Of a stretch of DNA of 28,889 bases, positions 1 through 28,889 are shown piece after piece. The DNA is from a virus. Where the stretch lies: IMG/VR virus record IMGVR_UViG_3300031963_000707, positions 1-28,889 of that record; one strand, written 5' to 3'. Every line of letters starts with the position of its first letter. The stretch's first letter is position 1. The translations under genes and the position numbers were made by a program. The notes under the pieces were generated by a model. It saw only the letters and a program-made list of their open reading frames with translations. It was not told where the DNA came from and made no database searches.

Positions 1-542
1 CCGATGCCACCGCCGGTGTTGCTAGTGGTCAGGCAGCCGAGGATCGTGGCCAGGTGGGGGAGGACTGTGAGGGGGGTGGCGGCTTTCGTGGTGCTGTTGC
101 CCGCGTTGGTGTTCCACTCGAGCTCCATGACGTCGAGCTTCAGGCGCTTGAGGTCGCGGTTGGGGATGCCGGTGACGAGGGCGGCGGTGGTGGGGGAGTT
201 GCGCAACAAAGTGGGGTCGCCGAGTAGCGCGTTGGCTAGATCAAACGTGGCTAGTTCAAGTTCGCGGGGGATTTCGGTGGCGGTGATGGTTTTGTCGCCG
301 CAGCTGGCGTCGGAGCGGGGCCAGGCCAGGGCCTGCGTGGTGCTGGCGCGGGTGCCGATCCAGCCCAGGGTCTCCATGCCGTTGGTGGCGGTGATGAGGG
401 CGCGGGCTTTGTTGTCGCTGGTGGCGGTGCTCCAGGTGAGCGTGCCGACCATGCCGTCCGCGATGCTGTCAGCGCCGGCAATGCTGAGGTAGCTGTTGGC
501 GTTGGTGGCGCCGGCGGTCGCAACAATCGTGGGCGCAGGCAT
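1..542 (-). CDS. head-tail connector / DnaT-like protein, partial at the window edge
   Basis: Reading leftwards from the ATG at 542 gives an open frame of 180 codons that leaves the window without a stop. The product begins MPAPTIVATAGATNANSYLS and contains a W-P-R stretch followed by an IP-x-E-L segment (ALAWPRSD ... IPRELELATFDLA). I associate this layout with the small phage adaptor proteins annotated as DnaT-like ssDNA-binding or head-tail connector proteins; the family call is from memory and moderate. Its place immediately after the capsid gene is where a connector is expected. It is separated from the capsid gene by a strong leftward terminator at 892-916 and by an opposite-strand gene, so it probably has its own promoter in 543-601 or depends on readthrough. 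Confidence 0.7.
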   Translation of the reverse strand, partial: MPAPTIVATAGATNANSYLSIAGADSIADGMVGTLTWSTATSDNKARALITATNGMETLGWIGTRASTTQALAWPRSDASCGDKTITATEIPRELELATFDLANALLGDPTLLRNSPTTAALVTGIPNRDLKRLKLDVMELEWNTNAGNSTTKAATPLTVLPHLATILGCLTTSNTGGGI

Positions 543-601
543 CGCTTGGGCGCTTTATCCGAGCTTTCCGGGGCAACTTCGGTTGTAATCGCACCCGCAA
601 C

Positions 602-880
602 ATGAGCGATCAAGACACCGCAGCCTGCGCTAAGGCGCCCAAGAAGAAAGTGGCGAAGAAGGAGGAGGTGGGTGTTGCTGGGGTGCGGAAGTGGGAAGAT
701 GTTGTGCCGCAGATTCGGGAGATGAAAGAGGCGGGGGCGACGGTGCCTGAGATTGCGGAGCGGTTGGAGTTGAGTTATGTGTTGGTGAATCAGGTGATGT
801 TGCAGAGCTACAAGATGTCGGTGGACACGATTGGGGTGTTTGAGAGGCAGGAGCAGGCGCGGATTAGTGCTGAGGGATAA
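602..880 (+). CDS. small basic-then-acidic protein with a possible helix-turn-helix
   Basis: A 92-residue protein on the plus strand between two minus-strand head genes. The first 22 residues are lysine-rich (KAPKKKVAKKEE). Residues about 35-65 (VPQIREMKEAGATVPEIAER, then LELSYVLVNQVML) have the spacing of a helix-turn-helix: helix, G-A-T turn, then E-I-A-x-R-L-x-L-S. Codon choice (GTG, GAG, CGG) fits a coding sequence. GGCAACTTCG, a 9/10 match to the repeated element GGCAACTTAG, lies 20 nt before its ATG. A DNA-binding regulator carried as a moron-like single gene is an inference; the family is not recognised. Confidence 0.6.
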   Translation: MSDQDTAACAKAPKKKVAKKEEVGVAGVRKWEDVVPQIREMKEAGATVPEIAERLELSYVLVNQVMLQSYKMSVDTIGVFERQEQARISAEG

Positions 881-891
881 AGCGCATAAAA

Positions 892-916
892 AAAGCCCCC
901 GGTTTGAGGGGGCTTT
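892..916 (-). terminator. Rho-independent terminator after the capsid gene
   Basis: A perfect 9-bp stem, AAAGCCCCC / GGGGGCTTT, with a 7-nt loop. On the minus strand the stem is followed by a run of seven T (885-894 is A-rich on the plus strand), so it should stop leftward transcription of the capsid gene. On the plus strand it is followed only by TTTGCTG and would be a weaker stop for the 602-880 gene. Confidence 0.85.
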
Positions 917-932
917 GCTGTGTCTGGGGTGA

Positions 933-2012
933 TCAGGCGTAGACGCCGGTGTCGAAGGGGGTGTTGACCAGGAGGCGCACCAGGGGGACGTTGCGCACGT
1001 CGGTGTAGGCCAGGCCCCAGGAGCCGGTGGCGCCCAGGTTGCCGCTGGTGGTGGCGTTGGTGGGGTTGTCGCCGGCGGCGGACCACTTGGTGCCGGCTAC
1101 GTGGTAGCCGTAGTGATAGTCGCAGATCAGGAGGTCCTGGAAGGAGCTCTTGTTGCGGTCGGTTTCGACGCGCAGCTCTTGTTGGACGCCCTCGGCGATG
1201 ACGCCTGCGCCGAACAGGTACACGGGGTACTTGTTCAGGTGGGTGGCAGTGCCGCCGCTGATCACGCCGAGCTGGTCGTCGATGATGACGCGCAGGCCGG
1301 CGAAGGTGTTGTAGCTGACGCCGGTGAGGCCGCTGGCGGCGGAGAGGCTGCTGCCGCTGACCTGCACTTGCAGGTAGCCGGTTTGCTCCAGGTAGTGAGC
1401 GACATTGCTGTGCATCGCAATGGCGGTCAGCTCGCTAGAGCGCTCGCCCAGGTTCGCTTTGGCCGTCACCACATTGGCGGCGGTTAGGTAGTTGCTGGCG
1501 GTGGCAGTGGTGGTTCCGGTGACATCGGTGGTGTTGCCGCCGAGTACGCCGGAGCCGGCGATGTTGCCGAAGAGGCCGCCGAGCTGGGCTAGGAGGGTGG
1601 CGCTCTTCTTCCGGGCGATGGCGCCGGCCAGCTGGTTGGCGACGTGGCCAAGGGGATCAGCGCCCGAGCCGAGCCGGCTGAGGTCGTCGGTGGCGAACTG
1701 GAAGCCGCGGTGCAGAATCGTCATGATCTGCTCGTCGGCAGTGACGTTCTGGCTGGTGAGGTAGCCGGCGCCGGAGGTGCCCCAGCTGTTGCCGCTGGTG
1801 ATGACTTCCTCGGTGAGGCCACCGATGTTGTCGAAGAAGGGTACGCGCACGCGGGTGCCACCGGCGCGGGCGTCGAGGGCGGCGTTGCGGGTGATGACGC
1901 CGGACTGCAGGAAGGCGGATTGCTCGAAGATCCTCTCAGCGGTGTACTGGAGGAACTCGGGGCGGGTGACCAGGTTGGACAGGAAGGTCCCGCCCATGTT
2001 CTGTTGGGCCAT
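933..2012 (-). CDS. major capsid protein
   Basis: A 359-residue protein starting MAQQNMGGTFLSNLVTRPEF. The N-terminal region (FLQYTAERIFEQSAFLQSG), the segment about T-R-V-R-V-P-F-F and the central FATDDLSRLGSGADPLGHVA are typical of HK97-fold coat proteins of the short 'major capsid protein 13-like' group. It forms the icosahedral shell around the scaffold. It lies directly downstream of the scaffold gene (28 nt gap) and is followed by a strong terminator, as expected for the most abundant late product. The ATG at 2012 is preceded by GCAAATCAGAGCA, with no strong Shine-Dalgarno sequence. Confidence 0.85.
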   Translation of the reverse strand: MAQQNMGGTFLSNLVTRPEFLQYTAERIFEQSAFLQSGVITRNAALDARAGGTRVRVPFFDNIGGLTEEVITSGNSWGTSGAGYLTSQNVTADEQIMTILHRGFQFATDDLSRLGSGADPLGHVANQLAGAIARKKSATLLAQLGGLFGNIAGSGVLGGNTTDVTGTTTATASNYLTAANVVTAKANLGERSSELTAIAMHSNVAHYLEQTGYLQVQVSGSSLSAASGLTGVSYNTFAGLRVIIDDQLGVISGGTATHLNKYPVYLFGAGVIAEGVQQELRVETDRNKSSFQDLLICDYHYGYHVAGTKWSAAGDNPTNATTSGNLGATGSWGLAYTDVRNVPLVRLLVNTPFDTGVYA

Positions 2013-2040
2013 TGCTCTGATTTGCGGGGTTTACCGTGAA

Positions 2041-2766
2041 TTACCCGCGGCCGGCCTCGGCCTTTAGGGCTCGGGCGAGCTCGGGGTTGTCCGCTTCAAG
2101 GCGTAGGGCTTCGGTGAGGTTGAAGCTCTCGGTCTTGTACGGGTTGCGGGTGCCGGCAGCGGGGCTGGCGCTCGCGGTTGCTCCCATGCCTCGGGCTGTA
2201 ACAGCCGCAAAGTGGTGGTCCCAGCCACTGCCCGCAGAACGCAGGGTCTGTAGGTGAGCGTCGAGCGGGTGCTCGATGCCGTTGACGACAACGACGGGGG
2301 TGCCGTGGGAGTCGCGGAGCTGGGGGGCGAGAAGGCCGTAGAGCTGCTCGGGCGCTAAAGCGTTCGCGGCGCTGATGGCGTTGATCGCGGTGGCGCGGAG
2401 ACGTTCGGCGCTGATGGCGCTGTCTTTCTCGTTGAGCTGGGCTTCGAGGTCGCTGATGCGCTGCACCAGGCGGGCGTTCTCGGCGGTGGCGTCATTCCAC
2501 AACTGTTTGTACTCACCGCTGGATTCCAGGGTTTGTTGTGTTGTGGTCTTGAGCTTGCCCTCTAGTTCGCGGAGGCGTTTCTCGCTTTCGCCGAGGCGCT
2601 CGTTGAGCGTTCGGTTGGCTTCGCCTTTGCTCAAGTTGTCCTTTTGAACGAGTTCGAGCTTGGCGCGAAGTGCAGCGAGGTCGTCGTTCGCGGGGGCGGC
2701 GGGTTGTTGAGTCACGGACTCAACTGACTCCTCCACGGGAGGAGTCCCCACGACTTGCTCAGGCAT
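2041..2766 (-). CDS. capsid scaffold protein (GP20-like)
   Basis: A 241-residue protein with a Pro/Glu/Gln-rich start, then a long uninterrupted coiled coil over about residues 30-120 (heptad-like segments such as LAALRAKLELVQKDN and RISDLEAQLNEKDSAI), and a flexible C-terminal part ending in basic AlaLysAlaGluAlaGlyArg. This is the usual composition and position of an internal scaffold: after the minor head protein and immediately before the capsid gene. GGCAACTTAG lies at 2788-2797, ending 21 nt before the ATG, so transcription or translation of scaffold and capsid may be set from this point. Scaffold proteins assemble with coat protein and leave or are cleaved before DNA fills the head. 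Confidence 0.8.
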   Translation of the reverse strand: MPEQVVGTPPVEESVESVTQQPAAPANDDLAALRAKLELVQKDNLSKGEANRTLNERLGESEKRLRELEGKLKTTTQQTLESSGEYKQLWNDATAENARLVQRISDLEAQLNEKDSAISAERLRATAINAISAANALAPEQLYGLLAPQLRDSHGTPVVVVNGIEHPLDAHLQTLRSAGSGWDHHFAAVTARGMGATASASPAAGTRNPYKTESFNLTEALRLEADNPELARALKAEAGRG

Positions 2767-2787
2767 GGGGTTGTGTATGGGGACGCA

Positions 2788-2797
2788 CTAAGTTGCC
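2788..2797 (-). promoter_or_regulatory. GGCAACTTAG element before the scaffold gene
   Basis: Exact copy of the 10-mer that occurs five times in this window, in the sense orientation, 21 nt before the scaffold ATG and 11 nt after the stop of the MuF-like gene. Function unknown; a late promoter part or an RNA signal is inferred. Confidence 0.6.
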
Positions 2798-2808
2798 GTC
2801 ACTGCGTG

Positions 2809-3690
2809 TTAATTAGCCGGGGCGGGTGTCGGGATTGGGAGGATGCGGCATCGGCAGCGGGGGTGGACGGGGGGCACGTAAGGGAATCCCGTGTAGCGGG
2901 GGCTTGTGAGGCCGTCGAGGGGGCGGCAGATCGGGCAGGTTTTGGGGTCGAGGATTGCGTGCCATTGCCAGCCGGAGCTCGCAAACGCCGGCGCGCCCGT
3001 CGCCTCCAGCACAAATGGGCGCCCTGTGAGGTACGCCTGGCGCTCGAAGACGGCGCGCTCGGCTTGGCCGCTGACTTCCCAGATGGCGTTGGCGATGAGG
3101 GCGGTGTCGCGGTTGCGCAGGGCGCTGTAGAGGGTGCCGCGGGAGTTGATGGGTTGGATGAAGCCCTGGCGCACGCGCTCCGCGACGACCGTGCGGGCGA
3201 TTTCAATCGTGGGGTCGTCGCGCATGACGGCGGCGATGAGCTTGGCGCGGATGACGCGGAGGTGGGCGGCGGTGAAGGGGCTGAGGCCGGTGCGGGGGTC
3301 GGGGGCGAAGAGCGCAAGGAGCGAGCGGCCGCCGCTGCGGGCGGTGCCGAGCAGTGCGTCGCCGCGCCGGGGGCGGTAGTCGCGCAGCGTCATGGCGAGG
3401 GCGGCGTAGTCCGCGGCGCGGCGCGAGTGTTCCTCGTCGACGAACTCGAGGCGGGTGAGGAGGATGCTGCGGAAGCGCTGCGCGTAGGTCTCGAGCTCCA
3501 GCGCTAACGGCGCGAGGAGGGAGTTGAGGATGAGCTGGCGGCCGATGCCGGTGTCGGGGAGGCTGGCGATCAGCGATTGGCGGAAACGCCAGAGCAGCAG
3601 GATGAGGAGGGCGCGGGTGTCGTCCTCGACGCTCTTTTCGTCGCGCCGGAGCGCAGCTTCGCTGGCGTACAGGTACTCGTCTGGGGTCAT
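2809..3690 (-). CDS. minor head protein, MuF/SPP1 gp7-like
   Basis: A 293-residue protein. The C-terminal 50 residues carry the MuF signature: a C-P-I-C pair (DPKTCPICRPLDG) followed by P-P-x-H-P-R-C-R-C (PPVHPRCRCRI). This is the metal-binding-like Cys/His cluster of the phage head morphogenesis domain. The N-terminal two thirds is helical and Arg-rich. It lies between portal and scaffold, the standard place for this gene. Members are minor capsid components tied to the portal and often ejected or needed for head assembly. The ATG start at 3690 is 65 nt after the portal stop. Confidence 0.85.
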   Translation of the reverse strand: MTPDEYLYASEAALRRDEKSVEDDTRALLILLLWRFRQSLIASLPDTGIGRQLILNSLLAPLALELETYAQRFRSILLTRLEFVDEEHSRRAADYAALAMTLRDYRPRRGDALLGTARSGGRSLLALFAPDPRTGLSPFTAAHLRVIRAKLIAAVMRDDPTIEIARTVVAERVRQGFIQPINSRGTLYSALRNRDTALIANAIWEVSGQAERAVFERQAYLTGRPFVLEATGAPAFASSGWQWHAILDPKTCPICRPLDGLTSPRYTGFPYVPPVHPRCRCRILPIPTPAPAN

Positions 3691-3755
3691 GCGCTACGCG
3701 GGAGAAAGTGCCCGGTGCGCTCCTCGCGGGGGTGGTGGCGCATGGCTGTTGGCCG

Positions 3756-5327
3756 TTAGGCGGGGTTGCGGCCGGGGCGCATGGGGGTGGGGAGGGTTTG
3801 GCTTGACATGGATTCGCCCTGGCCGGCGCGGGCGGCGTTGGTGCGCGTCAGGGCGTCGGGGTCCATGGCGAGGGGGTCGAGGCCCAGGGCGGTGTTTTGC
3901 TCGTTGATGTAGTCCCGGGTGCGGGTGACTTCTTCGTCGATGTCCAAACCTGCGGGGAGGACTTCGCCTTGCTGGAGCACGTCGAGCAGCGTCTCTTGGC
4001 TGATGGCGTTTTGCATGAAGAGCTGGAGCATGGCGGTGATGGAGTTGCCGTCGAGGAGCTTGTTGTCGTAGTCCTGTTCGATGACGACTTGCGGGGGCTC
4101 GAGGCCGACGTATTGGGCGGCGACTTCGAGCATGGAGGTGAGGGCGTTGGCGAGGTCGGCGCTAATCAGGGCCATGATCGAGTCGCTGTCGATCCGGTCC
4201 ATTCGCTTGGATTCCGCGGCGGCGTTGGTGGTGTTTTGGCGGGTGAGGGTGTTGATGCCGAGGCGCGAAATTTGCTCTTCCAGCGCCTCTAAGCACTTCA
4301 GTTGGCTGTCGAAGGCGTCGGTGGTGGGTTGGATGAATTCGCCGCCGCCGTCGACTGGGAGCAGGAGCGCGGTGTTGACGCTGATGCCCAGGGGGCTTTC
4401 GGAGTCGGGGTCGAAGCCGCGCAGCGTCAGGATCGGCATTGAGCCGACGTGGACGCTGTGCATGTAGTCGCAGAAGCGCTGGGCGTAGGCGATGTTGAGG
4501 TAGGCGACTTCCAGCAGGGGTGGGACGCTGAGGAGCGTGGCGCTGCGGTTGCCGTAGACGGTGACGAATGGGAGGCGGTCGAGGTCGGTGTTACCGCTTT
4601 CGTAGAGCACCCAGGTGCCGGGGGTGTCCTTGCGCCAGAGCTCGTAGCGGCCGGGCTCCAAAATGCGGATCTGCTCCACCTGTTCTTCGCCGAAGCGGCC
4701 TACGTCGCGCAGGGCGAGCTCGTGGATGCGGACTTGGGTGAGTTCGGCTTGGGGGTTGTTGTTGTGGGTGCGCCAGCCGCGGATGGTTTGGGGGTGGACG
4801 TGGATGAGGTAGGGGGCGCTGCGACGGGTGCGGAGGTCGGCGAGCGTGCGGGCTGGGGTGGGGTCGTAGTCGACGATGGCGCTGCTGTGGCCGTAAAGCA
4901 GGGCGGTTTCGAGTTGTTGGCGCGCAAAGCTGTTGAGGGTGGTGCCGTCACCGCAGACGTTGTTGGCCCATTGCTCCCAGTAGGGGTCGCCTTGGAGTTG
5001 GATGCCCTTGCGCAGGATGAGGCCGGCGGCTTGGCTGGCGAGGCGCTGGAGGAATGGGGGGAGGACGGCGTGGTAGATGCGGCGCTGGTAGGCGCTGTCG
5101 TCCTCGCGGGGTTCCTGGGGGATTAGGCGGCGGCTTTCGGCGCGGAGCGCGCTGGTGCCACCCATGCAGACGTTGATGGGGTCCCACTTGGGGAGCATGG
5201 AGAGCACTGCGGCGCTGTGGACGCTGGGGTCGTCGGCCGCGCCGGGTGGGGCGAGTGCGGGGAGGGGGGTGAATTTGCGGGCGGCGGTGAAGTCGTAGCC
5301 GGTGTAGGTGCTGTTGGTGGCCGCCAC
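3756..5327 (-). CDS. portal protein (DUF4055 type)
   Basis: A 523-residue protein. The region about residues 40-120 (KWDPINVCMGGTSALRAESR, then AYQRRIYHAVLPPFLQRLAS and QAAGLILRKG) and the later PFVTVYGNRSATLLSVPPLL are what I expect of DUF4055 portal proteins. The length fits a portal. It forms the dodecameric ring at the packaging vertex and docks TerL. The start is GTG at 5327; a near-copy of the repeated element (GGCAACAAAG, minus strand 5343-5352) ends 15 nt before it. The C-terminal 40 residues are low-complexity and Pro/Gly/Met-rich. Confidence 0.85.
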   Translation of the reverse strand: MAATNSTYTGYDFTAARKFTPLPALAPPGAADDPSVHSAAVLSMLPKWDPINVCMGGTSALRAESRRLIPQEPREDDSAYQRRIYHAVLPPFLQRLASQAAGLILRKGIQLQGDPYWEQWANNVCGDGTTLNSFARQQLETALLYGHSSAIVDYDPTPARTLADLRTRRSAPYLIHVHPQTIRGWRTHNNNPQAELTQVRIHELALRDVGRFGEEQVEQIRILEPGRYELWRKDTPGTWVLYESGNTDLDRLPFVTVYGNRSATLLSVPPLLEVAYLNIAYAQRFCDYMHSVHVGSMPILTLRGFDPDSESPLGISVNTALLLPVDGGGEFIQPTTDAFDSQLKCLEALEEQISRLGINTLTRQNTTNAAAESKRMDRIDSDSIMALISADLANALTSMLEVAAQYVGLEPPQVVIEQDYDNKLLDGNSITAMLQLFMQNAISQETLLDVLQQGEVLPAGLDIDEEVTRTRDYINEQNTALGLDPLAMDPDALTRTNAARAGQGESMSSQTLPTPMRPGRNPA

Positions 5328-5342
5328 TTACAACTACAAGCG

Positions 5343-5352
5343 CTTTGTTGCC
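5343..5352 (-). promoter_or_regulatory. degenerate GGCAAC element before the portal gene
   Basis: GGCAACAAAG on the minus strand keeps the first six bases and the final AG of GGCAACTTAG and sits 15 nt before the GTG of the portal gene. It could be a chance partial match. Confidence 0.3.
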
Positions 5353-5377
5353 TAGGATTCCGCGCGCGCACCGGCGC

Positions 5378-6730
5378 TTACTTGAACTGGAAGTTGCTGC
5401 CGCCGGTTTGGTATCGGCGGAGGCCGGCGAGGCTGTAGATCACGTAGCCCATGGCGTCGACTGGGCCGGATTTGTCGTCGAGGCCGGTGCCTGATTTGTC
5501 GGGGGTGCCTTTTTGGTTGTAGGTCTGCGTTTCGAGGGCGCGGATGAGGTATTTGCAGCTGGGGTGGATGCGGAGGCGGTTGTGCAGCAGGAGCATCTGG
5601 ACGGCGTTGACGCGGTCCTCGACGAGGGGGTTGGCGTTTTGGATCTTGATGCGGAGGCCGTGGCGCTTGAGGATGGCGAGGTCGCTTTCGCTGGCGTTGG
5701 TCGTGGTGCGGTGCTTGCTGGCGGCGTCGGGGACGACCGTGAGGAGGCCGCGGTCGATGTGGTCGCCGTATTGCTCCTTGAGGCGGGTGGCGATGGTGGG
5801 CGTGTCCTTGACGTGGAATTCGGTGAGGAAGTGGTACACGTCGCCGCGGCGGATGCAGATTTCGATGAAGCAGGTGCCGACGTTGAAGTCGCATCCCGCG
5901 TAGATCATGTCGTCGGCGCGGATTTCTTCGTCGCTCCAGTGCACGTCGCGGTCGAAATAGCTGTAGACCGTTGTTTTGTCGAGGGCGGTGAAGTGGCCCT
6001 GGAGGTAGGCGGCGAGGAGCTGGGGTGGGTAGTTGGCGTAGAGGGAGTCGACGAAACCTGGGGGGAGGTGGGGGTTGTCGAGCGTTTTGGCGCGGATGAG
6101 GTGGCGGTCGGGGCCGGCCTTTTGGTCGAACGTTTGCCACATCATTCCGTAGCCCTCAGGCGTGGACGCCATGGCGAACTGGGGGTGTGTGCCGCCTCGC
6201 AGTCGGGCGAGGATCATCTCCATGCCCTTTTGCGCTATTTCATACTTACTGGTGTCGATTTCGTCGGCCAAACTAAATGCGAGGTTGGTGCCGCGGATGC
6301 GGTTTACTGCTTCGAGGGTGCGGCAGAGGATCGTGCATTGGCCGTGGGGGAGGTGGAGGGTGTATTCGGGCTGGGGGCTGGCGCGGTAGTCGTACTCGAT
6401 GTTGAAGCGGTCTAGGAACTCGTCGAAGCTGCGGACCCACACGTCGAGGACCATCTGGAACGTGGGCTCGAAGACGGCGCCGACCTTGCCGGGGTTGTCC
6501 ATCGCCAAAAAGACAGCCTTGGCGCACAGGGCGACGGTCTTGCCGGCGCCGAAACCGGCGCATAAGCCCAGGAGCAGGTGGTCGGTGTCGTCGATGAAGG
6601 CGCGCTGGTGCGGCAGAAGGGACTCGTAGATGGAGTCGCGTAGGGCGGTGTAGGTGGTGCTGCAGCGGGTGTCGACGGCGATGGGCGCATCGAGGCACTT
6701 TCCGCCCGGAACAATGCCAAGAATTCCCAC
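5378..6730 (-). CDS. terL: terminase large subunit (packaging ATPase/nuclease)
   Basis: A 450-residue protein. The N-terminal ATPase has a P-loop GFGAGKT (K64) and a Walker B with the catalytic acid, FSLADEID (D156, E157); an R-x-G-T-N-L segment precedes it. A C-terminal RNase H-like nuclease begins at YAGCDFNVGT, with a first catalytic Asp near residue 284, and a late acidic cluster around DKSGPVDAMGYVIY. It cuts concatemeric DNA and drives it through the portal, whose gene follows after 50 nt. The start is GTG at 6730. The presumed small subunit is not next to it: a 2.5-kb plus-strand cassette lies between. Confidence 0.92.
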   Translation of the reverse strand: MGILGIVPGGKCLDAPIAVDTRCSTTYTALRDSIYESLLPHQRAFIDDTDHLLLGLCAGFGAGKTVALCAKAVFLAMDNPGKVGAVFEPTFQMVLDVWVRSFDEFLDRFNIEYDYRASPQPEYTLHLPHGQCTILCRTLEAVNRIRGTNLAFSLADEIDTSKYEIAQKGMEMILARLRGGTHPQFAMASTPEGYGMMWQTFDQKAGPDRHLIRAKTLDNPHLPPGFVDSLYANYPPQLLAAYLQGHFTALDKTTVYSYFDRDVHWSDEEIRADDMIYAGCDFNVGTCFIEICIRRGDVYHFLTEFHVKDTPTIATRLKEQYGDHIDRGLLTVVPDAASKHRTTTNASESDLAILKRHGLRIKIQNANPLVEDRVNAVQMLLLHNRLRIHPSCKYLIRALETQTYNQKGTPDKSGTGLDDKSGPVDAMGYVIYSLAGLRRYQTGGSNFQFK

Positions 6731-6802
6731 TTACACCCAAACGCAGTTCTATACATAGGGTACGAAGGGGCGGTTGGGGGTGGAACCGAGGGTGGGGGAG
6801 GG

Positions 6803-6847
6803 CTAAATAGGCCGACCTGGAGCTCTGAGTGAGCGCTACCTATTTAG
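6803..6847. repeat. perfect inverted repeat CTAAATAGG / CCTATTTAG
   Basis: Nine-base arms at 6803-6811 and 6839-6847 separated by 27 nt. The arm core CTATTTAGG recurs at 10997-11005, before another minus-strand gene. No T-run follows, so an operator is more likely than a terminator. Confidence 0.5.
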
Positions 6848-7017
6848 AGGTGGCGGATTTTGGTGCTGCAGGTGGGAGGTAGGGAGTGTTCCCCTGGCGC
6901 GCTGCGGCCTTTGTGTGGGGGTGGGGCTGCTGGTGAGTGGGCGCCGGGCGCCTGTAGCTGGTGTCCAGCGCTGCGGTGCCGAATCTCCCGGATCCGTTGC
7001 GGTGCAGCGTGTCCAGT

Positions 7018-7050
7018 CCTGCGTAACTGCCACTGCAGCAGGTACGCAGG
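7018..7050. repeat. inverted repeat CCTGCGTA / TACGCAGG
   Basis: Perfect 8-bp arms at 7018-7025 and 7043-7050 around an 17-nt loop containing CTGCAG. GTGTCC upstream and GGACAC downstream extend the symmetry with a 3-nt bulge. It may be an operator or the stem of a small RNA. Confidence 0.45.
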
Positions 7051-7235
7051 ACACAGTGTTAAGAGATATCAACGTTTGCGGTGCAGCACCGTGCTGCGGG
7101 AAGCCGCTTAACTCTCAATAGGTAGAGTCGAGCTTGAGCTTGAAAGATTTGAAATCGCGCAGCATTCTGCGCCGCGAAAAATTTTTCAGCCCTGCCTTTG
7201 CGCGGGGCGGCTCACATTCCCACTGCACAAGACAC

Positions 7236-7424
7236 ATGTTTACTTGCGCCCTCGCGTGGGCAACGGTTCTGCTGTTGCTCCCACTGATCGTGATCCTTTG
7301 GGCCACAGAATCGCGCCCGCAACGTATTCGCCGGATCGCGCGCACCGGTGCATCGCAGCGCGCCATAGCGGACCGCCTGGGGTGCAGCCGCTACGCGGTG
7401 CAACGCGCCCTTGCTGGGGCCTAA
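7236..7424 (+). CDS. small membrane-anchored helix-turn-helix protein
   Basis: A 62-residue protein. Residues 5-22 (ALAWATVLLLLPLIVILW) form one membrane segment; the rest is basic and ends in a resolvase-like helix-turn-helix: RIRRIARTGASQRAIADRLG, then CSRYAVQRALAGA. I chose the ATG at 7236 because it puts the membrane segment at the N-terminus and the upstream part of the frame is unlike a protein. It is the first gene of the cassette, 4 nt before the next. A membrane-tethered DNA-binding protein is inferred. I recall small proteins of this TM-plus-HTH form in marine Synechococcus but cannot name a family. Confidence 0.6.
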   Translation: MFTCALAWATVLLLLPLIVILWATESRPQRIRRIARTGASQRAIADRLGCSRYAVQRALAGA

Positions 7425-7428
7425 GCCG

Positions 7429-7635
7429 ATGCGCCCCACTACCTACGCGGCTTGCGCCCTCGCCGGTGCTGCCCTCGCCGTTAGCGCTTGCGCCCTCGCC
7501 GTCACCACCGCTGGTGCAGCCGCTTGCGCCCTCGCCCATCGCCGGTGCGCCGCGGAAGCCGCGGCCGCTGGCCGGAGCGCCGCCCACTGTGCCACGCGCC
7601 CGGCGCCCGTTCTTTCCACCGCTACCGGTTACTGA
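7429..7635 (+). CDS. Ala/Cys-rich small membrane protein with internal repeats
   Basis: A 68-residue protein, very rich in alanine, with two hydrophobic stretches over residues 5-35. The peptide A-C-A-L-A recurs every 12 residues because the 15-mer GCTTGCGCCCTCGCC recurs every 36 bp (7450, 7486, 7522). No Lys. It lies between two cassette genes with 4-nt and 2-nt gaps, which supports it being translated. Function unknown; the composition makes homology hard to judge. Confidence 0.45.
   Translation: MRPTTYAACALAGAALAVSACALAVTTAGAAACALAHRRCAAEAAAAGRSAAHCATRPAPVLSTATGY
7450..7536 (+). repeat. 15-mer GCTTGCGCCCTCGCC at exact 36-bp spacing
   Basis: Three perfect copies at 7450-7464, 7486-7500 and 7522-7536. 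A partial copy (CTTGCGCCCTCGC) lies at 7242-7254 in the preceding gene. The 21-bp spacers differ. It encodes an in-frame 12-residue peptide period. Confidence 0.7.
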
Positions 7636-7637
7636 TC

Positions 7638-8306
7638 ATGCAGACCTACACCCACGCACAACTGCAGCGCTTCCCTTGGCAGTGCTCTCACGGCACGCTG
7701 CGCCCTGATCACCTAGCGGCCGCGTACCTGCGCACGCTCGACGCCCTGCGCGAGCTGGGCGTTGAAGGCGCTGAGCTGGGCGAGTACGACCGGGCCGAAG
7801 TCGCCGCCCTTGCCAATCGCGCCGATGAGCTGGTGGGCACTGAGCCAACCGAAGCCGCATGGCACGCGCTCAGCGCCACAGAAGAACTGCTGGGCGCCCT
7901 TGCGCCCGTCGGCTTTTACTTCGGCGGCCACGCCGGCGACTCCAGCGACTGCGGCTTCTGGCTCACTGAGGAGTGGCTCGACGCGCTGGAGGAGCGCGGC
8001 ATTGATCCCGACGGCACGCCGGCCGAAGTCGCGCGACTGCTGCAGGAGCTCGACGCCCACGGCATTGACTCTGAAGACCTATGCGATGCCTACTGCGGAA
8101 CCGCTAGCGGCTGGAGCGAGGAGCGCGCGGGCGCTACCTACGCGGAGGAGCTGGCGGAGGAGCTGTGCGCAATCGACGCCGAACTTCGCTGGCCGCATAA
8201 CTGCATCGATTGGGCAGCCGCGTGGCACGAGCTGGTGATGGGCGACGGTTACGCGCTCATCCCGGCCGCCAGCGCTGGCGAATTCCACGTGATTCGGAGC
8301 GTTTGA
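7638..8306 (+). CDS. acidic lysine-free protein, possibly antirestriction-like
   Basis: A 222-residue protein with many Asp/Glu and no lysine at all. The last 45 residues (NCIDWAAAWHELVMGDGYAL followed by FHVIRSV) recall the C-terminal pattern of ArdA-type antirestriction proteins (a C-I-D-W/Y ... hydrophobic ... aromatic-basic end), and the strong negative charge suits a DNA mimic, but the match is by eye and weak. The ATG at 7638 is 2 nt after the previous stop and the next gene starts 3 nt after its stop. It could equally be an unrelated cyanobacterial island protein. Confidence 0.6.
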   Translation: MQTYTHAQLQRFPWQCSHGTLRPDHLAAAYLRTLDALRELGVEGAELGEYDRAEVAALANRADELVGTEPTEAAWHALSATEELLGALAPVGFYFGGHAGDSSDCGFWLTEEWLDALEERGIDPDGTPAEVARLLQELDAHGIDSEDLCDAYCGTASGWSEERAGATYAEELAEELCAIDAELRWPHNCIDWAAAWHELVMGDGYALIPAASAGEFHVIRSV

Positions 8307-8309
8307 GCC

Positions 8310-9206
8310 ATGACCGGAACCACTACCCTGCGCCTGCCCACCCTCTCGCCGGAGCTCCTGCGCCGGATCGACGCTCTCGACGGCTGCCAAGGCCGCTGGG
8401 TCGTCGATTGCCGCGAGCTGGAGGGCGGCGCGTCCTACGCGCTGCGCACTCTCGACGACTCCTCCTTCTGGCCGCTTGAGTCCGGCCGGAGCTGGGGCGG
8501 CGCTGAGCCTGAGGGCGCCCCATACCCTCGCGGTTCCGCGGAGCGGGCCGCCCTTTACTGCGCCGCTACGCGCTGGCAATCGCGCTTGCTTTGGTGCTCC
8601 GATTGGCTCAACGACGATTGCCGCTGGCCGGGCGGTTACGACGCGCCCAGCATCGTGCGCAGTAACGCCCGCGTCTTCCGGGAAGACTTCGCCCGCGAAC
8701 TTGAGCGCGCCGACGGCGACGCCGACGGGCTCAGTCTCGACGTGCGATTCCTCACGCCGGAGATGCTCGAGACCTTGCAGGCGCTGGAGTCATATCCGTT
8801 GATCAGCGAGGAGGATCACAGCGCGCTCGAGCTCGAACTGCAACAGCAGGCGTGGGAAGACCCGTTTCGGTCTGAGTTCCGCCAGCTGGTGGGCGAAGCC
8901 CTGCAGGAGCTCGCGCCCTCAGGCGCCGACGACTGGTGGGGCGAGGAGCGCGCCGCTGAACTCGACGAAGACGCCCTGCGCTGGCTGTTTGATGAGTGCG
9001 GGCCGGAGTGGGAGGAGGAAGTAAGCGGCTGGTGCTCCTCCGGTTACTGGTGCGATCTGAAGCGCCTGCGCGCTCAACTGACCCCGGCGCTCCTCGCGGA
9101 AGGTACAGACCTTCCCTTGCTGGCGCCCGATCAAAGCTGGCGGCATGACCCTTACCCCTGGCCAGGCGCTGCGCCCGCTCCTCTCGTGCTGGAGGCTCAG
9201 CCGTGA
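8310..9206 (+). CDS. acidic lysine-poor protein of unknown function
   Basis: A 298-residue protein with one lysine, about fifty acidic residues and many tryptophans. The central segment SYPLISEEDHSALELELQQQ resembles a short P-L-x-x-E-E-D-x-S-x-x-E motif that I recall from hypothetical phage proteins, without a known role. No membrane segment or signal peptide. It overlaps the following RHH gene by 4 bp (GTGA), so the two are translated together. Composition and position pair it with the preceding acidic protein; a DNA-mimic or antirestriction role is only an inference. Confidence 0.6.
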   Translation: MTGTTTLRLPTLSPELLRRIDALDGCQGRWVVDCRELEGGASYALRTLDDSSFWPLESGRSWGGAEPEGAPYPRGSAERAALYCAATRWQSRLLWCSDWLNDDCRWPGGYDAPSIVRSNARVFREDFARELERADGDADGLSLDVRFLTPEMLETLQALESYPLISEEDHSALELELQQQAWEDPFRSEFRQLVGEALQELAPSGADDWWGEERAAELDEDALRWLFDECGPEWEEEVSGWCSSGYWCDLKRLRAQLTPALLAEGTDLPLLAPDQSWRHDPYPWPGAAPAPLVLEAQP

Positions 9207-9361
9207 TCAGCCCCAAATCAGCGCGGATCTCTATTGTCTTGCCCGCGTCGGTGATGGAGCGCCTTAAGGCGCAAGCGGACGCGGAAGGGCGCAGCATGTC
9301 GAACCTGGCGTCAGTGCTGCTGCAGGAAGCGTTCGGGAAGCTGGGGCGGCGCGATGGGTGA
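9203..9361 (+). CDS. ribbon-helix-helix DNA-binding protein
   Basis: A 52-residue protein from the GTG at 9203, overlapping the previous stop as GTGA and the next ATG by 8 bp. The sequence is a complete RHH fold: beta strand SARISIVLP, helix ASVMERLKAQADAEG, R-S-M-S-N turn, helix LASVLLQEAFGKL. RHH proteins bind operators as dimers. It is the likely autoregulator of the cassette, and the inverted repeats at 6803-7050 are possible targets (inference). Confidence 0.75.
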   Translation: MISPKSARISIVLPASVMERLKAQADAEGRSMSNLASVLLQEAFGKLGRRDG

Positions 9362-9776
9362 GCGCGCTACAGATGCGCAACGGGCCGCGCGGGAGCGGGA
9401 CGCGCTCGAGCTTCTTAGCTCCGGCGCCGGTTCCGCCTTCGCCGCGGCCACCCTGGCGGAGCGCTACGGCGTGAGCCTGCGGCAAGCGCGCCGGTACGTT
9501 GCGGCCGCATCGTTTGAGTTGTGCGACGCGGCCACTCCCGCGGAGCTGGACAGGCAAGCGATGCTCTCGCTGCACCGGCTTGAGCTCATCGCGGGGCGCG
9601 CTATGGCGGCTGGGGATGAGAGCCTCGCCGTACGGGCGACGCGGGCGCACGCCGCGGCCTTGGCGCAGTTTCGCCGCGCGATATCAGCGCCCGTAACGCG
9701 GTTTCGCTTGCCCACCACTGACGCCCGCGCCGCGCCCGGGGCGCCGGAGCCGGTGCCCCCGGATTGCCCCTTTTGA
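9354..9776 (+). CDS. small-terminase-like HTH protein, second copy
   Basis: A 140-residue protein. An N-terminal helix-turn-helix (TLAERYGVSLRQARRYVAAA) is followed by D-R, an L-x-x-L-E-x-I helix and a tail A-x-x-A-x-x-x-x-A-x-x-L-x-Q. The protein at 10281-10700 has the same order and spacing: W-G-I-x-x-R-x-A, D-R, L-E-x-V-I, then A-x-x-A-x-x-x-x-A-D-L-L-Q. That architecture is typical of phage small terminases (DNA recognition for packaging). It is the last gene of the plus-strand cassette and converges on the other copy across a repeat-rich spacer. Pro-rich C-terminal 30 residues. It may be a packaging competitor or a diverged regulator. Confidence 0.6.
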   Translation: MGERATDAQRAARERDALELLSSGAGSAFAAATLAERYGVSLRQARRYVAAASFELCDAATPAELDRQAMLSLHRLELIAGRAMAAGDESLAVRATRAHAAALAQFRRAISAPVTRFRLPTTDARAAPGAPEPVPPDCPF

Positions 9777-9780
9777 TCAC

Positions 9781-9806
9781 GGGCGCCCCGAAACCATGGG
9801 GCGCCC
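9781..9806 (+). terminator. perfect GC hairpin after the cassette
   Basis: GGGCGCCCC (9781-9789) and GGGGCGCCC (9798-9806) with an 8-nt loop, starting 5 nt after the last cassette stop. No T-run follows directly, so it may act with the next hairpin or protect the 3' end. Confidence 0.55.
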
Positions 9807-9811
9807 AATCC

Positions 9812-9843
9812 GCCCCAGCTGCGCCCTGCAGTTGGGGCCTTTT
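9812..9843 (+). terminator. Rho-independent terminator for the plus-strand cassette
   Basis: Stem GCCCCAGCTG (9812-9821) / CAGTTGGGGC (9829-9838) with one G-U pair and a 7-nt loop, followed by CTTTT. It closes the 7236-9776 cassette. Confidence 0.65.
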
Positions 9844-10181
9844 GCTGCGCCCGTGCTGCGCTACGCGCCGGGGTGGCGAGGGCGCGCGGTGCGCAGGCAG
9901 CTTTTGTGTCCTAACTGTGTCCGCTACGCGCCGGGCGCGGGGCGCCCACGTGGGGCCGGTGGGGAGACTGCGACCCTGACACCGGGGCGCGGAATCGCAG
10001 GGGCCGGGGCCAGGCGCTAGCTGTGGCGTGGAGCCTTTGGCGTGAGAATGATTCTCAGGCTCAGCGGCGCTGGCGGGCGCGGGGCGGAGAAAAGCGGGGC
10101 GCTGGGGTCATCCGCAGGCGCCCGTGGTCCCACTGCTAGGACCTGGCGACTATAAAGGCGCGGGGCGCAAAAAACAGCGTG
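9844..10181. other. non-coding spacer with short direct repeats
   Basis: About 340 bp without a supported gene. It contains two copies of CGCTACGCGCCGGG (near 9859 and 9922), the Fur-like palindrome at 10043-10057, and TATAAAG near 10151 that could be part of a promoter. A plus-strand open frame starting at 9796 crosses both terminator hairpins and is not convincing. Confidence 0.4.
10043..10057. promoter_or_regulatory. Fur-box-like 7-1-7 palindrome
   Basis: TGAGAATGATTCTCA is a perfect palindrome around one central base and fits the 7-1-7 Fur box model (TGATAAT-N-ATTATCA, with G/C at one position per half). No iron gene is visible nearby. Binding of host Fur is an inference; a palindrome for another regulator is possible. 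Confidence 0.4.
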
Positions 10182-10280
10182 TGAATGCGTTTTTGCGCCC
10201 TGAATGTGTTTTTCGCGCCTTGAATGCGTTTTTGCGCGGTGAATGCGCCCTGAATGCGTTTTTCGCCGTAGTGAATGGCG
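10182..10280. repeat. tandem array of TGAATGCGTTTTTGCGC units
   Basis: Six head-to-tail units beginning TGAATG at 10182, 10201, 10221, 10240, 10251 and 10272. Units 1, 2, 3 and 5 are 19-21 bp with a TTTTT core flanked by GCG; unit 4 is shortened to 11 bp and unit 6 is partial. It abuts the 3' end of the small-terminase candidate. Iterons for a small terminase (pac/cos region) or another DNA-binding protein are plausible. Confidence 0.75.
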
Positions 10281-10700
10281 TTAGATGCACTTGGCTTTGA
10301 TGAGCTGGAGCAGGTCCGCTTGGAGCTTCATCGCGCCGATGGCGTTGGCGCCCATGTTGCGCTCGATGCTCATCTGAATGACTGTTTCGAGCTTTTCGAT
10401 CATCTCGCTGACCTTTTCTGCGCGGTCCATCACGTTGATGTCCCGGATCATTTGCTGGCGGGCAGCAGACATCCGGTGCTCGGCAGTTCGGGTTGCTATC
10501 CCCCAACGATCTGCGCAGCGCTGCCGGATCTGGTTGGGGCGGTAGCCCTCGCTCAGCCAGTCCTGGACGATGCGCACTTGCTCAGCGATCTCGAGCGCAG
10601 TGAATGCCTGACGGCGGCGGGGCACGTCCTCCGGGTTAGCTGGGGCGGGGTTGCCAAAGTCCGCTAGCTGGGCGTCGGTGCTCTCGTCGCTCATCGGCAT
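10281..10700 (-). CDS. terS: putative terminase small subunit
   Basis: A 139-residue protein. Residues about 35-80 (ALEIAEQVRIVQDWLSEGYR, then PNQIRQRCADRWGIATRTAE) form a helix-turn-helix with the W-G-I-x-x-R-T-A-x-x-R pattern common in small terminases; a helical second half (DRAEKVSEMIEKLETVIQMS and AIGAMKLQADLLQLIKAK) would form the oligomeric ring. It should bind the packaging site and deliver it to TerL. GGCAACTTAG lies 28 nt before the ATG at 10700 and contains the stop codon of the upstream gene. The tandem repeat array lies immediately after its stop. Assignment is from architecture; it could be another HTH regulator. Confidence 0.65.
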   Translation of the reverse strand: MPMSDESTDAQLADFGNPAPANPEDVPRRRQAFTALEIAEQVRIVQDWLSEGYRPNQIRQRCADRWGIATRTAEHRMSAARQQMIRDINVMDRAEKVSEMIEKLETVIQMSIERNMGANAIGAMKLQADLLQLIKAKCI

Positions 10701-10728
10701 AGGCGCTCGGGGGCGCGGCTTCTTGCGC

Positions 10729-10738
10729 CTAAGTTGCC
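10729..10738 (-). promoter_or_regulatory. GGCAACTTAG element before the small-terminase gene
   Basis: Exact copy, sense orientation, 28 nt before the ATG at 10700. Its last three bases are the TAG stop of the 10729-10941 gene (codons TCG GCA ACT TAG). Confidence 0.6.
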
Positions 10739-10941
10739 GACCCCTGCCGCAACTGCTGAATGGTGTCGCGGTACTTGCGGGGCAGCGTCGCTAAGTCGCG
10801 TTGGTGAATGGTTGTGTGCCCTCGGCGAAGGAGTTCTGCGTGGTACATGAACTGCCCGTAGGCGTCGTTGCGCTCAGCGATGTTGGTGCGCGCATAACGC
10901 TCGATGGCGCTGGCGGCGGCCTTGTTGCTGGGGCGCGGCAT
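10729..10941 (-). CDS. small basic hypothetical protein
   Basis: A 70-residue basic protein starting MPRPSNKAAASAIERYARTN; predicted mostly helical, with a C-terminal RKYRDTIQQLRQGSAT. No family recognised. It lies upstream of the small-terminase candidate and has its own GGCAACTTAG 18 nt before the ATG. Small DNA-associated proteins are often found beside terS, so an accessory packaging or DNA-end role is possible but unproven. Confidence 0.6.
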   Translation of the reverse strand: MPRPSNKAAASAIERYARTNIAERNDAYGQFMYHAELLRRGHTTIHQRDLATLPRKYRDTIQQLRQGSAT

Positions 10942-10959
10942 GGAGCAGGGGCGGCAGAG

Positions 10960-10969
10960 CTAAGTTGCC
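10960..10969 (-). promoter_or_regulatory. GGCAACTTAG element before the 70-aa gene
   Basis: Exact copy, sense orientation, 18 nt before the ATG at 10941. CTATTTAGG at 10997-11005, the arm of the inverted repeat near 6803, lies just upstream. Confidence 0.6.
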
Positions 10970-11053
10970 GGGCGCCGAGGGCGATGGGCGGGCTAGCTAT
11001 TTAGGGCTGAAGGTGGGGCAGCGCATGGCGCAGTGGGGCGTAGGTATTTGTGC

Positions 11054-11344
11054 TTAGGGAGTGAGGGTGAGCTCTTGGAGGGTGAGGCCGTAGTCGTCGG
11101 CGACGGCCTTCATGTCGTCCGTGGTGCGGCGCTCGTTGAATGCGAGTTGGCACGCGCCGCGCATGATGTTGCGGTCGCTAAAACCGCCAGCGCGAAGCAC
11201 TTGCTCAAACACCTGCATCCAGGCGTGGACTGTGGAGTCCTCCATGGAAACGGACCAAGTGGTAGTGCAGGTGTTGGGGTCGTCAAGGCCGGGGCCACCG
11301 CTTGTGATGAGGGTGATGCGGAGGTCGGAGTCGGTGGGGGTCAT
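11054..11344 (-). CDS. hypothetical protein, last gene of the coupled small-gene run
   Basis: A 96-residue protein from the ATG at 11344, which overlaps the upstream stop as ATGA; this decides the start over a longer frame with an Arg/Pro-rich unnatural N-terminus. The sequence starts MTPTDSDLRITLITSGGPG and ends DDYGLTLQELTLTP. No motif recognised. It is the distal member of the minus-strand run 14255 to 11054, where nearly every gene overlaps the next by about 4 bp. Confidence 0.6.
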   Translation of the reverse strand: MTPTDSDLRITLITSGGPGLDDPNTCTTTWSVSMEDSTVHAWMQVFEQVLRAGGFSDRNIMRGACQLAFNERRTTDDMKAVADDYGLTLQELTLTP

Positions 11345-11580
11345 GGCGCAGGGGGGCGGTGTTCGTGGATGACGATGTCCTGGCCTGAATGGCGGCCGAC
11401 CCAGGTGAAGTCGTCGCCTGTCACGATGCGTTCGCAGTCCTGCAGCGTGTACCAGCGGTGCGCGCAGGCGACGCACTTGCGCCGGCGCAGGATGTGCAGG
11501 TAGTCGCGCGTGGGGCGCGTAATCACGACCCGGACGTTGTGGCTGCCGCAGCTGGGGCAGGCGGTGGGGTTTAGGGGCAT
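11341..11580 (-). CDS. NrdR-like zinc-ribbon protein
   Basis: A 79-residue protein with two Cys pairs, C-P-S-C near residue 8 and C-V-A-C near residue 37, and a following H-R-W-Y aromatic, which matches the zinc ribbon found at the N-terminus of NrdR and in many short phage proteins. There is no ATP-cone domain, so it is not a full NrdR. It overlaps both neighbours. A similar stand-alone ribbon is encoded at 22158. Nucleic-acid binding is probable, the target unknown. Confidence 0.65.
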   Translation of the reverse strand: MPLNPTACPSCGSHNVRVVITRPTRDYLHILRRRKCVACAHRWYTLQDCERIVTGDDFTWVGRHSGQDIVIHEHRPPAP

Positions 11581-11885
11581 GGGGGCGCGCAGCTGTCGCT
11601 GCTGTCAGGGATGAGGTCCGCGAAAAACGTCTGGCGGTCGGGAAGTTGGTTGGCGACGGCGTTGGCGAGGCGCGTGAGCTGCAGAAAGCGCACCTTGTCG
11701 GCTTTGCTTAGGTCGCTAACCATCTCTTGAATGGCGGTCAGCGCAGCTTTGAGCTGCTTGATCTCCTCTCGGAGTTCCAGCAGGCACGGGTATTCGGGGG
11801 TGACGACGAAGCGTGGAGAGTTCTGCGCAATCTCGACTGCTTTCTCGACCTCTGCCCAGCGGTCTTCGAAGCTGGGGCTAGTCAT
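11571..11885 (-). CDS. hypothetical coiled-coil protein
   Basis: A 104-residue protein from the ATG at 11885 (MTSPSFEDRWAEVEKAVEIA). The middle third (LLELREEIKQLKAALTAIQE) has coiled-coil character. The start is chosen because it overlaps the upstream stop at 11878 and avoids an Arg/Ser-rich artificial extension. It ends in S-S-D-S-C-A-P-P-C-P, overlapping the zinc-ribbon gene by 10 bp. No family recognised. Confidence 0.55.
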   Translation of the reverse strand: MTSPSFEDRWAEVEKAVEIAQNSPRFVVTPEYPCLLELREEIKQLKAALTAIQEMVSDLSKADKVRFLQLTRLANAVANQLPDRQTFFADLIPDSSDSCAPPCP

Positions 11886-12195
11886 CAAGCTGCTCCAGCG
11901 CGAGACGGATTGTCTCCAAGTCCTGGCGCTGCTCTCGCATGTCATTGGCGCCGCTGGCAACAGCGTGGAGCGCGACTAGCGCCTGCTGCTTCAGGCTCGT
12001 CAGATTCGGGCGGCGGGCGTCGCGAAGGTCACACTCTTCGAGACCCCAGTTGTCCATTAGCGCACAGCACGCCTGCAGCTCTTGGTCTGCACCCCACTGG
12101 GCAATAAGGAAGGCAACCGTATTCCAGTCGGCAGGCAAATGTGCCCACTGCTCTACCAGCTCCGGCGGTGGGGTGATGGGGTGTTGTTGGGTCAC
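11878..12195 (-). CDS. conserved cyanobacterial/cyanophage hypothetical protein
   Basis: A 105-residue protein. The pattern P-P-P-E-L-V-E-Q-W near the N-terminus, A-Q-W-G-A-D-Q-E-L-x-A-C-C in the middle, then D-L-R-x-A-R-R-P-x-x-x-S-L-K-x-Q-A-L is one I recognise from short hypothetical proteins of marine picocyanobacteria and their phages; no function is known to me. The GTG start at 12195 overlaps the upstream stop as GTGA. It supports the host assignment more than it informs function. Confidence 0.65.
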   Translation of the reverse strand: MTQQHPITPPPELVEQWAHLPADWNTVAFLIAQWGADQELQACCALMDNWGLEECDLRDARRPNLTSLKQQALVALHAVASGANDMREQRQDLETIRLALEQLDD

Positions 12196-12455
12196 GGAGT
12201 GCAGTGGGTGATTTCGGTGGGGGTGAATTCGCCGCTGGGGTGGTGGTGCCAGACCTGGATCGTGGCGTCGAGGTGGTCAGTGCCGTGCTCCTGCACCAGC
12301 ACGCGGATCCAGGTGCCGAGCCACTTGCCGGTGCGGATGCCGCGGACCGTGAAGACGAGGTCGGGCTGGGGTGGGACGCAGTGGGTGGAGATGAATTGGA
12401 GCACCGCGGTGGTGGTGTTACGCGGGGGGAGGTAGTGGTCCTCGTGGGAGGTCAT
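12192..12455 (-). CDS. hypothetical protein
   Basis: An 87-residue protein starting MTSHEDHYLPPRNTTTAVLQ, with a beta-rich centre (LVFTVRGIRTGKWLGTWIRV) and a His-rich stretch (WHHHP). ATGA overlap with the nuclease gene upstream and GTGA overlap downstream place it firmly in the operon. No family recognised. Confidence 0.55.
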   Translation of the reverse strand: MTSHEDHYLPPRNTTTAVLQFISTHCVPPQPDLVFTVRGIRTGKWLGTWIRVLVQEHGTDHLDATIQVWHHHPSGEFTPTEITHCTP

Positions 12456-13177
12456 TGCTCAAAACCGTGTTGGGCCGTGTAGTACGTGTTGGCGCGGTTG
12501 ATGAACTTGCGGCCGTAGTCGCGCAGTTCGTCGCCCGTTAGCTCCCAGATGTCGGGGAAGTCGCCGTGTGGACGTGCGATCACCAGCAGCGCACGCTCCG
12601 GTTTGACGCCGTAGACGTAGTCGATGGCTGTGGCGTAGGCGCCCAGCTGGCAGCAGTAGTCCTCCACCAGCGCTGAATCGCGCTTGTTTTTCGACGTTTT
12701 CCAGTCCAAAAGCGTCAGCAGGTTGCTGGCGGCTTCGGGGGTGAGGTCGTCGCGTTGCGTGTAGTTGCTGTAGCCGAGGGCGTCGAACTGGCCGGCGAAG
12801 CGGGTGGGGTGGTACACCGCGCATTCCTGTGCCACCAGTTGGACCCAGTGCTGCTCCAGGAACGGGCGGATGTTGCGCCAGTACGCCCCGAAGGCGAAGT
12901 GCTTGGGGTTGGGCAGGGGGGCGCCCGCTTGGTGCGCCAGCAGCCAGTTCTCGATTTGCTCGTGGGTCCAGGTGCCGCGTGCTTTTGCGGCGTCGCTGAT
13001 GGCAGCAGCGTCTGGGCGCTTGAGCCACTGCTCGAGACGCTTTTTACTGCTGCCGGTCTTGCCCAGGATGCTGGTGACCGAGTCGAGGCGGCCTACCGGG
13101 GAGGTGTAGCCGCTCTTGTCTGGTAATCGTGTGACAACGCCTCGCGGCTGCGGGAGAGAGGTGAGGCGTTGCGGCAT
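12452..13177 (-). CDS. PD-(D/E)XK exonuclease, RecB/Cas4-like
   Basis: A 241-residue protein with the full nuclease motif set: E118 (AQECAVYHP), D132 (FAGQFDALG), D158 and K160 in LLDWKTSK, and Q177 in the YCCQLGAYATA helix. This is the RecB-family arrangement found in phage recombination and DNA-end processing enzymes. It sits in the replication operon two genes downstream of the probable SSB-containing section, suiting a role in recombination-dependent replication or host DNA breakdown. ATG at 13177, 3 nt after the preceding stop. Confidence 0.8.
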   Translation of the reverse strand: MPQRLTSLPQPRGVVTRLPDKSGYTSPVGRLDSVTSILGKTGSSKKRLEQWLKRPDAAAISDAAKARGTWTHEQIENWLLAHQAGAPLPNPKHFAFGAYWRNIRPFLEQHWVQLVAQECAVYHPTRFAGQFDALGYSNYTQRDDLTPEAASNLLTLLDWKTSKNKRDSALVEDYCCQLGAYATAIDYVYGVKPERALLVIARPHGDFPDIWELTGDELRDYGRKFINRANTYYTAQHGFEQ

Positions 13178-13180
13178 CGG

Positions 13181-13384
13181 CTACTGGTGAAGAAGGGCAG
13201 TGGTGATGGCGTCGATAGAGGAGTCGCTGAGAAACAGCGACTTCGAGATGCTTTGCGCTTTGACGGCCGTGCGCAGGGCCAAGGCGTTGGCGATGGCCTG
13301 CGCGTCCAGCTCGTTGATTGAGGCCGCTAACTGCTCCTCCTCTTCGCTGAGACCGTCCCGGAGGTCGTCGAGGAGGTGTTTCAC
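13181..13384 (-). CDS. small acidic helical protein
   Basis: A 67-residue protein from the GTG at 13384, overlapping the upstream TGA (GTGA); the longer frame upstream is antisense-like and Arg/Pro-rich. The sequence is helical (HLLDDLRDGLSEEEEQLAAS, then LDAQAIANALALRTAVKAQS). Function unknown. It lies between the 80-aa protein and the nuclease. Confidence 0.55.
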   Translation of the reverse strand: MKHLLDDLRDGLSEEEEQLAASINELDAQAIANALALRTAVKAQSISKSLFLSDSSIDAITTALLHQ

Positions 13385-13623
13385 GCGGGTGTGGCTACAG
13401 CTTTGAACGAGGTTGCCGAGGGGCGCAGGGTGACCACTACGACTGCGCTCTCGCCGGTGTTCTTGGTGTAGAGCCGGCAAGCCTTGTAGCAGGCGTCGAG
13501 GTCGATCCACCCCTGGGCTTCTTCGGGGAAGCGAGTCCAGTTGGGGTCCGCACCGGGCCGCTGGTGGGCCTCGGCGCGGTAGTACCCGCGTGCTGTTTTG
13601 ATCAGGTAGCGGGTGACGGTCAT
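13381..13623 (-). CDS. hypothetical protein
   Basis: An 80-residue protein starting MTVTRYLIKTARGYYRAEAH, with the centre WTRFPEEAQGWIDLDACYKA. The ATG overlaps the stop of the SSB gene (ATGA), so it is co-translated with it. I recognise no domain; the alternating Y/W and basic residues would fit a small nucleic-acid-associated protein, but that is speculation. Confidence 0.55.
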   Translation of the reverse strand: MTVTRYLIKTARGYYRAEAHQRPGADPNWTRFPEEAQGWIDLDACYKACRLYTKNTGESAVVVVTLRPSATSFKAVATPA

Positions 13624-14255
13624 TTGGCAGTGAATGGGTTGCCGCCGTCGGTCAGGCGCCAGATGTCGGCTCCTGCGGCTTTCGCGCTTTCCCAGGCTTC
13701 CTGCAGCTTTGCGCCCACGGCCTTGTCCTTCGCACGAAGGGCAGGCTTCATGTCGGCGCTATAGCTCACCTTGGGGCTGGTGACCTTTGTGATCTCGAGA
13801 TCCCAGGCAGCCAAGTCTTCGTAGTCGGGGTCGCCGGTCTTGCGGTCGATGTCACGCAGGAGCGACATCTGCGTGTAGTTCAGGACCTTCACCGCTTCGG
13901 CTTCGTAGTCGTAAATGAAGAAGGCGGCGCACTTCTTGATCGCTTTGCGGTCGGTGGGCTGCTTGGTCTCGTAGTCGACCTCGTAAGCAACCTTCGCGCC
14001 GATCTGCTTCTCGTAGTCGGCGAGGAGGGCGTCGCTGGGGTAGTCGCCGGCTGCGATGCGCTTGGTCTTGCCGCCGTCTGCCTTGTCGAACCAGATTTCG
14101 TACCCGGTCAACGGCTCCTCACTAAGTACGGCGCACCTAAAGGGGTTGGGTAGGGTCTTGCCGATTTGAGAGGGGTTGACGTAGCCATCGCGGCTGGCGG
14201 TTTCCGTCTCTTTGGGGGCGAGAGAAGCGCTGAATGTTTGCGAAAAGAAGGGCAC
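13620..14255 (-). CDS. probable single-stranded DNA-binding protein
   Basis: A 211-residue protein. Residues about 100-160 (CAAFFIYDYEAEAVKVLNYT, then QMSLLRDIDRK and DYEDLAAWDLEITKVTSPKV) follow the beta-rich pattern I associate with phage single-stranded DNA-binding proteins: a FxYDYE strand, 'VLNYTQ', then a D-P-D-Y-x-D-L-x-x-W-D-L-E-I-T strand and a Y-S segment. The C-terminus is not strongly acidic, unlike canonical SSB. The GTG start is at 14255. Position at the head of the recombination operon supports the call; other OB-fold roles are possible. Confidence 0.6.
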   Translation of the reverse strand: MPFFSQTFSASLAPKETETASRDGYVNPSQIGKTLPNPFRCAVLSEEPLTGYEIWFDKADGGKTKRIAAGDYPSDALLADYEKQIGAKVAYEVDYETKQPTDRKAIKKCAAFFIYDYEAEAVKVLNYTQMSLLRDIDRKTGDPDYEDLAAWDLEITKVTSPKVSYSADMKPALRAKDKAVGAKLQEAWESAKAAGADIWRLTDGGNPFTAK

Positions 14256-14309
14256 GTTGTTGTAGGTGGGTCGTTTAGGGCCTACCCGACCTGGATAGGT
14301 ATAGAGACG

Positions 14310-14525
14310 CTAGCGGGGGCGGTTCAGGTCGTCAAGCATTTCCGTTGCGGCTTGCCGGGCCATCCGCTCCACCACCTCGCTGATGCTCACGCCCTCTCTG
14401 TCCGCAAGGGTTCTGAGGATTTCGTGGCAGGTGTCGGTCATGCTCAGACTGCGGCAGCGCTTCATCTCGCCCCAGTGCGTGAGCCGTTGCACGGCTGGCC
14501 GGGGCTGAATGATTGGTTCGGGCAA
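14310..14525 (-). CDS. ribbon-helix-helix / CopG-like regulator
   Basis: The RHH core lies in the C-terminal 50 residues: beta strand CRSLSMTD, helix TCHEILRTLADREG, S-I-S-E-V turn, helix VERMARQAATEML. The longest frame starts with TTG at 14525 (71 aa). An ATG at 14465 would give a 51-aa protein, the usual size of an RHH domain, and is my preferred start. It is encoded between the SSB gene and the 232-aa gene next to the repeat region and could bind the ACTCGGACA repeats or the inverted repeats nearby (inference). Confidence 0.6.
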   Translation of the reverse strand: MPEPIIQPRPAVQRLTHWGEMKRCRSLSMTDTCHEILRTLADREGVSISEVVERMARQAATEMLDDLNRPR

Positions 14526-14552
14526 GGTGCGCTGCTCAGGGGCGGCGCGAGT

Positions 14553-15251
14553 CTACCTACTTAGGTTTGCTTGCAGGTGCTCCCAGAGAGCGCTGCCGCT
14601 TAGCCCGACAAGGCGGCCGATGGTGTCGAGGTCGTGAATCAGGCGGTCTGCTGGCACCGTGCGGTTGAGAAGCAGGGGCTCGATGGTGGGGCAGTCGTAG
14701 ACCAGCTCGGGCAGCTTTTCGTACCAGTCGATGTTGTGCTTGCCGTAGTGGGCGCGCAGGAACGCACCTAGAACGCGGCTGGCGCTGGGGGCGTCGACCT
14801 CGTCGAGGTAGCGACGTTCGCTGGCGGGGAGTTCTCGGAGGCCGCAGAACGCTTCAAACATGCCCAAAGGCCCCAGAGCAACGCCTTCGCGGTCGAGCAT
14901 TGGGATGGTGTGCTCCCAGATCTCCTTGAGGTAGTGGGGGAGCTTGGGTGGGTAGCCGATGTCGGGCGCTTGCTCGATCAGCTCTTCCGGGTGGCCGATG
15001 GAGCGGGCGAGGGCGGTGTTGAAGTAGCCGAGCGCCAGGAGCGTCTTGGGGGCGGGTTCGGTGAGCTTGCCGCTGCGGAAGCCGCCGATCGTGCTGCTGT
15101 GGATCGCCTTGGTGCCCAGGTAAGCCGCGGCCAGCTTCATGAACTGCGTCTGGGTCATCTGACTGCTCAGCGCCCGGAATGCTGGGGGGAACTGGATGGC
15201 GCCCTGTTCGAGTTTGGTGAGCAGTGGAGGCGCCTGGGTCGCGTCAGTCAT
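14553..15251 (-). CDS. unknown protein beside the repeat region
   Basis: A 232-residue protein. The N-terminal 60 residues (FRALSSQMTQTQFMKLAAAY, then SSTIGGFRSGKLTEPAPKTLLALGY) read like a helical DNA-binding domain: Q-T-Q-F-M-K-L-A resembles an XRE-type helix followed by a recognition-like TIGGFRSGK. The rest is helical with no motif I know. It is directly downstream of the 15320-15568 repeat region and the primase-helicase, the position of an origin-binding initiator or of a repressor. Either is an inference. Confidence 0.55.
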   Translation of the reverse strand: MTDATQAPPLLTKLEQGAIQFPPAFRALSSQMTQTQFMKLAAAYLGTKAIHSSTIGGFRSGKLTEPAPKTLLALGYFNTALARSIGHPEELIEQAPDIGYPPKLPHYLKEIWEHTIPMLDREGVALGPLGMFEAFCGLRELPASERRYLDEVDAPSASRVLGAFLRAHYGKHNIDWYEKLPELVYDCPTIEPLLLNRTVPADRLIHDLDTIGRLVGLSGSALWEHLQANLSR

Positions 15252-15264
15252 GTGTGCCCTAGCT

Positions 15265-15284
15265 AGGTAGCCCTGACGCTACCT
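15265..15284. promoter_or_regulatory. inverted repeat AGGTAG / CTACCT before the 232-aa gene
   Basis: Six-base arms at 15265-15270 and 15279-15284 with an 8-nt spacer, 13 nt upstream of the ATG at 15251. A possible operator. Confidence 0.35.
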
Positions 15285-15319
15285 GAGGTCGCACTAGCAG
15301 GGGTCCAAACTCCCGTTCC

Positions 15320-15568
15320 CTTTAATACTCCCCCGGTTTGCCTGTCCGAGTACCTACTAAACCCCTTGGGGGGGAATGGATTTGGACTCGGACAGTTGAC
15401 TCGGCCAGACTCGGACACTGTCCGCGCAACAAGCGCGCTTATTGAGAATGAGCCCTGTTTGACTCGGACACTGTCCGAGCAAAGTCCGAGTACGATTGTC
15501 CGAGCCGATCCATTGCAGCGCAGTCGGTTTCAGCGAACTCGGACAGGAAAAGGGGGAGAGTATTAAAG
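15320..15568. repeat. large inverted-repeat region with ACTCGGACA iterons, candidate replication origin
   Basis: Two 32-bp arms in inverted orientation, 15320-15351 and 15537-15568, agree at 28 of 32 positions, including ACTCGGACAGG at the inner ends and GAGTATTAAAG at the outer ends. Between them ACTCGGACA or its complement occurs at 15386, 15409, 15462, 15472 (8/9), 15484 (8 bp) and 15497 (8/9), with variants at 15399 and 15419. Two pairs form palindromes (15409-15424; 15463-15479). The 342-bp gap has no gene. It is next to the primase-helicase gene. An iteron-type origin is the leading idea; a multi-site operator is the alternative. Confidence 0.85.
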
Positions 15569-15593
15569 AGACCCCTCCCCAGTTGGGTGCTGA

Positions 15594-17840
15594 TCAGATG
15601 TAGTTGATGCCGTCGCCCCGGCTGGTGAGCATCTGCTGGGCGGAGGTGCGGACCTGTTGCCGGGGTCGGTAATGGAGGCAGGGGCGGTTGTTGACGATGG
15701 GGCTGGGGCGGAGCTCCGTCTCCAGCACCGTGCCCACCAGCCGGTCCAGGTAGCGGCGCAGGTTGCGCTCGTTGAACTGCAGGTCAAGCAGTTGCATCCA
15801 TTCGCTGGGGATGCGCCAGCGGTCGTCGGTGACGCGCCGGAACGCGGAGGCCAGCACCTCCATCGGTGATGCCTCTCCTTGGTTGGGGTCCATCCACTGC
15901 CAGACGCCGGTGTAGCCGTCGCGGGTGATCTGCAGCTTGCGCCCCGCATAGCCGCCCCGGCTCTTCTCCACCAGCAGGTGGCGGGTCTTGTTGAACGACG
16001 GCGCCGTCTTCTTCTGCTTGATCAGTTCGGGGTCGTAGTACACCCAGAGCTCCTCGCAGGCGGCCTTGATCTGTTCGGTGCCGCTGAAGCGCAGAGGCTC
16101 GTCGCGGCTGGTGTGGTGGAGGATCAGGAATGCGCACTTAGGCCAGCTGGTGCCGTTGTGCCGCACGAACATGCGGATCGGGTCGGCGTAGGCCGGGTCG
16201 CCCACCTTGACGCCAGTGACCGCCATGGAGGTGAGGCAGTCGCAGATCACCAGATCCGGCTTGAAGTCGCTCAGCGTCTGGACGATGGGGATCATGTCGT
16301 CGAAGTTGGCGCCGGAGTGGATCAGCAGGCGCTCTTGGCACGCCTTGTCCTCGATGCCTTCCAGCACCAGATCGCGCACCATGTCCTCATCGCTGCAGTC
16401 GCTGGTGAGCACCAGCACGCGGCCTGCGGTGTTGATGCCGTGGCGGGTGTTACCGATGTCGACTGGGGCGCCATTGAGGACCCGCGACGCCAGGAAGCAC
16501 GCCAGCGTTGTCTTGCCGCTGTGGCTCCCGCCGGCGACGACGTGGACGCGCCGGGGGAGCAGGCCGTCGAGCACGTCGGTGCCGACGTTGTCGTTGCGGC
16601 GCGATTTGGCGATGTCAGCCATGGAGCGCGGGGCGCCGAGGCTCACCACGCCCAGCCACTGCTCCAGGCGCAGGCGGTACAAGTCAGCAGGGCTCACGCC
16701 GTACTCGCGGTAGGCACGGCCGGTCCACGCCGCAAGCGCAGCGTGGTCGTGGCTCACCTCGTTCATCTTGTTGAGCACCTTCTTCAGCCCGTCGACGTGG
16801 AGCTGGGTTTGCTCCAGCGGGGGCAGCGCCCAGGTGGGCCACTGGAAGCCGTTGTTGCGCGCGAAGTGGAAGAGCGAGCCGATGCGGGCGCGCTGGTCTT
16901 CGGCCACGCGGCTACTCGCCAGCGACGCGATGGTCTTCTCCGCGGTGGTGTTGCCCCAGTCGTTGCGGGTGTCCCACTCGCTGGCTTCGATGATGTCCTG
17001 GGCGAGCTGGGGGCCGAACTCGTCAATGAGGCCGCAGACGATGCGACGCACTTTCTCGTAGGTGCCGCTCCCGCGCCCGTCGCGATTGGGGCAGAACTCC
17101 AACGCCTCGCGCGCCAGCTGGATCTTTTCGTGGGTGCGCAGGCGCTCCCATGGGGTGGCGTCGTCCTCGCCGGAGCGGCGGCGCTCCTCCGGGCTGTCGG
17201 GCACCTGCTCGTCGAACTTGGCGATGATGCCCAGCAGCAACCACTCAGGCGCGTCACCCCACTTCACGTCGGTGGGCGCACAGCCTTTGAGCCAGCGGTA
17301 GTAGAGCGGGCTTTGGTGGGAGCTCTGGGGGTGGTCGCCGCAGATGACGGCGTGGCGGCCGGTGCCGGTGCCATTCATCCAGATCGCTTCCAGCACCACC
17401 TTGTCGTCGACCCGCCAGCTGGCGCTGCGGTTCTCAAGCTGGGGCCACCAGTGGGGCGGGACGCGCAGGAAGATCTTGCCGCGGCCTTTCTTGCCGCTCT
17501 CGTTGCAGAGGGTGGGGCGCAGAGCGCTGGGGGTGCGGTGGAAGTGATCGCGGAATGCGCGGATCGCTTGGGAGCCGGTGCCGTCGAAGTCGATCACCAG
17601 TAGGCCGCCGGACTCCGGGCCGGTGATGGCGCCGACGCCGATCAGCTTGCTCGACTTCCAGCGCTCATACGGCGACGGCGAGGAGTTGATGCGCAACACG
17701 TCGTCGAGCGTGCGGCCGGAGCCCTTGGTGTTCCAGCCCTCCTCGAAACAGACCTTGGAATCGTCGTTGCCACCGGTGAGGGCGTACCGCCACTGGGGTG
17801 GGAGCCCGTCTAAGAGCGCCGTCTGGTCGTCGCGAAGCAT
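15594..17840 (-). CDS. primase-helicase: prim-pol domain fused to a RecA-like ATPase
   Basis: A 748-residue protein. Residues about 1-210 look like a bifunctional primase-polymerase domain: LLVIDFDGTGS supplies the catalytic acidic pair, with FLRVPPHWWPQ, then VLEAIWMNGTGTGRHAVICG containing the G-R-H core. After a linker, a RecA/DnaB-like ATPase has Walker A GGSHSGKTT (K443) and Walker B PDLVICDCLTS (D534), followed by a conserved L-H-H-T-S-R. One polypeptide can therefore prime and unwind at the fork. The ATG at 17840 diverges from the polymerase operon across 85 bp that carries a copy of the repeat-arm sequence. The C-terminal 100 residues are probably a winged-helix DNA-binding tail. Confidence 0.85.
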   Translation of the reverse strand: MLRDDQTALLDGLPPQWRYALTGGNDDSKVCFEEGWNTKGSGRTLDDVLRINSSPSPYERWKSSKLIGVGAITGPESGGLLVIDFDGTGSQAIRAFRDHFHRTPSALRPTLCNESGKKGRGKIFLRVPPHWWPQLENRSASWRVDDKVVLEAIWMNGTGTGRHAVICGDHPQSSHQSPLYYRWLKGCAPTDVKWGDAPEWLLLGIIAKFDEQVPDSPEERRRSGEDDATPWERLRTHEKIQLAREALEFCPNRDGRGSGTYEKVRRIVCGLIDEFGPQLAQDIIEASEWDTRNDWGNTTAEKTIASLASSRVAEDQRARIGSLFHFARNNGFQWPTWALPPLEQTQLHVDGLKKVLNKMNEVSHDHAALAAWTGRAYREYGVSPADLYRLRLEQWLGVVSLGAPRSMADIAKSRRNDNVGTDVLDGLLPRRVHVVAGGSHSGKTTLACFLASRVLNGAPVDIGNTRHGINTAGRVLVLTSDCSDEDMVRDLVLEGIEDKACQERLLIHSGANFDDMIPIVQTLSDFKPDLVICDCLTSMAVTGVKVGDPAYADPIRMFVRHNGTSWPKCAFLILHHTSRDEPLRFSGTEQIKAACEELWVYYDPELIKQKKTAPSFNKTRHLLVEKSRGGYAGRKLQITRDGYTGVWQWMDPNQGEASPMEVLASAFRRVTDDRWRIPSEWMQLLDLQFNERNLRRYLDRLVGTVLETELRPSPIVNNRPCLHYRPRQQVRTSAQQMLTSRGDGINYI

Positions 17841-17849
17841 GAATTCTTA

Positions 17850-17861
17850 AGTCGGACAGGC
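17850..17861. promoter_or_regulatory. isolated copy of the repeat-arm sequence in the primase/polymerase divergent region
   Basis: AGTCGGACAGGC differs at one base from ACTCGGACAGGC, the inner part of the left arm at 15340-15351 (complement). It lies 10 nt before the primase-helicase ATG. CCGAGTCCGG at 17881-17890 is a further variant. A shared regulator of both sites is suggested. Confidence 0.5.
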
Positions 17862-17925
17862 GGAAAGTAGCGTGACCTGACCGAGTCCGGTAGTCTCAGC
17901 GCACCTCAACCCAGGACGGTGCGCT

Positions 17926-18114
17926 TTGGACCTGATAGACGATGTCTTGATGCCGCACGAGCGGCGGGACCTGATCCAGGACATTCAGCTCGACACCTTC
18001 AGGCACCTCAAAGACGAGGACGTGCGCTGGGTCACGAGCTGGGCGCTGACGTTGGCGACCATGCCCGACGACACGATCATCCGCATCTGGAAGGGCATCC
18101 ATGGCGGACGTTGA
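17926..18114 (+). CDS. small acidic hypothetical protein before the polymerase
   Basis: A 62-residue protein starting with TTG at 17926, 9 nt after an AGGA; an in-frame ATG at 17950 is an alternative. The sequence (HERRDLIQDIQLDTFRHLKD, then WVTSWALTLATMPDDTIIRI) is helical and acidic. It overlaps the polymerase start by 14 bp, so it is translationally coupled. No family recognised; a polymerase accessory role is possible. Confidence 0.55.
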   Translation: MDLIDDVLMPHERRDLIQDIQLDTFRHLKDEDVRWVTSWALTLATMPDDTIIRIWKGIHGGR

Positions 18115-19918
18115 TCAGGCGCTTCTCTCCGACCTGGAGAGGTTCGGTAGCGCGTTTGCGCTCGACATGGAGACGGCGCTGGTGCCCCTGTGCTGGGAGG
18201 GTAGGCAGCAGCAGCGCCTGCTCCAGCTCTACAACGACAGCTGCAGTGCTTGGTATGACCTGAAGCTGTGGGGCGAGCCGCAGTGGGAGGCGCTGCGGGT
18301 GTGGCTCGAGAACCCGGAGCTGGAGGTGTACGGACACAACCTCGGGTTTGATGTGAAGTGTTTGCTGGCGTCAGGCGTTGAGGTGAGGGGGCGCCTGTAC
18401 GACACGATGATCGCGTCCCGGTTGATCCATCAGGGCACCGCCAACATCCGCCACTCACTGGGCGATGTGGTGCGCCGAGAGCTGGGGAAGGTGATTGACA
18501 AGTCTTTGCAGTCGCAGGACTGGATGAACGCCGAGCTCAGTGAGGCGGACCTGGCGTATGCAATGACGGACGTGAAGATGACGTGGGATGCCGCCCACTC
18601 ACTTCATGCGCAGGTGTACGAGCAGGGGCTGCTCCACACCTATCAGCTGGAGACGGCGCTCATCCCTGTCGTCGCGGCTATGGAGCTCAAGGGGATGTAT
18701 GTCGACACCGAGCAGTTGCGTTCGGCGCGGGAGTTCTACTGCTCGAGTCGCAATGAAGGGCAGGTGTTCTATGTGCAGCTGCTGGATGAGCAGCTGAAGG
18801 AGAAGGGGCATGAGGGCCTGCCCCGGCTGGCGTCTGGGGAGGTCAATCTCAACGCCAAGGCGACGGGCAAGGTGCGCGAGGGGACCAAGGTGCCGGCGGG
18901 ATTCAACATGGGTTCGCCGTTACAGCACGCTACGTATTGGGGGGTGCTGGGGATCGTGCCTAAAGACGACAAGGGCAAAGTGTCGCTGGATAAGAAGAAC
19001 CTGGCGACCTATCGCCATCACGAGATTGTCCGCACTTACGAGTTCTACAAGAAGGCGGAGAAGCGGGCAACGATGGCGGAGAAGCTCATTGAACATGTGC
19101 GGTGGGATGGGAGAATTCATGCGCAGTTCATGCCCTTGCAGACAGCCACAGGTCGCTGGAGTTGTTCTAACCCGAACCTGCAGCAGATACCGAGGGATCC
19201 TGAGTTTCGCACTGCGTTTACTGCGCCGGAGGGCCATGTGCTGGTGCAGGCGGATTACAGCGCGATGGAACTGCGTTACTTAGCGGCTGTGGCTGAATGC
19301 GCCCCGATGCTTGATGCGTTCAACAGCGGGGCGGATCTGCACACCCGCACGGCTGCGTTGATGTACGGCATCAAAGACGAGGAGGTTGAAAAACCCCAGA
19401 GAACTGCAGCTAAAGCGTGCAATTTTGGGTTGGCGTATGCGTCGGCGCCTAAGGGGTTGCAGTCGTATTTTGCGACGCTGGGGCTCTACATCAAGCCGAA
19501 AGAAGCTCGGGACTTTTATGAGATGTGGCACGCCGCCTACCCCGAGGTTGGGAAGTGGCACCGCTGGTGTCAGAAGCAGGTTGACGCGGGCGCGCCGGTG
19601 CGGACGGCTATAGGGCGTCGGCGGAAGCTGTACGGCGAGGAGAACCGCGTTCAGATCTTTGCCAATAACACAATCCAGGGGGGTTGCGCTGACATCATGA
19701 AGGCAGCGATGGTCTCGATTTTTCATCAACTTCCGGCCGGCGCACAGCTCGTTGCGTGTGTACACGACGAGGTCTTATGCGAATCGCGCATTGAGGCGGC
19801 TGACGAAGTGCTGGGGATCGTCGTCGGTGAGATGCAGGATGCTGCTATACCCATCGTCGGTACTGCAGTGACCATGAAGGTTGAGGGCGGAGTGGTTCGC
19901 AGCTGGGGGGAGAAGTAG
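18101..19918 (+). CDS. family A DNA polymerase with 3'-5' exonuclease
   Basis: A 605-residue enzyme with no 5'-nuclease domain, as in phage replicases. Exonuclease motifs are complete: D22 and E24 (LDMET), N80 and D84 (GHNLGFD), Y153 and D157 (YAMTD). Polymerase motif A DYSAMELR has D385, motif B R-T-A-A-K-A-C-N-F-G has K438 and F442, and motif C VHDEV has H555, D556 and E557. F442 corresponds to E. coli Pol I Phe762, the residue whose Phe/Tyr/Leu state is used to infer phage replication lifestyle. All catalytic residues are present, so it should be active and proofreading. Its neighbours are a small coupled gene upstream and a convergent serine recombinase downstream. Confidence 0.93.
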   Translation: MADVDQALLSDLERFGSAFALDMETALVPLCWEGRQQQRLLQLYNDSCSAWYDLKLWGEPQWEALRVWLENPELEVYGHNLGFDVKCLLASGVEVRGRLYDTMIASRLIHQGTANIRHSLGDVVRRELGKVIDKSLQSQDWMNAELSEADLAYAMTDVKMTWDAAHSLHAQVYEQGLLHTYQLETALIPVVAAMELKGMYVDTEQLRSAREFYCSSRNEGQVFYVQLLDEQLKEKGHEGLPRLASGEVNLNAKATGKVREGTKVPAGFNMGSPLQHATYWGVLGIVPKDDKGKVSLDKKNLATYRHHEIVRTYEFYKKAEKRATMAEKLIEHVRWDGRIHAQFMPLQTATGRWSCSNPNLQQIPRDPEFRTAFTAPEGHVLVQADYSAMELRYLAAVAECAPMLDAFNSGADLHTRTAALMYGIKDEEVEKPQRTAAKACNFGLAYASAPKGLQSYFATLGLYIKPKEARDFYEMWHAAYPEVGKWHRWCQKQVDAGAPVRTAIGRRRKLYGEENRVQIFANNTIQGGCADIMKAAMVSIFHQLPAGAQLVACVHDEVLCESRIEAADEVLGIVVGEMQDAAIPIVGTAVTMKVEGGVVRSWGEK

Positions 19919-19975
19919 AGGAGATGCAGGACCCCCGACTTCGAGAACTGCTGCAGACTGCTGCAGAGCGCTACA

Positions 19976-21271
19976 TCAGAGGCGAAGCACCACGGTCTCC
20001 ACTTCCTGGCGATCCACCATCACCCGTTCGACCAGCGCTAGGTACAGCTCCCGCAGTTCCTCGTCGCTCAACTGTGACCAGACGGCAGGGTCGGCGAATA
20101 CAGACAGGAGCTGGGGGTCGGGGCCGACTTGCTGCTCCAGTGCTAACAGGCGCTCGCGCTTGATCTCAATCGCTGCGGCCATGTCAGGGTCGTCCAGCGC
20201 CTTTAACCACGCGATCTTGGCCTTAAGGGCCAGGGTCTCGGGGTTTTCTTTTGTGGCCAGCTGCGCTAACTGCGTGTTGCGCTTCGAGAGCTCGCTATTG
20301 ATCGCTTCGCGCACCGTTTGTTCTCGGGTGCTTTTGTAGCGCTGCGCACACTCTCGGCTTTTGCATACAACGCTGGCGATGGTGCGGCTGCCGGCGTAGG
20401 TCATCTTTTTGTTGCAGCCTGCGCATACGCAGAGGCCCGTTAAGAGCCGGGGCTTGACCTGGGCGCTGTGGCCCCAGCGTCTTCGGTTGTCATGCAACTG
20501 ACGTTCCATGATCACAAAGCTGCTGTGAGATAGCAGGGCTTCGTGAGTATCCCAGACGATTTCTTTGTAGGTGTTGTCGTTCTGTTTGAGATAGCCAAGG
20601 CCGCCTCGGAGGACTGGGTTGAGGAGCCAGGCTTTGACAGCGCGGCAGGAGCTTAAGGGGAGAGCGCCCAGCCCTGCTGTATGCCATTTATCGAGGGCAG
20701 TGTTCATGCGCCAGTCGCATTGCTTGCATAACGCAAGGAAGCGGGCCGCTCTCGGGAACTCTTGAGGGTCCGGCTCGAGGGCGCTGCGGTCGGCGTTGAC
20801 GCGGTAGCCCCAGGCGACCTTGCCGCGCAGGGGGCGGGCGCGCTTGCGGCCTTCGCTGTAGCCGGCGCGGACACGCATCGAGAGCATCCGGCTCTCCATC
20901 TCTGCCATTGAGGTGGCCATGCGCGACAGCAGGAAGCCCTGGGGCGTCTCGGAGTCGATGGTGCCGCCGTCGAGGCAGTGGATGCGCACACCGCGCTTGG
21001 CGGCAACGGCGATCAGCGCATCGGTCGCCGCAGCGTCCCGGCCAAGGCGGTCGACGCGGGTGCAGACGACCTCTTGCACCTGGCGCGTGTCGATGAGGTG
21101 CAGGAGCTCCAGGTAGCCGGGGCGGTCCTGGGAGAGCCCGCTCTCCACGTCCTCGATGAGGCGGTCGACGCCAGAGCCCAGAATGCGGGAGCGCTGGTTT
21201 TCCAGGGCGTTGAGCTGCTCGCTGGTGTCGGTCGACACCCGTAAATACCCGATGCGCACGGCTTGTCCCAT
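19976..21271 (-). CDS. large serine recombinase, XisF-like
   Basis: A 431-residue protein from the ATG at 21271. The catalytic domain begins IGYLRVSTDT with nucleophile S13, followed by VESGLSQDRPGYLELLHLID, CTRVDRLGRDAAATDALI and FLLSRMATSMAEMESRMLSM, all resolvase motifs. Then come a recombinase domain (KVAWGYRVN, a divergent cyanobacterial form) and a zinc ribbon (CVCAGCNKKMTY and VCKSRECAQRY). I recognise this as like XisF, the fdxN-element excisionase of filamentous cyanobacteria, and related phage integrases. An 80-residue N-terminal extension of the frame lacks resolvase similarity and was excluded. It probably integrates the phage or excises an element. It converges on the polymerase gene and diverges from the small-gene operon. 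Confidence 0.85.
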   Translation of the reverse strand: MGQAVRIGYLRVSTDTSEQLNALENQRSRILGSGVDRLIEDVESGLSQDRPGYLELLHLIDTRQVQEVVCTRVDRLGRDAAATDALIAVAAKRGVRIHCLDGGTIDSETPQGFLLSRMATSMAEMESRMLSMRVRAGYSEGRKRARPLRGKVAWGYRVNADRSALEPDPQEFPRAARFLALCKQCDWRMNTALDKWHTAGLGALPLSSCRAVKAWLLNPVLRGGLGYLKQNDNTYKEIVWDTHEALLSHSSFVIMERQLHDNRRRWGHSAQVKPRLLTGLCVCAGCNKKMTYAGSRTIASVVCKSRECAQRYKSTREQTVREAINSELSKRNTQLAQLATKENPETLALKAKIAWLKALDDPDMAAAIEIKRERLLALEQQVGPDPQLLSVFADPAVWSQLSDEELRELYLALVERVMVDRQEVETVVLRL

Positions 21272-21291
21272 GGGACTAACGCTATAGGGGC

Positions 21292-21319
21292 TTGACTTCC
21301 TGTGTGGAACAGATACTCT
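21292..21319 (+). promoter_or_regulatory. possible sigma70-type promoter for the 21344-24208 operon
   Basis: TTGACT followed after 16 nt by TACTCT, about 25 nt before the GTG at 21344. The -35 is close to consensus, the -10 weak. It is embedded in the inverted repeat at 21297-21338. Confidence 0.4.
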
Positions 21320-21338
21320 CTCCCTGTCCATACAGGAA
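21297..21338. repeat. inverted repeat TTCCTGTGTGGA / TCCATACAGGAA, candidate attachment site or operator
   Basis: Twelve-base arms at 21297-21308 and 21327-21338 match at 11 of 12 positions around an 18-nt centre. The 42-bp size and position beside the recombinase start are what a serine-recombinase att site would show. It also overlaps the promoter region of the plus-strand operon, so it may be an operator instead. Confidence 0.5.
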
Positions 21339-21343
21339 CACCC

Positions 21344-21568
21344 GTGACTTCCCTTGCGCCACGGCGCATCTCGGCGGTGGCCGAAGATTGCGTGACGCAC
21401 ACTGCAGAACTCTTGCAGCTGTTGAACCGCCTCTCTGACGGGGAGGTGGAGCTGAGTGAGGACGAGCGCGGTTACCAGGAGCTGGTTACCGCACTGTTCG
21501 CTCTTAAGCACGCCGTTCAGGGCATCAAGACCGTGGCCGCCCTTGAGGCGGGGAGGTACGGCTTGTGA
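21344..21568 (+). CDS. small hypothetical protein, first gene of the thyX-sigma operon
   Basis: A 74-residue protein from the GTG at 21344 (MTSLAPRRISAVAEDCVTHT). A longer frame from 21302 would start inside the promoter and inverted repeat and is less likely. Helical, acidic in the middle (LSDGEVELSEDERGYQELVT). It overlaps the next gene as GTGA. No family recognised. Confidence 0.6.
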   Translation: MTSLAPRRISAVAEDCVTHTAELLQLLNRLSDGEVELSEDERGYQELVTALFALKHAVQGIKTVAALEAGRYGL

Positions 21569-21810
21569 CGCCAGACCAGCTCGTTGACCACCCGCCCCAC
21601 TACACCCAGGGCGGCATTGAGTGCATTGACGCCATTAAGGCAGCCCTCACTCCTGATGAGTACCGGGGCTACCTCAAGGGCGCAATTCTCAAATACGCCT
21701 GGCGAGAGCGGCACAAGAATCGCCTGCAGGACATCAAGAAGCTGCGTTGGTACTCCAACGAGCTCATTAACCACCTCGAAACCTCACTCGTTATCAATGA
21801 AGATCAATGA
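21565..21810 (+). CDS. DUF3310 protein
   Basis: An 81-residue protein with the DUF3310 hallmarks: D-H-P-x-H-Y-x-x-G-G-I-E-C-I-D-A near the start, then YLKGAILKYAWRERHKN and a D-I-K-K-L-R-W-Y helix. The family is widespread in phages, often annotated as nucleotide kinase-like, with no firm biochemical role. GTG start overlapping the preceding stop. Its place with thyX fits a nucleotide-metabolism setting. Confidence 0.85.
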   Translation: MTPDQLVDHPPHYTQGGIECIDAIKAALTPDEYRGYLKGAILKYAWRERHKNRLQDIKKLRWYSNELINHLETSLVINEDQ

Positions 21811-21994
21811 CTTACGGGCGCTGGACCGGCTGCCGTCCCCGACAGATTGCGACCCCCGCGTGCAGCAAAGAGTCCAGGAACGGCTGGAGCAGCTTTACGT
21901 GCGTGATGGCAGGTATCGGCCTGATCACCCTGATCATGCAACTTACACCGGACTCTTCCAAAAGTACGCAGAGGAGTTCGCAGGTGACAACTGA
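21797..21994 (+). CDS. small hypothetical protein
   Basis: A 65-residue protein from the ATG at 21797, overlapping the DUF3310 gene by 14 bp. The sequence begins MKINDLRALDRLPSPTDCDP and ends AEEFAGDN; charged and helical. It overlaps the following GTG by 11 bp. The tight packing supports translation; function unknown. Confidence 0.5.
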   Translation: MKINDLRALDRLPSPTDCDPRVQQRVQERLEQLYVRDGRYRPDHPDHATYTGLFQKYAEEFAGDN

Positions 21995-22145
21995 GCAGCT
22001 GTTTATGGAGTGGTGGTCGCAGTCGTACCCCAACGTCAAGCCGGCGCCACACACCATCACGACGCACGTTGCGTTTGCTGAATACATCGACAGCAAGCGC
22101 ACGCAAGAAGTGTTGGACTGCATCGCCAAGTCCGGCGCTGAGTAG
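21984..22145 (+). CDS. small hypothetical protein
   Basis: A 53-residue protein from the GTG at 21984 (MTTEQLFMEWWSQSYPNVKP, ending VLDCIAKSGAE). Aromatic-rich start, then helical. Like its neighbours it overlaps the preceding gene. It is too short to place in a family. Confidence 0.5.
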   Translation: MTTEQLFMEWWSQSYPNVKPAPHTITTHVAFAEYIDSKRTQEVLDCIAKSGAE

Positions 22146-22157
22146 AGGGCGGGCGTC

Positions 22158-22496
22158 GTGTTGTGCCCAGCTTGCACCGGCAAATACAGCCGGCCCAGCA
22201 AAACATTCCGCGACGCCCCCGACTCATTTCTGCGCTTTCGCGACTGCAAACACTGCGGTCACCGCTGGTGGACGATTGAAATCCTCGCGCCGAAAGACGC
22301 GATCCAGTGGATGGCGCGGGATCAGCCGGTGCGGCGTCCTAATTATCAACGAATCCGCTTTTCCAACAATGAAAGTAACTCTGGTGCATCGAACCGATGG
22401 CGCCGAGGCGCTTACGGCTTACATGGCACGAGTAAGCAACCCGGACAATCAGGACAATCAGGAGACGGCTCCCCGCCTGATTCGATACCTGATTGA
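22158..22496 (+). CDS. zinc-ribbon protein, NrdR-like, overlapping thyX
   Basis: The first 75 of 112 residues look functional: C-P-A-C near residue 3 and C-K-H-C-G-H-R-W near residue 30 form a zinc ribbon like that of NrdR. It starts with GTG at 22158. The last 42 codons overlap the start of thyX in another frame and are low-complexity (G-Q-S-G-Q-S-G-D-G), so this tail may be tolerated rather than selected. A second stand-alone ribbon is at 11341. Confidence 0.6.
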   Translation: MLCPACTGKYSRPSKTFRDAPDSFLRFRDCKHCGHRWWTIEILAPKDAIQWMARDQPVRRPNYQRIRFSNNESNSGASNRWRRGAYGLHGTSKQPGQSGQSGDGSPPDSIPD

Positions 22497-23004
22497 GCAC
22501 CAGCACTGGAGCCCGTTTGAGATGTGCTCTCTCTGCGTGAAGATTGAGACGGAGCGGGACATTGCAGCGCAACTGCTGCGTCACCGGAGCTTCTCCTTCC
22601 AGGAGTTCAGCACCCGCTACGCGCGCACATCCATCGCCGAAATTCCTCGTTTCAGGCGCCAGGACACCCAGAACCGCCAGAACTCTTTCGATGACTACAG
22701 CGAGGAGGATCAGGCGCAGCTAGAGCGGGACGCCGGTGCGGTCATCACCAAGGCGTATGGGCTCTATTACGCGATGGTGGAAAACGGGGTGGCGCGGGAG
22801 ACGGCGCGGCGCATCCTGCCGATGTGTACGCCCACTGTGCTCTACATGCACGGCACGCTGCGCTCGTGGATTCATTACATCCAGGTGCGCACGGACGCCG
22901 GTACGCAACTGGAGCACCGCGAGATTGCGGAGCAGTGCAAACAGGTGTTCTGCCGTGAGTTCCCCGGCATTGGCGAGGCGGCGTTTGGCGTAGGGGCGGA
23001 GTGA
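22369..23004 (+). CDS. thyX: flavin-dependent thymidylate synthase
   Basis: A 211-residue enzyme from the ATG at 22369, where ThyX similarity begins; the frame upstream is unrelated. The signature R-H-R-x-x-S-x-Q-E-x-S-x-R-Y occupies residues 71-84 (RHRSFSFQEFSTRY), and a C-terminal R-T-D-A-G-T-Q-L-E-H-R-E-I segment matches the substrate-binding part. It methylates dUMP to dTMP with methylene-tetrahydrofolate and FAD and is common in cyanophages, where it raises thymidine supply for replication. The start overlaps the preceding zinc-ribbon gene by 128 bp; its stop overlaps the next gene. Confidence 0.92.
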   Translation: MKVTLVHRTDGAEALTAYMARVSNPDNQDNQETAPRLIRYLIEHQHWSPFEMCSLCVKIETERDIAAQLLRHRSFSFQEFSTRYARTSIAEIPRFRRQDTQNRQNSFDDYSEEDQAQLERDAGAVITKAYGLYYAMVENGVARETARRILPMCTPTVLYMHGTLRSWIHYIQVRTDAGTQLEHREIAEQCKQVFCREFPGIGEAAFGVGAE

Positions 23005-23198
23005 GCACTGCGCCTTTTCACAGCGCACTGGCGCTGGGCGGTGTGCCGGAGCTGTTGCTGGAGGTGGTGGAGCAGGGGCAGCGGTTCGCCGCCGCGCAGC
23101 ACCCAGCCGTGGACAACCGCTCCCTCTATGCCTTTCTCGCAGAACTGCAGTACAGCGTTCGCTCTTCGGAAACCTTGACTAATGCAAACTCACAATGA
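23001..23198 (+). CDS. small hypothetical protein between thyX and the sigma factor
   Basis: A 65-residue protein from the GTG at 23001, overlapping the thyX stop, and ending over the sigma ATG (ATGA). The sequence [20 protein letters not shown] then [15 protein letters not shown] is helical. The double coupling makes it likely to be translated and sets sigma translation. Function unknown. Confidence 0.55.
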
Positions 23199-24208
23199 GA
23201 ATTGATCACAGCTTTTCTGATTTCCTAAACGAGATCGCTCGTTACCCTCTGCTTACCGTTACTCAGGAGGTACTTCTGGGCCGGCAGGTGCAGCGCTTGA
23301 CGCAGCTGCGCGAGAAGGAGGCGGCAGGGGGTCGGCTCACCAAGGCGGAGGCGCGCGAAGTGCGCTTGGGTGAGAGGGCCAAGCAGCAGATGGTGAACTG
23401 CAATTTGCGCATGGTGGTCTCCATCGCCAAGAAGTACCTCAAGCGCGTCAACCACCTGACGATGCTTGACCTCATCCAGGAGGGCACGATTGGGTTGATG
23501 CGGGGGGTCGAGAAGTTTGACCCCGCGCGGGGCTACAAGTTCTCGACCTACGCCTACTGGTGGATTCGGCAGGGGATGAACCGGGCTGTGAATCAGCAGG
23601 ACGCGGCGATTCGGCTGCCGCACCACGTCGCTGAGAAGGTGCCCAAGCTCAAGTACACCATGCAGCAGCTGTCGCAGCAGCTGGGGCGGACGCCCAGCAA
23701 GCAGGAGCTGGCGGATGCGATGGGGATGTCGGTGGAGCAGATGTGGATGATTTTTGAGCGCACGGCTGCGCCGACGTCGCTGGATGCGTCGTGCGTGGAC
23801 GATGGCAACCCGCTCATCGACTTGATCCCAGACCCCAGCTACCTGGACGACGACGCCATCTTTTTGATTGATGACCGCTGGCGTCTGGAAGCCTGCTTGG
23901 CACGACTGTCTGAGCGTGAGCGCTACGTGCTTGAACACCGCCACGAGCTGACTGGTAAGGCGCCTGTGGCGTATCAGGTGTTGGCCCAGGACCTCGGGGT
24001 GTCGAGGGAGCGGGTGCGGCAGATTGAGATCAGGGCGCTGCGCACGCTGCGGCTGTACATGAGCTCGGTGTCGCCCTTAGCCGATGCCAAGGTCCTCGCA
24101 GACCTCGCGGGCCATGGAGAGAAAAGCGCTGACCTCGCTGGGCTCCGCATGAGCGCCAAGGAACAGGACAAGCTCCAGCTCGCCAATGCGACCCACCGCG
24201 TTCGCTAA
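23195..24208 (+). CDS. RpoD-family sigma factor, cyanobacterial group-2-like
   Basis: A 337-residue protein. Region 1.2 is [13 protein letters not shown]; region 2 is nearly canonical ([58 protein letters not shown]); region 3 follows at [13 protein letters not shown]; region 4.2 is [20 protein letters not shown]. Region 4.1/4.2 has diverged ([20 protein letters not shown] replaces the usual F-G-L ... T-L-E-E-I-G). It would bind host core RNA polymerase and redirect it. The last 50 residues lie beyond the sigma fold and are antisense to the gene at 24077. It ends a run of overlapping genes, so it is likely expressed with thyX. It is the natural candidate to read the repeated GGCAACTTAG element. 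Confidence 0.9.
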
Positions 24209-24379
24209 GAGTTGTTGCTGGTGGTAGTTGCTGCGCATCAGGGAGGCGCACAGGGCTCGGACCTTGTCCATGTCTGGGTGCCCTGAAACCTCCCTGATCG
24301 CCTGCTCCAGCTTCAGCTCCTCCGTCAAAGGGATGCTGTACGCCATCCAGCTGGTGGGTCTGCTTTCGCCGTCGCTCAT
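24077..24379 (-). CDS. conserved cyanobacterial hypothetical protein, convergent with the sigma gene
   Basis: A 100-residue protein starting [20 protein letters not shown]. The core [20 protein letters not shown], then [28 protein letters not shown] resembles a short hypothetical protein I recall from picocyanobacteria. The 3' end overlaps the sigma gene tail by 132 bp. The ATG at 24379 is 41 bp from a divergent ORF. Function unknown. Confidence 0.65.
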
Positions 24380-24420
24380 AGCAACCTAGGCGTACACAAC
24401 ATGCTAGCGAGCGGTTACAT

Positions 24421-24624
24421 ATGGAGCCCTTTATGCGGCGCATGGTGGAGCCCAACGGCCAGGTCTGGTGGGTGGTCGAGGGCCTTGGAATGGCCTTTGC
24501 TCATCGTCAACGCTGGCAAGCAGAAGTGAAGCTGCACTATCTCCAAAGCAGCGTGGGTGCATCCACAGCCATAGATCCGCTTCCCGGTCAGGGCTCCAGT
24601 CCGGCTGGAGCCGAAACCAACTGA
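24421..24624 (+). CDS. small hypothetical protein antisense to the HNH gene
   Basis: A 67-residue frame starting MEPFMRRMVEPNGQVWWVVE. The first 45 residues (V-x-P-N-G-x-V-W-W-V-V-E-G-L-G-M-A-F-A, then QRWQAEVKLHYLQ) read like a real small protein of the type seen in cyanobacterial and cyanophage genomes; the last 20 look like readthrough. It overlaps the HNH gene by about 190 bp on the other strand, so one of the two tails is probably non-functional. Confidence 0.4.
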   Translation: MEPFMRRMVEPNGQVWWVVEGLGMAFAHRQRWQAEVKLHYLQSSVGASTAIDPLPGQGSSPAGAETN

Positions 24625-24853
24625 ACACTTCGCTGCTGCCTTTGCGCCGGTTGCAGTCGGAGCAGGCGGGGGCCAGGTTTTGGGTGGTGGTGTCGCCTCC
24701 GCGGCTGCGGGGTTTGATGTGGTCGAGGGTTGTGGCGCCGGCACAGCCGCAGTAGGCGCAACGGCCGCGCCACGCCTCGAAGATGTGGCTGCGAAAGCGC
24801 CGCTTGGCGTCACGCTTGTGCAGCAGGTGTGTTTCCGTTATCCCGTGATCCAC
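24431..24853 (-). CDS. HNH endonuclease
   Basis: From the GTG at 24853 the product is 140 residues. The HNH/zinc core is GRCAYCGCAGATTLDHIKPR, then SRGGDTTTQNLAPACSDCNRR: C-x-x-C, D-H catalytic pair, N-L, and C-x-x-C-N-R. A following FSWFRLQPDWSPDREADL segment is common in phage HNH proteins. The upstream part of the longest frame (to 24973) is antisense-like and was dropped. It overlaps the 71-aa gene upstream by 44 bp. Homing-type or packaging-associated HNH activity are both possible; there is no sign of an intron host gene here. Confidence 0.75.
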   Translation of the reverse strand: MDHGITETHLLHKRDAKRRFRSHIFEAWRGRCAYCGCAGATTLDHIKPRSRGGDTTTQNLAPACSDCNRRKGSSEVFSWFRLQPDWSPDREADLWLWMHPRCFGDSAASLLLASVDDEQRPFQGPRPPTRPGRWAPPCAA

Positions 24854-25025
24854 TGGAGGTGATCGGCGGAAGGGGGCAAGGGATGACCTCAAGCCGGAGG
24901 AGGTGGTCTTCCGAGTAGGCGAGCTCTGCGCATTGGGCGTAGACGTTGTTGGCGACGCCCTCGGAATCCTCAACTGATTCGACGACGATCTGGAGCCGAA
25001 CGTCGACGATGTACTGCTGTTTCAT
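24810..25025 (-). CDS. small hypothetical protein coupled to the endolysin
   Basis: A 71-residue protein. The first 50 residues MKQQYIVDVRLQIVVESVED, then EGVANNVYAQCAELAYSEDH alternate beta and helix; the tail is Pro/Ser/Gly-rich. Its ATG overlaps the endolysin stop (ATGA), so it is expressed as part of the lysis region. No family recognised. Confidence 0.6.
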   Translation of the reverse strand: MKQQYIVDVRLQIVVESVEDSEGVANNVYAQCAELAYSEDHLLRLEVIPCPLPPITSSGSRDNGNTPAAQA

Positions 25026-26161
25026 GGGTCGGCAAGGATGGCCCAGCCGGTGTCTGGGCCTTCAACCATCCAGCGGGGACCCCAGTTCTTGCGGCTGTAT
25101 GCGAGCCCGCTGCCGCGGCTGCTGAGGTACACGCCTTCCACTACGTCCATGTCTCCGAATGGGTCGTGGACGATGACGGCGCTCTTCGTGTAGCCGATCA
25201 CCGTGAGCCAGTGGCCGCCCCCTGCGGGGTTGGAGCTGGGGCCGTGGTGCAGGAAGCCGCAGGGCACGGGGACGCCTCGGTTGATTTGGCGCTCGAGGTC
25301 GCTCCAGTTGGCGTCCTGGGTGAACTTGGCGCGGATGCCGAAGCTTCGCAGCGCCCGGAGCTGGGCGGTGGCGTCAGTTGTGTCGCCGAACTGCTGAACG
25401 CGCTTCAGGTACTGGTCGTCGGCGTCGAGGCCAGTGATGGCGCCCGGGCGCAGGGCGGCGACGAGCATGGCGCAGCTGCTGCTAAAGCACATCCGCATCG
25501 CTTGGCCCGGCAGGCCGCTGTCGCGCTGGCTGTAGTAGGGGACGCGCAGGGGGTTGGGGAACGGCGTTGGCGCGGGGAGTTTGCTTACTGGGGCGTGCTC
25601 GTTCATCAACGCGATGAGCTTCTGCGCGTAGCTGGGGTCGGTTGCGTACCCCTCGCGCACCAGCGCCCGTGCGGCATCGTCGCGCGTCTTCTCGCGGTTG
25701 ACGCCCTTGTAGTTCTTGTAGTCCCTGTACCAGCGGTCGACGAGGTACTGGACGGCAGTGGCGAGGTTGGGGAAGTTGAGGAACGAGTCGGTGATCGTGA
25801 TCCACTCGCCGTTCACGAACTCACGGGTTTCGCTGCTGGTGCCGGCGCCCTTGAGGCCGAAGGGGTTGTTGCTGCCGCCTGGCATGTGCTTGCCAAAACC
25901 GCTCTCGAGCGCCCATTGCGCTGCAACGAGCTCAGGAAAGGTGGCGCCGGCGGTTCGCGCAGCGGTGAGGACGCCGTCCCAGCTGTTCTCCACCGCGATG
26001 CCTGGCTTGTAGCCGGGGGTGGCGCGGAACAGCAGCGCGAACTCGTTGAGTTGGTCGCGGGTTAGGGCGCTTTCAAGCCAGTTCCACGCTGCGAGCTGGT
26101 GGGGTTCGTTCTTGGTGAACTTGACCGCGTCAACCAGGCGGATGGGGCGCTGGGGGCTCAT
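25022..26161 (-). CDS. two-domain endolysin: glucosaminidase plus C39-like peptidase
   Basis: From the ATG at 26161 the product is 379 residues (a GTG at 26227 would add 22 Pro/Arg-rich residues). The N-terminal half has a glucosaminidase (FlgJ/LytG-like) core: AAQWALESGFGKHMPGGSNN with the catalytic Glu in W-A-L-E-S-G, then NPFGLKG and LNFPNLATAVQYLVDRWYRD. The C-terminal half is a papain-like C39 fold: VPYYSQRDS, a candidate nucleophile in MCFSSSCAM, His in GGGHWLTVIGY and Asp in VHDPFGD. One enzyme would cut glycan strands and the other peptide cross-links. It is flanked by holin-like genes. No signal peptide. Confidence 0.8.
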   Translation of the reverse strand: MSPQRPIRLVDAVKFTKNEPHQLAAWNWLESALTRDQLNEFALLFRATPGYKPGIAVENSWDGVLTAARTAGATFPELVAAQWALESGFGKHMPGGSNNPFGLKGAGTSSETREFVNGEWITITDSFLNFPNLATAVQYLVDRWYRDYKNYKGVNREKTRDDAARALVREGYATDPSYAQKLIALMNEHAPVSKLPAPTPFPNPLRVPYYSQRDSGLPGQAMRMCFSSSCAMLVAALRPGAITGLDADDQYLKRVQQFGDTTDATAQLRALRSFGIRAKFTQDANWSDLERQINRGVPVPCGFLHHGPSSNPAGGGHWLTVIGYTKSAVIVHDPFGDMDVVEGVYLSSRGSGLAYSRKNWGPRWMVEGPDTGWAILADP

Positions 26162-26342
26162 TCGGGTCGCAGCCGGGAGGCGTCGGGGGCGTACCCCTGG
26201 GGTGGGGTGCGGCGAGCTGGGCGTCACTGCCGCGGAAGAAGAGGTCCGCGTTTCGGGTGATCCAGTCGCCGCTTGTGTGCTCTAAGAGCGCTCGGGCTAT
26301 GGGGGTGTGGTTGAGGCTGGGGCGGTAGAACCGCGCGCTCAC
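26130..26342 (-). CDS. small hypothetical protein upstream of the endolysin
   Basis: A 70-residue frame from the GTG at 26342, which overlaps the stop of the small membrane protein gene as GTGA. The first 45 residues (MSARFYRPSLNHTPIARALL, then EHTSGDWITRNADLFF) look protein-like; the last 25 are Pro-rich and overlap the endolysin start. The coupling argues that it is translated. Function unknown. Confidence 0.5.
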   Translation of the reverse strand: MSARFYRPSLNHTPIARALLEHTSGDWITRNADLFFRGSDAQLAAPHPRGTPPTPPGCDPNEPPAPHPPG

Positions 26343-26485
26343 CTGCGGTTACGGCTGCTGTAGGGGAAGACCTCGCGCAGGATCTTCACCACCTCATGCA
26401 CGATTCCGTTGCCGGCGAGGGGGGTGAAGGGGAGCACTTCGCTGATGACGAGCAGCGTGAGCGCAATGATTGCGGTGGTCTCCAT
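26339..26485 (-). CDS. short membrane protein, holin candidate
   Basis: A 48-residue protein: METTAIIALTLLVISEVLPF, then TPLAGNGIVHEVVKILREVF and a basic end YSSRNRR. One hydrophobic helix at the N-terminus, then an amphipathic helix. The form and the place before the endolysin fit a holin or lysis helper; similar tiny proteins with L-P-F-x-P and N-G-I/V occur in cyanophages as far as I recall. GGCAACTTAG lies 19 nt before its ATG. It overlaps the next gene by 4 bp. Confidence 0.6.
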   Translation of the reverse strand: METTAIIALTLLVISEVLPFTPLAGNGIVHEVVKILREVFPYSSRNRR

Positions 26486-26504
26486 AGGGGAGCCTGCGGT
26501 TCAG

Positions 26505-26514
26505 CTAAGTTGCC
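26505..26514 (-). promoter_or_regulatory. GGCAACTTAG element before the holin candidate
   Basis: Exact copy, sense orientation, 19 nt before the ATG at 26485 and 4 nt after the TGA of the preceding gene. Confidence 0.6.
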
Positions 26515-26518
26515 GCCG

Positions 26519-26761
26519 TCAACGGTCTTGCATCTCAAGCGCGCGGACCCGGCGGTCGATGTCGTTCAGCCGTTCCTTGGAATCGTTTTTGAGCTCCCGC
26601 ACGTCCTCAAGGACGGTGGTGAGCCCTGTCTCGATCTTGGTGACTTGAAGGAAGAGGCCGCATAGGCCCAAGACCGCGGCAACCAGCAGCGCGGGAACCG
26701 CTTGGGCTACCCAGGGCGCGCTTTCTGCGGGGGCCGGGGCGTGAAACTCCTCTTCAGTCAC
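26519..26761 (-). CDS. membrane-anchored coiled-coil protein, holin/spanin-like
   Basis: An 80-residue protein. A short acidic N-terminus is followed by one membrane helix (VPALLVAAVLGLCGLFLQV) and a C-terminal coiled coil (IETGLTTVLEDVRELKNDSK then RLNDIDRRVRALE). This layout is common for phage lysis proteins of the holin-associated or inner-spanin kind, and it lies just before the other lysis genes. GTG start at 26761, with GGCAACTTAG 24 nt upstream. Confidence 0.65.
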   Translation of the reverse strand: MTEEEFHAPAPAESAPWVAQAVPALLVAAVLGLCGLFLQVTKIETGLTTVLEDVRELKNDSKERLNDIDRRVRALEMQDR

Positions 26762-26785
26762 CGCACGGGGGTGGGGGCGCTCGGC

Positions 26786-26795
26786 CTAAGTTGCC
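26786..26795 (-). promoter_or_regulatory. GGCAACTTAG element before the coiled-coil membrane protein
   Basis: Exact copy, sense orientation, 24 nt before the GTG at 26761. The hairpin at 26810-26835 is just upstream. Confidence 0.6.
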
Positions 26796-27087
26796 CCCGC
26801 TAAGATTCGCGCCTAGTCGTTTTTACGTCTAGGCGATACCGCAGCGGCCGGCTGTGGCAAGGCCAGTGGTGCGTGAGCCCTGGTCACCGGCCAACCTATT
26901 CAGCACGCAGAGCAGCCGTAAAACCGCTGTGCCGCAAAGGGTTTCAGGTATTGGCGTTGACAATGCTGTTGCCAATACTTGGAGTTGATGGCCCAAGCGT
27001 GAGACGCCTCAAGGACGCACAGAGGCTTGGGCTCTATCGGCCCGATGCCGAAGCAGAGCGGGAACTAGAGCACAGTAGTCGGCGAGA
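26796..27087. other. about 290-bp gap with secondary structure and a doubtful plus-strand ORF
   Basis: No minus-strand gene. It holds the hairpin at 26810-26835, a GGCCGG...CCGGCC pairing near 26844-26890, and the perfect inverted repeat GTATTGGC / GCCAATAC at 26948-26955 and 26971-26978, whose spacer contains TTGACA. A plus-strand frame of 72 codons (26873-27091, GTG start) has codon choice unlike the rest of the window (GCA, GTA, AAA). Its C-terminal part (VRRLKDAQRLGLYRPDAEAE) could be a small protein. A regulatory RNA is an alternative. Confidence 0.4.
26810..26835. repeat. hairpin CGCCTAGTCG / CGTCTAGGCG
   Basis: Ten-base arms with one T-T mismatch around the loop TTTTTA. No T-run follows on either strand. 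It could end transcripts weakly, act as an operator, or insulate the lysis genes from upstream transcription. Confidence 0.45.
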
Positions 27088-27423
27088 CTAAGCAGCTGCA
27101 GGTGCTGCACTCCAGGGCAACCCTTGCGCGACTTTGGGCGCACGCTGGTCCTCGATTTGCTGCGAGAGTGCCTGGTGGATCTCTTCCACCTTTTCCTCGC
27201 CGAACTTGGCCTGCACCCAGCTCACCACTTCCGCCTCAGTGACGTTGGCGAAGGGGATCATGTTGTCCGGGTCAGCAGGATCGAGGCCCAGGCTGCCGTA
27301 GGCCGAGCTGGCGTACACCTCGTCTTCACTGCGAGCAGAGACGGTGTAATGCACCGTCTGGATCTCGCCGGTGGCAGCGAGGCGTTCGAGTTGGGCGATG
27401 TTCCAGGTGTAGGTGTCAGCCAT
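27088..27423 (-). CDS. DUF7936-like cyanophage protein
   Basis: A 111-residue protein. The start MADTYTWNIAQLER, then a T-V-H-Y-T-V-S-A strand, G-S-L-G-L, I-P-F-A-N-V-T-E-A-E-V-V-S-W-V and a final Gln-rich helix with K-V-A-Q-G-L-P-W match a short protein I know from many cyanophages near tail-fibre genes (DUF7936). Function is not established; a fibre-associated or virion role is possible. It follows the tail fibre after 128 bp containing two palindromes. Confidence 0.75.
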   Translation of the reverse strand: MADTYTWNIAQLERLAATGEIQTVHYTVSARSEDEVYASSAYGSLGLDPADPDNMIPFANVTEAEVVSWVQAKFGEEKVEEIHQALSQQIEDQRAPKVAQGLPWSAAPAAA

Positions 27424-27458
27424 GGGTGTAGTGGCGGTGCCTTAAGGCTAAGAGTGGT

Positions 27459-27483
27459 GCAACCTGTTGAACAGGCCGGTTGC
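27459..27483. repeat. nested palindrome CCTGTTGAACAGG inside GCAAC / GTTGC
   Basis: A perfect 6-1-6 palindrome at 27463-27475 enclosed by GCAAC (27459-27463) and GTTGC (27479-27483). It lies between the tail fibre and the DUF7936-like gene and may be an operator or an RNA hairpin. Confidence 0.4.
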
Positions 27484-27508
27484 CCGCCTAGTGACGTGAA
27501 CTGGCCAA

Positions 27509-27533
27509 CTTCAAATTTGAGTCAAATTAGAAG
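27509..27533. repeat. 25-bp AT-rich palindrome after the tail fibre gene
   Basis: Arms CTTCAAATTTGA and TCAAATTAGAAG match at 11 of 12 positions around one central G; the inner 15 bp AATTTGAGTCAAATT is perfect. It is 19 nt after the tail-fibre stop. It resembles a dimeric regulator site more than a GC-rich terminator, though it could fold as a weak one. Confidence 0.5.
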
Positions 27534-27551
27534 GTGACTAGAGAGTAGGTC

Positions 27552-28889
27552 TTAGATGCCTGCTGCGTCTAAACGAGCCCTCAAGGATTCGATCTCAGCC
27601 AACGCTTCCTGCAGCGCAGCAGTCAGCAGCGGCACCAGCTTGGACTGGTCGATGCCTTGGTAGACGGGGTTGCCGTCAGCGTCCACAGCATCCTTGGTGC
27701 CAGTTACACATTCAGGAACAACCGCTTGTGCTTCGTGAGCGAGGAAACCGTCAACGGTGGTGTCAGGATCCGCAATGAAGTTGAAGCGGTGAACCTGGAG
27801 CTGCTTGACGCGATCAGCAGCACCAGTTAGCGGGACAACGTTTTCCTTAAGGCGGTAGTCGGAGGAAGTGGCATAAGTGGTCGCAGAAGCACTTGTAGAA
27901 ATAGATCCAACAATGCCGTTTCCGTTATAGAAAACCCAATGGTTGTAAGCAGAAGTTGAAGATCCAGAACTTGTCCTGTTTCCGCTGCTTGTTCCTGTAG
28001 CTACAAACCCCTCAACAGTAGCACTAGGCAAGCTTTGACAGCCAATTAATACATTCCCACCATTCGTAATCCTCATCCGCTCCGTCGGACTAGCTGACCC
28101 GTCGGGACAAGTGGAGAACACTAAACGGCCCGGCATGTCGTTAGCGCCGGGGGTGCCGTCTACTTCGGCCGCAATGAGTGCAGCGTTAACAAACTTTGTA
28201 CCATCAGTCGCATCAAATGCAAGGCGTCCAATTTGATCGCCGGAATTAACAACTGTGTAAGTACCAACAGTGGCTCCTTTTGACTTTCCGAGTACAAGAG
28301 AGGGAGCGTTTACGCTATTGTCGAATCTTGCAATAAATTGACCAGCGGTTGCGGCGCTGGTTCCTAGTACTTGCAGACTTCTAGAAACTGAAGACGCATC
28401 ACTAAGCGCAGTAGACGTGCCCACCAACAGCCTGCCGCTGGAGTCGATGCGGGCGCGTTCTGTGCCGGCTCCCCGAAGGATTAAGCTGCCACTACTTGCA
28501 CCTGCATAAAAGTCTATGTAATTATCAGTAGAAGTAGCCGCCTGAAGCCGAATAACATTATTGCTTGCGCTGTTTTCTGCACGGAAGGTATCACTGCCCG
28601 AGCTAGGTTGAACGACATGAGTTGCGGCGCTGGGGCCCGTAGTGCCAATCCCTACACGCTGTAAGTTGTCAACAGTAACTGCCCGCAATCCTGAGGTCCA
28701 GAACGATAGCTCTGTCCATTGGCTGCTGTTATATCCGCCATATCGAATGCCGGTGCCGACTGGCTTAAGCATGGGCCAGTTTCGTATGGCCAAGTGATCC
28801 TGATCGTTGCCTGTCGTCAGATCAAGTAACGCCTGAGCACTCGAAGTCCCCAGACCTAAGCGGCCACTGGAGTCCAGGCGCATGCGCTC
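27552..28889 (-). CDS. tail fibre/spike with S74 intramolecular chaperone domain, N-terminus outside the window
   Basis: About 445 residues are visible and the frame continues past the window edge; the ATG at 28883 is probably internal because E-R-M-R-L-D-S-S-G-R is a repeat unit (compare ERARIDSSGRLLVGTST and ERMRITNGGNVLIG). The repeats suggest a trimeric beta-helix shaft. The C-terminus begins at SSDYRLKENVVPLTGAADRV, then F-L-A-H-E-A-Q and a final coiled coil, which is the peptidase S74 / endosialidase chaperone: it trimerises the fibre and cleaves itself off at the S-D-Y-R junction. The upstream two thirds is visibly richer in A/T than the rest of the window, as is common in exchanged receptor-binding genes. 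Confidence 0.88.
   Translation of the reverse strand, partial: ERMRLDSSGRLGLGTSSAQALLDLTTGNDQDHLAIRNWPMLKPVGTGIRYGGYNSSQWTELSFWTSGLRAVTVDNLQRVGIGTTGPSAATHVVQPSSGSDTFRAENSASNNVIRLQAATSTDNYIDFYAGASSGSLILRGAGTERARIDSSGRLLVGTSTALSDASSVSRSLQVLGTSAATAGQFIARFDNSVNAPSLVLGKSKGATVGTYTVVNSGDQIGRLAFDATDGTKFVNAALIAAEVDGTPGANDMPGRLVFSTCPDGSASPTERMRITNGGNVLIGCQSLPSATVEGFVATGTSSGNRTSSGSSTSAYNHWVFYNGNGIVGSISTSASATTYATSSDYRLKENVVPLTGAADRVKQLQVHRFNFIADPDTTVDGFLAHEAQAVVPECVTGTKDAVDADGNPVYQGIDQSKLVPLLTAALQEALAEIESLRARLDAAGI

Follow-up and report, generated by a model that had tools for sequence, protein, structure and literature searches.

The element at 15317-15571 of the window (the whole IMG/VR virus record, 28,889 b) is very probably a phage replication origin built from iterons, which would be read by the phage's own primase-helicase, with autoregulation of the primase promoter in most of the clade. 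The sequence-only reading had proposed an origin or a 'master operator' here. Comparison of related loci gives good support to an iteron origin connected with the replication gene next to it, and the operator part was right in so far as the same words recur in the primase promoter. The anatomy of the element, its conserved position and geometry, and the coupled change of its iterons and a protein wing in two prim-pol families were computed directly. The record is that of a tailed phage of cyanophage affinity: among cyanophages, S-2L, S-H1 and KBS-S-2A have the nearest portals and S-EIV1 and S-LBS1 the nearest primases. In the literature searched, no origin was found described for this prim-pol phage group.

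The inverted arms first seen at 15320-15351 and 15537-15568 match at 28 of 32 positions, as reported, and the match can be extended to 35 nt at 86% identity (15317-15351 / 15537-15571). Dinucleotide shuffling of the intergenic region (200 rounds) gave best 32-nt inverted matches of 18.6 on average and 22 at most. The iteron is a 9-base word, XXXXGGACA, with the window form ACTCGGACA. Ten sites were counted at 15317-15571 with up to two mismatches allowed, starting at 15343 (-), 15386 (+), 15399 (+), 15409 (+), 15419 (-), 15462 (+), 15472 (-), 15483 (-), 15497 (-) and 15537 (+). Further copies in both orientations had been described between the arms; these were borne out in greater number than reported, and both fused head-to-head palindromes (15409-15427 and 15462-15480) are real. 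All ten sites form 5 mirror pairs about one centre, 15444, an order equalled by 1/5000 random arrays. The earlier reading had seen the arms and overlooked this full two-fold symmetry. The parts of the element are:

15317-15571, no strand: putative origin, dyad-symmetric iteron element; outer arms 15317-15351 and 15537-15571, 28/32 arm match, 5 mirror pairs
15343-15351, minus: iteron ACTCGGACA, right arm; pairs with 15537
15386-15394, plus: iteron ACTCGGACA; pairs with 15497
15399-15407, plus: iteron ACTCGGCCA; pairs with 15483
15409-15427, no strand: head-to-head pair ACTCGGACA / GCGCGGACA, sites 15409 (+) and 15419 (-)
15427-15444, no strand: central small hairpin CAACAAGCGCGCTTATTG, conserved in relatives as CTCAATAAG..CTTRTTG
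15462-15480, no strand: head-to-head pair ACTCGGACA / GCTCGGACA, sites 15462 (+) and 15472 (-)
15483-15491, minus: iteron ACTCGGACT; pairs with 15399
15497-15505, minus: iteron GCTCGGACA; pairs with 15386
15537-15545, plus: iteron ACTCGGACA, left arm; pairs with 15343

The element contains all 5 exact occurrences of ACTCGGACA in the 28,889-b record, and a reversed control pattern occurs 0 times. One-mismatch matches to ACTCGGACA number 16 against 5.4 expected (largest of 100 shuffles, 12), with 5 of them, the chance level, beyond the element and the primase promoter. As in iteron origins, several copies of one word (10) are concentrated at one place. The AT-rich ends that had been described proved weak: AT content is 45% in the element and 36% in the window (28,889 b), AT runs in the element are only short, and no strong AT-rich unwinding region was found in it by AT content. 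Cumulative GC skew, proposed earlier as a check, has no turning point at the element. Promoter and terminator scans gave nothing informative. A non-repeat block of the element, CCATTCCCCCCCAAGGGGTTT (15359-15380, minus strand), is strongly conserved in close relatives, and this block and its counterparts form a small hairpin of their own.

No convincing gene was found in the region, which is flanked by two minus-strand genes, in agreement with the first description. The element comes after the stop codon of a 748-aa protein, with a gap of ~25 nt, and the identification of this neighbour as the primase-helicase was upheld. One polypeptide holds primase, helicase and winged helix. The arm-like copy noticed at 17850 in its promoter is real, and a second promoter copy was found at 17878-17886. 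The gene, its C-terminal parts and the promoter copies are:

15594-17840, minus: primase-helicase, 748 aa; AEP prim-pol at ~aa 55-206, RecA-like AAA_25 helicase at aa 422-580, C-terminal winged helix at aa 659-739
15624-15866, minus: winged-helix domain, proposed iteron reader, aa 659-739 (AF2; weak fold matches)
15675-15716, minus: wing, aa 709-722, hypervariable, tracks the 4 variable iteron bases
15738-15770, minus: recognition helix, about aa 691-701, unchanged among close relatives with an unchanged GGACA core
17850-17858, plus: iteron copy AGTCGGACA, primase promoter (one-mismatch scan)
17878-17886, minus: iteron copy ACTCGGTCA, primase promoter (one-mismatch scan)

The window protein gave an AAA_25 helicase domain match at 3e-9 and a phrog_1156 primase match at 1.8e-8. 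AAA_25 was present in 8/8 family members checked (best 2.8e-10), and the helicase part was matched to RadA/RecA folds by Foldseek at about 1e-4. PF09250 gave no direct match in the window protein itself. A 51% identical relative, L045, matched PF09250 Prim-Pol at 5.8e-9, above the Pfam cut-off, and AAA_25 likewise, and the window protein aligns to the S-LBS1 prim-pol domain at 6e-14; the window primase is therefore assigned to the AEP prim-pol type by its relatives. No Pfam match to a PriCT or Zn-binding domain after the primase was obtained in the window or relatives. The AF2 model has winged-helix topology at aa 659-739 with a core pLDDT of ~90 and is good in this C-terminal domain only (full-length pLDDT 46). 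Foldseek of the domain returned winged-helix regulators at weak E-values (0.05-0.4), and a PDB sequence search returned nothing relevant. The DNA polymerase A gene (18101-19918) is divergent from the primase-helicase gene.

Primase-based searches yielded about 15 related loci at 51-100% identity; no relatives were found in bacterial genomes. In the loci covering the interval, whose comparison had been proposed as a check, the element keeps its location 3' of the primase gene. The exceptions are L008 and L044, in which the repeat is weak, and the most distant locus, L045, in which it was undetected. Relatives with the same replication genes thus keep the element, and no sign of a mobile element was seen. 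Although the inverted arms are equal in length, the chance that they are terminal repeats of a MITE-like mobile element is negligible: the element is single-copy in each genome and holds one position in all relatives, an outer-arm pattern run against 2.9 million viral contigs returned this clade and one chance match, and phages and plasmids gave no match. The mobile-element reading was rejected, copies at other loci not having been found.

The four bases before GGACA are ACTC in the window, TCTC in L003, ACAC in L004, L006 and L007, and AACC/AATC in L005. In other loci they are GTTC (L009), AGGC (L024, L029) and ACGC/ACAG (L025), and the iteron of L028 is ATACCGGCA, with a changed core. The iterons change in concert: words differ between relatives and most copies within one genome agree. 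The site order -+++-+---+ is largely preserved across motifs, L028 included, and exact own-motif copies beyond the element and promoter number 0-1 per locus. In L005 (8248-8547 and the primase promoter) plus-strand copies read AACCGGACA and minus-strand copies AATCGGACA; the iteron forms ACGCGGACA and ACAGGGACA at L025:3016-3355 are likewise orientation-specific. L006 and L049 (IMGVR_UViG_3300044701_004470 and _004588) come from one metagenome and are probably one virus, since their contigs end and begin at the element as if the long palindrome broke assembly.

Motif consensus and wing limits were chosen by the authors from k-mer counts and the AF2 model. Among the window and L003-L006 the primase-helicase is 94-97% identical, and both the recognition helix (about 689-703) and the GGACA core are unchanged. 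In the same set the wing (709-722) is 57-71% different wherever the motif clearly differs; it is 14% different between the window and L003, with the near-identical motifs ACTC and TCTC. L007 has the ACAC motif and a PNARV.NKTV wing in common with L004/L006, though it is 16% different elsewhere in the protein. In L028 the changed core is accompanied by loss of a recognition-helix arginine (R696 to T). With the rest of the protein removed, wing distance and motif distance gave a partial Mantel r of 0.62 (p 1e-4, n=10), in a test that is liberal for related sequences. These comparisons suggest that the recognition helix reads GGACA and the wing reads the variable positions in front of it. They make the primase-helicase the best-supported binder, presumably acting through its own C-terminal winged helix.

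The promoter copies, 2.2 kb away, match the iteron variant of their own genome (permutation p = 1.5e-4). A trans-acting reader is therefore needed, and at that distance local homogenisation is not the explanation. No own-motif copies were found in the promoter of the L024/L028 clade. L024 and L028 are ~99-100% identical either side of one block, with the upstream 400 nt and the first 651 codons nearly the same. The exchanged block begins at codon 652 and ends 326 nt beyond the stop; it comprises precisely the winged helix and the element, and the iterons are exchanged with it. The site orders (-++-+---+ in L024, -+++-+--+ in L028) are similar and the words different.

The same layout recurs behind a second prim-pol family. 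S-LBS1 is a cultured cyanophage of Synechococcus (Lake Bourget; host strain Synechococcus sp. TCC793) whose prim-pol is joined to a VirE-type helicase, and AGGTTRGGCA repeats lie directly after its prim-pol gene, SLBS1_A52; a text search of the S-LBS1 paper found no mention of repeats (PMC6157547). At least four GGTNGG sites were present in the 330 nt after the stop in 70/76 full-length elements of the S-LBS1 type; relatives of this type number 283. Counted per 150-nt bin, site density peaks in the 300 nt that follow the stop (3.9, then 3.8) and is mostly <1 in the other bins, the next-highest value being 2.0, inside the gene at -450. Wing and variable iteron bases change together across 51 representatives (partial r 0.58, p 2e-4; Mantel-type, liberal for related sequences), and the recognition helix follows the iteron bases less closely (partial r 0.33). 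Pairs with the same motif have more similar wings in every divergence band. L076 and L084 are a second natural swap, being 3.5% apart elsewhere with an 80% different wing and different iterons. Iterons and wings correspond as GGTAGGGCA with M..GQR.W.W, GGTTGGCA with QRWVF, GGTNGGAA with DG.LKWVF and GGTGGGGTA with RYRSGKGSSRAYVY. Cyanophage S-2L has no iterons behind its PrimPol (z -1.8). A second copy of ~130 nt of the iteron region lies at the end of the S-LBS1 record (L063:6107-6511, MG271909.1) and represents a genuine duplication or else an overlap left from assembling a circular map.

Winged helix and element are neighbours in the DNA, ~25 nt apart, and were swapped jointly in L024/L028, so hitch-hiking could yield part of the correlation. 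That they were exchanged together through adjacency alone, the repeats not being read by the primase, is nevertheless improbable. Hitch-hiking is argued against by the own variant in promoter copies 2.2 kb away and by the concentration of change in the wing with an unchanged recognition helix. Against it stand also L007, which has the motif and most of the wing of L004/L006 despite 16% difference elsewhere, and the repetition of the pattern in the S-LBS1-type family.

Because the sites stand in mirror order the whole stretch folds as a single long hairpin, with z-scores of -10.5 (RNA) and -9.1 (DNA) for the entire element. Most close relatives retain this very strong folding, the stretch behind the gene in the S-LBS1 family also folds strongly (median z -5.4), and in pRN1 the origin is a stem-loop in this position (PMC4234260). 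Action as a structured RNA or an extruded single-strand DNA hairpin, which would be compatible with the proposed iteron origin, is a distinctly improbable alternative to a double-stranded iteron array: same-strand sites and promoter copies change together, and base pairing alone needs neither. Rfam gave no match for the element. The consensus covariation term was about zero (+0.45), and pairs changed on both sides fall largely in the iterons.

An array of operators was also weighed, in which the element would be only a regulatory site, of the immunity-type stoperator kind, through which a repressor controls the primase together with the operon downstream. In its favour, the primase promoter region is overlapped by two copies whose variants follow those of the element, immunity systems diversify in a coupled fashion like the wing and iterons here, and the phage may be temperate, given its large serine recombinase with an integrase annotation. 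This account is unlikely, since the motif is tracked by the primase-helicase instead of a dedicated repressor, loci have only 0-1 exact copies away from element and promoter, and a second prim-pol family, whose helicase differs, has the same layout. ThyX, a sigma-70-type factor and the recombinase are encoded at 22069-23004 (+), 23195-24208 (+) and 19976-21511 (-), respectively. The proteins encoded at 14553 and 14310 had been put forward for binding tests. The HTH-like part of 14553 is nearly unchanged among the window, L003, L004 and L005 despite their differing iterons, and ORF 14553 was rejected as the main binder on this ground. For the RHH protein 14310 no support as iteron binder was found, and it is unlikely to be one.

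For the iteron origin, we infer binding, unwinding, priming, bidirectionality and autoregulation at the element as follows. The primase-helicase would bind through its C-terminal winged helix, with the helix on GGACA and the wing on the four variable bases, and from the ten sites helicase-primase would be loaded to either side of the centre. Their arrangement in mirror halves suggests a pair of helicase assemblies in opposed orientation. DNA would be opened there, or the hairpin extruded, and priming at the element would be followed by hand-over to the phage DNA polymerase A (18101-19918). The same primase-helicase would occupy the two copies in its own promoter and probably limit its own synthesis.

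The nearest experimental precedent for the position of the proposed origin is pRN1, whose origin is a stem-loop directly 3' of the prim-pol/helicase/winged-helix gene (PMC4234260). A hairpin-forming region directly 3' of the replication gene is likewise present in the window and relatives. ORF904 of pRN1 also combines AEP prim-pol, helicase and C-terminal winged helix in one protein, and its inverted, hairpin-forming origin 3' of the gene is variable in sequence with the structure kept; pRN1 differs in having an SF3 helicase and no iterons (PMC4234260), where the window has a RecA-like AAA_25 helicase and ten mirror-ordered iterons. The alpha protein of satellite phage P4 has primase, helicase and C-terminal winged helix in one polypeptide, and its winged helix recognises iterons (PMC4234260). 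Its primase is of the TOPRIM type and its helicase SF3, in contrast to AEP and RecA-like AAA_25 here, and in the parts of PMC4234260 consulted neither mirror arrangement nor coupled diversification was found described for P4. RSF1010 resembles the present system in its iteron binder, its RepA helicase and a primase acting on opposed single-strand start signals (RepA/RepB'/RepC and oriV; PMC4234260), but uses three separate proteins instead of one fused protein. By analogy the two mirror arms here could be opposed start signals of the RSF1010 kind.

By domain make-up the protein resembles the PrimPol-PV1 supergroup (PrimQH and all3500 families), with AEP prim-pol, RepA/RecA-type ATPase and winged helix. 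Kazlauskas et al. 2018 put forward origin recognition as a possible role of the C-terminal winged helix in PrimQH proteins (PMC5862659); neither an origin sequence nor evidence on specificity was found in the portion consulted. The present sequence comparisons support this idea. Iterons of close relatives also differ in geminiviruses, suggesting diversifying selection on the matched pair of Rep initiator and site, but geminivirus Reps are unrelated rolling-circle proteins of eukaryotic ssDNA viruses with iterons upstream of rep (PMC12548392). We conclude that the phage origin system described here appears to be a previously undescribed variant of the P4/pRN1/PrimQH kind.

There is an even chance, in our estimate, that prim-pol phages hold replication-specificity types, in which wing and iterons form a simple readable code that has been switched repeatedly, sometimes as a cassette, in at least two unrelated prim-pol families. 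The question raised is why close relatives keep altering the specificity of initiator and origin. The likely cause would be that viruses escape cross-recognition by relatives or satellites infecting the same cell, or that lysogens are immune at the level of replication. The coupled change provides a testable prediction of binder/site pairs in hundreds of viruses, together with natural swaps, and a rule for finding origins in the group, namely to look for them within 300 nt 3' of the prim-pol gene.

A second palindrome, CTACCTANNTAGG, is over-represented in the window, with 10 matches (up to two mismatches) against 1.7 expected. Sites are at 15258-15270 (-), 14553-14565 (+), 10993-11005 (+) and 6836-6848 (+), and the palindrome sits just before the starts of the 14553 and 14310 genes. 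It may be an operator of the RHH protein 14310 or of 14553, for which it is a better candidate than the iterons.
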